Shown here one piece after another: positions 1 through 55,029 of a stretch of 55,029 bases of DNA. Source of the DNA: Sulfobacillus sp. (lineage in GTDB: Bacteria > Bacillota > Sulfobacillia > Sulfobacillales > Sulfobacillaceae). The stretch covers positions 1 to 55,029 of the forward strand of contig DAIDDL010000027.1 of NCBI GenBank assembly GCA_027309085.1. The letters run 5' to 3'. The notes under the pieces are model-generated. The model saw only the letters and a list, made by a program, of their open reading frames with translations, was not told the DNA's origin and did not search any database. A program made the position numbers and the translations under genes. Positions within the stretch are counted from its first letter, which is position 1. Each line of letters opens with the position of its first letter.

Positions 1-123
1 TCCCGGCATGCTACACTCCCCGTCGGGTTTCCCGTTCGGATGAGCCGGGTGATGATGGGCCATTCTCATATCGAGCCCCCTGCCTGGCTAAGGCAGATTT
101 CAAACTCGTCCGCGTGGCCGCAG

Positions 124-1530
124 TTAGGCGGCCACTTCCAAGCGCACGCCAAATTCATCCAGCAAAAAGGTGACGCGGCGCGGCAACCGGCCCCGGCTAT
201 TGGCTGTATCGACCAACGTCTGAATCAGTTGCGTCAGAAACAGCGTCGCCAAGGGATAGCGCGTGCTATCCTCGTCGGGAATGACCAGAAACAGCGCAAA
301 CGGCTTCTGCTGCAACCGGTCGGCCAGTTGCTGCACCGTCTGGCCCATCGGCCAGGCCGCATCATGGGCGGACGTCAGCCAGGCGATTTCCGGATCCGCA
401 AACAACCGCAGCGTCGAGGTGGCCGTCACATAAATGCTTTGCCGCGTGTCGGGAGCCGCCGTGCGAATCATGGCATACGCTTCCTTGGCGGGATGGCGGT
501 CCGGAAACGTGGTATCAAACCACGTATCCAGCGCGGTGCCTTGGGCGTGCGTCATCAGAATGTGATAGGCCGAAAAGAGATGCTGCTGGTCCGGCGTCAG
601 GCCGGTGGCCTTCCCATCGCACACCGCGAGGACGAGGGCGGCAATCAGCGTTTCCGACGTGTTGGACCAGAGTTGATTGTCACCGCCTAAGGGCTGCTGG
701 CCCACAATGGCATGGGCTAAGGTCCAGGCTAATCGGCTGGCGGTGGCCCATTGCCCGTTCTCAATGGCCACCCGGATGGGCGCTAACGGATTCCAGCGCT
801 TGCCCTGGCTGGGATGGCGGACATCCAAGCGCAGGACCGCATAGCCCTGGGCTTCGAGCCACGCCGCAGTCATGGCGGCCAATTCCCCTTTGGGATCGCT
901 GAAGACTAACGATTCCCGGCCCGCCGCCGCCCATAACACCGTCGGCAAGATGACCCGGCGGGTTTTCCCCACACCGGGCACCCCAATCAGCAGCGTGTGA
1001 ATATCACCCACGGCTAAGACCGCCTTTTTGCCCCGGCGTCCCGCCACAATCCCGCTGAGCTGCGGCTTAGGCGTGAGATCGGCGGGCGTTGGCCCCGTCT
1101 CGGGCGGGAGACCAGCCGAAGGCGCAAAGACCGTGGTGAGGGTCGCCATGGGCACGAGCGTGAGGCCTTGGGCCCATTCCGCGCCTTTGCGCCAGCGCGC
1201 ACTGCCGTGGGCCGTATCGCCTTTCGTGCCCCAGGATGTCGCCAACGGATTGTCGTCTTGGTGGGCCAAATCGCGCCAGCGCAGATAGCCCCAGCCCGCC
1301 AGGCCCAGGCCCGCGAGGTCGAGGGCTAACGGTTTCACGGACGCCTGGTGCCAAATGCGGGGCCATAGGAGCCACGGCCAGTCCGACGGAGGATGTCGGA
1401 TCACCGCCCACCACGCCGGATGATGCAAAGCTTCCAACGCTCCGACGCCCAGCGGCACAAGCGCCAGCCAGAGCAGACTGCCGAGGAGCCAGGGGAGCCA
1501 GAAGTGTCGTGAGCGCCACCCACTATCCAT
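124..1530 (-). CDS. VirD4/TraG-type type IV coupling ATPase, C-terminally truncated
   Basis: This 468-aa protein resembles the coupling ATPases that bring DNA-protein substrates to a type IV secretion channel. Two membrane segments lie near residues 9-31 and 68-86. The HGSARW motif (109-114) typical of the family start follows, then Walker A GVPGVGKT (183-190). The Walker B motif LLDEFG lies at about 456-461, and the frame then ends after seven unrelated residues. Family members normally continue for well over 100 residues past DEFG, so the C-terminal third of the ATPase domain is missing, probably through recombination near position 160. It is the last gene of the minus-strand operon that starts near 9594. 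It is probably inactive. Family assignment is firm; the truncation is visible in the sequence. Confidence 0.85.
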   Translation of the reverse strand: MDSGWRSRHFWLPWLLGSLLWLALVPLGVGALEALHHPAWWAVIRHPPSDWPWLLWPRIWHQASVKPLALDLAGLGLAGWGYLRWRDLAHQDDNPLATSWGTKGDTAHGSARWRKGAEWAQGLTLVPMATLTTVFAPSAGLPPETGPTPADLTPKPQLSGIVAGRRGKKAVLAVGDIHTLLIGVPGVGKTRRVILPTVLWAAAGRESLVFSDPKGELAAMTAAWLEAQGYAVLRLDVRHPSQGKRWNPLAPIRVAIENGQWATASRLAWTLAHAIVGQQPLGGDNQLWSNTSETLIAALVLAVCDGKATGLTPDQQHLFSAYHILMTHAQGTALDTWFDTTFPDRHPAKEAYAMIRTAAPDTRQSIYVTATSTLRLFADPEIAWLTSAHDAAWPMGQTVQQLADRLQQKPFALFLVIPDEDSTRYPLATLFLTQLIQTLVDTANSRGRLPRRVTFLLDEFGVRLEVAA

Positions 1531-1548
1531 GCACAGACCTTCTTTCTG

Positions 1549-1719
1549 CTAGGCCAGCAATTGTTCGATGGCGCGAAAGGCTTCTTGCCGCAGCCACGTC
1601 GAGAACGGCGCCGAGTGCTCAGCGGCCAGCGCCTGCGCTAATTGATGCTCATGCACGGTTAAGGTGATATTGATGTCGTGGTTCCGTTTATCGAGTAGGC
1701 GCGGGCGTCCCTGCCTCAT
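1549..1719 (-). CDS. Small ribbon-helix-helix-like protein (56 aa)
   Basis: A short basic N-terminus is followed by an INITLTV strand and two helices ending in a TWLRQEAFRAI segment, the pattern of ribbon-helix-helix DNA-binding proteins such as CopG or MobC-type relaxosome accessory factors. An upstream in-frame ATG at 1740 has no ribosome binding site, whereas AAAGGAG lies at good spacing before the ATG at 1719, so 1719 is chosen. The start lies inside the preceding gene (32-bp overlap), which suggests translational coupling. A role in DNA processing for transfer or in autoregulation is inferred from family and position only. Confidence 0.6.
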   Translation of the reverse strand: MRQGRPRLLDKRNHDINITLTVHEHQLAQALAAEHSAPFSTWLRQEAFRAIEQLLA

Positions 1720-1921
1720 TGTTGTCGTCTCCTTTCTCATCCCGCGAGTGGAAAGCCTCCTGCAACCGCTCGCGCAGGACCGAGCGCAGCCAGCCGGGGA
1801 CCGATTGCCCGGTCATCGCGGCGATGGCTTGCAGACGGTCAAATTCCTCGTCATTGCAGTACAAGCGGGCTGCCACGATTTTTTTGCGCGGCGTCTCCGA
1901 GGCCGCGGGTTTAGTCGCCAT
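1688..1921 (-). CDS. Small ribbon-helix-helix-like protein (77 aa), MobC-like
   Basis: The middle of the protein (KIVAARLYCNDEEFDRLQ, then GQSVPGWLRSVLRERL) fits a ribbon-helix-helix fold: one strand, then two helices. Such proteins occur beside coupling proteins and relaxases in mobilisable elements. GAGGAGG lies six bases before the ATG. The start overlaps the end of the upstream gene by 11 bp and the end overlaps the next small RHH gene by 32 bp, so three small genes form one coupled unit ahead of the coupling ATPase. The C-terminal tail is charged and probably disordered. No relaxase is visible in the window, so the mobilisation role is inference. Confidence 0.6.
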   Translation of the reverse strand: MATKPAASETPRKKIVAARLYCNDEEFDRLQAIAAMTGQSVPGWLRSVLRERLQEAFHSRDEKGDDNNEAGTPAPTR

Positions 1922-2216
1922 GTTCCGCCTCCTCGTCCTCGTCCGATCCCAAGGGCGGCCTGGGATCAGGGACCCGGCGATGCACCATTTGGGCCGTCGC
2001 CATGGTGAGGGCGGCGCTCAGCGCGTCATAGACCTCATGGGGATCGCCATCGGGCACGGGCAGAATGGTCGTGGATGCGCCGCGGCGCATGACCAGAATG
2101 ATGCGGTCCTGGCGGGTGATGGCGGCGAAATCCGTGAGGGCTTTCGCTAAGGCCGGGGGCAATAACAGCAGATTGTTGGGAGCCATTGGGGGTTTCGGAG
2201 ATTGGGGCGTCGTCAT
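1911..2216 (-). CDS. Hypothetical protein (101 aa) of the transfer operon
   Basis: I do not recognise the family. The frame is open to 2441, but a strong AAGGAGG lies about ten bases before the ATG at 2216 and nothing supports the upstream extension, so 2216 is the start. The N-terminus is proline-rich, the middle (DRIILVMRRGASTTILPVP) looks like a small alpha/beta domain, and the C-terminus is very acidic (GSDEDEEAEHGD). The gene overlaps the next one by 11 bp. Its role is unknown beyond membership of this operon. Confidence 0.55.
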   Translation of the reverse strand: MTTPQSPKPPMAPNNLLLLPPALAKALTDFAAITRQDRIILVMRRGASTTILPVPDGDPHEVYDALSAALTMATAQMVHRRVPDPRPPLGSDEDEEAEHGD

Positions 2217-2286
2217 CAGAACAAGACCTCCTTGGGGACGCACCGTGGAGTGAGGGTGCGTCCGTCTGTGTAGTGAGATACAGGGG

Positions 2287-4035
2287 TTAGAGCTTGAGCC
2301 CGACCCCGGACACGGGATGGCTCGGCTGCGCCGCCTGGGGGTCTGGCCCCGGCTGACGGAGATTCCGTTCCCAGGCATCGGCGGCCGCTTGCAAGGCCTG
2401 ATCCACCCGCTGATCAAAGGCGACCACGCCTGGGGGCACACGGGGAGCTCCTTGCGGATAAATCGGCGTGTCCCGGCCGGCCGCCTCTTGGACTAACGTC
2501 AGCGGACTGACCCACGAGATGGGCGCCACCTGTTTGGGCAAACCCGGCACCGGCTGGGGCAACGGCCGTGTCGCGACGCCCTGGACCGTGTGATCCGGCG
2601 TTTCATTCCACAAGTAGTAGAGTCCTTGCTCGGGACTGTAACTATAGCGCCAGCCTTGATCCGGCTGACCGGCGGGCGGCTGCGGAATGACCGGACCCGC
2701 ACAGGCCGCTTGGCAAATTTTCGCGGCCAGTTGCTGGTGACTCCACACGAATTGATTAGGCGGGAACCAGACGGGATCGTGCTCTAAGGCTTGCAGCGTA
2801 TCGCGGGCCCGCACAAACGTCTCGCGAATCTGCTCCGGCGGAATCTGTTTGGCGAACAAGGGCGATTGTTTATCCGTCGTGCGCCAGACACGCCCGGGCG
2901 GATCGCCGGGTTCCGGCTGGGATTTGTCCGTGCGGGCCTTCACCAGCAAGAGCGTCCAGTCTTGGACGGGATCGGCATGGCGGGGCCGTTCGGCAATCAG
3001 CCGCGCTTTCAGTCCGGGCAAATCGACCACCGCTTGGTCATTGCGGAGATGTGCGGAAAGCACGTCCGGGGGCACCGGCGTCCCTTCGTGATAGTCGGCT
3101 AAGACCGCCGCCAGCCCATTGGCGCGGGCGGGCAGAGCCTCCGGCAACGCATACTGGCGGGAGGCGTCGCGCACCGCTTGGACCGTTTCATGGTGGAGCC
3201 ACAAGGCTTCATCCGCTTCATCGGCTGCGGGAGTCGGCCACACGTGCTGCCAGACCACCGCCTCGTCCGGGGGCACATCCGTGCGCAGACACGTCAGCAC
3301 GGCCGGCTGGTGGACCGCCTGCGCCGTTTCCAGTTGGAAGGGCCCCCATTCCGGCAGCGGCGTCGCTTGGTATTGCACATAGGCTTGATCCGTCGGCACC
3401 GGATCGTCAGGCGGGCGGGAAAAAATCGCCGCGGCCTGACAGCGTGCCGCCACCTGATCATAGGCGTCGGGTTCCACAGCCCGCAAGGCTTGCGCCATCA
3501 CCACATGTTCCGCCGGGGCAATCGTCGGCGGCAAGGTCGTGTCCCAGAGCACCGTGGGCGGGTCCGTATCCGTGCGCTGCACCAAGACGCGGGCCTGGGG
3601 ATCCGCAGGATTCCACGTTGTCCAGACTTCCAAGGATCCATCGGGGTCTGGAGTACTGACCATCGATCGTGTTTGCGTCCAGTTCCACACAGTCTCTGAA
3701 GACGCCTGAGGTTCATCGGGGAGCGGCGCATCCCACACCCCGTCACAATAGGCGTTCACGTCCGCATTGGACGCCTGAGCGGGCAACGGGTCTTCCATCA
3801 ACGCATTGACCAGTTGCCAGTGGCGCACGCCCGTATACAGCGGCACGCCGGGCGCGAGGGATTCCCCAATCTCCCACACCGGTTCCCCGCCAATCAGCCG
3901 CGATTCCAAAATCATGTCGGGATTGTCTTCGGCCCGCCAGAGTTCGGTGCGCAGGGATCGTTCTTCTTGATTGACATCCGAGATGAGCCGCCAGGGCCCG
4001 ATCTGACTTTCCATCCCGAAATCCATATCACGCAT
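2287..4035 (-). CDS. Hypothetical 582-aa acidic protein with degenerate ~110-aa repeats
   Basis: No known family is recognised. There is no signal peptide or membrane helix, and the protein is acidic and rich in proline and tryptophan. A loose unit seems to recur about five times (starting near residues 13, 117, 229, 356 and 463). Each begins with a W-x-L or W-T/S strand (GPWRLIS, NWTQTRS, WGPFQLET, DWTLLLVKA, GWRYSYS), is followed about 20-35 residues later by a second tryptophan strand (LWRAEDN, VLWDTTLP, VVWQHVWP, RVWRTTDK, YYLWNETP), and in most units ends in a helical stretch. GGAGGG precedes the ATG. It lies between the helicase gene and the small RHH genes. A structural or protein-binding role in the transfer element is a guess. 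Confidence 0.6.
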   Translation of the reverse strand: MRDMDFGMESQIGPWRLISDVNQEERSLRTELWRAEDNPDMILESRLIGGEPVWEIGESLAPGVPLYTGVRHWQLVNALMEDPLPAQASNADVNAYCDGVWDAPLPDEPQASSETVWNWTQTRSMVSTPDPDGSLEVWTTWNPADPQARVLVQRTDTDPPTVLWDTTLPPTIAPAEHVVMAQALRAVEPDAYDQVAARCQAAAIFSRPPDDPVPTDQAYVQYQATPLPEWGPFQLETAQAVHQPAVLTCLRTDVPPDEAVVWQHVWPTPAADEADEALWLHHETVQAVRDASRQYALPEALPARANGLAAVLADYHEGTPVPPDVLSAHLRNDQAVVDLPGLKARLIAERPRHADPVQDWTLLLVKARTDKSQPEPGDPPGRVWRTTDKQSPLFAKQIPPEQIRETFVRARDTLQALEHDPVWFPPNQFVWSHQQLAAKICQAACAGPVIPQPPAGQPDQGWRYSYSPEQGLYYLWNETPDHTVQGVATRPLPQPVPGLPKQVAPISWVSPLTLVQEAAGRDTPIYPQGAPRVPPGVVAFDQRVDQALQAAADAWERNLRQPGPDPQAAQPSHPVSGVGLKL

Positions 4036-4066
4036 AGGCCCTCCTCACCATCCTTTCTGTTGTGCA

Positions 4067-5779
4067 TTATTCCTCGCGGGCCCGAGGAGGCGACCGCGAG
4101 GTCTGCGCTTGGGTAATGAGCGCCGAGGCTTGCTGCCGGGTCAAATCGCCCGGAATCGCGACGTGATGCGCGCGGAGCCACTGGCGCTGGGCCGGAGTCG
4201 CCCGGGTTTGGGCTAAGGCTGTGCGCAAGATCTGCGAGGCTTCGGCTTGGGTCAGCGTCTGCGGGTCAAACGCCACCTGCAAGCGCCGTAAGAGGTCTTG
4301 CTGTTTCGGGGAGACCAGCCGGGAGCGCCAGGCGGCATCTTTGGCCGCATAGCGGGTCAGCTGATGATCACGCACCCAATCTTCCGCCACCCCTTGGGCA
4401 TAGGCAAAGGGCAAGGGCTGATCGGTGAGACCGACCACCCCGTCGGGACTGTGGAGCCAGGCCTGCCACAGGTCGTGGCCCGCGGGCACCACGTAGATGG
4501 CGTGCTGGGGTCCGGCTTCCAGCCAGGGGCCCGTGGCCTCGGGATGCCAAATAAACGGGGACGTGCCGAGCACGTCCCAAGGCAGAGGCACCGCGGAGAC
4601 CGTCCCCGGAATCTCTGCGGGCTCCTCCGGATCCCGCTCGCTCCCTTTTTTGCGTTCCGGCCGGGACTGGCGGGTGGCATCGGGATCCGTGAGGACGGTG
4701 AGGGAGCAGGCGAGCGAGTGAGCTTGGTCCGTCACGTCCATGACGAGGCAATCCTGTTTATCGACCGCTGGCCGCAGGCCGCGCCCGACCATCTGGATAT
4801 ACAAGCCCGGCGACAGTGTAGGCCGCGCCATCACGAGACAATTGACGGACGGTTCGTCCCAGCCTTCCGTGAGAATCGTGCAATTGACGAGGACTTGCAC
4901 CTGCTGGTCATGAAATGCCTGCAACCGACGCCGCCGTTCTTTTAAGGGCAAAGAGCCCGCAATCCAGTCAGCGGAGACCTGGAGCTCTTGAAAGGCGGCG
5001 GCCAAGTGCTGCGCATGCGCTACGTTGACGGCAAAGACCACCGTCTGCCGATCGGCGGCGTGGTGTTGCCACGTCTCCGCAATTAAGGCATTGCGGCCCG
5101 GCGTATCGACCGCTAAAGCCAGCAGCTGCTCGTCATAGTCCCCCGACGTGCTGGGTCCGGCCGTCGGCAGCGCTGTCGCCGTGGAAAGCCTTAAGCCCCG
5201 TACGGGCGCTAAGTAGCCCAGCGCAATCAGATCCGCAATCTCCTTGCGGTAAATCTCCTGATCAAAAAAATCCTGCACCGACTGGCCATCCATGCGCACG
5301 GGCGTGGCCGTAATGCCGAGCAGGACACGCGAACCAGCCGTCTCACGACTGTCGAGGCCCAACGCATGGAGGACCTGCTGATAACTGGCCGCGCCGATAT
5401 GATGGGTCTCATCGACGATCACCAACCGGAAGGGGTCGGCCCGATCCGCTTCTAGCAGTTCCAAGAGTCTGGCCGCACGCGCCACCGTCTGAATCGAGGC
5501 GACGACGTAGCGGGCGTGCCAATCGCGCTGAGAGCCTTGGACGACACCGATCTGGTCGGCCGGCACGGCCAAGGCGAATTTCTCCACAGATTGTGTCACG
5601 AGCTCATCGCGGTTGACAAACATCAGCACGCGGCCTTTAGTCTGCCCGGCCAGATGGGCCGCAATGACGGTTTTCCCCGCCCCCGTCGCGAGGACGGCTA
5701 AGAGCCGCCGATGCCCGATCCGTACCGCTCGGACAGCGGCTTGCACAGCTTCGGTTTGGTACGGACGCAGGGCAAGCAT
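4067..5779 (-). CDS. Superfamily 2 DEAD/DEAH-box helicase (ResIII/RadD-like)
   Basis: The 570-aa protein carries the SF2 motifs in order: an N-terminal Q-like RPYQTEAV, Walker A ATGAGKT (31-37), DETH (123-126), TATP (157-160), and the second RecA-like domain with TEGWDEP (304-310) and motif VI QMVGRGLRP (329-337). The C-terminal 200 residues resemble no domain I can name and may bind DNA or a partner. The helicase core most resembles ResIII/YejH-type ATPases that act on nucleic acids. A purine-rich AAGGAAGGG lies before the ATG. It sits in the transfer operon and could serve plasmid DNA metabolism or host defence; neither is shown. Confidence 0.85.
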   Translation of the reverse strand: MLALRPYQTEAVQAAVRAVRIGHRRLLAVLATGAGKTVIAAHLAGQTKGRVLMFVNRDELVTQSVEKFALAVPADQIGVVQGSQRDWHARYVVASIQTVARAARLLELLEADRADPFRLVIVDETHHIGAASYQQVLHALGLDSRETAGSRVLLGITATPVRMDGQSVQDFFDQEIYRKEIADLIALGYLAPVRGLRLSTATALPTAGPSTSGDYDEQLLALAVDTPGRNALIAETWQHHAADRQTVVFAVNVAHAQHLAAAFQELQVSADWIAGSLPLKERRRRLQAFHDQQVQVLVNCTILTEGWDEPSVNCLVMARPTLSPGLYIQMVGRGLRPAVDKQDCLVMDVTDQAHSLACSLTVLTDPDATRQSRPERKKGSERDPEEPAEIPGTVSAVPLPWDVLGTSPFIWHPEATGPWLEAGPQHAIYVVPAGHDLWQAWLHSPDGVVGLTDQPLPFAYAQGVAEDWVRDHQLTRYAAKDAAWRSRLVSPKQQDLLRRLQVAFDPQTLTQAEASQILRTALAQTRATPAQRQWLRAHHVAIPGDLTRQQASALITQAQTSRSPPRAREE

Positions 5780-5817
5780 GGCGAAGTCCCTTCCTTTCTA
5801 GACACTCTGGGATCGTA

Positions 5818-6678
5818 TCAAGGAGTGGTCGACGACACTAATCCTTGGGCAGGTGTGGGCGGTTCCGCAGCCTGGGCTAGGCTGCTCGTGTCTAACACGT
5901 ACCCGACAGGATTGACGGTAATCGTCGTGCGCGAGGTGAATCCGGCTTGCATGGCCAACCATACCGTAGTCCTTTGACCTGTCGCATCCTCTTGAACATT
6001 CCATGGCAGGATGACATTAACCGTCAAGGTAGCAGGAAGGCTGGGATAGGCAGGTTGCCATTGTAAACTCCACCCGACCGGATTGCCGGGAGGGTTCGCT
6101 TCCATAGAATCCCAGTTGGCTTGCCCCGGGCCTGCCATCGTCAACGCGTTCGGCGATACGGCAACCGGATAGGGCAAGCCGTTTTGCACATCGTAGACCA
6201 AGCTCAGCGCTTGTTTCATAGGCCACGGTAAGGCGTCTAGCTGGGCCGTCGTGACGTGCTTTAAATTCGCGGGCACACGCACCCACTCGGGAGCGGTCGG
6301 CTGGGCTTTGGCCACCAAGCCGTACCATAGCTGGCCGTTTTGCGCTAAAGGATCTAAGATAACCCAGCCATACGGATGATTGGGCCAGGGAGCGGCCCAG
6401 AGTGGAGGAACTGCCCTCCCATGTAAGTGCGTCGATAGGTCGGTACGCATCATGTCGAGCCACGACACCGTACCAATCGCGACCGATAACGGAGCAGTCT
6501 GGTGCGGAACAGTGCCTGATACGGTGTGCTGAGGATGGTGTGCCACTGGGTGAATGTGCTGTCGCGACTTTGAAGGCATAGCGACCGGAACCGTCTGGCG
6601 ATGCCATAAGAAGACAGCTCCGGCAACGAGGACGAGGGCCGCCCCGACTCCTGCGCCAATCCAGGTACGTGTTGTCAT
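5818..6678 (-). CDS. Membrane-anchored hypothetical protein (286 aa)
   Basis: A single hydrophobic segment (about residues 7-25) near the N-terminus, followed by a His/Gln-rich linker, suggests a signal anchor with a large extracytoplasmic domain. I recognise no domain in that part. AAAGGAG lies six bases before the ATG. The gene follows the transglycosylase gene by 27 bp in the same operon, so it may be a surface component of the transfer apparatus, by analogy with small anchored proteins in Gram-positive conjugation systems. Confidence 0.6.
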   Translation of the reverse strand: MTTRTWIGAGVGAALVLVAGAVFLWHRQTVPVAMPSKSRQHIHPVAHHPQHTVSGTVPHQTAPLSVAIGTVSWLDMMRTDLSTHLHGRAVPPLWAAPWPNHPYGWVILDPLAQNGQLWYGLVAKAQPTAPEWVRVPANLKHVTTAQLDALPWPMKQALSLVYDVQNGLPYPVAVSPNALTMAGPGQANWDSMEANPPGNPVGWSLQWQPAYPSLPATLTVNVILPWNVQEDATGQRTTVWLAMQAGFTSRTTITVNPVGYVLDTSSLAQAAEPPTPAQGLVSSTTP

Positions 6679-6705
6679 TGTGCGCTCCTTTTACACATGT
6701 AGGAA

Positions 6706-8259
6706 TCAAAAGGACCAGCTGGGCTCATCGTGCTGCACCTCTTGGGCATATTGTTCGACCACTTCCGCGTACTGACTCATCAGCGCGTTATTATCATTGA
6801 CCGTGCCAATGGGATAGACCGCCAACGCGGCAGCCACTGCGCTTGTCCAAGGAGTCGTATACGGCAAGCCATGCGCCGACAAGGCGTCTTCTACCGAACC
6901 AGGGCCGCCTTCATAAGAGGCCGACGTGACGCGCCAGCTTGGGAACATCTGGTGGTTTTCTTCCAAATACTCGGCTCCGAGCAGCAAACTCAACCGGGGA
7001 TTGCCACGAGCACCGGGCACCCATCCGGGTAAACTCCGGGCGGTGGCCGGTTCGAGCTGGATGAGTCCATAGGCTCCCCCGGGATTGCCGGCTTTCGGAT
7101 TGCCTTGGCTCTCTTCCCACATTTCCCCGGCGATCCAGTCGGCGGGGATTCCTGTCGCCTGGGAAGCGGCTAAAATATCAGCGCCCCATAACTTGAGTGC
7201 TTTAGCCAAGGAACCCGGTGACACGGCGGCGCTGATGGGCAACGCTGTCCCTATATTAAAGCCTTGTCCCGGCAGCGTCGTCGAAACAGACGCCTTCGTC
7301 CCCCACCGGGCGGTAATGGTGACAGGGTGAGCGGTATTCACAAGAACCTTTTGCGTAGGGACATACAATACCGCGTGCGGATACACAAAGACCGTCTGAG
7401 TGGGCCCTTCGATGGGCATCATCGGCACGACGTGACCACTGGACGTGGTCAAGGTCATCGACGTGGGGGCTTCGATATCCTGTCCGCTCATCGTATCCGT
7501 CACCATGTGACACGAGGGGGTTTTCTGCGCCGAATGGGGTGGCGGCGGCGTACACACGCGGTAGGGCGGAGTCCACGTGAGAGTATACGCGGCCCCCACA
7601 GGAGCCGAGGCCGTAGCGACCACCCAGCTCTTAGTATGCGCCGGATAGTCCCAGACGACCGTGCTGTTGCTGGCCGTCACGCCGAACCGTCCCGCGCTGG
7701 CCGCATTGGTGATTTGGCGGCTCCATTGCATCGTGAGAGGCCAGGCGGCGATAGCCGGCCCTTGCTCCAATTGACCGAGCACAGACCGAAACTGTGCTGA
7801 CCAATTGGGCTGGGCGGGCGCAATCGTCTGACCCACGGCATTTAAGGTGGCTTGCAGATTTTGCGGGACCGTATGTTCCCGCAAATCCACAGCAAAGGCG
7901 TTGGTCGCGGCCAGCGGGTGCCCGGCCATGCCGTGGCGGGGCAGATCGTATAAACCGCGCCCGCCGGCTGACGTGATGTCGAGCGGCATCCCGCCGGATG
8001 TGGCTTGAATGGCGGCAATCCAGAACACCGCGGGATAGACCGCGAACAACCCGTTGGCGGCATCGACATGCTGCACCAGATTGAGCCACTGGCTGGAGTA
8101 GACGGCTTGCGTGGGCAAGGGTGGCGGCGTTTTTTGAGCGTGGTAGCCGAGACCGCCGACCACCATCAGCACGGCAATGATGCCGAGGAGGATCACGCCC
8201 CCAAAGCCCACGGTCAGCATTCCGCCGCCCAGCACCGCTATCGACACCCATTTTTTCAT
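6706..8259 (-). CDS. Membrane-anchored lytic transglycosylase (SLT domain), VirB1-like
   Basis: The N-terminus has a long hydrophobic segment (residues about 5-37). A middle region of about 300 residues is of unknown fold. The C-terminal part holds an SLT/lysozyme-like domain: IPADWIAGEMWEESQGNP carries the catalytic-type glutamate (ESQGNP), followed by GGAYGLIQLEPATA and a later SYEGGPG segment, the usual order in soluble lytic transglycosylases. The enzyme would cleave peptidoglycan locally so that the transfer channel can be assembled, as VirB1-type proteins do. AAGGAG precedes the ATG. Domain assignment is confident; the conjugation role follows from the neighbours. Confidence 0.8.
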   Translation of the reverse strand: MKKWVSIAVLGGGMLTVGFGGVILLGIIAVLMVVGGLGYHAQKTPPPLPTQAVYSSQWLNLVQHVDAANGLFAVYPAVFWIAAIQATSGGMPLDITSAGGRGLYDLPRHGMAGHPLAATNAFAVDLREHTVPQNLQATLNAVGQTIAPAQPNWSAQFRSVLGQLEQGPAIAAWPLTMQWSRQITNAASAGRFGVTASNSTVVWDYPAHTKSWVVATASAPVGAAYTLTWTPPYRVCTPPPPHSAQKTPSCHMVTDTMSGQDIEAPTSMTLTTSSGHVVPMMPIEGPTQTVFVYPHAVLYVPTQKVLVNTAHPVTITARWGTKASVSTTLPGQGFNIGTALPISAAVSPGSLAKALKLWGADILAASQATGIPADWIAGEMWEESQGNPKAGNPGGAYGLIQLEPATARSLPGWVPGARGNPRLSLLLGAEYLEENHQMFPSWRVTSASYEGGPGSVEDALSAHGLPYTTPWTSAVAAALAVYPIGTVNDNNALMSQYAEVVEQYAQEVQHDEPSWSF

Positions 8260-8280
8260 CAGGACACTCCTTGTGGGGAT

Positions 8281-9069
8281 TTAGCGCACACGAATCTCAC
8301 AGTGCAAAAACTGCGCGACCAGCGGCGCTAACGTGCGCACCCGAGTCCCGGACGCCCAGACATAGCACACGCCCCCGGGATCTTGCTGCACCTGCTCCGG
8401 CAAGAGGCCCAGCAGATGGACGACCTGCGTGGTCAGCGGTTGATCGGCCAAGACGAGCCGGAAGACTTCCGGGGTAGGCGTCGCGTCGCTATAAAACAAG
8501 CGGCGCAGGTATTGCCGCGTCGCAGGAGAATGACATCGGCGACGTCCGTTGGTGTTTTTCGAGGTGACTTGCACAAACGTCGCCAGCCCCGGGGTGCGAA
8601 AAACGCGTGTGACATGGAGCTCAGGGTAGGCCCGGCCTAACGCGTCGGTAATGAGGCGCGGGGTGCCGACGGGCGACTGAAAACGGATGCGAATCGCATG
8701 AGAGCTGACAACGCGGGTCTCTTCCCGCCATTCCAGCCAGCCGCGGATTTGTGCCCCAACGGACACTGACAGAGACGGCGCGAGCCAATATTTCTGCGAG
8801 ACGGCATTCATTTTGACCAACACAAACGTACGACGGAACAACGTCACATGTTTGACAACCGTGAACCATTGAGGAAGGGATTGCTGAATATAGTAGGCAA
8901 AGTAATTATTTTTATTGATCTTGTGCAGCAAAGCGATAGCTTGCTTGGGATCGCGAATGTCATACCGATGCCCCGCTAAAAATGTTGCATGAGCAAAAAT
9001 GCGTGTGCCTGAGTGGGTTGCTAACACCTTGTGCAGGTGACGATCCAGGGTTTTGCTGGCGATAGCCAT
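8281..9069 (-). CDS. Hypothetical protein (262 aa) of the transfer operon
   Basis: The protein is basic and without membrane segments, and I cannot place it in a family. Two halves are visible: an N-terminal part rich in His, Lys and Tyr (about 1-90), and a mixed alpha/beta C-terminal part with many arginines. AAGGAGG stands before the ATG at good spacing. It sits between the transglycosylase and the first gene of the operon, so co-expression with the transfer genes is likely. DNA binding is possible from the charge but not shown. Confidence 0.6.
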   Translation of the reverse strand: MAIASKTLDRHLHKVLATHSGTRIFAHATFLAGHRYDIRDPKQAIALLHKINKNNYFAYYIQQSLPQWFTVVKHVTLFRRTFVLVKMNAVSQKYWLAPSLSVSVGAQIRGWLEWREETRVVSSHAIRIRFQSPVGTPRLITDALGRAYPELHVTRVFRTPGLATFVQVTSKNTNGRRRCHSPATRQYLRRLFYSDATPTPEVFRLVLADQPLTTQVVHLLGLLPEQVQQDPGGVCYVWASGTRVRTLAPLVAQFLHCEIRVR

Positions 9070-9090
9070 GAGTGATCCTCCTTAGCATGG

Positions 9091-9594
9091 TTAGTGAGAA
9101 CGCAGCGACGCGTGGTATTTTCCGAGTTGAGGACGCAAAGACGGCGTCATCCATGACGCCGTAAGGGCCAGATCGGCCCAAGGCAGATCGCGCAGGGGGT
9201 CGATGCGCCACGGCAGATCCCCGAGAAAGCCGGATAGGGTCAGACGCACACGCAGTAATTGCGGCGCGGTTAAGGCGGCTTCAGACACCAGCACCACATA
9301 GCCGGGCCATACGATGCGGTGTGGCGCGGTGTGTGGCACCCACAGGCCCCAAGGTCCCTCCACAAGGGGATGGCGTTGCTGCTGATGCCAGCAGGCGCGG
9401 GCTTGGGCGATTTCACGACCCAGCGGCACTTCGCAGGCGTACCAGTGCCGTAAGGCGTGCAGCGGGCGGAAACGGCTGGCTGGGGCAGGAGAAGGAGTCT
9501 CGCGCGGCACGACCAACCGGGGCCGTGCGGATGCCCGGTGAATCGGACGCGCAGACTGAGCCCATTCGGCATAATCCAACGGCACAAAACGCAT
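9091..9594 (-). CDS. Hypothetical protein (167 aa), first gene of the transfer operon
   Basis: The frame is open to 9759, but GGAGGG lies about nine bases before the ATG at 9594 and the upstream codons look non-coding, so 9594 is chosen. The protein has many Trp, Arg and Pro residues and no recognised domain. A hydrophobic stretch near the middle (RIVWPGYVVLVSEAAL) is too mixed to call a membrane helix. The 1.2-kb region upstream probably holds the operon promoter. Confidence 0.55.
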   Translation of the reverse strand: MRFVPLDYAEWAQSARPIHRASARPRLVVPRETPSPAPASRFRPLHALRHWYACEVPLGREIAQARACWHQQQRHPLVEGPWGLWVPHTAPHRIVWPGYVVLVSEAALTAPQLLRVRLTLSGFLGDLPWRIDPLRDLPWADLALTASWMTPSLRPQLGKYHASLRSH

Positions 9595-9829
9595 AAGGAA
9601 ATACCCTCCTAATAAAGGACGGATTGAGGAAAGCTCGACAGGACAAGCGAGAGAGGAAGGAAGGAATTGAGAGCGCAAAGGGTGAAGAAAAAAAGACGTG
9701 AGCATCCACTTTTCATCGAGGTCTCGGCGGCAGGGCGGTGGGGAAGGACACGGAGGCAAAAAAAAATAGCCGTGCCAAGGATTGTAGAGTCATCCTTGAG
9801 CACCGCTCGCGCTCGCTCTTCAAGTGGAT

Positions 9830-9879
9830 GTTCACGAGAATTGGCATAGACATCGCAAAACTTGCGAGATCTCGTGAAC
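9830..9879. repeat. Nested inverted repeat, possible oriT-like structure
   Basis: The 10-bp arms GTTCACGAGA (9830-9839) and TCTCGTGAAC (9870-9879) are perfect reverse complements. Between them lies a smaller hairpin CGCAA-aac-TTGCG (9854-9866). A second pair, CATCCACTT (9703-9711) and AAGTGGATG (9822-9830), is also perfectly inverted and touches the left arm. Origins of transfer and plasmid control sites often carry such repeats; function here is inferred from position only. Confidence 0.5.
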
Positions 9880-10742
9880 GTGTTGTCATAGGTCCCACGG
9901 GGGTTGCACAAAGGGGAGAGCCTACGCCCTTTCTCAAATAACGCATACGGTGACCCTTAAGAGAAGGTTTTGGGGTCATCCGCCATCCTCAGCATACTCT
10001 CGTCCACCGGATGGGCAATGGACGAGCTCCGACCAATAGAAGTTCCCGCGTGGCCATTAACGGGTGGAGTCCGTCGCCAAACTCCAAGTGCGTATCGTGC
10101 TTGCTCCAGCATTCCCTCTGGCTACAAGAGGATCTCAAGTCGCGTACAAAATCTGTGTGATTTTGCCGACTGTCAGGGCCAAGTACGTTACGCGATGGTT
10201 CGTCGGTACCGTCTACAGCGCCTGCCTGCACTTACCTTAGTGTCGGAACAAGAGACTCGTAGTCTCAACGTACGGGCTCATGCGGCCCTTATCCCGGTAT
10301 CGTTCGGATCGTTACCGCCGCTGTGCTATTCCCAAAATTCGGGGCCTCCCAGCTGCGATGCCTTAGCATCCCGGTACTGAAACAGTGTGCCAGAGCTTTA
10401 CGTCCGCCGCACTTTGGACTCTCGGACGTCGTATCCAGCCACAGGTGGCGCGGTCACTTGCCAGAGGCTGCATGTTCTGACAATTCTCCGCGTCGGATAC
10501 GATTGTGATGCTAAAACTATTAAATCACTGGACAAGCCAAATCACAAGAGTTGTGCAAGATTTTGAGGAACATTTTTGGAATGGCGCAGAATCTAGTCCG
10601 AATGGATGATCAAAAATCTGTTATCCCGTATATTATCGGAATATTTAGGACGAATCTTCACGGAATTGCATTGATGCTTCATAATACCATACCGCGACAG
10701 CAAAAATGATAGCATTTTTCGCCGTTTATGCCATATCGTTTG

Positions 10743-10751
10743 TGATATACT
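10743..10751 (+). promoter_or_regulatory. Extended -10 promoter element before the XRE gene
   Basis: TGA-TATACT matches an extended -10 box (TGn followed by TATAMT). Transcription would begin near 10758, about 29 bases ahead of the ATG at 10787. No good -35 box is seen, which is normal for extended -10 promoters. Confidence 0.4.
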
Positions 10752-10786
10752 CACGCTAATCTCTCCTACAGAAAGGATGTCACCTG

Positions 10787-11209
10787 ATGGCAAATCGTGG
10801 CCGTCCCACGAAACTCTGGCCGATTGCATTTCCGTTAGTCGACGGCGTGGCGCTCGGCAAAAAACTCCTCGCAGAGCGCGAAGCCCAAAACATGGGGCAA
10901 GCCGAACTGGCGCGCAAAGCGTCCATGTATCTGCGCGAATACCGCCCCGAAATGACCCGCGATATTACCAACTACGTGGTCTTGCGGTACGAAGCCGGCC
11001 GCACGCCCACCTGCGATCCCGCTACCGCCATGGCCTTTGCCGAAGCGCTGCGGCTCCCGTGGACGGATCTGTTGATGTGGCAAGAGCCGATGCCTAATGT
11101 CTCGGCTCCGGAACTCTGGGTGATGCTGACCGCGTTCGGTTTATCCCCCCGTCAAGCCGATACGGTCCTCGCCTTTGCGCACTTTGTGCAAACGCAAGCT
11201 CCTCACTAA
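10787..11209 (+). CDS. XRE-family transcriptional regulator (140 aa)
   Basis: A Cro/C1-type helix-turn-helix lies at about residues 22-83 (GVALGKKLLAEREAQNMGQAE, then the recognition region, then VLRYEAGR and PATAMAFAEALRLP). The C-terminal 45 residues may be a dimerisation part. AAAGGA precedes the ATG. The gene is divergent from the transfer operon and faces the same control region, so it probably represses or tunes transfer genes, its own promoter, or both; this is inferred from arrangement. A strong hairpin lies about 100 bp downstream. Confidence 0.8.
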   Translation: MANRGRPTKLWPIAFPLVDGVALGKKLLAEREAQNMGQAELARKASMYLREYRPEMTRDITNYVVLRYEAGRTPTCDPATAMAFAEALRLPWTDLLMWQEPMPNVSAPELWVMLTAFGLSPRQADTVLAFAHFVQTQAPH

Positions 11210-11306
11210 CCAGAAACCGTCTTAAAAGTCGACAGGATGCCCATCTCTTTCCCTAGTTTCGCCAGAGGATCCCCATCTCCTCTTTTTGACAGGATCAAAT
11301 TTGAAG

Positions 11307-11330
11307 AGGGCCAGGCTATTGCCTGGCCCT
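11307..11330. terminator. Hairpin between convergent genes, possible terminator
   Basis: AGGGCCAGGC and GCCTGGCCCT form a perfect 10-bp stem with a TATT loop. It lies between the XRE gene (+) and a small minus-strand gene, so it could end both transcripts. Neither side has a clean T run, so Rho-independent function is uncertain. Confidence 0.45.
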
Positions 11331-11375
11331 CCTGGTTTGCGGTGAGTCGCGGCGGAATAGTGCCGGAGGCCATCA

Positions 11376-11534
11376 TCAATGCCCTGGCCTGCGCGCAACG
11401 ATGAAGATCCCCACCCCGAGCACGATCCAATCATGAGGAGCACGTCGCTCGATGACCCGCGTGCCCCCCACCAAACAGCCCCCGAGAAAGACAGCCCAAC
11501 ACACGCCATTCCACAGCAACGCCCCGGTGTTCAT
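11376..11534 (-). CDS. Small two-helix membrane protein (52 aa)
   Basis: The frame begins at an ATG with GGGAGGGG just upstream and encodes 52 residues. Two hydrophobic segments (GVCWAVFLGGCLVGG near residues 10-24 and WIVLGVGIFIVA near 36-47) are separated by a short charged loop (RVIERRAPHD) and followed by a basic end. That is the usual build of a small hairpin membrane protein. It lies just upstream of the 11307-11330 hairpin on its own strand. Function is unknown; plasmid-encoded small membrane proteins may be toxins or channel accessories, but nothing here decides. Confidence 0.5.
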   Translation of the reverse strand: MNTGALLWNGVCWAVFLGGCLVGGTRVIERRAPHDWIVLGVGIFIVARRPGH

Positions 11535-12168
11535 CGGTCCCCTCCCTGCGGCGATCGGCGAGCCACGACCGGGCTGGACGCGGCGGACGGCTCCGCCGCC
11601 TCGACATCGGCACCAGTCGGAGGACTAAGTCTGACGATGGGGTCCGGACTGGGGCGGTCTTCTCTTGGTCGAGCGCCAGCGTCAGTAATCCATCAATACT
11701 GTTATATCTCACACTATCAGCGGTCTGGTCGCTACGCGGAACCATGGAGGCTCTTGACGAATGCGTTTGCCCGCCGGCTGCCGCGGGCGGTATCCTCAAG
11801 AGAGAGCGTCCCCAGAGAGTCTGGAGGCGGCGGAGCAAGTTGAGAAAAACCCGGGCATTTTCGGCCAAATAACGTGAGAATCGACATCAATACAAGCTTG
11901 GAGTACCGTCGTGAGTTCATCGGGATCGCCAGCGGCGTCGTCACCAGATTGCTGGCCCTCGACAATCCATTGACCAGGACCGCATAAACAGCGCGTCGCG
12001 GTCGGAGCACCAAGTCTGGAAACCCTCCGGGACTTGTGGTTCGGCATCCGCGTTCGAGCCATCGCGTGGAATTCCAAGCATTCCCCGCTGCAGTCGATGA
12101 CCCGAACAAACAAGATGCAGAGCCGATCCAACGGGAACCCCGGCATGGTAATTCATGCTGTCGTGGAA
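11535..12168. other. Stretch with no recognisable gene
   Basis: Several minus-strand frames are open but overlap each other, lack good ribosome binding sites and resemble no known family. The region may be a decayed gene. The short string GGCCAAATAACGT near 11862 recurs near 47815. Confidence 0.4.
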
Positions 12169-12338
12169 ATTAATCGCGAGAAAACTGAATGTGCCAGCAG
12201 GAAACTCTGCTGACTCTGGCGTATTCTTATGATTAAGGAATCATGCTAGAAAAGGTTGTCCGTCGTGGGAATTCCTACAGCGGTCGGGACTCGCCGATTG
12301 AAACCAGTCGATTACCATTGGGGGACTAACGGGCAGTT
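12169..12338 (+). repeat. 170-bp dispersed repeat, copy 1
   Basis: This copy and 24678-24847 match at 167 of 170 positions; all three differences are G here and A in the other copy, and the flanks differ. It contains three hairpins: GCCAG...CTGGC with CAGCAG/CTGCTG inside, ATGATT-aagg-AATCAT, and an almost perfect GTGGGAATTCCTAC palindrome. It ends in ACTAACGGGCAGTT. It may be a non-autonomous mobile element or a mobile leader; it encodes no protein. It lies about 200 bp ahead of the beta-lactamase-family gene. Confidence 0.8.
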
Positions 12339-12542
12339 ATGTCCCGGGGATTGCAGCAAACAATCAAGATAAATAGAATAATGTGGAAGCATTCCATTGG
12401 TTCTCAACCTCAGAAGGGCACGGGGTCCACAAGGACCTGAGGAGGGCGCCTCCGCTCGGCACAAAAGGACGCAAACCACTACTGGTTCCCGCAGTATGGC
12501 AACGAAAAAAATGGCTTCACCACACATTAGGAGGATTGACAC

Positions 12543-13646
12543 ATGAACCCCGAGGCACTAGAGCATTCCATCGGTTTTATTAAGTCATGGCTGCAGTTGC
12601 GCTACGAAAACGAGGACATCCCCGGATTCGTTGTAGCTATTGCCCATAAGGGCCAAATTCTCATGAACGAAGCCTATGGCTACGCGGATCTGGAACAAGC
12701 CATTAAGATGACGCCGCAACACGTTTTTCGCATTGCGTCCCACTCCAAGACGTTCACCGCCACAGCCGTGATGTTGCTCGCCGAGGAACGTGCGCTGCGT
12801 CTGGATGATTACGTTACCGACTATTTGCCCTGGTTGAAAGATCATCAAGACACACGATGGTTGAAGGTCACACTGCGGCAGCTGATGTCTCATGGCGCCG
12901 GAGTGATTCGGGATGGACTGGCCAACGATTACTGGGCATTGGAGGCGCCTTTTCCAGATGCCGCGCAATTCACGAGGGAGATAATGCAAACGGGGCTTGT
13001 GTTGGACAACAACACGCAAATGAAATACACGAACTATGGTTACAGTCTTCTGGGGTTAGTCATTGAAGCGGTGTCAGGACAACCCTATGACGAGTTTGTC
13101 ACGGGGCGCATCATAAAGCCGTTAGGTCTCGACAACACTTTCCCGGAGTACCGCCCCAAAAACGGCCAAACTCCACACGGCACGCTCGCGACCGGTTACT
13201 CCCGACAGGACAATAAAACTCGGCTGCCCCTTGCGCATGCCGATACCCGTGCGATGGCCCCGGCGACGGGTTTCTGTTCAACCGCGCAAGACTTGTGTAC
13301 CTACTTTACTGCTCACATGGGGGGCTCGGGCCAGTTATTGTCTGATGAATCCAAGAAGGAAATGCAGCGTGCACACTGGCAGGCAACGATGCCCGGCCAG
13401 CCATCGCCAAGAGGTTATGGGCTGGGTCTGATCACCGATAAAATCGGGAATCGACATCTCGTCGGGCACAGTGGTGGTTTCCCCGGATTCATTACCAACA
13501 GCGAGGCAGACCCCAAAGACGGCCTGGTTGTGGTAGCACTGACCAACTGCATTGACGGCCCGGCCAACAGCATCGTTACTGGCATTTACAAGATTATCAG
13601 TTACTTCCAGGAGCACAGCCTGTCACTAAGCCCGAACATGACCTGA
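12543..13646 (+). CDS. Beta-lactamase-family serine hydrolase, C-terminal domain split off by a frameshift
   Basis: The 367-aa protein belongs to the class C beta-lactamase / penicillin-binding-protein-like / EstB group. The catalytic motifs are SHSK (Ser66, Lys69), YTN (162-164) and HSG (309-311). There is no signal peptide, which favours a cytoplasmic esterase or peptidase over a secreted beta-lactamase. GGAGG lies eight bases before the ATG. The family C-terminal domain is encoded just downstream in another frame (13631-13948), so a single frameshift near 13605-13630 has cut the original protein. The catalytic domain itself is whole and may still be active. Antibiotic resistance should not be assumed. 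Confidence 0.85.
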   Translation: MNPEALEHSIGFIKSWLQLRYENEDIPGFVVAIAHKGQILMNEAYGYADLEQAIKMTPQHVFRIASHSKTFTATAVMLLAEERALRLDDYVTDYLPWLKDHQDTRWLKVTLRQLMSHGAGVIRDGLANDYWALEAPFPDAAQFTREIMQTGLVLDNNTQMKYTNYGYSLLGLVIEAVSGQPYDEFVTGRIIKPLGLDNTFPEYRPKNGQTPHGTLATGYSRQDNKTRLPLAHADTRAMAPATGFCSTAQDLCTYFTAHMGGSGQLLSDESKKEMQRAHWQATMPGQPSPRGYGLGLITDKIGNRHLVGHSGGFPGFITNSEADPKDGLVVVALTNCIDGPANSIVTGIYKIISYFQEHSLSLSPNMT

Positions 13647-13948
13647 CACATCTGGAAGGGTTTTACATGAACCTCTGGGATATGGCGAGCATTCTGGTGA
13701 CGGGAGATAAGGTTGTGACCGCCAAGCCCGATTCGTGGGAACCGCTCGCCTCACCAGAAATCTTGGAATACGTTAACGACCACACGCTTAAGGTTGTGGA
13801 CGCTGGGAGCTTTGGCTCCGAGGGCGAACTGGTGCATTTCAACCGTAAGGATGGCCACGTGGAGACCATAAACTACACGGGTGCCACCATGTGGCCCAAA
13901 GAGGTGTGGCTCAAAAAGCATCAGCAGCGAATGATGGGTGGGCAATGA
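13631..13948 (+). pseudogene. Detached C-terminal domain of the upstream serine hydrolase
   Basis: In this frame the codons read PEHDLTHLEGFYMNLWDM and continue for about 90 residues to a stop at 13946-13948. L-x-G-x-Y followed by short beta strands is the usual start of the beta-barrel-like domain found at the C-terminus of many beta-lactamase-family hydrolases. There is no ribosome binding site before the internal ATG at 13667. The frame differs from that of the catalytic part, so this is a remnant made by a frameshift, not a separate gene. Confidence 0.75.
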
Positions 13949-14163
13949 GTCCATCGTGCAACGGGGCCAGAGCGTTGTATTCAGATTACTGGCTGTCGGG
14001 GGCAAAGACACCCAAACCAGTCGCATAAAATGACGTAGGCGCGAAATGGAAGGACATTGGCTCTTCCCCTCCGATGACCACTTTCCTCCGCGTCCGATTT
14101 TGTCTGCGAGCATGGAATCTCCTATGCCCTGCGGTCGGGAATCACATAGAGAATAGTGGACAT
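13949..14163. other. No gene seen up to the IS605-type end
   Basis: No frame is supported by a ribosome binding site or by protein-like composition. The stretch separates the hydrolase remnant from the omega-RNA-like element. Confidence 0.4.
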
Positions 14164-14320
14164 CCTCCCTACGGCTAAAGCCGGGGGCTTCCACAGCACA
14201 ATCAGAGAGTGTACCGGTCTCATCGAGAGGCCGGTACACGATGTCTACTGCGAGCTTTACAGCGAGTCCAGTAGGACCCCATAGCTCAAGCTAGGGGTCT
14301 GCCGTAACCAGACATCTTTT
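14164..14320 (-). ncRNA. IS200/IS605-type right end with omega-RNA-like fold (copy A), no tnpB
   Basis: Read on the minus strand, the element ends in the hairpin CCCCCGGCTTTAGCCGTAGGG, which is like the right-end hairpins of IS200/IS605 TnpB transposons. Upstream on that strand are GTGTACCGG/CCGGTACAC (with an inner TCTC/AGAG stem) and GACCCC(a)TAGC-tcaa-GCTAGGGGTC. A second copy at 44780-44940 keeps the same blocks and folds with compensating changes. In TnpB transposons the omega RNA overlaps the right end and reads a guide from the flank. No tnpB frame is adjacent, so this is an orphan or remnant. Confidence 0.5.
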
Positions 14321-14983
14321 CGATCAAATCGGAAAGGAGCGTTTTCCAGGATAGCGCGCATGGCAGTCACTGTTCGTGCGCTATCCGGCAGAAATGGGCT
14401 TTAACGAGGGGGCTGTGATAGACAGGGAGAGGGTTGTAAAATCGGAGTCTACGTATGTTCATGGTCAATGTGGAGCCGAGGATATGTATCGGGCGGACAC
14501 GATGGACGATGAAGTGGTGATGGTAATTGAACAATAGGGAGACCGCGTGGAAGCGTATTTGCCAGAGGTTGCCCCTGGGGTGGCATATGGCGGGTGCTAT
14601 GCCGGAGGAGAGGTTGGAGCGCCTGATGGAACGGGTAATACCCCTATAAGCCGGTGATTCCCAGCCCAACATCGTCCGTTGGCATAGCACTCGGAACAGT
14701 CCATCAGGACCCCGTGCGCTTACCATCGCATCGCATAACTGACCACCATTAACTGGTGGACGGGCGAGCGCAAACTCATCTTCCCCTAACAACGTGCGAA
14801 AAGAATTCCTGGAATGGAGCCGAGTAAAAAATACCAGGCGTAGCTCGAAGCCGCGGGATTCAGTTGCGTAATGAGTAGACCGAGCGCAACTTCGCGGATT
14901 TGGGCACCCAGTGCAATGGTCGCGTTGTCGATAGCAAAAATGGCTACGTCTCAGGAACCGTGGATGGTATTATGCTGTGACAT
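14321..14983. other. No gene seen between the IS605-type end and the terminator
   Basis: A 141-codon minus-strand frame (14367-14792) lacks a ribosome binding site and any TnpB or IS200 signature such as the zinc ribbon. The stretch is probably decayed mobile DNA. Confidence 0.4.
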
Positions 14984-15017
14984 AAAAAATCCCTCCGCAT
15001 ATTAGGGTTCGGAGGGA
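14984..15017 (-). terminator. Rho-independent terminator (minus strand)
   Basis: On the minus strand, TCCCTCCG / CGGAGGGA form an 8-bp perfect stem (14990-14997 with 15010-15017) with a 12-base loop, followed directly by six T residues. It would end transcripts coming from the IS3 element or from the open frame that the element interrupts. Confidence 0.7.
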
Positions 15018-15366
15018 GGGCGGCCATCGTTAAACTAGGTGATGGACAGATCTCTCCCTGAAAACCGCAAGGAGACCATCAACGAGAGAACATCGGATCA
15101 CCCCTATCTATAATAGCCTTGAGTATAGCCATAGTGAGGTGGAATAAAGGGTGACATGGCCAATGCCCACCGGCGTCCCATCGGTGGCGGACAATACTGC
15201 CTCCGGCTAAAGTCCCCACGGGTCAATGGAGGTAGAGAATGATGGCACACTACGCAGATGCGGAAACGGCACAGTTGGGAGAGTTGCAGTGTTTCAAGCG
15301 TGCTAACCGGGGCATTGTTGCCATGGTACCGTCGCGCTACATCTGAGTGAATCACCACCCAATGGC

Positions 15367-16736
15367 TATAGTGGACCCCATTGTCAAGACAGATTTTTAT
15401 ATGCTTAAGTGTGACGACTGTTCCTCCTTTGCTTGGTCTGATTTTACCCTCTCACTCACGAGTAGCGTCGGCATCCGCAGGAGCCGGACGCTACTCGTGA
15501 GGCCTCTTGAAAGTATGGGGCGAGAGATCTCGCGCCAGGGGGGTGCGCTCGGCGGTCCCTCGGCACTGATACTGCTCGGCCGGCGTTCGGTAGCCTAATG
15601 CCTGGTGGGGGCGATCATAGTTGTACAGCTGGAAGTAGCGATCCAACCCTTGGCGGGCCTCCCGCGGCGAGAGATAATCGTGCCAGTAGACTTCCTCGTA
15701 CTTGACGGACCGCCAGAGCCGTTCGGTGAAGATATTGTCGAACGCCCGCCCGCGATGATCCATGCTGATTTGCACCCCCTTGTCCCGGAAGAGCGCCGTG
15801 TAGGTTGGACTCGTAAAATGGCTGCCTTGGTCATGATTCCAGAGGGTCGGGACGGCCAGAGACAGCACCCGCTTCGCGGCCGTCAGGACAAACGGCAATT
15901 CCAACGACTCGGACAGCTCCCACGCCACCACATAACGGGAATACCAATCGATCACGGCCACCAAATAGAGCCATCCAGGGTGCAGCCTTATATAGGTAAT
16001 GTCGATTCCCCACACGTGATTGGGGTAGGCGGCCGTGATATCCTTCAATAAATACGGATAGACGGGATGCTCCGGGTGGGGAGTGCTGGTCTGGAGTCCC
16101 GGCGCGAGGCCCCAGATCCCCATCTCGCGCATATAGTGCTGGATGCGTTTGCGATTGACCGCATACCCTTCGCGTTGCAACTGGGCGGTCATCCGCCGTG
16201 ATCCGTAGAAGGGGCGATCCGTGTAAATTGCGTCGATCCGGTGTTTGAGCGCCACCTCGACCGGCTTCGGCCCGGTGGGCCGGTAATAGAGGCTCGTACG
16301 GTTCAGGCTCAAGAGATCCGTCTGCACCGTCAGCGGCAGCGCCTCGGGGCCAGAATCTAACAACCGCGTGCGCTCACCGCGAGACAGGGTCGAGGCCAGA
16401 TTTTTTTTGAGCCACTCGACCTGGGTGGTGAGCTTGCCAATGTGGGCATACAGCTCTGTAATCTCCTGGTCGTGGGCCGGGGCTTGCTGTTTCAGCGTCT
16501 CCGATTCGGTGAAAAGCTGGGCGAAGTTGTCGAGTGCCTGACGCTTCCATCGATGCAACTGCCCCGGATGAATTTGATGCGCAGCGGCAATTTGGGAGAC
16601 CGTTCTTTCCTCTTTCAGCATCTCCAGCACGACTTGCGCTTTGAACGTCGCAGAATGACGTGTTTGCTTCGGCATAATGTGTTCAGTGTAACACTTAAGG
16701 CCATCTAAATTTGTCTAGTTTCTGGGGACCACTATA
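15367..16736 (-). mobile_element. Complete IS3-family insertion sequence (1370 bp)
   Basis: Imperfect terminal inverted repeats of about 46 bp flank the transposase. The left end begins TATAGTGGACCCC and contains AAGTGT about 45 bp in; the right end read inward begins TATAGTGGTCCCC with the same AAGTGT. The bases GGC occur directly outside both ends (15364-15366 and 16737-16739), a 3-bp target duplication typical of the IS3 family. The single transposase frame is intact, so the element may still be mobile. Confidence 0.9.
15491..16675 (-). CDS. IS3-family transposase, OrfA and OrfB in one frame
   Basis: The first ~100 residues are the OrfA part: a helix-turn-helix (TVSQIAAAHQIHPGQLHRWK) and a leucine-zipper-like coiled coil (about 60-95). 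The rest is the OrfB part with an IS150-like HTH_21 segment and an rve integrase core. The catalytic triad is D225 (GIDITY), D282 (NHDQGSHF) and E318 (FTERLWRS), with the 35-residue D-E spacing of the family. Most IS3 elements make this protein by programmed frameshifting; here it is one continuous 394-aa frame, and I see no sign that slippage is needed. Confidence 0.92.
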   Translation of the reverse strand: MPKQTRHSATFKAQVVLEMLKEERTVSQIAAAHQIHPGQLHRWKRQALDNFAQLFTESETLKQQAPAHDQEITELYAHIGKLTTQVEWLKKNLASTLSRGERTRLLDSGPEALPLTVQTDLLSLNRTSLYYRPTGPKPVEVALKHRIDAIYTDRPFYGSRRMTAQLQREGYAVNRKRIQHYMREMGIWGLAPGLQTSTPHPEHPVYPYLLKDITAAYPNHVWGIDITYIRLHPGWLYLVAVIDWYSRYVVAWELSESLELPFVLTAAKRVLSLAVPTLWNHDQGSHFTSPTYTALFRDKGVQISMDHRGRAFDNIFTERLWRSVKYEEVYWHDYLSPREARQGLDRYFQLYNYDRPHQALGYRTPAEQYQCRGTAERTPLARDLSPHTFKRPHE

Positions 16737-17144
16737 GGCCGAGGTGTCGCGGGCGCCGTTGTATTGGGCGTTGAAACGGATCCCTGTGAGCCAGCGCGTT
16801 TGAGATCAATGATGTCGACCAGCAGTCGTTCATATCGATTAGCCCCACCCAATGGGACCCTTCACAGATCACTGCTCGCTCTCCGAACACCGTCCGGTTT
16901 GCTGTCTCATTTCCTAGCAGCAATATGGTAGAATGTGCATGAAGATCCGGGTAGGGCGCCCTTATTGAACTAACGGGCAGGATAGTTCATTTCCCGTCAA
17001 CCATACGACGCGGGCGGTGGTTGATGCTTGTGGTCGACCATAACTCTCCCTCTTGGATCTCGCTCGACGGATTATTAAAGCTTTGCGAGGCCACGGTATA
17101 CTAGGGATGTTCCACGCTTAGTATGGCAGGAAAGGGGTAAGTAC
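16737..17144. other. Flank of the IS3 element and upstream region of the cupin gene
   Basis: The left part carries a minus-strand open frame that continues on the other side of the IS3 element (see findings). A 12-base string ACTAACGGGCAG near 16970 matches the right end of the two 170-bp repeats. TATACT near 17097 may serve the cupin gene. No other gene is seen. Confidence 0.4.
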
Positions 17145-17513
17145 ATGCCGAAAGGCACCGCAACCTATTGGAATACCTTAAGTTCAGAAAATCAGAATCA
17201 CTGGACACCCGTCACGGGTCTCGAAGGAATGGTTGAAGAATTGACTTTGAGTGTCGATCCCGTGACTAACGAGTACACTCGATTGACGCGTTTCCTTCCT
17301 GGGGCTGATACCTCTGCCTTCGAGGGAAAGGCTCATCCCTATCCTGAAGAGGTGTTCATTGTCAGCGGTCGCCTATACGATCATGCATTCGCTATGTGGC
17401 TAGAAACTGGGCATTATGCCAGTCGCCCGCCGGGAGAAAGCCACGGTCCGTTTCACAGTGACATCGGCTGCGTGGTGTTGGAAGTGTCGTTTCCCAGCCG
17501 TCTAGAGGGGTAG
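17145..17513 (+). CDS. Cupin-domain protein (122 aa), ChrR-like
   Basis: The segment HPYPEEVFIVSGRLYD is a cupin metal-site motif (His...Glu...G), and the second half ends in the usual later His (ESHGPF). Size and motif spacing fit the small cupins related to the anti-sigma factor ChrR and to acetylacetone- or quercetin-type enzymes. It would be a cytoplasmic metal-binding protein; the reaction is unknown. GGAAAGGGG lies before the ATG. It stands alone, followed by the MNT gene about 100 bp later with its own ribosome binding site. Confidence 0.75.
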   Translation: MPKGTATYWNTLSSENQNHWTPVTGLEGMVEELTLSVDPVTNEYTRLTRFLPGADTSAFEGKAHPYPEEVFIVSGRLYDHAFAMWLETGHYASRPPGESHGPFHSDIGCVVLEVSFPSRLEG

Positions 17514-17611
17514 CTAAAGACACGTCTCGGGCTTGAAATGTCCCTTTGGCGCACGGTACATCCGTTTTCCGGACCGCATGTTATATTAAAGCGAATAGGG
17601 GAGGTGCCTTA

Positions 17612-17947
17612 ATGGACCGCGCAACGATTCTCAAAGACTATGTCCAAAAGCTGGTGGCAGCGGGGCACCCGGAAGCCATTGTGCTTTTTGGGTCGGAAGC
17701 GGGCCACGCCGCGAATAACGACAGCGACTTCGATTTCCTGGTCATCGAACGGAATGCGGACATCCGTAGGCAGCGGGGAATCAAATACCAAATGGCTCTC
17801 AGGCCACGAGTCATTGCAGCCGACATTTTGGTGCCCACGTCCGAAGAGCTTACCAAGGCGGTATCCGAAGGACATCCCGTGATTCAAGAAATTCTTCAGA
17901 AGGGACGTTGGGTGTATGGCGAATCCCGTACCTTCCGGCCTTCTTGA
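17612..17947 (+). CDS. MNT-domain nucleotidyltransferase, antitoxin of a HEPN/MNT pair
   Basis: The 111-aa protein has the minimal nucleotidyltransferase signature: IVLFGSEAGHAANNDSDFDF, with GS followed by S-D-x-D. Such MNT proteins are antitoxins that inactivate HEPN ribonuclease toxins by adding nucleotides near the HEPN active site. The frame is open further upstream, but GGGGAGG lies before the ATG at 17612, so that start is used. The usual loop reads GSxA-R-G in the family; here Glu precedes Ala and no Arg follows, a mild deviation. The partner toxin overlaps its 3' end by 32 bp and is broken. Confidence 0.8.
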   Translation: MDRATILKDYVQKLVAAGHPEAIVLFGSEAGHAANNDSDFDFLVIERNADIRRQRGIKYQMALRPRVIAADILVPTSEELTKAVSEGHPVIQEILQKGRWVYGESRTFRPS

Positions 17948-18324
17948 TTTAGCGACGGCGGACATGGATGCCGCCCACCGACTGACCGTTCCAGGTATTT
18001 ACCATAGCGTGTTATCACGCTCACCAAGCCGCCGAGAAGGCTTTGAAGGCGGTGTTGTTACACGAAATCAAAACCTTTCCGAAGACGCACGACTTGAGTT
18101 GATTGGTCGATGCCATCCGCGTCTCTCAGACCACGTTTCCGGACTTTGCGTTAGAATCGGCTGTCCTAAATGAGTACGTTGTGGATATGCGCTACGAACC
18201 CGAAGTGCTAACTGATGTCGACATGGACGAAGCCGAAGCGGCTATTGGTTATGCCGAAACGATTCTGAATCATGCGCGTCAGTTTTTTGGGGAATCGAAT
18301 GCACCACAAACCACCGCGCCCTAG
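17916..18324 (+). pseudogene. Broken HEPN-domain toxin (PF05168-like)
   Basis: The first frame reads LLDLATADMDAAHRL...GIYHSV. After a +1 shift near 18009 the sequence goes on as CYHAHQAAEKALKAVLLHEI and KTFPKTHDLS, then meets TGA at 18100-18102 and continues in the same frame as LVDAIRVSQTTFPDF to 18324. These pieces together match the HEPN family: QAAEKALKA is its hallmark, and T-H-D-L lies at the usual later place. One frameshift and one stop codon therefore disable the toxin while its MNT antitoxin stays open. The original start at 17916 overlaps the antitoxin gene. Confidence 0.75.
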
Positions 18325-18839
18325 TTCCTGCGTGGAGCATGTTTGGTAAAAAACTTTCTGGGTGGTTTGAGTCATAGACCCTACGGCTAAAGCCCTAATC
18401 TTTACCCATAAGTTTTTGTATTTTCAGCGCCAATTTTTTCAGTAGTTATCATTCGCGGACAAGCGTTCTCGTTTGCAAAAAAAATTTGGCCGCTGTGTCC
18501 CAGAGCAAAGGCATTTGCGATTGTCTGTCGAATATCTCAGATATGGTACTCGCGACACAGCAATCCAGACAATCGATCGAACCCTGGGTATTCCCTGACA
18601 GATCCCCAGTTTTTACCAATCAGATGGATTTTTTGTGACAGGCCAACGGGTTCGGCGGTGGTCTCGGCGCCGTGGGCGCGGCGCATCCAGGGGGTCTCGG
18701 GAGCCCCGGCAGCGAGTCCAGAACTTCTCGAGGGGAGAGAACGCATGGACGCCATACGATGCCCGATTCGCCCGCCGGGGGCGAATCGGGACGGTGTGAT
18801 TGACGGCGCTCTTCCGAATTTATGGCCCGGCGGCTTCCG
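18325..18839. other. No gene seen; possible IS605-type end remnant
   Basis: The string CCCTACGGCTAAAGCCC (near 18371) matches the hairpin of the IS605-type end at 14164. Otherwise only short frames without ribosome binding sites are present. The stretch lies downstream of the IS4-type fragment. Confidence 0.4.
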
Positions 18840-19490
18840 TCACGCGGTAAATCGGCAACGGCGGGATGCGGCGGCGAAAGTCGCGCACGGCGCGGAGCAG
18901 AGTGCGCCAGACCACGTCATGGTGTTCCAACCCCCCCAATGGCCCAAGCGCCACAACGCATGCGTGCGATAATTTTTCATCGTATTCGCTTGCCACTGGC
19001 GGGCTTTGCCCGCGGTTTCCATAGCCCACCCGGCGACATTCCACCAATAATACGCCCACGCAAAGACCAGGAGCATCCGATCCCACCGTTCCGGAGTGCT
19101 CAGGGTCACGGCATCCAGATGAAATCCTTCATACTGATCATTCTTCTGATCTTTAAAGCATTCTTCGGTGGTAAACCGTTGGCCATACGCCGCGACGAGG
19201 CGTCCCGGCTCCCACGGCGTCAACCCTGCCGACACTGCGAGATCCCAGGGATCGGGATAGCCTGGTTCCGCGTACACGATAACACGGCACGGGTAGGCAT
19301 CTTTCCCATAACGACGCCCATAGCGCACGGCGGGCAAATCCTTCAATACCGGACGATCGAGAGCCCGGTACCCCTCCCTCAGACGATCTTTCGGATCATT
19401 TGAGACGATCATGCCACAAATCAGCCGCGGCGTCCAGCCCCCGCCCACAAATTTTTCGGGATTTTGGGCTCGGCGGTACGAAATGCTCAT
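18840..19490 (-). pseudogene. IS4-type transposase, C-terminal fragment
   Basis: The 216-codon frame includes YGQRFTTEECFKDQK, the Y-x2-R-x3-E-x6-K signature that holds the catalytic glutamate of IS4-type DDE transposases. The N-terminal part with the two catalytic aspartates is not present upstream (to the right), and no terminal repeats were found, so this is a truncated remnant. The last ~25 codons may already be shifted or non-homologous (ARG/SER/CYS-rich end). Confidence 0.75.
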
Positions 19491-19808
19491 CAGTAATTAC
19501 GGGTCCTGAGGATCACCGTGAAGGTGAATCCCCACAGAACCCAGAAATACAACAGACATAAGGGTTTCCACGATTATGGCTTGAGTGCTGTCACGGATTC
19601 AGGTCGAAGATTAAAGGCAACCATCCACATCATCCCCATTGTGTTGGTGCAGACATGAGCAGTTTCCCCAGCACCATTCTCTACACCATGATGCGGGTTC
19701 TCACATAGCTCTTGGATATTTGTGTCCCGGTAGAGCTCAGGTCCCTAATTGATGGAACAAATTATGATATACTTCTTTTACTTTATTTCAGGATAGGAGG
19801 TGACCTCT
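19491..19808 (+). other. Upstream region of the leader peptide and MFS gene
   Basis: No gene is seen. The end is A+T-rich (AATTATGATATACTTC near 19760-19775) and could hold the promoter, though no well-spaced -35/-10 pair stands out. AGGAGG at 19795-19800 is the ribosome binding site of the leader frame. Confidence 0.4.
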
Positions 19809-20013
19809 ATGATCTTTTTGTCCAGCTACCTGGCCTTGCCTTTTGACCAAGGGCATGGCGCATCACACACCAAGGGAGTAGTTTGTCCAATTCCAGGTGT
19901 GTGTTCGCCCCAGTCCACAGAGGTCATCCGCGCCGCCTAAGCGGCCATCTTATGGCTCCTCTTGATGACATGGTCCCGGGTGAACCCACCTGAGACCTTG
20001 TCATCATTGGAGG
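19801..20013 (+). promoter_or_regulatory. Structured leader RNA, candidate attenuator of the MFS gene
   Basis: Four pairings are visible. TGACCTCT (19801-19808, directly before the leader ATG) can pair with AGAGGTCA (19919-19926) near the leader end. CACACACC (19864-19871) can pair with GGTGTGTG (19896-19903). GCCAT-ctt-ATGGC follows the leader stop. GATGACA..GGTC (from 19964) can pair with GACC..TGTCATC (to 20005) with one mismatch, right before the MFS ribosome binding site GGAGG at 20009-20013. A ribosome moving through or stalling in the leader would change these pairings. Confidence 0.5.
19809..19940 (+). CDS. Leader peptide (43 aa) upstream of the MFS transporter
   Basis: AGGAGG at 19795-19800 lies at good spacing before an ATG that opens a 43-codon frame ending TAA at 19938-19940. 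The peptide begins MIFLSSYLALPFDQGHG and ends STEVIRAA; it has no domain. It lies 85 bp before the MFS start, in a transcript rich in hairpins. Short translated leaders ahead of antibiotic efflux genes commonly control them by ribosome stalling or attenuation, so a regulatory role is likely. Translation is supported by the ribosome binding site alone. Confidence 0.55.
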   Translation: MIFLSSYLALPFDQGHGASHTKGVVCPIPGVCSPQSTEVIRAA

Positions 20014-20025
20014 TTGTCACAAGTT

Positions 20026-21246
20026 ATGAAATCCACCACCCATCCCCGCCCCTACCTCGTTTATTATGCCTATACGGGCCTCTGGTCTTTTAACGCCACC
20101 AGCGGCTTGTGGATCCTCTACCTGCTGCACTGCCACTGGACTCTCTTTGAAGTAGGTCTAGCAGAATCAGGATTTCATATCATCTCATTCCTGGCAAATG
20201 TCCCCACCGGTGCGGTAGCCGACAGATTTGGCCGCCGCACCAGCATTGCTGCGGGCCTTGGCATCGGCTCCGTGATGCCGCTCGCCACATTCCTGCTGGC
20301 TCCCGTCAGCGTGCCATGGGGAATTCTCAGCATATCTCTGGGAGCGCTCAGTTGGACATTTATTGGCGGGGCGGATGAGGCCCTGCTTTATGACCTGGCC
20401 AAAGCAGAAGGACAGTCGGGCCACTATGCCGATATTTACGGGCGTGCCATGGGTCTTTCCCTAAGTTCGCAGGCAGCAGCCATAGCATTGGGCGGTCTTC
20501 TGGCCGCATCGGGGCAATGGCTCTGGCCTTACGCGCTCACTATGGCCACTTCATTTCTGGCGTTGTTTGCGGTATGGCGTTTGCAGCCAGGCACAAGAAT
20601 TTTACCTCCCGGCGCACCCAGAAAACACAGCCTCACCGCCACGATGCGCCAGGGCCTTCAACTAGCCAGGTCGGATCGGCGCATCATGGGTCTAGTGGCA
20701 CTTGGCGCCGTCATCGACACCATCGCCACCACAAGCGGACTCTATGCTCAAGCCATGCTGAAACACAAAGGTGCGGCGCTTATCATCATTACCGCCGTTC
20801 TGAGCGCCAGCACGCTGCTCGCAGCCGCTAGCAGCGTGCTCGGCGGACGGCTGGCCCGGCGCCACCGGCGCCGCCGCTTCTCCTCACAACTGGCGCTATA
20901 CGGCACGGCTCTAGCCTCAATCGGTCTCTTCCCGCTCACCGGCGCCGCCAGCGCATATCTCTCGAGTATAGCCATAGACAGCAGCATGACCCCGCTTTAT
21001 GAGACACTTCTGGCTGAAGCGGCTCCAGATGATTACAGGGCCACCATCTTGTCGTTAACTGACACAGGATTCAGTCTCGGCATGATCCTATTCTTTCCCT
21101 TCACAGGTTATCTGATGGGGCGGGGCTTGTGGATAGAGTTCTACATTCTGAGCGGTCTGATTCCCATGGCAGTTGCCTTGCGGATTTGGGCAGGCGGTTG
21201 GAAATCAGAGGCCACCAAAACGCATCCGCCGCATAACGCCAATTAA
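20026..21246 (+). CDS. MFS-family transporter, probable drug efflux
   Basis: The 406-aa protein has about 12 hydrophobic segments. The loop between helices 2 and 3 reads GAVADRFGRRTS, the MFS signature (G-x3-D-x2-G-R-R). The frame is open to a TTG at 20014, but that codon directly abuts GGAGG, so the ATG at 20026 (12 bases from GGAGG) is preferred. Overall it resembles small MFS proteins of the multidrug or macrolide export type; the substrate cannot be told. Its leader peptide and RNA hairpins suggest inducible expression. A 14-bp hairpin follows the gene. Confidence 0.85.
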   Translation: MKSTTHPRPYLVYYAYTGLWSFNATSGLWILYLLHCHWTLFEVGLAESGFHIISFLANVPTGAVADRFGRRTSIAAGLGIGSVMPLATFLLAPVSVPWGILSISLGALSWTFIGGADEALLYDLAKAEGQSGHYADIYGRAMGLSLSSQAAAIALGGLLAASGQWLWPYALTMATSFLALFAVWRLQPGTRILPPGAPRKHSLTATMRQGLQLARSDRRIMGLVALGAVIDTIATTSGLYAQAMLKHKGAALIIITAVLSASTLLAAASSVLGGRLARRHRRRRFSSQLALYGTALASIGLFPLTGAASAYLSSIAIDSSMTPLYETLLAEAAPDDYRATILSLTDTGFSLGMILFFPFTGYLMGRGLWIEFYILSGLIPMAVALRIWAGGWKSEATKTHPPHNAN

Positions 21247-21350
21247 GTGATAAGAGGCCGCCTGCTCCCATAGCGCATGAAATTTATGCAGCCATGCCTT
21301 TTTGCTCTGCACGCCGGCACCCCTCTGACATCAGCAGAAAAGACAGAAAG

Positions 21351-21383
21351 AGTACAGGCCCGAGCGTTGCTCGGGCCTGTACT
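21351..21383 (+). terminator. Long hairpin downstream of the MFS gene
   Basis: AGTACAGGCCCGAG and CTCGGGCCTGTACT form a perfect 14-bp stem with a five-base loop (CGTTG). It lies about 100 bp past the stop codon. No T run follows, so it is a terminator-like hairpin rather than a classical terminator. Confidence 0.5.
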
Positions 21384-21750
21384 GCGCCGCACGCTTAAGT
21401 TCCCAACGCCATCCACGCCGTGAATACCCTCCCACTCGCATGCCCGGCAGCAATTACACCAATGGACATGGCTTGACTAAAAAGTCCCGGAGTGCCGGCT
21501 TCAATCCGAATTCGCACAAACACGTCAGTGGCGATTCCTCTTTCCCAGTTTCCCCGCCGCTGAGCCTAAATTATGAATGGGTGTGGCTCTTCTGGAGGGA
21601 CGGTTCTCGGGTTTCATCCCATAGATTGAGCTCGCAATTCTACGTCTAAGTCCGCAATCATGAGATAATCCGGGGGATATCTCCAGAAGGGCTTACATAG
21701 AGGCGTTGACGGGCCTAGACTGTCTCCGGGCCCAACGGCAGAGTAGAAAT
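21384..21750. other. No gene seen before the ISKra4-type unit
   Basis: Open frames here are short and lack ribosome binding sites. The left end of the ISKra4-type element probably lies in this stretch, but I could not find matching terminal repeats. Confidence 0.35.
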
Positions 21751-22731
21751 ATGACCAACATACGCCGCAACCCTAGGGGAACGCCCTTTTGGTATGGGGG
21801 CCGATCGTTCACCGAGGCCGAGATCGAAACCATTCGTCGCATCACCGATGACCCGTGGTGCACCACTCAGGGTGCCATTGCGCGGGCGGTGTGTGCGGCG
21901 CTCGATTGGACCATGACCAATGGCCAACCGAAGTGAGCGACCTGCCGCAAAGCCCTGCAACAGATGGAAGAGCATGGGGTCATTTGGCTGCCTTTACCGA
22001 CCCAGGAATCCCGTGGCACTCTCCCTGAGGCGACGTGGACCGCCGCTTCGGATCCGCAAGAGCTCCTCACGGGCTCTCGGGGCGACTTCCCCGATCTCCA
22101 GTGGCAGTTAGTGGAACCGGGCAGTGCGTCGGCCCGCGTATGGGGCGAACTCGTCCGGCGGTATCATCCCTTGCACAATGCGCACATGGTGGGGCCGCAA
22201 CTCCGGTATCTCGCGGTCGTGCACGACCGCATTGTCGCCTGCTTGGGCTTTGGATCGGCCGCACTCAAGTTAGCGGCTCGGGACCAATGGATTGGGTGGA
22301 CGCCCGCAGAACGGACAGCTCATTTGTCCCAGGTAGTGGGCAATCGTCGATTTCTCGTGTTGCCGTGGGTGCAGATCCACGGCTTAGCCTCGAGTTTCTT
22401 GGCGGGCGTCGCCCGCCGGTTGCCGGCGGATTGGGCCCGCCGCTATGACGAACACCCCGTGCTCTTGGAAACGTTTGTTGAGCATGCGCGCTATGCGGGC
22501 ACGGCCTATGCGGCCGCCAATTGGCATAAAATTGGGCGCAGTACAGGGCAGGGCCGCCTCGCGCGCCCGCATGCGGCCGCGCAACCCGTGCGAGACATCT
22601 GGGTATATCCGCTGCGACCCGACTTCCGGGCCGCCTTAACGGATGGGCGGCGCATCGACCCGATCGCCCCAGGCGGCTCCCGAACGCCTGCCCCCGCCGC
22701 ACCACCCAAGAAAGGAGCATCACGACGATGA
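21751..22731 (+). pseudogene. DUF4338 (DruA-like) protein with an internal stop codon
   Basis: One frame runs from an ATG at 21751 to 22731, broken only by TGA at 21934-21936. Before it lies a winged-helix-like N-terminus (FTEAEIETIRRI, then WTMTNGQPK). After it come CRKALQQMEEHGVIWLPLP and the DUF4338 core: VGPQLRYLAVVHDRIVACLG, ARDQWIGW, FLVLPWVQIHGLAS, PVLLETFVE, GTAYAAANW, DIWVYPL. DUF4338 occurs as a passenger in ISKra4-type elements and in DruA of the Druantia defence system. The stop codon overlaps the next start as ATGA, so the pair is coupled. An ATG at 21964 could give a protein lacking the N-terminal domain. Confidence 0.75.
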
Positions 22732-24179
22732 CACCGGTTCAGACTCTGCCAGAGGGAGGCCCTACGGCTTTTCACAGCACCTGGGAGCGCATGGACACGT
22801 TGCTGACCTTTGCCGGCAGCGCCGAAGCCCAGGCCCTCACGCATGCCGCCTTGGAAGTCGAGGTCCAGTGCCGCGGGCGCGAGGTGCTCCGGCAGCTGAT
22901 GGCCGACCATTTCGCCCTGCGGGCGAAGGAGGAAGTGCGTCACGCCCAAGTGGTGGATGCCCAGGGGATCCCCCATACGACTCACGAGGACGACCACACG
23001 CGGCCCTTGGTTACCATCTTTGGCTCCATCCCGGTGAGTCGGGTGGCCTATCGCCATAAAGGGACGACCAATCTGTATCCCGCCGACCTCGTCGCCAACC
23101 TGCCCTCGGAAAGTTATTCCCATGGCCTTCGCGAAATCGCCGCCCGCGCCGCTCTCCAGGACTCGTTTGACTCCACCGTCGGCACCATCGCCCAGCAGAC
23201 GGGGCAACGGCTGGGCAAACGGCAGGTCGAACAACTGGTCGGCAAGGCGGCCAAGGATGTGGACGGCAAAGGGATCGTGATGCGACGGGAAGGCCTGCGC
23301 CCGAGCACGGCCAAAGTGGGAAAGGCGGGGCACAAACTCCAGACCCGGTTATCGTCCGGCGAGAAACGCGGGCGCAAACGCATGGCGGAGGTCGGCTCCG
23401 TGTATGGGGTGACCCCGGTGGTCCGCACGCCCCCCGATATTCTCTCACCCCAATCGGCTGATTCTCAGGCCTCCAAGACGCCGGGGCCGACGGCCCAGGA
23501 TAAATGGTTGACCGCCAGCGTCGTCGACGATGCCCGCTCCGTCATTCGGACGGTCATGCACGAAGCCGAACGGCGCGATCCGCACCATGATCGCCCCTGG
23601 CTCGGCCTGGTCGATGGCAACAATGATCAGTTGCGGCATCTGCACACCGAGGCGCGTCAGCGCCACATTGATCTCCCGCTGTTCATCGATTTCATCCATG
23701 TACTGGAGTATCTATGGAAAGCCGCCTGGTGCTTTTTTGCGGCGGGGGACCCCCAAGCCGAAGCGTGGGTCTTGCACCACGGTCTGGCCATTTTGCACGG
23801 GAAGTCGTCCGTGGTGGCCGGAGCGATTCGTCGCAAGGCCCCCACCAACCACCTGACGAAGGACCAGCGCCAGGCAGCGGATCGGTGTGCGGACTATCTC
23901 CTCCATAAACGCGCCTATTTAGACTACCCGACGGCATTGGCGCAAGGCTGGCCGATTGCGACCGGGATCACCCCGGGCGCCTGTCGCCATCTGGTGAAAG
24001 ATCGATTCGATATCACGGGAGCCCGGTGGGGTCTCGCCGGAGCCGAGGCGATTTTGAAACTCCGCGCCGTCTGGAGTAATGGCGACTGGACGGCGTATTG
24101 GGCGTACCACCTGGCCCAGGAACAACAACGGGTACACCGGGAGCGCTATGCCCCCGGCTCGTTTCCCGCAGTCGCCTAA
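22728..24179 (+). CDS. ISKra4-family transposase
   Basis: The 483-aa protein resembles ISKra4-family transposases: an N-terminal region rich in helices, a middle segment (RVAYRHKGTTNLYPADL, then SYSHGLREIAARAALQDSFD) typical of this family, and a DDE-type core with LGLVDGNNDQ and FIDFIHVLEYLWKAAW. Three acidic residues of the catalytic set are likely D in VDGNND, D in FIDF and a later E, but I cannot fix the last with certainty. AAAGGAG precedes the ATG, which overlaps the upstream stop by ATGA. The frame appears intact. Terminal repeats were not found. Confidence 0.8.
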   Translation: MTPVQTLPEGGPTAFHSTWERMDTLLTFAGSAEAQALTHAALEVEVQCRGREVLRQLMADHFALRAKEEVRHAQVVDAQGIPHTTHEDDHTRPLVTIFGSIPVSRVAYRHKGTTNLYPADLVANLPSESYSHGLREIAARAALQDSFDSTVGTIAQQTGQRLGKRQVEQLVGKAAKDVDGKGIVMRREGLRPSTAKVGKAGHKLQTRLSSGEKRGRKRMAEVGSVYGVTPVVRTPPDILSPQSADSQASKTPGPTAQDKWLTASVVDDARSVIRTVMHEAERRDPHHDRPWLGLVDGNNDQLRHLHTEARQRHIDLPLFIDFIHVLEYLWKAAWCFFAAGDPQAEAWVLHHGLAILHGKSSVVAGAIRRKAPTNHLTKDQRQAADRCADYLLHKRAYLDYPTALAQGWPIATGITPGACRHLVKDRFDITGARWGLAGAEAILKLRAVWSNGDWTAYWAYHLAQEQQRVHRERYAPGSFPAVA

Positions 24180-24677
24180 TCTGCTGGTCGCTCTGGTGGG
24201 GATTCGACCGCACCCTTCGTGCCTGCCGCCAAGAGACGGCGTGGAATAAGGCCCCAGCGGGCCTCGAGGTCGGCACTCGTGCGGTCAGTCTCGGTCAAAA
24301 TCTCCTGCAGCGCCACGCGAAGCGCTGCGGCCTCCGTCGCGGGCAGCCCTGACAGGCTGTCCGCGACCGAATTCACCCCCGGGGGGCGTTTCGATGAGCT
24401 CTTGAGATCTTCCCTCCTCCCGCATCCTGAATACCCTGACGACTACTCTCCCTTTATATCATTCACGACCGGGGTCTTTTCTCTTGCCGGAAGGGCGGAG
24501 AAACGCCCCGGCGACGTGGCGAGGCATTCAGCCCCAGCGCCTCCGCAAGGTCGTTCTCTGTCTGACGATGAGTCGATATTTTGCATTGCGTCCCTCTAAG
24601 GGAGCCACACCCATCGGCTATCCTGCGGTCCTTCTTTCCCATCTACGAGGTTATGCTAAATTAATTCCGACAGGGAG
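24180..24677. other. No supported gene; probable right end of the ISKra4-type unit
   Basis: A 66-codon minus-strand frame (24176-24376) has a GTG start without a proper ribosome binding site and is not called. The string ACTCTCCC...ATCATTC.CGACC near 24441 resembles one near 42320 and could be part of an element end. Confidence 0.35.
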
Positions 24678-24847
24678 ATTAATCGCGAAAAAACTGAATG
24701 TGCCAGCAGGAAACTCTGCTGACTCTGGCGTATTCTTATGATTAAGGAATCATGCTAGAAAAGGTTGTCCGTCGTAGGAATTCCTACAGCGGTCAGGACT
24801 CGCCGATTGAAACCAGTCGATTACCATTGGGGGACTAACGGGCAGTT
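24678..24847 (+). repeat. 170-bp dispersed repeat, copy 2
   Basis: It matches copy 1 (12169-12338) at 167 of 170 positions over exactly equal length. In this copy the third hairpin is a perfect 14-bp palindrome, GTAGGAATTCCTAC. It ends about 60 bp before a GNAT gene, while copy 1 ends about 200 bp before a hydrolase gene. No frame runs through it. Confidence 0.8.
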
Positions 24848-24908
24848 TAGTTCCATTAGGGGGTCGGGAGTAACGCAACGCTATCCAAGAGCATAGGGAG
24901 AGTTGTAT

Positions 24909-25442
24909 ATGGTTTTTGAGACAGAACGGCTTATTTTACGGGAGTATGCCATGGATGATTGGCAGTCGGTCCACGTTTATGCTTCGGATGCCGATCTTGT
25001 AAAGTTCATGGAGTGGGGACCTAACTCCGAGGATGACACCAAGGGTTACATACAAAATATGATAATGACACAGAGACAGAACCCTAGAGAAGTGTATGAG
25101 TTCGCCATCACCCTCAAACAGGATGGTTCCTTGATTGGGGGATGTGGACTGCATCTTGAAGGACATTCTCAAGCCACGCTGGGATATTGCCTAAATAGGC
25201 AATTATGGGAGCATGGGTTTGCAACGGAAGCCGCATATGCTTTGTGCCAACATGGATTTCGTAAAATCCACCTTCACCGAATTTTTGCGACATGTAGACC
25301 AGATAATACGGCATCGGCAAGAGTCATGGAGAAGCTCGGAATGAAGAAAGAAGGCGTGCTACGGGAACATTTCTATGCCAAAGGGAAGTGGCAGAGCTCC
25401 TTCTTATACTCCATTCTCACCAATGAATTTGTGGAACTGTAG
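24909..25442 (+). CDS. GNAT-family N-acetyltransferase (RimJ/RimL-like)
   Basis: The 177-aa protein begins FETERLILREYAMDDW, the typical start of RimJ/RimL-type acetyltransferases, and holds the acetyl-CoA binding region (GYCLNRQLWEHGFATEA, replacing the usual Q/R-x2-G-x-G/A loop) and the family stretch NTASARVMEKLGM near the end. GGGAGA lies eight bases before the ATG; an in-frame TTG at 24903 is less likely. It would transfer an acetyl group to a protein N-terminus or a small-molecule amine. The substrate is unknown. Confidence 0.85.
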   Translation: MVFETERLILREYAMDDWQSVHVYASDADLVKFMEWGPNSEDDTKGYIQNMIMTQRQNPREVYEFAITLKQDGSLIGGCGLHLEGHSQATLGYCLNRQLWEHGFATEAAYALCQHGFRKIHLHRIFATCRPDNTASARVMEKLGMKKEGVLREHFYAKGKWQSSFLYSILTNEFVEL

Positions 25443-25520
25443 GGGGGCATTAATTCCACAGCTGAAGGCTAAGTTTGAATAGAGCAGGGTATGTTGTTCT
25501 GATAGACTCTGTGTCTACCC

Positions 25521-25871
25521 CTACTGCCTCTGCGTCAATGCCGTCACAACCGCCTCGGGGTCTGCCGTGCCGATGATGAGAGCATCATACGGGGCACCCA
25601 TTAAGGTGACTTTTACCCCACGTGGGGTCTGGTGATGCACGGTCGCAAAGAGATTGCCATCACCGGATTTAAACGTCCCCATGGCAAACACTCTCGGCAG
25701 CCCGGCTGCCGGGCAATTTCAGCCCGTGCACCGCATGGATGGCATCGTCTAACACCGTCACAGACTGGACCGCGTCCATGGCACCCGAATGTCTCCATGT
25801 ACGGCCTCTGCCTTTTCTAGGGCACTCAGTTTCACGACCAATTCCTGTCCCTTCCGTATCAACTCCGCCAC
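25521..25871 (-). pseudogene. Broken PH-like small protein, two frameshifts
   Basis: Starting from GTG at 25871 (GGAAGGA upstream), the minus strand reads VAELIRKGQELVVKLSALEK, then AEAVHGDIRVP. It continues in a second frame as MDAVQSVTVLDDAIHAVHGL and in a third as FAMGTFKSGDGNLFATVHHQ and TPRGVKVTLMGAPYDALIIG up to TAG at 25521. Joined, these match a family of ~110-aa bacterial PH-like proteins known to me mostly from Actinobacteria. Two frameshifts make it a pseudogene. Function of the family is unknown. Confidence 0.6.
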
Positions 25872-26211
25872 GCTAATCCTTCCCGTCTATTGAGCGACTG
25901 TCTTTGCATTGATTGTATACCCCTGACTCGGCTGGAAACTAGAATATATTTTGATTGGTTGTTGCATGCCTATGAGCATTGCGCGTTCCGGGCCAGCGTA
26001 GGCACTGTTGTAGCAGAGGGGGCTTCGTTGGGCGAGTTACCGCCCCGGCTCGGTCAACGGTCTGCTGACGGAGCCGGTAAGCGGTTTTCAACAGGCACAT
26101 ACCGATGGGGCGCAAGCTATGTCGGTATGAACCATCTGCTCCTGAAATTAGTCGTCACAAGACTAACCCATTAGCAGGAAAAGCCTGCCGGTTCGGCGAA
26201 TATCAATAAAT
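25872..26211. other. No supported gene
   Basis: A 94-codon plus-strand frame (25890-26174) lacks a ribosome binding site and resembles nothing known. GCAGG-aaaa-GCCTGC near 26174 is a weak hairpin upstream of the GGDEF gene. Confidence 0.35.
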
Positions 26212-26952
26212 ATGGAACGCAGACGGTTTCAGGGAGGGTCATCCGCGTGGGTACATCTCCAGCGGGTGATTTTTCCCATTGCCGGGGCCTATACAGTCAT
26301 CACGGGGCTAGTCTTGTGGAATCGGCTGGCTTACGTACCTGCCCCGTGGCGGACCTCTCTGATCTGGATTACGCTCGTGAACTGGGGATTAACGGCGTGT
26401 CTGCTGGTCACCATCCGCTTTCTGGTCTTGATCCGCCTGATTCAGCCCCTGCAACGCCGCGCCGACTACGACGCATTGACAGGCGTCTACCGCCCAGAAG
26501 TCTTCTGGCAGCGAGCCGATGTGCTGACACGCACCTTGACGGCCTGCGGTAAGCCTTGGGCTTTTGTCTATCTCGACTTGGACGACTTCAAGCAGGTCAA
26601 TGACACGGCAGGGCATTTGACCGGGGATGTCGTCTTGCGAAAGTTTGGGGCGCTGCTCAAAGCCCATCGCCGCCAGGAGGATATCATTGGCCGCTTAGGC
26701 GGGGAAGAGTTTGGCTGGGCACTCAGTGGGTGTACGACAGAGGAAGCGGTCAGTGCGGCAAACCGGCTCTTGGCGGCATTTCAGGCTACGCACTGTGACG
26801 GGCTGGCCGGGACCTGCGCCTTTTCCGCAGGAGTGGCTGGATGGCAAGAGAACGACCCAGTGCCGGATAGCGTGTGGGACGTGGCCCGGCCGGCAGACCG
26901 GGCGCTGTATCAGGCGAAGGCCGGAGGGAAGGGACGGGTGAAGGTGGGGTAG
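26212..26952 (+). CDS. Membrane diguanylate cyclase (GGDEF domain)
   Basis: Two hydrophobic segments (about residues 20-37 and 47-72) precede a GGDEF domain: DYDALTGVYRPEVF, the metal and substrate site DLDDFKQVND, and the signature GGEEF in the active form (Glu for Asp is common). Members make cyclic di-GMP from two GTP. There is no separate sensor domain, only the short membrane part. No inhibitory RxxD is obvious directly before GGEEF. The start ATG lacks a clear ribosome binding site, so the exact start is less certain. Confidence 0.85.
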   Translation: MERRRFQGGSSAWVHLQRVIFPIAGAYTVITGLVLWNRLAYVPAPWRTSLIWITLVNWGLTACLLVTIRFLVLIRLIQPLQRRADYDALTGVYRPEVFWQRADVLTRTLTACGKPWAFVYLDLDDFKQVNDTAGHLTGDVVLRKFGALLKAHRRQEDIIGRLGGEEFGWALSGCTTEEAVSAANRLLAAFQATHCDGLAGTCAFSAGVAGWQENDPVPDSVWDVARPADRALYQAKAGGKGRVKVG

Positions 26953-26972
26953 GGACGGGCAGGAGGGGATGA

Positions 26973-27302
26973 GTGCTGTATACACTACGCTATTATTGCT
27001 ATGACGCTGACGCATATTTGACGATGTACGGGAAAGAGGGCATCAACAAACTCGCTAATTACCATGAAACACTACAACTCCTCAATCAAATACAATCAGG
27101 TCATCACGTAAAGCATGATCAATACAAGATTCGATCGACAGAACAAGGCTCAGAGACCGAACAAGAAAGTATCTATCGGGAGCACATGGTTTCCCGAGTG
27201 CATATTTTGCTTCCTCGTTTGGAAGAGCTCAACCTTCGTAATGTGTTCCGATCTCATCGCGGTTATTATCACATTGGCGACATGATGGTGTACCGGAAGT
27301 AA
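26973..27302 (+). CDS. Hypothetical protein (109 aa)
   Basis: I do not recognise the family. The GTG start at 26973 has AGGAGGGG at good spacing; a nearby ATG in another frame leads to a stop within about a dozen codons. The protein is rich in Tyr, His and Gln, with a helical charged middle and no membrane segment. It lies 20 bp behind the diguanylate cyclase and may be co-transcribed with it, but A+T content is higher than in its neighbour, hinting at a different origin. Confidence 0.5.
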   Translation: MLYTLRYYCYDADAYLTMYGKEGINKLANYHETLQLLNQIQSGHHVKHDQYKIRSTEQGSETEQESIYREHMVSRVHILLPRLEELNLRNVFRSHRGYYHIGDMMVYRK

Positions 27303-27423
27303 TAATAGCTTCAGACGTTTTGTTCCATCACCGATCCCCTCGTCATTTAGACCTGACCATCTATACTTTCTGGAGGCGTTAGGAGCTGCCAAAAATCGAT
27401 TTGAAAGGAGAAAGTAAATTCAC

Positions 27424-28005
27424 ATGACATTCTCTGACTTTAGTATTCCCCGGCATGGTTTGCGATGTCCATATTTGGTGATCGAAGTGTCGCCAGGCCT
27501 ACTCCAGCCTCCACTGGAAGCGGCCCTTCAGGATATTCCTAAAGAGTGCGGCATGACGGTTACCATCCTCCTCGACCAGCATCGTTTGGCGCACCGGTTA
27601 GTTGTCCCTTTACCGTTTCAGTTCCCTACGGATGGTTCGTGGTGGGTGGACATGCATCGAATTAGTTCGCTTATGGCTCGGATGATGCAGGTCGCCCTGC
27701 GCACCAACTCTTGGCAGGGTAGCGTTCGCACGGGTATTGTCACGGAAGGAAACATGCAATTCCGAGACGACGAGGGCAGGCATTGGGCGGCCAACATGGA
27801 ACCTCTGCCTTGGGAATGGGGTACGTTGCTGGCGTGGAAAGAGTGTTGCTCTACCGAGGAAGACTGGCGTCAGCGCTTTATGGCGATGTTGTGCGCATCG
27901 AATAACATTCTCTTTCCCTTACCCGACCCTCCCATTTTGCTACCGGGTGTCCGTGCCGAGCGGGCGGTCTGCTTTCAGGAACTTTTGCCTCAACATAAGA
28001 CCTGA
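27424..28005 (+). CDS. Hypothetical protein (193 aa)
   Basis: No family is recognised. The protein is soluble, with several Trp residues and a segment FPLPDPPILLPGVRAERAV near the end. AAAGGAG lies about 13 bases before the ATG, a slightly long distance. It stands alone between the 109-aa gene and the membrane protein gene at 28189. Confidence 0.5.
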   Translation: MTFSDFSIPRHGLRCPYLVIEVSPGLLQPPLEAALQDIPKECGMTVTILLDQHRLAHRLVVPLPFQFPTDGSWWVDMHRISSLMARMMQVALRTNSWQGSVRTGIVTEGNMQFRDDEGRHWAANMEPLPWEWGTLLAWKECCSTEEDWRQRFMAMLCASNNILFPLPDPPILLPGVRAERAVCFQELLPQHKT

Positions 28006-28188
28006 GACCGCACCCACTTTTATTTGGTGAAACGGATGGCGCGGTGAGTATGGAGACGTTGCGGATTGTGTAGGAGTTGCCGAGGTTGGAGTTTGGGGAA
28101 ACTGCTACACCATAATAGACAGGACCCGAACGTTGGAGTTTGCTGACAGTATAGCGTCCAGCAAATCTTGCATTGAGGAGAATATGCC

Positions 28189-29337
28189 ATGGGGCAGTTG
28201 CCCACCGACAAAACATTTCACCAATCGCATAGTGCATCATCGTCGACAAGAACTATTCTAATCTGGCTCACCATTTTCTTTATCGTAGTATTGGGTCTCT
28301 GGTTTGCACTAGCAGATGCGTTCAAGATCAGCGCGAAAGCCATGGCATTTGCAGGCCAAATGTCGGGCGTGCTATTCACCTTAGGCGGTATTGTCATCGC
28401 ATTGGCGAGCGTAGTTACTCTTGTGTCTATAGAAGACCGCGTCAAAGGCGCCTTTTCGGATGCACAGAACGCTGTCATGGCTCAATACGAATCCCAAGTA
28501 AATGCTCAAGTAGAGGCTCACTTAGCCTTTCTGCGAGCTACGTTAGCGAGTGACTGGCGACAGGCTGATAAAGAATCCCGAGACGCCATTCAAAAGTACC
28601 CCGCATTATCTGGGGTGCGAAGCTTCGTCGGATTGAAAATGTTCGAGCAGGTTCAAAGTGTATTTTACCTAAATCATGTCGACTTTCAAGGAGGTTTCGG
28701 CGCGCGTGCCCGTCCGGATATGGACACTAGCCCGGTACAGGAGGCTTTGGAGTGGTTACAGGAAGCCGTGAAGTGCAATGACCGAACGACAACTTGCCAG
28801 GCTGGCCTCGCCATGTTGTCGGGAATACTTGGGCGCTACGATAAAACCATCGAGTATTTGGAGAACCTACCAGACTCAGAAAAAAACGCTCTTCTCTATC
28901 CCTTAGCGCTAATTAGCTTGGGTCATGCCTGTTCTGGAGAAGAAGGTCGCCTTCGAACAGTAGGCCAACAATTACATATTGAGTGGCCTATCCCGTTACA
29001 GACGGTTAGTCGCTGGATCGCCGATGCAGCTACCACCGCTCACAAGCAAGAAAATGCCTTACCAACATACTTTAAGTGGTGGGTATCCCCCAAGGCCGAG
29101 AGTAGGATCAACACGAAAGAGTATCCACGTGTTGTCCTAATTCGGCCATTCAACACGGGTAAGCCTGAAAATCCAACAAATGCGTCGTATTGGGCGTCTG
29201 GCGATTTTCGCAATGTACCGGAGAGTGATCGGGGTGCAAGCATGCCATTCAGTGAATTAATGCAGCAACTGGGCGAGAGATTTTGGTTTCTGTGCCCAGA
29301 CGACACCGCTCAAACGCGACAGCTATTACACCCGTAG
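28189..29337 (+). CDS. Two-helix membrane protein with TPR-like cytoplasmic part (382 aa)
   Basis: Hydrophobic segments lie at about residues 19-39 and 52-75, close to the N-terminus. The remaining 300 residues are mostly helical; the segments LEWLQEAVKCN...CQAGLAMLSGILGRYDKTIEYL have the look of tetratricopeptide repeats. GAGGAG precedes the ATG at nine bases. A shorter ATG-led frame just upstream ends quickly and is ignored. It may be a membrane-bound scaffold. No catalytic motif was seen. Confidence 0.6.
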   Translation: MGQLPTDKTFHQSHSASSSTRTILIWLTIFFIVVLGLWFALADAFKISAKAMAFAGQMSGVLFTLGGIVIALASVVTLVSIEDRVKGAFSDAQNAVMAQYESQVNAQVEAHLAFLRATLASDWRQADKESRDAIQKYPALSGVRSFVGLKMFEQVQSVFYLNHVDFQGGFGARARPDMDTSPVQEALEWLQEAVKCNDRTTTCQAGLAMLSGILGRYDKTIEYLENLPDSEKNALLYPLALISLGHACSGEEGRLRTVGQQLHIEWPIPLQTVSRWIADAATTAHKQENALPTYFKWWVSPKAESRINTKEYPRVVLIRPFNTGKPENPTNASYWASGDFRNVPESDRGASMPFSELMQQLGERFWFLCPDDTAQTRQLLHP

Positions 29338-29739
29338 AACCCATTGAAGACGAGGGAGCCCAAGTCATGATTCTGCCCGATATCGTTCCGGAAGAAGCGG
29401 GGCGACAGTGCGAAAGATTACCGATGCAAAGTAGTCAAACGCCTGTTGCTCCGGTTCGGGTATCCCTGCGCCCCGCGCTGGTGCCGAAGCCCTGTTAGGT
29501 GCTAAGAACGCCAATGCGCGACGGATCCTTCGCAGCGTCTCGGGATTCTGGCCTTTGTCTCAGGTGCTGACAACGAATCATTCTTCCCGCTCTTGGTGAA
29601 AGTTCGACGACTGACCCGGAACCCAGCCTTCATATCCCCTCCATGTTGGATTCCCGCTAACCTCGTTCGCTCCCGCAACAGGCAACCAGCCTGTGACGTG
29701 GCGGGCTGATTTATTCAATGCCGCTGTATGCATGGTACC
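29338..29739. other. No supported gene
   Basis: Only short frames without ribosome binding sites are present. Confidence 0.35.
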
Positions 29740-29949
29740 TTACGGAGACTTTCGCCAGTTATGGTTCTGCATAAAACTCAAAACGTCTGTGGTCTTAGGC
29801 AGAATGCCACGATACGTCGGCCCGGGAATGAAGGTCAGCAGAATGGCGTAATGATCTGTCTCTTCCTTATACACACCGTCCGCTGGGAAAGGATGTTTTT
29901 GAATGAGTCGGTTTAAATCAGCGAGAGAAGAAAAGTCTGGTATTGCCAA
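29740..29949 (-). CDS. Small hypothetical protein (69 aa), TTG start
   Basis: A TTG start with GGGGGAG about six bases upstream opens a 69-codon frame. The protein (beginning AIPDFSSLADLNRLIQKHPF, later HYAILLTFIPGPTYRG) has a protein-like mix of residues and no known domain. A good sigma-A promoter lies about 40 bp upstream on the same strand, which supports expression. Function is unknown. Confidence 0.5.
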   Translation of the reverse strand: MAIPDFSSLADLNRLIQKHPFPADGVYKEETDHYAILLTFIPGPTYRGILPKTTDVLSFMQNHNWRKSP

Positions 29950-29993
29950 AATAACTCCCCCTATAATTTTGACTTTCCGCCCGTTTTATTCAA

Positions 29994-30021
29994 ATTATAC
30001 CATATGCATCCGTACCCACAA
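29994..30021 (-). promoter_or_regulatory. Sigma-A-type promoter for the 69-aa gene
   Basis: On the minus strand, TTGTGG (30016-30021) and TATAAT (29994-29999) are separated by 16 bp. Transcription would start near 29987, about 38 bases before the TTG start codon. Confidence 0.55.
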
Positions 30022-31085
30022 AGACATCCTTTTGAATACAGGCAAACAGCCCGCACGGCATTCTGCCTGGCAAGGGCTTCCAGGTCGGGGTTTCAGAGAC
30101 CCTTTTGATACAGGGGGTATGGGCGTCATGACGGCTGAAGGGAATGAAGCATGGAAGTGTTGGCGGTATCACAGATGCCAGAGTCAAAGAGCTGTCCTCC
30201 TTAATTCGCAGAGGAGTTCCCCATGCCGCGCTACGCCCGGCAACCTGCGCGCATGAAAATGGGCCTTTCCTGCCCGTTCGCCGTGGCGTAAGCTAGGATT
30301 AGTACCCTGTCCTCCCACGGCCTAAGCCGCATCGGAAGGGGCAGCCGACCAACCGCTTTCACGGGATCTGGGGGGGTCTTAAGGGGGGGTGCCATGCTCT
30401 CGTTTTCCCATTTTTCAGGGCAGGACAGATGAATTGTGGTACGTGTAGGGTGAACACGTCATGGATGGTCTAGCTCATGGTCCCGAAGAGTGTTGCAGAT
30501 AGACCTCTCGCGAGACCTTCCCATCGCGAATATCTTCATTGGTCACAAGAAGTCCTTCGCTGGCCAGTGACGCGATAGGACTCCCCAAATCCTCGCGCAC
30601 CTAATATCGACGGTTTACCAAGGCCTTCGGGCCAATGCCTCCTTTCAGCTTGCTTCCTTCTTCGTTGACGCTACTCTCCCTAGATTCAGTAGCGTATCGC
30701 CACTCGCCTCTGTCGTTTTTTTGACTAAGGTCAGACGGATCTTGTCTGCGCGCTTTCATCGTGAGCTGACGTGTGCTCCAAATCCAAACTCACCTCGGCG
30801 GCTCGCTCGGCCTTCCGATAGCTCACCTCACCGAATCGGGCCCCCTTCTGGACTTTCTTCGGGTCGTCCGTGATGTGGGGCGGCCAAAGGCCTTGCCTTG
30901 CCGTTGGGCCCGGTCCATCCTCGCCCTGACTCAATCGGTCCCAGCGAATGTTACCCCGGTCACTCGATTATAAGAATTCCATCCGGTGTCGCCACCACTG
31001 ATTCCCACGCCAGCTTGTCGCGGAGTATAAGTGTGGACTAGATCTAGATCCTCTACTCCACCTGAATAGGATTCAACTAGGAGCA
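30022..31085. other. Decayed stretch with no supported gene
   Basis: The minus-strand frame at 30731-30934 (with ARFGEVSYRKAERAAEVS) looks partly protein-like, perhaps a transposase remnant, but I cannot assign it. A hairpin-like CTCCCACGGCCTAAGCCGCATCGG near 30312 recalls IS605-type ends. Nothing else is supported. Confidence 0.35.
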
Positions 31086-31093
31086 TCTCGGGA

Positions 31094-31246
31094 CATGCAT
31101 CCCCAGATAAGTCAGGTAGCAGGGAAACGCGCCGCACTTCTCGCTACTTTCGGGAGCATGACGGCCTCTTCGGAGAGCTGTAGCCACCAATTTTCCTCTA
31201 TGTCCTCCATTGGTAGGGTCCCACCTGACTCATCTGGGGATGCATG
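31094..31246. mobile_element. 153-bp MITE with IS1595-like ends and 8-bp target duplication
   Basis: The left end starts CATGCATCCCCAGATAAGTC and the right end, read inward, CATGCATCCCCAGATGAGTC, nearly perfect inverted repeats of about 24 bp. TCTCGGGA occurs directly outside both ends (31086-31093 and 31247-31254), an 8-bp target duplication as made by IS1595-family transposases. There is no frame for a transposase. The same end sequence starts the IS1595 remnant at 53423, which suggests the transposase family that moved it. Confidence 0.85.
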
Positions 31247-31253
31247 TCTCGGG

Positions 31254-31394
31254 ATGTTTATAGTTCGTGCCGGATTGGGCACGTCAACTGGTTGGGAGCC
31301 AATGTCTGCAGAGAAGGCACGGCCCGTGTACAATAAATATCAGGCGGAATCCCGCTCATTTCAAGGCGTCTATGCCGATGGGACGTCTTGGTAG
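31254..31394 (+). CDS. Small frame (46 aa) whose ribosome binding site was displaced by the MITE
   Basis: The frame starts with MFIVRAGLGTSTGWEPMS and ends VYADGTSW. Without the MITE and one target duplication copy, AGGAG (31079-31083) would stand nine bases before this ATG. In the present sequence the ribosome binding site is 170 bp away and the gene is probably silent. No family is recognised. Confidence 0.4.
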   Translation: MFIVRAGLGTSTGWEPMSAEKARPVYNKYQAESRSFQGVYADGTSW

Positions 31395-31513
31395 TAGGGT
31401 GTTCCTGTGAGCTTAGCGATATCCATGGGAGTGACGCCGCAGTAGGTGGGCCACAGCTATTCGGCCGTGGAGGTTTCCTGCCTGTCCCAATATGCTGAAG
31501 GAGGAATGAGCCA

Positions 31514-32266
31514 TTGCCGTATTCGGTGGAAGAAGTCCGCGCACGGATGTTGTCCGCGTGGGACGGTGTTCAGAGTCTGCACGCTGCAGCGCGCGAGAAG
31601 ATATACCAAACGAGTCGACCCGATTCACCCTACAATTCTCCGCACTTTTTGACATGCGAAGACGTCGAGTTCTCCCGTCCTTATCATTACGAGGCATGGT
31701 GGCAAGCCCCCGATCATTGGCGTCATGACCACGACACCTCCTCGCTGACCCGTTTGTCCTATCTCGTGGCGGGCGATGCATGGCGGGTGACGGACGATGG
31801 ACGGCTCGTCCTGCGAGGCACGGTGACGGACTCCCAACGAGGCCCGCGAGCTCAGGGAGAAAACCTCATCTCGGGGCGGCCATATTTGTCGGCGAGCGAC
31901 AACCGCCTTTTATGGGCGTGGCTCAATCCCCAGCTTTGGGCCGCCAGTTTGAGTCTAGTGGTGCTGGAGAGCTCCGATGCGGATGACGTCTTTCACAAGC
32001 GGAACATCGTCCACGTCGTGGCGGGATCGTGGGTCACGGGTCGTGCGTCGTTGGCTGACCAAAAACAATGGCCGCTGGTTGATTGGGACCGTGAACCTCA
32101 AGTATTGGACTATACGAATATATACCAATTGTGGGTGGATATGCGCACCGGGTTTTGCCGACGCATTACAGGCGAGGGCGCTAATGGTCGCCGTTGGGAT
32201 ATTGTGATACACCCTCTCGTCCTTAATGCGCCTGGCGGCATTTCCGACACAGTGTTTCAGCCATGA
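31514..32266 (+). CDS. LolA/MucB-like protein, tandem paralogue 1 (250 aa)
   Basis: AAGGAGGA lies nine bases before a TTG start. Blocks shared with the next gene are SAWDGVQSL, WWQAPDHWRHD, SGRPYLSASDN, LLWAWLNPQLWAASL and QLWVDMRTGFCRRI. The last block, a strand with D-x-R-T-G followed by G-x-x-W-D-I-V, recalls the end of LolA- and MucB-like domains of Firmicutes, which bind lipid or peptide tails. Unlike most of them, it has no signal peptide or anchor. Family assignment is by pattern only; the role is unknown. The two copies probably arose by duplication. Confidence 0.6.
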   Translation: MPYSVEEVRARMLSAWDGVQSLHAAAREKIYQTSRPDSPYNSPHFLTCEDVEFSRPYHYEAWWQAPDHWRHDHDTSSLTRLSYLVAGDAWRVTDDGRLVLRGTVTDSQRGPRAQGENLISGRPYLSASDNRLLWAWLNPQLWAASLSLVVLESSDADDVFHKRNIVHVVAGSWVTGRASLADQKQWPLVDWDREPQVLDYTNIYQLWVDMRTGFCRRITGEGANGRRWDIVIHPLVLNAPGGISDTVFQP

Positions 32267-32870
32267 GACCTCGCCTGAATATTTCGTGGAACACCGTAAA
32301 GCCGATAGGGTGCGCGGGACCGATGCAATAGGAAGTCTTGCGAGGGGATGGGGCCGCTTAACGATCGTGTACCGCCTCGGTCTGCGACCGTGGAGGCCGC
32401 CCCTGGGGTACCAGTTCGCGTCTCCGCACGACAGATCCCAAATGGGCATGACGAGGGGGCTGGGATTACGGGCACGGATTACACCCACAGACAACTACGG
32501 TCTCCAGGAAGAGGCGGGGGGCTAGTCGCTCAGCCGACCGGTGGAAGCGCTTGAGGACCCCTTGGGTTCGCGGCAACGTCGGTCCAGAGCGCGGACTCTG
32601 GACTGTCCTGGCTGAATCATGGGGAACAACAGAAGCGACACGGTGGCGGGAGCAACCTTAACGTCACGGTCCACGACGGAACATTGGGTTCATCGTGGCT
32701 TCCGAGGTCTCGGTCACGCTGGAGAGGGGCAACGAGCCGGACCATGTCGTGTCGCACTCCACTGCGGGTCGCTCGAAATTGATTCGGCCTCATGGGATGC
32801 AATCATGGTGACAAATCTGATGCACTCGGCCACAATCAGGCTATCTGGGAATTGAGGAGGGGAATCTTTC
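32267..32870. other. Spacer between the tandem paralogues, no supported gene
   Basis: Frames are short or lack ribosome binding sites. The stretch may hold the promoter of the second paralogue; none stands out. Confidence 0.35.
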
Positions 32871-33689
32871 GTGACGCCTTATTTTTACAGTCTATTGGAG
32901 GTGCAGCGCAAAATGGTGGCGGCGTGGGACGGAGTCAATTCTCTTTCGGCGAGTGCGACGATGATCTACTTTCCCAGCATGGTCCGCTCAGACCGTCCTC
33001 GGTTTCACGATAAGGCCGAGGCGGGTGGAAAGGTCTTTACGCTGAAAGCGTGGTGGCAACATCCCGATCGGTGGCGCCATGATACCAACTTATTCATTCG
33101 GGACGGCGCCTGCATGAGTTACGTCGGCGTCCACGATCGCTGGTGGGTGTGGCGGAATGAGGCGCTCCAGCATTCCGGATCAGTCACAAGCGCTAAGGAG
33201 CAACAGTTCACGAAGAAATGTTCCTTAACGTGGGGCAGACCTTATCTGACCCCAAAAGAAAACGCGCATTTGTGGCTGTGGATTAATCCCACCATATGGG
33301 TGGCATCATTCAACATGGTCGCCAACAACCGATTATCGCCCTTGCCGGACGCGGTATACGGCGACCACGTGGTTCACCTGCTCGCAGGCCCCGGGTTGGC
33401 TCGTTGTGGGGAGGAAACACCGCACACGCGACAACTGCGAGAGGACTGGAATGCAGTCGATTGGAAGCGCGGTCAAGAGTTAACGGATTTTGGCAACGTC
33501 TTTCAGCTCTGGGTGGATATGCGCACGGGGTTTTGTCGCCGGATGACGAGCGAGGGTTTCAACGGCAGACAATGGGATATTATTGTCGAATCGCTGGAAA
33601 TAAACGGTCACGAGGTCCCCGGTGAAATATTTTGTGGACGTGTACCGGAGGGATCGGGTGGAGATAGTCATTGCCAGCGGCCACTCTAA
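32871..33689 (+). CDS. LolA/MucB-like protein, tandem paralogue 2 (272 aa)
   Basis: A GTG start with GGAGGGG eight bases upstream. It is collinear with the preceding paralogue over its full length: AAWDGVNSL, WWQHPDRWRHD, WGRPYLTPKEN, LWLWINPTIWVASF and QLWVDMRTGFCRRM. It adds the stretch EINGHEVPGEIF near the end, which matches the N-x-P-x-x-x-F ending of LolA-like domains. The C-terminal ~15 residues look unrelated. No signal peptide is seen, so both proteins are predicted to be cytoplasmic. Function is unknown. Confidence 0.6.
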   Translation: MTPYFYSLLEVQRKMVAAWDGVNSLSASATMIYFPSMVRSDRPRFHDKAEAGGKVFTLKAWWQHPDRWRHDTNLFIRDGACMSYVGVHDRWWVWRNEALQHSGSVTSAKEQQFTKKCSLTWGRPYLTPKENAHLWLWINPTIWVASFNMVANNRLSPLPDAVYGDHVVHLLAGPGLARCGEETPHTRQLREDWNAVDWKRGQELTDFGNVFQLWVDMRTGFCRRMTSEGFNGRQWDIIVESLEINGHEVPGEIFCGRVPEGSGGDSHCQRPL

Positions 33690-33830
33690 AGGCTGCTTGT
33701 GACGGTCTAGACAAGCGGGGGCGATAGGTGGCCGCCCATCGGGGGCCGCTCACGGCCCCGAATACGGGGACGTGCGTCCCGCAGGGCAGACGCCGTCCTC
33801 ATTCCCGGCCGGCAGGGCCGTCGAGAGAGG

Positions 33831-33854
33831 CTCCCCCACTGGGTCCGATAAGAA
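33831..33854. repeat. Shared element-end sequence, copy 1
   Basis: CTCCCCCACTGGGTCCGATA and the following AGAA match 35936-35960 except for a few bases. In both places GC-rich DNA to the left changes to A+T-rich DNA to the right. It may be the end of an insertion element. Confidence 0.45.
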
Positions 33855-34682
33855 CGGTTACGTACACGTATCGGATGTTCCCGTGAGATAGGAACGGAAG
33901 GGGCGTTTGTATCTCGGCTGCTCTGCAAAGAAGCCAACGTAGGCGGTTGCATTGTTCTTAAGGGGAATAACAATTTTTGGGCCTTGTCTGCCGCTAGGAA
34001 CGAGATCCTCGCGTTTTATGATGGTCACGGAGGACGCCATGGTAGGAATAGGATGAAAGGTTTTAGGACGTCGGGCCGGAGCTTCCCCTTCGAGTATCGT
34101 ATGGGTTATTTCGTGGTGTCTTTCTTCGATTGCTCCAGCTCTTCGTCATCCCTTGCTGCCAATCGATTGGTTAAGCCGGAGCATCTATTTTCCTTTGGTC
34201 ACTATATCGAACAGGAAGAACGCTACACGTCAAAAGCCCGTTGTCTTGACGGAGATGCCGGTTCCCTCTGGAATGGCCTCCATCACGACGTACAATTCAT
34301 TGGCGAACATGTAAAGCGTGGGTGGTATCGCACGAAAGCCGCTCTCATACTTAACGCCGACGTAAGTGATGTAGCGAATATCCTGCGCAAAAGTCACCAC
34401 AGACTCGACGTCGAGCGAGTGGGTCGAGGGCTATTGGCAAACCCTTTGCGAGTAAAGCGGACGTCAGTCGGTTCCTCGTAAGACTCCCCCGGCTTGAACC
34501 GGGGGAGGTGTTCATCACATCTAGTGGATTCCACTCATGCAGGCTCAGGAGATTCTCACAAAGGTCCCCGATGACTTATTCGTCATACGTCCCGCCTGCG
34601 TTCGAGATTGCGGCAGGGTGGTGTTTGTTTCTGCTCGTTTGAGGTATACTCAGAACAAAAAGTGGTGTTGGCCTTGGGGCAC
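33855..34682. other. No supported gene
   Basis: Frames on both strands (33984-34481 plus; 34240-34480 minus) are open but lack ribosome binding sites and known motifs. A 9-bp hairpin CTCCCCCGG/CCGGGGGAG (34484-34492 with 34499-34507, loop CTTGAA) resembles IS605-type ends. TATACT near 34646 may be the -10 box of the toxin-antitoxin operon. Confidence 0.4.
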
Positions 34683-34952
34683 ATGACGGTAGATGAGCTG
34701 TACGACAAACTGAAAGGCAAGCCGTATGTGGAATGGACTGATCTGGTTCGACTGATCGAAGACGAGTTCCAGGTCAGCTTGGTGGTGGAAGAAAGCCCAG
34801 CCGAAGAAGATGTCGAGGCGATTGCCCACGATCCCGATGTTTTGCGACAAATTCAAATGAGCCAACAGGATCACGAGAATGGTCGCATTTACACGCAGGA
34901 AGCTGGGCTTGAATACTTACAAAACACACTCCATGGGGCTGAACGTGGATAA
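34683..34952 (+). CDS. Antitoxin-like protein (89 aa)
   Basis: The small acidic protein (MTVDELYDKLKGKPYVEWTD, later ESPAEEDVEAIAHDPDV) has a helical, charged composition and overlaps the following toxin-like gene by 20 bp, the normal order antitoxin-toxin. The frame is open to 34608, but the ATG at 34683 fits the start of similar proteins better. No well-spaced ribosome binding site is visible; TTGGGG is weak. No DNA-binding motif is certain. The name rests on arrangement. Confidence 0.55.
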   Translation: MTVDELYDKLKGKPYVEWTDLVRLIEDEFQVSLVVEESPAEEDVEAIAHDPDVLRQIQMSQQDHENGRIYTQEAGLEYLQNTLHGAERG

Positions 34953-35244
34953 ATCGTATCATGTCACGTGGGCAAAAACGGGTATTGATGAATTAGCCGG
35001 AATCCTTGCTTATCCCTCCCCTGTCAAAGAACGGATTTTCGTAGACTCTTTTCATCGGCTCTCCCATTCTCCCACTTTGACGGCAAAACAGATCCAAAAT
35101 GGCCCTTTAGAAGGCTATTGGGTACGGCGCGGACTATACCCGGTTATGCTGATCTTTCAAGTGGATGAAGAGCCCCTTTCAGTTCAGGTCGACGGTATCA
35201 AGTATAGGGCGCAGAATGTGTACTGGATGCGGGGTAAGCGGTAA
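34933..35244 (+). CDS. RelE/ParE-superfamily toxin (103 aa)
   Basis: The sequence follows the RelE/ParE pattern: YHVTWAKTGIDELAGI at the start, then PVKERIFVDSFHRL, PLEGYWVRRGLYPVMLIFQV in the middle and a final VDGIKYRAQNVY. These proteins fold like RNase toxins that cut mRNA on the ribosome or poison gyrase. The ATG at 34933 lies inside the antitoxin gene, so the pair is coupled. The frame is intact, so this module may be active, in contrast to the HEPN/MNT pair at 17.6 kb. Confidence 0.7.
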   Translation: MGLNVDKSYHVTWAKTGIDELAGILAYPSPVKERIFVDSFHRLSHSPTLTAKQIQNGPLEGYWVRRGLYPVMLIFQVDEEPLSVQVDGIKYRAQNVYWMRGKR

Positions 35245-35388
35245 AGCAGCCCCATTGTCCCTGCTGGGAATCTTCCTGCGTAGCGATGGGCCCGGTTTGG
35301 TGTTCATTCGGGGACATTTCTCACACTCTCTAAGTGTAATACGACTCGTCATTGTGCCTGCCTTCAAGCGCCTAAGAGGAAGAGCATT

Positions 35389-35643
35389 CTAGGGAAAACG
35401 TGTTTCCCGCGGAATGTCCTCCCAGCGGATACGCCGGGGGCCGGATGGGAGGGCAGCAAGATCAGTCCCATCTAGCTCGCGCACTACGGTGTTGGCGCGG
35501 GCACGAGAGGAATAAAAGTCATAATCTTGACCCATCGTGAGTACGCCGTGTGTAGGATAGACGAGAATTTGGATGGCTTCGCGTGAGGGTACGCAAGGGG
35601 CCGGCCGCACGATGCGGCGAGGGCGACGATCTTGGGGAATCAT
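35389..35643 (-). CDS. Hypothetical protein (84 aa), weakly supported
   Basis: The frame from ATG 35643 reads MIPQDRRPRRIVRPAPCVPS and later YPTHGVLTMGQDYDFYSSRA, with a protein-like second half. No ribosome binding site precedes the ATG or the upstream in-frame TTG at 35694. It converges with the toxin-antitoxin operon. It may be a remnant. Confidence 0.3.
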   Translation of the reverse strand: MIPQDRRPRRIVRPAPCVPSREAIQILVYPTHGVLTMGQDYDFYSSRARANTVVRELDGTDLAALPSGPRRIRWEDIPRETRFP

Positions 35644-35935
35644 GCGCCGTCTACGTGACGAGAGGCCAGTAAGGCCGAATCCCGGAGAAGACAAAATCTG
35701 GTGTCATTGGGGATAGGGTCGTATCTAGCCGCGTGATCCAAATCTCCAGAGTGTCCGCTTGAGGCGGGCTGCCGGGCTCTCGGCGGCCCAATCGGCGCGT
35801 CGGTGGCACAAATGTTCGCATCGGGCTTGGGGCGCCCGTCCTCTGCCGTGGGCCCGGACGCAGATCCGGGGGGCGGACACCCTGTCCCGCCACCCCCCGG
35901 AATGTCCCGCCGGGCGGACGGAGCCCCGCGAGGGG

Positions 35936-35960
35936 GTCCCCCACTTGAGTCCGATAAGAA
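35936..35960. repeat. Shared element-end sequence, copy 2
   Basis: GTCCCCCACTTGAGTCCGAT and the following AAGAA match 33831-33854. It marks a sharp change from very GC-rich to A+T-rich DNA, so it probably bounds an inserted segment. Confidence 0.45.
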
Positions 35961-37888
35961 ATCTTATGTTAACTACTAAGGTAAATTCAATATTATGTCA
36001 GTAACTTGTTCTGCCCATGTAAGCTTTTTATTTTTGCCATGTGCCTTTTGAGTGGTGTATCGTTACGTTTTGCACGGGCAATTAACTTTAATAACCACAA
36101 ACACATTACCTTTGCAGGTAGGATGCCTAAGTGCACCGACAAAATCAGGGTAATAACGATGCATTAAGTATTTTCCACAATGGCAAAGATGGTGTCAAAT
36201 AGGTTAGTTGCTTTGAAATGATAGGGATTATGCACTGCGAAAATTAACTGGCGTACCTCAAAATACTTAGTAATTTAACCGTATATAGTCATAACTCACT
36301 AATCATACACTTTGATATCGCAACAACTAATAAATTTACTCGCTTGTTCAACGGTTGGACAGGCCCCTTTGCTATTTAGCAAAGGGGCGGGCGGAGAATT
36401 GCTACCCATTCCGCAACAAACCAACCGTAATCTCTGTGTAATCATCTGAACGCATAACTCGATACGCCTAATCCCCCGAGTGCCCGTCGCCTATGGTAAA
36501 GGCCGCGGAACGCACATGTTCGATGCGTTCTCCCGACAAGTGTTCAACGGTTGAACACAACGCCGCGTGGGCCGCAGCTTCACAACTACAAACTTGTTCA
36601 ACGGTTGAACAAAACAATCGTGCAGTCCAGCCCGTGCAACACTAGCCCTAATTAGGTTGCGAAAGACGATTGTTTCCGGCCACCACACTATGTCGTCGAA
36701 CCGTTTCCCTGCCATTGACCACAAGACCCAATAGCCATAAACGCACGCTTGCGGGCGCCATAAACTTCTGTTCGTCATTAATTCATATCTATGCCTCGAC
36801 CAAGTTGATCCGACCATAGCTTGGACGAAGCCAACGCAAAAACGTCGTGTACTCCGCGCGCTGTTACTTTTGTTCAACCGCTGAACAACCGCCTTAGTGT
36901 GGTGTCGCTTGTTCAGCGGTTGACCACGCTACATCTGGCGGCTCGCATCTGCGTAACCCGCCGAAATCGTAACCTCTGCTAAGCTCCCCTTCTTTGTTAG
37001 CTTCATTCTCGCTGGTTAGTGTTGTTAGGGAACGCACGTGTGGGTAATTGTCTGGTCTCCTAGTGACCGCAAACCTCGTTCTTTAGCTATGGCTCGGGAG
37101 ATAGGGTACACCGGGCATACGCTGTAGGTTGAACAATCTCTTGCAGGGTCTCGAGGCCCCATTGACTTGCGGGGTGTGTCCGCTTCTGCCGAATCCTCCA
37201 CTTAACCCATTTGTTGCGCTGTGTCGCAGAGGATCAGCAAGGCCCCAGGACAAAAACCGCCTTCTACTCTAACGGCCAGCATAGGTGTTCAACCGTTGAA
37301 CACGCAACGATGTGAGTGACGTGGAGGCCCCGGCCTCCATGCCGGGGAGGATGTCTATCGTGCCGGAGTTGTACGGACATGCCAGTTCTGCGACCTGTTA
37401 TAGTGTTGACTCCTCTTTTGTCCATAGACATTTTGACATTCCACATCGTAAAGAATCTAACCTTTTGCAGAATATGCGGGGGCGACCGCCAATAATAAAT
37501 AATGCTGTAAATGCAATAAAGGAGAGCCAGATAAACAAGGAATACTCGGCATTTTTATAGGACACCGTAGTGCTCAGCTATATTTTGTTAAATAGGCATC
37601 TAACTACATCATGTAATTCTCATACTTAATTACACACTTGGCTGGCGGCACGTTATAATTAATAAATCACTTTGAACTTCCTTCCTATCGCTCTGATATT
37701 TGTCGATTACGAAGCGGTCCGGTTCACAATGGACCTACTCATGAATCACTGTGTAGTAATGGCTGTTTGTTTGGATTCACAGAAATAGAAAGAGTCAAAT
37801 TGGTCTTTAGTAGAGCGATATGGCTAACTATAGTGTGGGACATTCCCTTGGTGACCCTATTGATCTATACTGTCATCAATGAGAGGAT
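35961..37888. other. A+T-rich region upstream of parAB, possible partition and origin region
   Basis: No convincing gene is seen over about 1.9 kb. It contains six copies of a 17-bp palindrome (listed next) and A+T-rich stretches (35950-36350 and 37440-37700). This suits a centromere and perhaps a replication origin. Whether DnaA boxes exist is unclear; TTTTCCACA near 36168 is only a near match. Confidence 0.5.
36345..37302. repeat. Six copies of a 17-bp palindrome, candidate parS centromere sites
   Basis: The consensus is TGTTCAACSGTTGAACA, two 8-bp arms around one central base. Copies lie at 36345-36361 (TGTTCAACGGTTGGACA), 36541-36557 (perfect), 36595-36611 (perfect), 36871-36887 (TGTTCAACCGCTGAACA), 36910-36926 (TGTTCAGCGGTTGACCA) and 37286-37302 (perfect). 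A half site GGTTGAACA lies at 37128-37136. They stand 0.6-1.5 kb before parA-parB. Size and symmetry are like the chromosomal parS palindrome, but the sequence differs, so a plasmid-specific ParB site is likely. Confidence 0.75.
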
Positions 37889-38110
37889 GTGATTCAGTTG
37901 GATAAGGAAGTTTGGACTATAGACGAATTGGCCGATTTTCTCCGCGTCAGCAGGATTACGATACGTCGGCAGTTGCAATCTGGCGACTTGCACGGGGTTC
38001 GAGTCGGACATACATGGCGAATTTTTGCAGCCGATGTGTCTGACTACCTCCAAAAGCAATCCAATCATATCGAAGTGAAAGTTGCCAAAGGTCAGTCTCA
38101 AAATGCCTAA
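37889..38110 (+). CDS. Excisionase-like / MerR-type HTH DNA-binding protein (73 aa)
   Basis: The segment WTIDELADFLRVSRITIRRQ followed by GDLHGVRVGHTWRIFAADVS is the helix-turn-helix plus wing of excisionase/BldC-like small DNA-binding proteins. The start is GTG at 37889 or TTG at 37898; GAGAGG at 37881 favours the second. Its last bases overlap the parA start by eight. It probably regulates the par operon or helps partition-complex assembly, by analogy with small HTH proteins in plasmid par operons. Confidence 0.7.
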   Translation: MIQLDKEVWTIDELADFLRVSRITIRRQLQSGDLHGVRVGHTWRIFAADVSDYLQKQSNHIEVKVAKGQSQNA

Positions 38111-38810
38111 CATTGTGGTAGTCCATAACCGAAAAGGCGGCGCTGGAAAGACGACGATGAGCATACATATCGCAGACGGTTTATCTAAATCCGGTCAAAA
38201 GGTGTTGCTTATTGACGGAGATAGCCAAGGCAATTGCGCCTTGGGACTCGGCCTGAATTTTGGCACGGATACGGAAGATTGGTTGATGCGAGGCCGATGG
38301 CATCCTCACGCGATTTCTCCCACTTTTGATTTGTTGGCGTCAGGTCCTTCTGAAGAGGTGTGGTGGGAGTCCGTCACTCTCCCCTTGCTGGCCAAACAAA
38401 GTCGGTGGATAACAGCTTATGAGTGGGTCATTATTGATACAGCGCCTGGTGATAGTTTATTTAATCGTGCTGTGATCCAATGGTCTTCTAAAGTAATTAT
38501 TCCAGCAAATCTTCAATTTTATTCAGCGGCCGGTGTCATTAATTTACTAAAATCCGTACCTCGCGAGCGTGTTTTGGGAATTGTCCCGAATTTTTATGAC
38601 TTGCGCACGAAACGAACCTTGGAGGTCCTTGAAAATATTAAAGCGCAGTTTCCGATGATGCTGTCTCCTCGTCCGATTAGGCAGTGTGTTGACTTAGAGA
38701 GAGCGTCCGAGGCCGGCCAGTCTATCTGGGACTGGAATCCTCATGCCACAGCGGCAGATGACTACTATGATCTAATCGAATGGATGGTGTCTTCTTATGG
38801 CGAAAACTAG
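38103..38810 (+). CDS. parA: ParA-family partition ATPase
   Basis: The 235-aa protein starts MPNIVVVHNRKGGAGKTTMS: the deviant Walker A KGGAGKTT with the signature lysine. Then come LLIDGDSQGN (A' motif) and VIIDTAPGD (Walker B). ParA binds non-specific DNA when loaded with ATP and moves ParB-bound plasmids. The frame is open to a TTG at 38082; the ATG at 38103, within the end of the upstream HTH gene, fits the family start. It lacks an N-terminal HTH, as in type Ib ParA, where ParB or another protein does the regulation. ParB overlaps its end by 14 bp. Confidence 0.9.
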   Translation: MPNIVVVHNRKGGAGKTTMSIHIADGLSKSGQKVLLIDGDSQGNCALGLGLNFGTDTEDWLMRGRWHPHAISPTFDLLASGPSEEVWWESVTLPLLAKQSRWITAYEWVIIDTAPGDSLFNRAVIQWSSKVIIPANLQFYSAAGVINLLKSVPRERVLGIVPNFYDLRTKRTLEVLENIKAQFPMMLSPRPIRQCVDLERASEAGQSIWDWNPHATAADDYYDLIEWMVSSYGEN

Positions 38811-39891
38811 GCCGGCGAGAGATTTTAATCGTTTGGCAGATATCAGCCGCGCTATTGACGATTCTAAAGACATTCTAAAAAATGATCCCTCAATAAAAGT
38901 AGAGAAGCCGATTACGAATAGTGAGCCTAAGATGCTCGACAAGGCAGAATCTGGCCCCCGTCCTATGCTCGTGGAAAGCGCGGAGACTGAAATTACTGCG
39001 GATATGCAGTCGAGCGACGCACCTGTGCCCTCAGACACCCAGAGGTCTGGCAAAGCTACAGAGGATAACCTGACGGGATATCAGGTACTCGAAATCGATG
39101 TGAGTTGCATCGACTTGGGCTATAATGCCAGAGATGTGCGGTTCGAAGAGGACTCCGAAGAATGGGAACGGTTTTTGTCTTCTATTGCTGATATTGGTTT
39201 ATTGCAACCCTTAGTTGTTAAGCCACAAGAATCAAGTAACGGAACACGCTGGCGTCTGATTGCTGGGAACCGACGATTCTTAGCAGTGAAAACATTGCAT
39301 TGGGACAAAGTGCCCGCGTTAATTGTGTCGCCGTCTGGGTCTGATGAGGTGACCATGATGATGGTGGAAAATCTCCACCGGAAAAACCTAACAATTTTAG
39401 AGGAAGGGCGTGGCGTCCAGGCCTTAATGGATCTAGGTTTAACATTACGCGAAATTCACCAGCGCTTGCCACGGTCGATTAGTTATCTCAGTACCATTAC
39501 GCGCGTAGCTAGAATCCCGGAATTGGTGAAGGCATCGGAAGAATTAGCCCTGCCGACCGGTATTACTTTTGCTTTGCTGATGCTATATGATCAGGATAAT
39601 CAGCTTATCGTACCAAATAGCCTGCAAAAAACTTTAAAATGGATTCAGGTGCACCATCCGACGCGTGACCAAGTTAAAGAGTATTGCCGGCAGGCCGTGG
39701 AAAACACCGCTCAACCAAAACGGCGCGTACGGCAGACCTATGCTATGCGGATCCGCGATGAAATTCTCACTACGTTGCCGAGCCATCTCGAAGTGATGTC
39801 TGATAGCGAGCTGGCTTCGTTGGAGCAAGCATTGAGAGCTACGGCAGAACAAATTGCCTCGCAACGGCAAATGCTCAAGAGCAATAATTAA
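38797..39891 (+). CDS. parB: ParB-family centromere-binding protein
   Basis: The 364-aa protein has a long charged N-terminal linker (residues 1-95, probably including a ParA-binding end), then the ParB nuclease-like/CTPase domain with WRLIAGNRRFLAVKTL (box II) and MMVENLHRKNLT. A helix-turn-helix follows near LTLREIHQRLPRSISYLSTI, and a C-terminal dimerisation part ends with a helix of charged residues. ParB proteins bind parS and spread with CTP. The ATG overlaps the parA end. A terminator follows the stop. The six palindromes at 36345-37302 are its probable sites. Confidence 0.9.
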   Translation: MAKTRPARDFNRLADISRAIDDSKDILKNDPSIKVEKPITNSEPKMLDKAESGPRPMLVESAETEITADMQSSDAPVPSDTQRSGKATEDNLTGYQVLEIDVSCIDLGYNARDVRFEEDSEEWERFLSSIADIGLLQPLVVKPQESSNGTRWRLIAGNRRFLAVKTLHWDKVPALIVSPSGSDEVTMMMVENLHRKNLTILEEGRGVQALMDLGLTLREIHQRLPRSISYLSTITRVARIPELVKASEELALPTGITFALLMLYDQDNQLIVPNSLQKTLKWIQVHHPTRDQVKEYCRQAVENTAQPKRRVRQTYAMRIRDEILTTLPSHLEVMSDSELASLEQALRATAEQIASQRQMLKSNN

Positions 39892-39916
39892 TACTCTCGC
39901 GCTTCTCGTCTCCTCT

Positions 39917-39946
39917 CCCCCACCCCAATGTGGTCGGGGGCTTTTT
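39917..39946 (+). terminator. Rho-independent terminator of the par operon
   Basis: CCCCCACC (39917-39924) pairs with GGT-c-GGGGG (39932-39940) with one bulged base, followed by five T residues at 39942-39946. It lies 25 bp after parB. Confidence 0.75.
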
Positions 39947-40249
39947 CACGCTAATATTTATCGTCATAGTGCCCAGTATCGCTAGAGGGCTAAAACCTAT
40001 GCAGACTTTTTTGACTTCACCCGCAGCTTGCAGCTTCCCTGTAAACGCTTCTCCATGAGGGAAGATCACACTATCCCTGCGCATTAAAACGGATACTAGG
40101 CCCCCACAATTGGTCTCATGGACCAGGGCGTGGCGACTCTCGCTCACGGTGTTTGATTAACCCACGGCTCTCCCCCCACAGCTGGTCAGGGAACACGACA
40201 CGGTAGTGCAGTCATGGTGTAGGCCACAACGCTCTTGTGGGTAATACTA
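39947..40249. other. No gene between the convergent parB and rep-like genes
   Basis: About 300 bp with short frames only. The end overlaps the 3' side of the replication-initiator-like gene. Confidence 0.35.
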
Positions 40250-41398
40250 TCACGAGGATGACAACGAATCTTCTTGCCATGCGCGAATGATAAAAGACTT
40301 CCACAATGGAGAGCCCTGCTTAAAAAGCGCCTGAGCCATGGACTTGAGCTCGACTGTGGCGAGTTGATAAGCGCGTTGCACTAAGGTTTTGCCTAACGGT
40401 TGGTCTAAAATTGGTTCGATTGTTGCCCATGTCTTGTCAAACGTGTAACTTTCAGCTCGGTGTCTCTCTTCTTCGCGTTGACGATGGAGCATCTCTTCCT
40501 CGATGCGCTGTTTACGCAGAAGGGCCTCTTGTTTTTTATCAAGAGCATCTCCGACCCACGCAGGTTCTGTCCACTCTTCCTGCAATGCTTGGTACATCCA
40601 TCCGCCAGGCTGCCGAATGGTCCCCTTAGGAGCATCTTCGACCCACTGAATGACTGTTTTAACGCGATTTACTCCAAACTTTTCGATCCATTGTGTAAGA
40701 CGTGGGGTATAAATGTTCCAGTCTTTGGGTATGCTGGCAATGACATCATCAAAGTTCGGCATTGCTGGGGTATTCTCGATGGCCTGGCTAGGCCGGCGGA
40801 ATGCGGAGCCTGGATGATCTTTCTTACGAAGTAAAAGATCCTGGATAGGTTTTTGAGGAGAGGCCTCAATTCCTTGTGTCTCAAGCGTTTGCGATTGCGG
40901 AACAGACAGGGGGTCACGGCAAATTGCCAGATCCCCTCCCGGCACGGAAGAATCCTGTGATGAGTCAGCTGTTGCCGAACTTAGGGTTAGAGAATCCGTA
41001 ATGGGCTCGGTTAAATGTGACGTTGCCTTTGCGTTGGATTGTCCAGAAGACGGAGCTTCATAAGGAGACCAGCGCGGAAAATAGCGATTCGACGTGGGGT
41101 CATGCTTGGTGGGTGACGTGCGGTATTCCACCATTAAGAGACCAGCCTCTACGAGTTGCTTTACAGCCCGTTGAATGGTGCGCGGATGATAGTGTAATTC
41201 CGCTGACATATATTTGATGCCAAAGATGATGAACTTCAAGGTTTTTTGCGCTCGCATTAGAAATGCGAAGAGATCTCGCGCAGCGCGAGAGAGATCTGGG
41301 CGCGTCATGATGTCATTCCGGACAGCGCGGGATTCGATGAGTTCCCACCAATTCATAAATCCGTAATCCGTCGGTTCCATTTTTGATTTTGCCATCAT
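40250..41398 (-). CDS. Replication-initiator-like protein with winged-helix domain (382 aa)
   Basis: An N-terminal winged helix (about 30-105; DLSRAARDLFAFLMRAQKT and MSAELHYHPRTIQRAVKQLV) is of the HTH_36 / RepA_N-like type found in plasmid replication initiators. A low-complexity linker rich in Ser, Thr and Pro follows (about 110-200), then a helical C-terminal domain (about 215-382) that recalls the DnaD-like parts of Gram-positive Rep proteins. Next to parAB and a palindrome array this is best read as a Rep protein, though a phage-type primosome protein is possible. The start has two adjacent ATGs and no strong ribosome binding site; expression may be kept low. Confidence 0.65.
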   Translation of the reverse strand: MMAKSKMEPTDYGFMNWWELIESRAVRNDIMTRPDLSRAARDLFAFLMRAQKTLKFIIFGIKYMSAELHYHPRTIQRAVKQLVEAGLLMVEYRTSPTKHDPTSNRYFPRWSPYEAPSSGQSNAKATSHLTEPITDSLTLSSATADSSQDSSVPGGDLAICRDPLSVPQSQTLETQGIEASPQKPIQDLLLRKKDHPGSAFRRPSQAIENTPAMPNFDDVIASIPKDWNIYTPRLTQWIEKFGVNRVKTVIQWVEDAPKGTIRQPGGWMYQALQEEWTEPAWVGDALDKKQEALLRKQRIEEEMLHRQREEERHRAESYTFDKTWATIEPILDQPLGKTLVQRAYQLATVELKSMAQALFKQGSPLWKSFIIRAWQEDSLSSS

Positions 41399-41431
41399 TT
41401 ACTAACACAAAGCCTTGACAGACATTTTGCG

Positions 41432-41448
41432 GTTTGATAAAATCAAAC
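41432..41448. promoter_or_regulatory. Perfect palindrome upstream of the rep-like gene, candidate operator
   Basis: GTTTGAT-aaa-ATCAAAC is a perfect 17-bp palindrome about 35 bp ahead of the rep-like start. It may bind a repressor such as the Rep protein itself or the small HTH protein. Confidence 0.5.
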
Positions 41449-41574
41449 ACAAAGATGCCCGGGATTGCCGTTTGCGAGAGCAATCCAGAGAGAACGCGGT
41501 GATTGGCGTCATCACGCTCTCATATAAGACTCAGTGTTAGATTCACTTCCTTTCTGTAGCCGGATAAATTTTTC

Positions 41575-41610
41575 AGCAACTAATCGCTGGTAACGGTTAG
41601 TTGCTTTTTT
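41575..41610 (+). terminator. Plus-strand terminator upstream of the rep-like gene
   Basis: AGCAACTAA (41575-41583) and TTAGTTGCT (41597-41605) form a 9-bp stem followed by a T run to 41610. No plus-strand gene precedes it, so it may end a small RNA transcribed antisense to the leader of the rep-like gene. Confidence 0.65.
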
Positions 41611-41687
41611 AATGCAAAAATAAAACTCCAGCGTTGCACGCTCGAGTGTGGTGGACCCTTACCGGTGGATTATGGTATATTATCCCT

Positions 41688-41763
41688 AGTAAGTGTGTTG
41701 CCACAGTCGGTGTGCAACCCTTGCGAGGTGGGGAGCCGGGCAGCGTTTGCAGCGCTGCTTTTT
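41688..41763 (+). ncRNA. Candidate small RNA beside the rep-like gene
   Basis: An extended -10 box (TGG-TATATT, 41673-41681) is followed by about 75 bp with a GTTGC/GCAAC hairpin, then the terminator hairpin GCAGCG-tttgcag-CGCTGC (41740-41758) and T run (41759-41763). No start codon with a ribosome binding site lies between. It could be a plasmid copy-control RNA. The 5' end is estimated from the promoter. Confidence 0.4.
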
Positions 41764-41934
41764 CTATATGCTCGTGTCCTCTGGAAATAATTGGCTTTTG
41801 GACCAATACAATCCTTGTGACCCATTATACGGAAAACTGACCGGGATGACTAGCGAAAACTGACAATTAATTTGCACGAGAGATAGGACGCCTCTCTTGT
41901 CCGTGACACTACAGTGCGTACCAGCAGCATGATG
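41764..41934. other. No gene seen
   Basis: Short spacer between the candidate small RNA and the convergent 109-aa gene. Confidence 0.3.
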
Positions 41935-42264
41935 CTAACCTTGTGACGGGTATAGGGCCGACGGTGTCGGTAGGCGCGCAGCCGTATCCAGTCCGCCGTA
42001 TCGCCACGCCCACCAGTGCGCCACCACTGGACTTAAGTCACACGCTTCGTGGGTATCGCGGCGTACCACATGCAGGGTCCAGTCTTGGCGCGTTCCGCGC
42101 ACCGTGACGGCGCAGTGCGCCATCGGCCAAAACTGGTGCGGGGCCGGAACCTCCCACAATCGTACCGTGCCGGATTGACGCAGGGTCTCCACGTAATAGT
42201 CATAAAGCATCTCGTAAAACCTCTCCGTGTGAGCCGTCTCATGGTACTGTGCCGCACGATTCAC
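41935..42264 (-). CDS. Hypothetical protein (109 aa), GTG start
   Basis: GGAAGGAG lies eight bases before a GTG start. The protein has many Trp, His and Arg residues (HQFWPMAHCAVTVRGTRQDW, then HWWAWRYGG) and an acidic first helix. I know no family. The composition resembles the Trp/Arg-rich proteins of the transfer operon at the left end, so it may belong to the same plasmid. Confidence 0.5.
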   Translation of the reverse strand: MNRAAQYHETAHTERFYEMLYDYYVETLRQSGTVRLWEVPAPHQFWPMAHCAVTVRGTRQDWTLHVVRRDTHEACDLSPVVAHWWAWRYGGLDTAARLPTPSALYPSQG

Positions 42265-42740
42265 TTCTCGCGCTCCTTCCCTTTAGCTCGAAGAACCCTT
42301 AGCGTTATGGTTACGTATTGACGACTCTCCCCCCTATCATTCGCGACCCGAGAGGCCGATTCCTGCCCGTGCGTTCAAGAAAAGGGGCGGTCGCCTCTAG
42401 AAAATAATCTTTGGCCTTCAGCTGATAGAGTGCCTCCCACTTTTTTAGGCTCACGGAGAATTGTTCCGGATGCCAGACCGATCGAATGACCCCATGGGTC
42501 CTAAATGCCTAAATGTCCCCAAATATGGGAGGATGCGGTAGCGAGTGGAGGTCGCCAAGTTCTCTGTGAATCGTAAACCGCACTGTCACGGAAATGCTCC
42601 TGTGGGGCGGGCGCTGGGACGCGAATGTCCCTGCCATCGCCACGGCAGCTCTCAGGACTCCTATTCCCAGCAATTCCCGGTAGGCAAGCCCTCCGGGGTG
42701 CACTATCCTACAGAGAATTACGACGGCAGGAGGAGTCAAA
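42265..42740. other. No supported gene
   Basis: The string ACTCTCCCCCCTATCATTCGC near 42322 resembles one near 24444. The end of the stretch has the ribosome binding site of the XRE gene. Confidence 0.35.
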
Positions 42741-42962
42741 ATGGCAGAGTTACGACTGAATATAGAGAAAATGCGACAAGTATTGGCCGAGCGCGAGTGC
42801 AGTGAACGGGAGATGGCGCGCCAGATGGAAGTGGCGTATTCCTACCTGAACAGGCTATTAGCGGGTAAGCGGAGCGTAGGCTCCCGGGCGATTGCGGGCT
42901 TTCTTTTGGCGGGGTTTGCGTGGGACGAAATTTTCCAGGTGATTCCGGACCAAACGCGTTAG
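42741..42962 (+). CDS. Small XRE-type HTH protein (73 aa)
   Basis: The whole protein is one Cro/C1-type helix-turn-helix: MRQVLAERECSEREMARQME, then VAYSYLNRLLAGKRSVGSRA and a closing helix. AGGAGG precedes the ATG. Proteins of this size are common phage- or plasmid-borne repressors. No partner gene follows directly. Confidence 0.75.
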   Translation: MAELRLNIEKMRQVLAERECSEREMARQMEVAYSYLNRLLAGKRSVGSRAIAGFLLAGFAWDEIFQVIPDQTR

Positions 42963-43613
42963 CATCTGGTCCGGATAATGGTGTGGGCTTCTCCCGGCTT
43001 ATCGGACCGCTTGGTGGCAGCCGGGGCCACAGCAGCCATCGTGCCGAGATTGGGTCGGGCTTCGTGGCTGAAAGCCGGGACATCTTTCTTGTGTTCGTGT
43101 GGGATTCACGTCGACTCCTTGGGAATAAAAGAGGAGGATGGTGGCGCATTGGCCTGAGTAGTTACTCTCAGTGGCACAATGAGAATGTCTAGTGCTCTGT
43201 GGCATGAGTGCTCAGGATCCCAATTCCGACAGGTCAGCACGGGGCGAGAGGCCTGTGTCACCGTGGCGGTGAGGGACACGAGTGGCAATCCCTCACCGCC
43301 GCGGGCGATGCGACCTACGCCATGCAGGAGATGTGCGAGAGGTTTCTTTGTAGGGACTTGACCAGGGAACCTTAAGGCCACAAACCGGAGGACCTCCGCA
43401 CAGCCATCCTGTTCAGACGACCAAACAGAAGCAGAGCCCGTCGGGGATGATTCGGGGTCTTGGGATGGCACGAACGCCGATGGGTCACGTCAACGGCGAA
43501 TCGGCTCCTCGACCTGGCCACCGCTAGTGCATGGTAGCCTCCGCGGAGCATTTCCCGTATCATGGAAGCCGTGATGATACCTCGCTCGGCGACAACTGAA
43601 GACGGGAGGTCAT
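42963..43613. other. No supported gene
   Basis: Frames on both strands overlap and lack ribosome binding sites. The last bases carry GGGAGG for the following gene. Confidence 0.35.
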
Positions 43614-44279
43614 GTGCTCATGCCCAGGGATAGCGGTTATCGGTGGGTCTATGTAGGCGATCGGGCCCAACCCCCTAAGAAAAAATCTGGAGGCCCGGAG
43701 CGCCACACCGATCACTTAATCTATGAGGTCCATGTCACATTGACGCAGATTGAGCCGCCGATCTGGCGGCGATTGACCGTGCCCGCTGCCCTCACCTTGG
43801 AACAATTCCACAAGGCGCTCCTCGCCGGGATGGGCTGGTCCGGCGGGCATTTGTATGAATTCCTGATCCGCGGCGTACGCTATGGCGATCCGGATGCGTT
43901 GGGCGATCCCGCCGTGGCACCCGCCGCCGCGATGACGCTGGCCCAAGCCGTTCATCGGCGCCAGGGCACCTTCTACTATGTCTATGACTGGGGCGATGAG
44001 TGGTGGCACCAGATCAAGCTGCGGGACTATCGTCTTCAGGCTCCGGGCGAGACCGTGACGCGGATTCTGGACGGAGCCCGCGCGTGTCCGCCCGAAGACG
44101 TGGGAGGGGTGTGGGGCTATGCAGACTTTCTGGAAGCCGTGCAGAACCCGGCGGACCCGGAACACACGGCCATGCTCGAGTGGGTGGGCGGATCGTGGGA
44201 TCCGGAACACTTTGATCGGGCGCTTCTTCAGCGCCATCTCACGGCCGCCGCTGGGCACGGGGGATGGAGGATCCGGTGA
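43614..44279 (+). CDS. Plasmid pRiA4b ORF-3 family protein (221 aa)
   Basis: The hallmarks of the PF07929 family are present: YEVHVTLTQIEPPIWRRLTV, then FHKALLAGMGWSGGHLYEF, FYYVYDWGDEWWHQIKL and PPEDVGGVWGYADFLEAVQN. These proteins occur on plasmids and in accessory regions; the function is unknown, though some are fused to nuclease or SEC-C parts. GGGAGG lies ahead of GTG 43614; an in-frame ATG at 43620 is an alternative. The stop codon lies inside a 15-bp inverted repeat. Confidence 0.85.
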   Translation: MLMPRDSGYRWVYVGDRAQPPKKKSGGPERHTDHLIYEVHVTLTQIEPPIWRRLTVPAALTLEQFHKALLAGMGWSGGHLYEFLIRGVRYGDPDALGDPAVAPAAAMTLAQAVHRRQGTFYYVYDWGDEWWHQIKLRDYRLQAPGETVTRILDGARACPPEDVGGVWGYADFLEAVQNPADPEHTAMLEWVGGSWDPEHFDRALLQRHLTAAAGHGGWRIR

Positions 44280-44315
44280 CCATGGGGGGTGAGACTCACG
44301 CCCCATGGTCACCGG
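44273..44315. terminator. Large hairpin over the stop codon of the pRiA4b ORF-3 gene
   Basis: CCGGTGACCATGGGG (44273-44287) and CCCCATGGTCACCGG (44301-44315) form a perfect 15-bp stem, with a further GTGA/TCAC stem in the loop. The TGA stop (44277-44279) lies within it. No T run follows. It could be a terminator-like or stabilising hairpin. Confidence 0.5.
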
Positions 44316-44400
44316 AAAGTGGAAGGAACCCGAAGCGACCGCCGCGCCAATCGTTGACCGGGAGCGTGTATCCGACTACGCTCATCGATGAGGGAGGGCC

Positions 44401-44676
44401 GTGATGATTGCGTGGCTTGATGCGCCAGAATTTTATCGCACGCGGGACGAAAATTTTGTGGGAGTCCTGTCTCGTCCTGTGCGGGGATCGCCGCGGTGCT
44501 ATGGCGTGACCGCGGTCATGGAGGAGAATGGTACGGCAGTGTTTATGCCAGCCGTCATGCCCTACCGCCGATTACGTCATCAGGCTCAGCGTCTAGACCC
44601 CCAAGACGTCCCCGCGATGATCGTGGCGGGGATGAAACAGGGGATGGCGATGTGGCACGACTCCTTGGCGTTGTAA
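44401..44676 (+). CDS. Hypothetical protein (91 aa)
   Basis: GGGAGG lies shortly before GTG 44401 and ATG 44404. The protein (MIAWLDAPEFYRTRDENFVG, later MIVAGMKQGMAMWHDSLAL) is small, partly helical and of unknown family. It follows the pRiA4b ORF-3 gene after a strong hairpin, so separate expression is likely. Confidence 0.5.
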   Translation: MMIAWLDAPEFYRTRDENFVGVLSRPVRGSPRCYGVTAVMEENGTAVFMPAVMPYRRLRHQAQRLDPQDVPAMIVAGMKQGMAMWHDSLAL

Positions 44677-44779
44677 ATCGTCTCAGATTCCGTCAGGCCG
44701 CTGTCGGGCACGGTCTCTCTCCCGGGTGGGTCACGTTTCATGGATGGCGACGGGCTACTGTTTTTGCGCTGAGACTATA

Positions 44780-44940
44780 GGTAACTTTAGCCGGGGGCTT
44801 CCACCGCACATCTTAAGACAGTGTATCGGCCTTGTCCACTTTGAGCTTTACACTCCCCATACGAGTGTTCATGGACAGCGAGTCCATGTGGACCGCATGA
44901 ATAATTCAGGGGTCTGCCGTAAACGAGCACATTTCGACCA
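44780..44940 (-). ncRNA. IS200/IS605-type right end with omega-RNA-like fold (copy B), decayed
   Basis: It shares with 14164-14320 the blocks AGCCGGGGGCTTCCAC, GAGCTTTACA, CAGCGAGTCCA and AGGGGTCTGCCGTAA in the same order. The helix before the last block keeps GACC/GGTC and a bulged A, while its tip changes from TAGC/GCTA to TGAA/TTCA, so pairing is preserved. The outer hairpin is damaged (CGGCTAAAGTTACC on the minus strand). No tnpB is adjacent. It abuts the 3' end of the gene at 44950-45420. Confidence 0.45.
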
Positions 44941-44949
44941 GATTAGCAA

Positions 44950-45420
44950 TTACGGTGAGGAGTCGGAGGAGGATATAGTAGATTGGGATACACTTTCGAG
45001 GGGTTGTCCTGTCTGAGCATTTACGATGACATTCAATGATCCTTGGCTTGAATGAGAGGTAATCGGGGCCCCATGTGGTAGAGCCGGCCCGGCGACAGGA
45101 ATAGCGACATTAGGAACCGTGACAATCCATGCAGGACCGTGATATAACGGGAGCGATACTATACCGAAACGGGTGGTAATAGGGCCACGGGTATTCCAGT
45201 GCGATCCAGCCACTGATTGAGCATGGGCTATAGCGGTGGCGGCACCGATCGTGCCAGCTGTAGGGGAGCTCGGTGTGAAGGGAATATTGTTGGCATTTAA
45301 CGTCGTGGATACGCTAGGGTTTTGAGCGCGGACCATGGTTGCTCGATTCCATGCGAAGCCGCCTCCGAGAACGAGAATACCAATACAACCGCTAAGCAGT
45401 ATTGTACGTGTACGTCGCAT
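44950..45420 (-). CDS. Secreted or membrane-anchored hypothetical protein (156 aa)
   Basis: AAAGGAG lies seven bases before ATG 45420; the frame extends further upstream but without support. The N-terminus MRRTRTILLSGCIGILVLGG is a signal peptide or anchor. There is no clean lipobox. The rest is rich in Ser, Thr, Ala and Pro, with no domain I recognise, and looks like an extracytoplasmic beta-rich or low-complexity part. The gene ends beside the IS605-type end B. Confidence 0.55.
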   Translation of the reverse strand: MRRTRTILLSGCIGILVLGGGFAWNRATMVRAQNPSVSTTLNANNIPFTPSSPTAGTIGAATAIAHAQSVAGSHWNTRGPITTRFGIVSLPLYHGPAWIVTVPNVAIPVAGPALPHGAPITSHSSQGSLNVIVNAQTGQPLESVSQSTISSSDSSP

Positions 45421-45827
45421 GCTGTTTCTCCTTTCCACAGATCCATTATAGGCTTTAACTGGTGCGCGTATCATACGTGTAGAAGCTTTGCCCTTGGCCT
45501 CCATAGAGTTGCCGCCGTACGTTGTATAATTTTGCCTGTCACTTGGGCCAAAGCTAGGCCTCTGCCGCACCTTTGGTGTAAGCCGACAAATGAACGGCAT
45601 CAGTCGCCATAAATTCCCAAGCAAGCACGATATGTGGCAACATTGCCACAACAATAGGCAGACGCCAGATCAGGCGGTCACAAAGAATTCTCCCTGTACA
45701 TCCGAAGTGCGGAAGAGCCATTGCTCTTAGGTCAGATACCGACCGGCTGCCATGAAAGAATTGTTCCGCTATAATAGTCGTAGCACGCCGAGCGACGCAT
45801 GCCGCGCACACAGGAGGGGCACAGCCG
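45421..45827. other. Divergent intergenic region
   Basis: It lies between two divergent genes and presumably holds both promoters. A minus-strand frame at 45554-45811 lacks a ribosome binding site and is not called. Confidence 0.4.
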
Positions 45828-46271
45828 ATGACTCTGTGGAACGAATTGATTGACGCCTACCTCGACAACGATATGGAACATCGCTACTTTCTAGATCTTC
45901 AACAGGGCATCGTCGTGATGGACTGGGATGAATCCATCACGGGAGAGCCGGGAATTGATTGGGACGATCCGCAGTCGATGGAGCGATACTGCGCCGTGCC
46001 CCAATGTACCACGCCGGAGGCCTACAGCTGGCGCGAACGGTTTGCAGCGGATGATGCCACGGGGCAGTTGGCGGACGCCTTGCACCGTAACCGGCCCTTC
46101 CGCCGCTTCAAAGACGCGCTTGCGGACCTGCGTCTGTGGGATGCTTGGAACGTCTATGAACGCGAATGGGCGGAACGCGAGCTCAAGGATTGGGTCGAGC
46201 AATTGCCCCTCGCCTATGACGTGCTGCAAGCCCGATGTGAGGCCTATTGGAAGAATGCCACCCCACCGTAA
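45828..46271 (+). CDS. UPF0158 family protein (147 aa)
   Basis: The sequence follows the UPF0158 (PF03682) pattern: HRYFLDLQQGIVVMDWDES near the start, then ADALHRNRPFRRFKDAL, and WNVYEREWAERELKDWVEQL at the end. The family has no known activity and often lies in accessory regions. A purine-rich AGGAGGGG lies about 13 bases before the ATG. No partner gene is evident. Confidence 0.75.
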   Translation: MTLWNELIDAYLDNDMEHRYFLDLQQGIVVMDWDESITGEPGIDWDDPQSMERYCAVPQCTTPEAYSWRERFAADDATGQLADALHRNRPFRRFKDALADLRLWDAWNVYEREWAERELKDWVEQLPLAYDVLQARCEAYWKNATPP

Positions 46272-47257
46272 AGGCATGCTGCAGAGCCATCAAATGGTAA
46301 CGCAAGGATGAGCATCCTTTTGACATGAACGCCCCGACAGGGATTCATTATAGGAGGATGCCGCTTGAGGCCCTCCTGGCCGGATCCGCCGAGAAACTCT
46401 TTCCACGACCGGACATGGCCATAGCGCATGTAAAATGGGGGGCATGGGCACAGAACGTCTGGTTTTCTGGCGAATTTTGGCTCTCGTGTCCGAATCAGCG
46501 CGGCTACCCCTCGCTCTCCATACGGAGTACCATAGGCCCAACGCCTCGCAACGTGTCGTTGGAGTGATGGCCGCATTCGTTCCCCTGCTATACGCCCCCC
46601 GATATCCCCGAGTCCTATACCGATCCGATGAGGCACGATTGGCGGACCACGCCGGTCCATAGCCCTTCGCTTGACAGGGAGGAGGCCCGGGGAGATCCGG
46701 CGTGACTTACCGGCGCTGCTTCTTTCGCCGCCGCTTCGCCTGGGATTTTTTCGCGTGGAGCTTGACGCGTGGTCTGGACGCCCTCGGGGGCGAATCTCCC
46801 AGACGGCGAATGTCGACAAACGGCTTCGGACGTCATGCCGCGAGTTCGGGAGGCTGTCCCCGCCACTGTTATACTCCTCGCGGATAATAATTGACGAATT
46901 TGTTTCCGGATTTGACCCCCTTTCCGCTTCAATATAGACGCCCCTACTGGACAAAATAATCCCTTTCTTGTACTGTCAATGGCTCTTTCTCAAATCCGGT
47001 GAGAGAGGCTGGACATCGCGGGGCTTTGCGCGTATGATAAGCGGCTCTTTCTCATATCCGGTGATCGTTATGCTTGGAGGGTTAACCGTGGGGCACCTTC
47101 TAGTCATTAAGCCGTGCTATGCCGGCGAGTCCGCTTTCGCGCCTGTTGCGATGTTCCGCTTTCACGCAATCGGTCCGGATCACCGTCTTTGAGAAAGAGC
47201 CCTGTCAATGGAGAGCATGCACGACGACCATTCTCTCGGTATAAGGGGGACTTTACT
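46272..47257. other. Decayed region before the IS630 fragment, with a short direct repeat
   Basis: No gene is supported. A minus-strand stretch (near 46705-46825) reads PFVDIRRLGDSPPRASRPRV then a very basic end (KKSQAKRRRKKQRR), but it lacks a start codon. GGCTCTTTCTCAAATCCGGT at 46981 recurs as GGCTCTTTCTCATATCCGGT at 47043, 62 bp apart. Confidence 0.4.
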
Positions 47258-47647
47258 ATGATACGTTTGACCATTCCCGCAGAGCACATGCAGATCCTCG
47301 AACAAGAACGTTTTCATCATCCCCATCCCCGAGTCCAACGGAAAATGGAAGCGGTGTATCTCACGGGAATGGGGTTGTCGCGCCACGAAGTGGCGCGCTT
47401 GCTGCATGTAACGGAAGGCACCGTACGATCCTACTGTGCCGCGTATCGGGATGGGGGGCTCGAAGCCCTCCATCGGTTCAATCCGCATCCCCATTCGGCG
47501 GCGTTAGATGCGCACGCCACCACTTTGGTGGAAACGTTTACGAGCACGCCGCCCCACACGGTTCAGGAAGCAGTGAACCGGATTGAAACGTTAACGGGAA
47601 TCCGGCGGAGCCCGACCCAAGTCCGAGAATGGCTAAAAAAAATGTAA
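47258..47647 (+). pseudogene. IS630-family transposase, N-terminal fragment
   Basis: The 129-codon frame starts at ATG 47258 with GGGGGA upstream. It holds the IS630-type helix-turn-helix pair: MGLSRHEVARLLHVTEGTVR, then YRDGGLEALHRF, and a second DNA-binding part with IRRSPTQVREWLKKM. It then stops at TAA inside an A-rich run (CTAAAAAAAATGTAA). Shifted frames after the run do not continue the catalytic DDE domain, so the second half is gone and not merely reached by frameshifting. Confidence 0.75.
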
Positions 47648-47888
47648 CTATTCAGGTACCCCCTTGTCTCGCACCGTTTCCTCCCGCGATGTGCCCCGTG
47701 TAGTGCGCTCTGGACCACCGCTACCCAGGGCAACAGTGCCCCAAGAGCCTCCACCCGTCGGCTTAGCGACCAAACGCCTTCCCCCATACTCGGCCAGCTC
47801 AGTAGAGACTTGGGTGGCCAAATAACGTAAGACATAACACAACTAGGGCCAGCGGGCTAAAAATCAATGAGCCACCTTATACGTGATC
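47648..47888. other. No supported gene
   Basis: A 64-codon minus-strand frame (47648-47842) lacks a ribosome binding site. GGCCAAATAACGT near 47815 is shared with the region near 11862. Confidence 0.35.
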
Positions 47889-47944
47889 GGGCGCGCCTGT
47901 TTCCGGCCGGGCGCGCCCGGCCGATGCCGTGCCTCGTCTATAAT
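47889..47944 (+). promoter_or_regulatory. Operator-like GC palindrome and -10 box upstream of the sulfur cluster
   Basis: GGGCGCGCC occurs at 47889-47897 and again at 47909-47917, exactly 20 bp apart, two turns of the helix. The second copy lies in a perfect 20-bp palindrome, CGGCCGGGCGCGCCCGGCCG (47904-47923). TATAAT follows at 47939-47944. No -35 box is seen, which would fit an activator-dependent promoter. It lies about 350 bp before dsrE. Confidence 0.45.
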
Positions 47945-48204
47945 TAATATAAAAATGGCAAAAGTTAGGTGCGGGAAACCTGTTACAAGGTCGATGACAG
48001 CTCGATTCATGCCCCACGTTCCTCTTGGCGAATTTATTGAAGAGGTCCATGGAGTAAGGGCCCATTTGGCCTATGTTAGTAGGTCTCTAAGGTCATAGGA
48101 AGAAAAGCGAAACTCAATTACTGTGGTGGAGCAGGGGGATTTGTTCGTGAGAGGGACCAGAAGTCCCGACCATCTTCTGCTCAAAGGTGAACATGTTCCC
48201 ATTA

Positions 48205-48232
48205 TTGACCGAAGGCTCTCCACGCATATCCT
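48205..48232 (+). promoter_or_regulatory. Sigma-A-like promoter for dsrE
   Basis: TTGACC (48205-48210) and TATCCT (48227-48232) are 16 bp apart. Transcription would start near 48239, some 50 bases before the dsrE start codon. Confidence 0.5.
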
Positions 48233-48290
48233 GCCTACTATCCACGATAATTCCAGCACTGAGTTGTTCATTTCACGAAGGGAGTCTATT

Positions 48291-48692
48291 ATGCCAAATC
48301 CTGAAGCAATCAACCTGATGGTGCTGTCCAACGATTACGCGAAGATTCATGCCGCGGCCATGCTGACAGCGGTGGCGGCTACTTACGGGAAACCTATCAA
48401 GATCTTTGTCAGTATGGAGGCTCTCCCCGCTTTTCATAAAGATCCAGCGGTGTCCGCTACGGTCGCCCAAGGGTCCGTGGCCCGTAAAATCATTGAGACG
48501 GGGGGCCCTGCGTCATTCCTCGACTTATTTCGGCAAGGCAAAGAACTGGGGGACGTGACGTTGTATGCCTGCAGCATGGTTCTGGATCTGTACCACTGGA
48601 CTCTTGACGATCTGGTAGATATCTTTGACAACACCCTGGGGGTGGCAGGATTTTTAGCGATGGTGGAAGGCGAAACCACATTCACGTTATAA
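48291..48692 (+). CDS. dsrE: DsrE/DsrF-family sulfur-carrier protein
   Basis: The 133-aa protein follows the DsrE-like fold: LMVLSNDYAKIHAAAMLTAV, then YGKPIKIFVSMEAL, and VTLYACSMVLDLY with a single cysteine (Cys94) where DsrE proteins carry their reactive Cys. AAGGGAG lies before ATG 48291; the frame is open further up without support. DsrE proteins pass persulfide sulfur to or from TusA in sulfur-oxidising bacteria. It is the first gene of the cluster dsrE-tusA-sqr-DUF1641. The symbol marks the family, not proven function. Confidence 0.8.
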   Translation: MPNPEAINLMVLSNDYAKIHAAAMLTAVAATYGKPIKIFVSMEALPAFHKDPAVSATVAQGSVARKIIETGGPASFLDLFRQGKELGDVTLYACSMVLDLYHWTLDDLVDIFDNTLGVAGFLAMVEGETTFTL

Positions 48693-48727
48693 AGAGACCA
48701 TGAGGAAACAAGAGGGGGAAACACATC

Positions 48728-48961
48728 ATGGCAGACGCCGTGAAAATCGTAGACGGACGCAATTCTTTCTGTCCCGGGCCTCTGATGGAGCTCATCAAAG
48801 GTATCCGTCAAGAACCAGTGGGAACAGTTTTTGAAGTGTGGTCGTCGGATAAGGGATCAGCTAATGATATTCCCGAGTGGGTTAAACGGGCAGGGCAGGA
48901 ATTGGTCAGTAACGTAGAAGACGGGGATATTTTCAAGATTCAAGTCAAGAAAATCAAGTAA
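48728..48961 (+). CDS. tusA: TusA-like sulfurtransferase
   Basis: At 77 residues it has the length of TusA, and the conserved CPGP motif with the reactive cysteine at Cys15 (NSFCPGPLMEL). The end (GDIFKIQVKKIK) matches the closing strand of the fold. TusA carries sulfur as a persulfide between enzymes, here probably from SQR or rhodanese-like sources to DsrE or to oxidation enzymes. Its ribosome binding site AGAGGGGG stands before the ATG. The gap to dsrE is 35 bp, so they are very likely co-transcribed. Confidence 0.9.
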   Translation: MADAVKIVDGRNSFCPGPLMELIKGIRQEPVGTVFEVWSSDKGSANDIPEWVKRAGQELVSNVEDGDIFKIQVKKIK

Positions 48962-49010
48962 AGAGAAGCACCAGTCACTGATCTTCGAAGCAATGGGGAG
49001 GGACAGTCAG

Positions 49011-50150
49011 ATGAAGAAAGTTGTGATTTTAGGCGGCGGTGTGGGAGGAACGATTGTCGCGAATCAAGTGGCGCGGCAAATGAACAGCGACATAAAAAAA
49101 GGCACACTCGAGGTTACCGTTATTACGGACTCGGAACAACACGTATATCAGCCGATGTTCTTGTATGTGGCTTTTGACCAGGTAATTCCAGGAGAAGCCA
49201 AAAAGCTGGAACGCGAGATTCTTGACCGCCACATCAAGATGGTGGTGGGATCGGCTGACCGTGTCGACCAGGACAAAAAAACCGTGATGATGACGGATGG
49301 GACGGCCGTTCCTTATGACTATTTGGTGATTGCCACCGGCAGCCGCCCCGCACCCGAGCAAGTGGCGGGACTGCCGGAAGGGGGGCACCTCTTTTACACA
49401 GAGGAGGGTGCGTTGAAATTGCGCCAGGCCCTGCATGACTTTGAGGGGGGACGTATTGTCATCACCGTCGGGGTGCCCCATAAATGTCCGGTGGCGCCTT
49501 TGGAATTCACTTTCATGCTCAAAGACTGGCTCCAGGCCAAAGGACTCGGCCAGAAGACAGAGATTGTGTACACCTATCCGATTGGGCGTCTGCACTCGTT
49601 GGAGCCGGTGGCCCGGTGGGCTGCGCCGGTCTTTGACGATCAGAAAATCGAATCTCACATCTTTTTTAATCCAGAACAGGTGGACCCGGCTAAGAAAACC
49701 ATCACCAGTTTAGAAGGCGAAACCCTCGACTACGACCTGTTAGTGGCGATTCCTCCGCATACCGGCCAGGACGTGATTGGGCGGTCTGCCTTAGGAGACG
49801 CCGGCAAATGGATTCCCACTGACCGCACTTCGTTGCGCATGAAGGGGTCCGAGGATATCTTCGTACTGGGAGATGCCACCGATCTTCCTATCAGCAAGGC
49901 GGGATCTACCGCGCATTTCGAAGCCGATGTGGTCGCAGCGAACATCGTAAATTTGCTGAATGGCGGACTGGGTTCCATACGGTATGACGGTAAAGTGTTT
50001 TGCTTTATCGAAACGAGCTTAACGAAAGCCACGTACATTACATTTGATTATCTCAACCCGCCGAAACCTTCCGAACCTACGGAAATGGTGCATATGTTCA
50101 AGATGGCGTACAACCGGCTGTACTGGCTGACCCCTGCAGGCCTATTGTAA
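49011..50150 (+). CDS. sqr: Sulfide:quinone oxidoreductase-like flavoprotein
   Basis: The 379-aa protein starts with the FAD-binding MKKVVILGGGVGGTIVANQV and carries YLVIATGSRP and the second FAD motif FVLGDATDLP. It has only two cysteines, Cys159 (PHKCPVAP) and Cys331 (KVFCFIET), at the places of the two redox cysteines that hold the polysulfide in SQR. The third cysteine of classical type I SQR is missing, as in type III-like enzymes. SQR oxidises sulfide and reduces membrane quinone. GGGAGGGA stands before ATG 49011; an ATG at 48993 has no such site. It lies 49 bp behind tusA. Confidence 0.85.
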   Translation: MKKVVILGGGVGGTIVANQVARQMNSDIKKGTLEVTVITDSEQHVYQPMFLYVAFDQVIPGEAKKLEREILDRHIKMVVGSADRVDQDKKTVMMTDGTAVPYDYLVIATGSRPAPEQVAGLPEGGHLFYTEEGALKLRQALHDFEGGRIVITVGVPHKCPVAPLEFTFMLKDWLQAKGLGQKTEIVYTYPIGRLHSLEPVARWAAPVFDDQKIESHIFFNPEQVDPAKKTITSLEGETLDYDLLVAIPPHTGQDVIGRSALGDAGKWIPTDRTSLRMKGSEDIFVLGDATDLPISKAGSTAHFEADVVAANIVNLLNGGLGSIRYDGKVFCFIETSLTKATYITFDYLNPPKPSEPTEMVHMFKMAYNRLYWLTPAGLL

Positions 50151-50172
50151 TGAACGGAGCAAAGGAGGCAGG

Positions 50173-51186
50173 ATGATGGCGACGATTGAAGTGTCCCAAG
50201 AAAGACTACAAGAATGGACAGACATGCTGGTGGCGCTCAAGGGGACCGTAGAGCCGTCTGCGGGGAAACAGATCGACACGCTCCTCGCGTCCGTTGAATC
50301 CACCCGAGGCCGCCAAGCGACTGGAGCGGAACCGAGTACAGCGGACAATCCCCGTCAAGAGACGGGCGGTGAGGTCCTAGATCTGCTCATCCAGTGGAAG
50401 AAGGACGGCACATGGGACGCGTTAACCCAATTTGCCGGAATTTTGACGGCCGTAAAGAGCTCCGCCACGGCACCGATGGCAGAGCGGATGGGAACCATGG
50501 TGACGTCCGTGGGAGAATTGGCTGGCATGGCCGCCGAACCCGAGATTCGGGGGCTGATGCAAGAGGCCATCATTCAAAATCCAGCGCTCATCACCGTACT
50601 CAAGCAGGTGGGACAGTGGCACGAAGATGGCACGTGGGACGCGTTGATCCAATTTGCCGGAATTTTGACGGCCGTAAAGAGCTCCGCTACGGCACCGATG
50701 GCAGAGCGGGTGGGAACATTGTTATCGAGCACGGGCAGCCTGGTGTCCCGCCTTACCGAAGCCGACGCGACCCAATTGATTACCGAGGTCTTTGACAATC
50801 AGGAGGTTGTGGTGGGCCTTCTGCATCAATTGGTGACGTGGCAATCCAACGGAACCTGGCAGACCTTGATGGATCTTGTTGGATTAGTCAATGCCGCCAA
50901 AGAGTCCATCAGTGCCGTGACAGTCGGCCACCTGAGCACTCTGGCGCAAGAAGGCATCTTAATCCTCAGTGAATTCCTGGATTCTGGAGCATTGCCCGGA
51001 GGGCTGGCTATTTTTGAAGGCATGTCTGAAGCGATGTCCACGGCATTTCATGAAGCCGAAAAGGACACCAAACACCTAACACTCACGAGCATGTTCCGGA
51101 TGATGAAGGATCCCCAGATCCAGATCAGTCTGAAAACCCTATTCGGCTTGCTGAAAAAAATGCCGAAAGTATTAGAAACATCCTGA
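50173..51186 (+). CDS. DUF1641-type protein with a recent internal duplication (337 aa)
   Basis: Three related helical repeats are visible: GTWDALTQFAGILTAVKSSA, GTWDALIQFAGILTAVKSSA and GTWQTLMDLVGLVNAAKESI, about 74 residues apart for the first two. The first two are nearly identical also in DNA (50404-50495 and 50626-50717). DUF1641 proteins are frequent neighbours of SQR-like and formate-dehydrogenase-like enzymes, but their role is unknown. AAAGGAGG precedes two adjacent ATGs (50173, 50176). The 22-bp gap to sqr shows it belongs to the same operon. Confidence 0.8.
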   Translation: MMATIEVSQERLQEWTDMLVALKGTVEPSAGKQIDTLLASVESTRGRQATGAEPSTADNPRQETGGEVLDLLIQWKKDGTWDALTQFAGILTAVKSSATAPMAERMGTMVTSVGELAGMAAEPEIRGLMQEAIIQNPALITVLKQVGQWHEDGTWDALIQFAGILTAVKSSATAPMAERVGTLLSSTGSLVSRLTEADATQLITEVFDNQEVVVGLLHQLVTWQSNGTWQTLMDLVGLVNAAKESISAVTVGHLSTLAQEGILILSEFLDSGALPGGLAIFEGMSEAMSTAFHEAEKDTKHLTLTSMFRMMKDPQIQISLKTLFGLLKKMPKVLETS

Positions 51187-51527
51187 GGGATGGGTGCGGC
51201 CATCAGTTCAAGCTAATCTGGATGAGAGCAAGAGTCAAGACGCACAGAAGCAGAGCGTTTCCTTCATGGTCGGCGGATCGACCAGATCAAGAACTCTTCC
51301 GGGCATTTCAAGAACGGTAGCTCTCAGCAAAGAGAACCGGCCCGTGATGGAGGGATCGTAGGCGCGGTTCAACTATTGCCCGCTGCGGGGCTGCTGGACC
51401 TGACGGGAGAGCCAATAGTACTATAGCAAAGGTGAGCACGCAAATTGTCATTGGCCAGTGTTCCCCCACGGCAAGCTGTTTTCGGTCTGCCGCAGGGCGT
51501 GCGCACGCATTTGAGGGGGGAATAAGC
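51187..51527. other. Intergenic region within the sulfur cluster
   Basis: About 340 bp without a supported gene. The end carries the GGGGGG ribosome binding site of the next gene. No terminator with a T run was found after the DUF1641 gene. Confidence 0.35.
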
Positions 51528-51977
51528 ATGACCACGCCTCCGTGGGAACAGGAATCTGAGAAGAGATGCGATGCACCCCGGGAGACCGATGATCACAGAA
51601 TTTCTGTGGTGGTCGTGGTTCGGTGGGATATTGAGTATTCCGCACTGAGCAGCATGGCGGCTGCGGACCCGAATTTGTTGTGCTGGCGGCCGGAAGAGGC
51701 TCATCCACCGCTGAAGACAGTTCCCGTGGTGGTGATCATGGATCCTCAGGCCGATTGGGTGGGGGATCAAGTAGTGCGTTGGCACGATGTGGGTCCGGTG
51801 GTCGTGGTGGTGGACACAGCCGAAGAAACGGTGGCCGCCGCATTGCGAGACATCGGCGCGGCGGTCGTTCTGAACTACCGTGATGCCACGCAGACGCGGA
51901 TTATCGCCGCGATCGAAGGGCTGGCAGGAATACTTCCTGACCGCAGTGACGATCCCCGCAACCATTCGCGCCCTTGA
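51528..51977 (+). CDS. Hypothetical receiver-like alpha/beta protein (149 aa)
   Basis: GAGGGGGG lies eight bases before ATG 51528, inside a longer open frame. The protein alternates hydrophobic strands and helices (ISVVVVVRW, VPVVVIMDPQADW, VGPVVVVVDTAEE, then a last strand and a helix), as in response-regulator receivers. One aspartate stands at the end of the third strand (VVIMD), where receivers carry the phosphorylated residue, but the acidic pair of strand 1 is missing. It is better called receiver-like of unknown function. It lies 144 bp before the methyltransferase gene. Confidence 0.55.
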   Translation: MTTPPWEQESEKRCDAPRETDDHRISVVVVVRWDIEYSALSSMAAADPNLLCWRPEEAHPPLKTVPVVVIMDPQADWVGDQVVRWHDVGPVVVVVDTAEETVAAALRDIGAAVVLNYRDATQTRIIAAIEGLAGILPDRSDDPRNHSRP

Positions 51978-52121
51978 TGCTCATGCAGCAAGGCCGTTTG
52001 TTTCTCCTCCGAACTGTCGGGGAAAACACCGGAGATGCCGCCTTTGGTAATCTCGGGAGACAACACCGAGCGGAACACCAGCTATTCCAGCGGGTTCTCC
52101 GGATGAGGAGCAGTGCTAAAG

Positions 52122-53255
52122 ATGGAAACACCAGAACTTTTCAACGAGATCGCCGTGCACTATGATAAGTGGAGCAATGTCTTGTCGGGTGAAGGCATTC
52201 GGGCCTGGCACCGATTTGCAGTCGACCATATGCATCTCGGTCCGGGATTAACCGTGCTCGATGTGGGGTGCGGCACGGGTACGGCCACCTGCATGATGGC
52301 TAAGGCCATCGGCCCGGAAGGCCATGTGGTGGGACTCGACCCCTCTTCCGCTATGTTGGCGGTGGCGAAAAGCATGGTCCGGCACTATTCATACGCTCCG
52401 GTGGAGTGGGTGCTGGGAACCGGGGAACATCTTCCATTTGAGGATAAGGTGTTTGACCGGGTGACGGCCCAATTTTCGCTGCGGAACATGCATCATTGGA
52501 CGGAGGGTCTGCAAGAAATGGTGCGGGTACTCCAAGACGATGGCCAGTTGACGATTTTAGAAATGGTGCAGCCGACCACAGCGTTAGGGACACTCGCACG
52601 CAACAGTCTCGGCGCAATTACCGCGAAAATCTCTGATGCCACTCTCACGCCGTACCAATGGTTGGGGCTATCATTGCATCATGCTCCCACAGCAGAGGAA
52701 TTGCGCCAGGAAGCGTTGCGGCACGGAATCCAGGAGATTGCCACCCACCACTGGCTCGGCGACTTAGTGGTGGAATTGCATGGTCGCAAAGGCCCATCCC
52801 TCGCGCCTCACAAGACATTCTCTCCGCCCGCCGCACTGGTTTGGGCTCTGGATGGGTCAATCACCTCCTTGCAGGGCGCCTCATGGATTAATGCGTTTAT
52901 CAGCGCGGGGACTAGTGTTCATCTGGTCACGGTTATGCCTAAGGCGACTCCCGCGGCAAAGATCCGTGACACCGACCGAGCTGCTTGGCTCCGTCACCAC
53001 CATACGGCAGAAGGCCTGCTGACAGCCGGACGATTTTTGACTCAGACGCATATGGTCGAGGGCAACCCCGGACGGAGGCTGATAGAATTAGCCACCGAAA
53101 CCCAATCGCAAATGATCCTCATGGGAGATAAACATTCAAGGATCTTGACGGGGCGCGGAATGGGACGAGTGGTCCGGTATGTGTCTGCACATTCGCCTGT
53201 TCCGGTCCTGATCATCCCCCCGATTGGAGCACTGAATAGCCAAAACATATCGTGA
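52122..53255 (+). CDS. UbiE-type methyltransferase fused to a UspA domain (377 aa)
   Basis: Residues 1-225 form a class I SAM methyltransferase: VLDVGCGTGTATCM (motif I, about 45-58), VVGLDPSSAMLAVAK, and FDRVTAQFSLRNM with the later ILEMVQP, a pattern like UbiE/MenG. Residues 235-370 form a universal-stress-protein domain: LVWALDGSITSLQGASWI, then MILMGDKHSRILTGRGMGR and VPVLIIPP. GAGGAG fits ATG 52122 better than an in-frame GTG at 52113. Quinone methylation would suit the neighbouring SQR, but the substrate is not shown. The domain fusion is unusual. Confidence 0.75.
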   Translation: METPELFNEIAVHYDKWSNVLSGEGIRAWHRFAVDHMHLGPGLTVLDVGCGTGTATCMMAKAIGPEGHVVGLDPSSAMLAVAKSMVRHYSYAPVEWVLGTGEHLPFEDKVFDRVTAQFSLRNMHHWTEGLQEMVRVLQDDGQLTILEMVQPTTALGTLARNSLGAITAKISDATLTPYQWLGLSLHHAPTAEELRQEALRHGIQEIATHHWLGDLVVELHGRKGPSLAPHKTFSPPAALVWALDGSITSLQGASWINAFISAGTSVHLVTVMPKATPAAKIRDTDRAAWLRHHHTAEGLLTAGRFLTQTHMVEGNPGRRLIELATETQSQMILMGDKHSRILTGRGMGRVVRYVSAHSPVPVLIIPPIGALNSQNIS

Positions 53256-53422
53256 GGCCTTGTTAATGAGTGTCGTTCCGCCGTTTACATCTGTGGGGTA
53301 CGCCTGCTGCCAAGTGCGTATGATTTCTTAAGTCTACGGCCCTGATCCAATGGTGTGGCGGCCATGGGGGCCGCTTTAAAATTGCGGTCAGGCCATAACG
53401 CGCAGCCGGAGGGAACTAAGTA

Positions 53423-54033
53423 CATGCATCCCCAGATAAGTCAGGTTGAGACTCCGAAGTGGAGGAAACCTGCTATAATTTAGCTAAAATGGGGTGCTTG
53501 GGGGTGTGACCATTCTGGAGTGGGCCGATAAGTTTTCCACTGACGGAAAGTGTCGCGATTATCTCCTCCAACAACGATGGCCCGACGGGTTTTTGTGCCC
53601 GAAATGTCAGGGACAAAAATACTGGAAAATTCACCGGTCCGTTCGGACCGCCCCGGTCTGAATGTGCCCAGTGTCACCATCAAACCTCGGTCACCGCTGG
53701 GACGCTCTTTCATCGCACCAAAGTGGTCTTGCCCTCTGGTTTATGGCGATCTTCATGGTTGGGGTCGATAAAGGCGGCAAGTCGGCCCTCGCGTTAAGCC
53801 GTGAATTAGGCCTGCCCTACGTGACGGCGTGGCTGTTGCATCATAAGTATTCAGCACGCACTGGCGGATCGCAATGCTCACCACCCACTCGGAGGGTTAC
53901 TCGAGCTCGATTGCTTATTTTGGCGGCAGAGCCTTATTTACCCTATGGTGTGAGGGGAAGATGCCCCCCAAGGCATGTGGTATTTTACCCAAATAATTCT
54001 GTCCCTATCGCCTGACTTATCTGGGGAGGCATT
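53423..54033 (+). mobile_element. IS1595-family element, internally decayed
   Basis: The left end CATGCATCCCCAGATAAGTC (53423) and the right end, read inward as AATGCCTCCCCAGATAAGTC (ending 54033), are inverted repeats with two mismatches in the first five bases. Between them lie fragments of an IS1595 transposase. The first eight flanking bases on the two sides do not match, so the target duplication has decayed or the ends come from different events. Confidence 0.7.
53506..53880 (+). pseudogene. IS1595-family transposase remnant
   Basis: From GTG 53506 the frame reads ILEWADKFSTDGKCRDYLLQ and RWPDGFLCPKCQGQKYW, the zinc-ribbon start of IS1595 transposases (R-W-P-x-G-F-x-C-P-x-C). After a shift it continues as ECAQCHHQTSVTAGTLFHRT, and in another frame as LWFMAIFMVGVDKGGKSALA then LSRELGLPYVTAWLLHHK. 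The DDE catalytic domain is missing. At least two frameshifts and a large deletion make it non-functional. Confidence 0.75.
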
Positions 54034-54040
54034 TTGGTAA

Positions 54041-54073
54041 AAAAGTCCGCCACCTTGATCGTGGCGGACTTTT
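54041..54073. terminator. Bidirectional terminator
   Basis: AAAAGTCCGCCAC (54041-54053) and GTGGCGGACTTTT (54061-54073) form a perfect 13-bp stem with a seven-base loop, with A runs before and T runs after. It would end the minus-strand GerAB-like transcript and any plus-strand transcript from the IS1595 remnant. Confidence 0.8.
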
Positions 54074-54157
54074 GAGAGGGACAGGCTCCTCTTATCCTGT
54101 CCCGCCTTGCCCAAAATATCCCTCCTCTCGGCACCTCAACCCGATTGCCCTAAGATT

Positions 54158-55029
54158 TTACGGGCCCTCGGTCTGGCGGCTCGCGCTCTGGCTTTGACGC
54201 CGGATTCTGGAGATTATGAGGGTCAAAAGGATCGACAGGTTGATGACGACAAAACTGTAACTGAGATCGAGCGGATTGAAGAGATTCAACACTAAATGAG
54301 TCGCCTCGGTCGGGGTCGAGATAAACAAAGAGCTGACGGCCATCGCGAGGGTCACCACCCCGATGACGGGCGTGGCGCCCTTGTAGGAGCCGGTCAGCAG
54401 GCGGGAGAAATTCACTCCTATGCAGAATAAGTTGCCGGCGAGATAAAAGACCATGCTGCCTGTCCAGACCAAAAGAATAATGAGGCCGGGCCGGCTTATG
54501 TAAAAAGTACTGGCCGACAGGTTGCTCAGAACATAGACCAGCGGCCACCGCAGCAGGCTGACGGCCTGCGGGCCGAGAGCACGGTGATGAGGTAGACCAT
54601 GGTGATTACGACGGTCTGGAACAAGACGGCCCCCAGAGTCAGATTCCTAATCATGGCCCCTTTCTGGGGGCGGACAAAATGCGCCAAGGTGGCCGTGACC
54701 TCATTCTGCTTCCACAGAAACCAGGTGTCGATGATGCCCTGCCCCACGGGTCCTATGGTCTTGAGAGAGCCTGGGACCAGAGCCCACCACTGGTGGATCT
54801 GGGAACCGCTTATCCCCACCAGGACAAAAAACGTCAGAGCAAAAATGGGAAACCAGAACTGGACATTGCGGGCGAGGGTGGTCAGCGAGCGGGAGGCAAA
54901 CCAGGCGGCCTCGCCTAAGATGAGCAGCTTCATCACCCAGAGGGGAGTGATTGGATAGAAGGCCGTGGCCAGCATCTGTGTGAAAAGCGTGAGGAGGGCA
55001 GTGTCGAGCAGCAGGCACAGCAGGGCGTG
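54158..55029 (-). pseudogene. GerAB-like spore germination permease, frameshifted and cut by the window edge
   Basis: The minus strand from the window edge reads without a stop through LLLDTALLTLFTQMLATAFY, PITPLWVMKLLILGEAAWFA and on to VYLITVLSA. After a frameshift near 54565-54580 it continues as GPQAVSLLRWPLVYVLSNLS, PGLIILLVWTGSMVFYLAGN and a final membrane helix up to 54158. The pattern (about eight visible membrane segments, a conserved helix like Y-P-x-x-E-L in GerAB at LRWPLVYVLS) fits the endospore germination permease family. It supports a spore-forming host. The N-terminal part lies outside the window. The shift may also be a sequencing error. Confidence 0.65.

Follow-up and report, generated by a model that had tools for sequence, protein, structure and literature searches.

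The window, by which we mean the whole stretch of 55,029 nucleotides analysed here, comes from a Sulfobacillus species whose draft genome measures 4.49 Mb and lists it as contig 92; the features described below lie on its plus strand unless stated otherwise. At 20026..21246 it carries an MFS transporter gene (ATG 20026, 406 codons) whose product matches Pfam MFS_1 with E 4e-24. The best NCBIfam model for the protein is TIGR00900 (H+ antiporter, E 2.5e-10), with 40 bits against a cut-off of 320; we take this model to be linked to Mef, that is, to DHA3/Mef-like drug exporters. The SD sequence of the gene (SD2, GGAGG at 20009..20013) is separated from the ATG by 12 nt, a long spacing, and is paired in the OFF-state fold. 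Since an IS3-like transposase gene (HTH_21, rve) lies at 15491-16675 on the minus strand and transposase-like frames, neither with a Pfam match, lie at 18840-19490 (minus) and 22728-24179 (plus), the surroundings of the pump look IS-rich. A plasmid search gave no match. At 17546-18324 a nucleotidyltransferase (Polbeta) gene is followed by frames resembling a frameshifted HEPN partner, possibly a decayed HEPN/MNT pair, and a DruA-domain frame lies 3' of the pump (21964-22731, plus; Pfam E 1e-36).

Upstream of the pump is a short open reading frame, uORF1 (19809..19940), of 43 codons plus a stop with the translation MIFLSSYLALPFDQGHGASHTKGVVCPIPGVCSPQSTEVIRAA, in which PFDQGH occupies codons 11-16 and KGVVCP codons 22-27. 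Its SD sequence (SD1, AGGAGG at 19795..19800), read from the sequence, has GGAGG-like counterparts in relatives; its ATG (19809) stands 8 nt past GGAGG, and 85 nt separate its TAA stop (19938-19940) from the MFS ATG at 20026. The initial annotation had described just this frame, with its perfect AGGAGG and its distance to the transporter, and all of it is present. The probable extended -10 element TGATATACT (19765..19773) was recognised in the sequence, and a transcription start near 19780 is predicted; a promoter consensus scan of the window does not list it, and of 30 leaders 17 have a -10-like hexamer at about this distance, as against 6 of 30 control stretches.

The leader has a minimum free energy of -106.1 kcal/mol, compared with -78.3 ± 4.9 for 200 dinucleotide shuffles (z -5.66), none of which is as low. 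Its first helix, P1, joins TGACCTCT (19801..19808), directly 5' of the uORF start, to AGAGGTCA (19919..19926), on the evidence of folding, complementarity and the swap test described below. Segment 1, CACACACC (19864..19871), is the 5' arm of P2, and segment 2, CAGGTGTGTGTTCGCCCC (19894..19911), contains its 3' arm and serves also as the antiterminator strand; both were found from inverted repeats, folding and the swap test. Within segment 2, GGTGTGTG (19896-19903) pairs with segment 1, giving a helix, 1:2, that is P2 and encloses the P3 hairpin GGGAGTAGTTTGTCC (19874..19888). P3 has the conserved core GGGNNNN(G/C)TNTGYCC and the H16 codon has its first base 20 nt upstream of the hairpin's start. 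Further 3' is the P5 stem (19963..20006; folding, inverted repeat, swap test), whose two 20-nt arms (19963-19982 and 19987-20006) are 85% complementary. P5 lies immediately 5' of GGAGG at 20009-20013 and, when extended by 19955-19962, reaches the MFS ribosome binding site (RBS). Its apex, GGGTGAACCCACCTG (19978..19992), is segment 3, the predicted ON-state partner of segment 2; the inverted-repeat list contains both 19864-19871 / 19896-19903 (1:2) and 19894-19902 / 19984-19992 (part of 2:3). P5 is without a U-tract in the window, where we found no intrinsic terminator. Rfam has no family above the gathering score for the leader; its microRNA matches on P5 are far below that score, and we set them aside as chance matches to a hairpin.

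Conservation of the leader and its peptide

MFS homologs of about 39-57% identity are found across the order and the class, and we read 24 of their leaders; among the named relatives that share the leader are Sulfobacillus benefaciens and S. harzensis. All 24 have a GGAGG-like SD sequence 7-9 nt before the start codon, together with the uORF and P3. The start of the uORF lies about 175-217 nt before that of the MFS gene (155 nt in one leader), and a clear downstream P5 hairpin is present in all leaders read except the g12 group (L010-L013, L029) and L014. In most relatives, among them L003, L008, L009, L018 and L102, P5 is an intrinsic terminator with a U-tract, and most relatives are predicted to combine transcription termination with RBS sequestration. 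The initial annotation had suggested comparing orthologous leaders, and both the leader frame and the stems prove to be conserved. The leader is absent upstream of the homologs L012, L078, L081-L083 and L084-L089. L006 has ACG at the position of the uORF start codon in a leader that is otherwise intact. Several MFS homologs (L007, L018, L015/L028, L016/L027) contain an in-frame TGA, or come in two pieces or on two contigs, so that a leader may at times outlive its pump.

In the window's own family the peptide has the consensus [L/F]P[FY]DQGH.....KGxVCPF..LG. Four leader peptides found no match in NCBIfam, the window peptide found none in Pfam, and uORF1 differs in sequence from the known leader peptides of the vmlR, erm, mef and RLR families (MIN, the RLR motif and others), in agreement with the earlier remark that it resembles none known. 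The PxDQGH and KGxVCP motifs are conserved in MFS and ABC-F leaders alike, with variation greatest at third codon positions: for PxDQGH in 13 leaders, the entropy at codon positions 1, 2 and 3 is 0.23, 0.35 and 0.87. In these leaders the P, D and G codons change synonymously with the amino acid mostly kept, and therefore the peptide is under selection. For KGxVCP we rejected a purely peptide motif. Third-position variation in the PxDQGH group supports it, but an RNA-level constraint is needed too, since the same RNA is found past the uORF stop (L076/L077) or in another frame (L010-L013, L029, L079, L080). In L010, L011, L013 and L029 the uORF ends with Pro-stop (CCC or CCG, then TAA) about 90 nt after its start, and from exactly that point a KGxVCP-like frame runs on in +1; inefficient termination or a frameshift could be at work there. 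A programmed +1 frameshift at CCC-TAA (L010, L011, L029) is not favoured, L013 having CCG-TAA and early-stop uORFs occurring elsewhere.

The distance from the uORF to P3 is kept too. Class I leaders have the first base of a conserved His (or Tyr/Phe) codon exactly 20 nt before the start of P3, and the g12 group has it 21 nt before, whether that codon is number 15, 16, 25 or 28; outside the 22-codon class, 19 of 26 leaders have His exactly 20-21 nt before P3. In the 22-codon uORFs (L076, L077, L108, L110, L114, L117, L014) 16-18 nt separate the last sense codon from P3, a spacing at which a ribosome with a stop codon in its A site usually has its front edge. A third group, of 12-14 codons (L118, L119, L124, L127), has its last sense codon about as far from P3; in L127 a count along the sequence gives about 15 nt. 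Because three different peptides share nearly one distance, we infer that an arrested ribosome would abut P3 and cover segment 1.

Genes behind the element and the nature of the signal

A covariance model built from MFS leaders only (R1) and searched in 154 genomes of the class gave matches in 25 of them, and these include sites upstream of ABC-F genes in 6 genomes and of a TGS GTPase gene. The element lies about 200 nt before the ABC-F genes of L102, L109, L111, L115 and L116, with a weaker case further off (L118), and it precedes a TGS-domain, Obg-like GTPase gene in L117 and, by similarity, L114. A second covariance model (R2) added the ABC-F-like cases L119, L124 and L127; in 398 genomes of the phylum it gave no match beyond the class. 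For all six ABC-F proteins, whose frames are cut by the locus end, the best model is NF000355 (ribosomal protection-like), with 303-352 bits against a cut-off of 380; for one of them the nearest solved structure is that of ExpZ/VmlR (6ha8). Since ABC-F proteins, an MFS pump and a ribosome-associated GTPase share the element, its gene content suggests that the signal is a ribosome-targeting drug.

Could the uORF codons instead sense a metabolite, an amino acid or a charged tRNA, with the MFS protein exporting the metabolite? Codon-specific sensing would fit the codon usage of the motif, where CAA and CAT are used nearly without exception while the genes behind use CAC and CAG freely, and where the H codon is invariably CAT in the 13 PxDQGH leaders, versus about equal use of CAC in the downstream genes. 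However, no amino acid is repeated in a run in the uORF, the chassis is common to uORF classes whose peptides differ, and the genes behind the element encode ABC-F ribosome protection proteins and a GTPase rather than biosynthetic enzymes, so that we consider such a sensor improbable and prefer the drug as signal.

P3 itself invites another reading, in which a second uORF, overlapping the first, would open there (AAGGG as SD, then NTG) and control P5 through its translation. Almost all leaders do have AAGGG or GGGGG followed within a few nucleotides by NTG, and in the window TTG 19883 in P3, with AAGGGAG before it, opens a 36-codon frame (19883-19993) that ends in the P5 apex. The NTG codon recurs at the same place of P3 in nearly all relatives, but its first base may be A, C, G or T and is often C, the frame ranges from 2 codons (L007, L013) to an overlap with the MFS gene, and L003 has no NTG at P3. 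We regard this as a weak proposal with little chance of being right.

Two partners for segment 2 and the proposed switch

To avoid alignment artefacts, each helix was assessed by a swap test, in which the duplex energy of each strand with its own partner is compared by permutation with that for the partners of other leaders; as the leaders are related, the p values that follow are indicative rather than exact. Segment 2 pairs with its own P5 apex at -21.4 kcal/mol versus -16.1 for swapped apices (p 2e-5, 14 leaders), whereas three control segments against the same apex give p 0.56, 0.95 and 0.59. The value is still 2e-5 when five ABC-F and GTPase leaders are added, and the window 2:3 has the best cognate energy in its row and column of the swap matrix. 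Compensating changes in 2:3 are seen in L018 (UGGGUAUC/GGUACCCA), L008 (GGGUGUC/GGCACCC) and L038 (UGUGCCCG/CGGGCACA). P2, the 1:2 helix, also passes (p 1e-4), as do the lower stem of P5 with SD2 (p 5e-5) and P1 (p 3e-4; control p 0.41). Two conserved partners, each excluding the other, are therefore available to segment 2, a hallmark of attenuation. Covariation computed column by column on alignments A2 and A3 was uninformative, with P2 weak on a fitted alignment, because the register of the helices varies between leaders; best-helix z-scores computed leader by leader are mostly non-significant singly.

These results bear directly on the initial annotation, which had proposed ribosome-mediated attenuation from two pairings, one between TGACCTCT and AGAGGTCA and one stem set against the transporter's RBS. 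Both pairings are confirmed, as P1 and P5, and conservation and the swap tests support attenuation as such. The decisive pairing is, however, 2:3, which together with 1:2 is added to the earlier description. We rejected TGACCTCT/AGAGGTCA as the main switch: P1 is conserved and spans the region where the uORF itself begins, but it is no competitor of P5.

Folding of growing transcripts, with and without a ribosome on the leader as the annotation had also proposed, gives 2:3 in the window only with the ribosome at codon 16. Without a ribosome 1:2 forms and 2:3 never does; with the P site at H16, the minimum energy fold contains 8-15 bp of 2:3 while the 3' end lies at 19985 to 20000; and a ribosome placed at the stop codon leaves only P5 to form. 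Of 18 leaders from relatives, 17 have at least 8 bp of 2:3 in the stalled state. L079 and L080 form 2:3 without a ribosome as well, and L015 and L038 do so to some degree; L006 shows no preference between the states and L016 little 2:3. For 3' ends beyond 20000, P5 is more stable than 2:3 even with the ribosome stalled at H16, and the switch must therefore work kinetically, like other attenuators. This is harder to defend in the window, since its copy is without a U-tract, and the weakest point of the model is that the ON state of the window must last until a ribosome loads on SD2.

The mechanism that we propose is as follows. Transcription would start near 19780 and a ribosome would begin uORF1. 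In the unstressed cell the ribosome would run to the stop codon, or none would be present and 1:2 (with P1) would form; in either case segment 2 could not reach segment 3, and P5 would form, hiding the MFS RBS and in most relatives terminating transcription too. A ribosome-targeting drug would halt the ribosome no more than one or two codons from the PFDQGH motif (codon 16). Once arrested, the ribosome would cover segment 1, segment 2 would pair with the emerging segment 3, P5 would be pre-empted, and the efflux pump would be made. The leader is thus, in our judgement, very probably a ribosome-mediated attenuator in which a drug-arrested ribosome at codon 16 turns on an efflux pump; most likely the conserved uORF and hairpin switch would let a stalled ribosome turn on a drug pump, and the element is probably an undescribed sensor of ribosome-blocking antibiotics. 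The sequence analysis shows the uORF, its conservation, the helices, the covariation of 2:3 versus P5, the fixed motif-P3 distance and the gene association, and it is from these that we infer the arrest at codon 16, the drug signal and switching in vivo. The window copy, having no terminator U-tract, probably works by translation attenuation.

The missing U-tract, unlike the terminators of most relatives, and the lower stability of 2:3 than of P5 at full length would also be expected of a relict, a structured spacer whose regulation was lost in the window genome as the terminator decayed. We think this quite unlikely, as nothing is damaged in SD1, the peptide motif, P2, the P3 spacing, 2:3 or the stem that sequesters the RBS, and the window 2:3 outperforms every swapped partner. 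Least likely of all is a riboswitch that binds a ligand through P2/P3 as its aptamer, with an incidental uORF: the P3 core is indeed conserved as RNA even outside the uORF (L076, L077, L118, L127), but the start codon and SD are kept at 7-9 nt spacing, the motif codons vary at third positions, the uORF motif or stop codon stands at a fixed distance from P3, and Rfam has no match.

Relation to known attenuators

The proposed attenuator has known parallels. In Bacillus subtilis a three-codon uORF (MIN) controls the ABC-F gene vmlR, and its drugs stall initiating ribosomes (PMC9226507). The logic is shared, with a uORF in the anti-antiterminator, an antiterminator with an apical hairpin, an intrinsic terminator and an RBS-sequestering hairpin (PMC9226507), and an ABC-F gene behind a related element here has VmlR/ExpZ as its nearest solved structure; however, our uORF has 43 codons with PxDQGH, its main target is an MFS pump, and we found no shared sequence family. 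Ribosome-mediated transcription attenuation likewise controls the drug export genes of bmrB-bmrCD (PMC4191407) and mef(E)/mel (PMC4335068), with other leader peptides. BmrCD is an ABC exporter, and mef/mel couples an MFS pump with an ABC-F protein (PMC4335068), whereas here MFS and ABC-F genes have separate copies of the element. In Listeria, rli80-hflXr is likewise a uORF attenuator before a ribosome-associated GTPase (PMC6310831), and the organism concerned makes the ABC-F protein Lmo0919 only when lincomycin is present (PMC6310831); its peptide is a 14-aa RLR peptide, however, and the GTPase here is Obg-like with a TGS domain, not HflX. Closest to the terminator-less window copy are the ErmC-type leaders, in which a stalled ribosome frees the downstream RBS by a change from 1:2/3:4 to 2:3. 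As in that type, the MFS RBS of the window is sequestered in the OFF fold, by folding and swap test; peptide, target gene and the extra P1 and P3 elements differ.

A literature search found no paper describing this leader, and no published work on inducible leaders in acidophilic Sulfobacillus-like bacteria. Since no matching sequence family, Rfam model or paper was found, we call the leader an undescribed attenuator family with known mechanistic logic, which adds a conserved leader peptide and a conserved RNA hairpin in these acidophiles. Moreover, an MFS pump, ABC-F proteins and a TGS GTPase all stand behind this one switch, which therefore marks genes of obscure function as a likely ribosome-protection regulon.

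A broader reading, which we offer as a conjecture with somewhat less than even prospects, is that the element is a class-wide modular RNA chassis for antibiotic sensing. A constant P2/P3/P5 frame would then accept three or more uORF types unrelated to each other (PxDQGH, about 43 codons; ML.I..K.G[LC]-stop, 22 codons; ...VCA[VL]R[AS]-stop, 12-14 codons), each placing its motif or stop codon about 15-20 nt before P3. Sitting where the stalled ribosome has its front edge, the conserved hairpin P3 (AAGGGNNNNGTNTGCCCTTTT) would hold ribosome and RNA polymerase or keep them in step. If this is true, pumps, ABC-F proteins and a GTPase would receive signals of different ribosome blocks from different uORFs. 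As natural uORF sensors on one frame, the leaders could also reveal nascent-chain contexts arrested by different ribosome inhibitors. One further, element-like leader with P3 and a strong hairpin (L128, G135:C144; R2 E 0.005) adds a possible case with an ABC exporter, as the gene behind it encodes an ATPase of the ABC exporter type.
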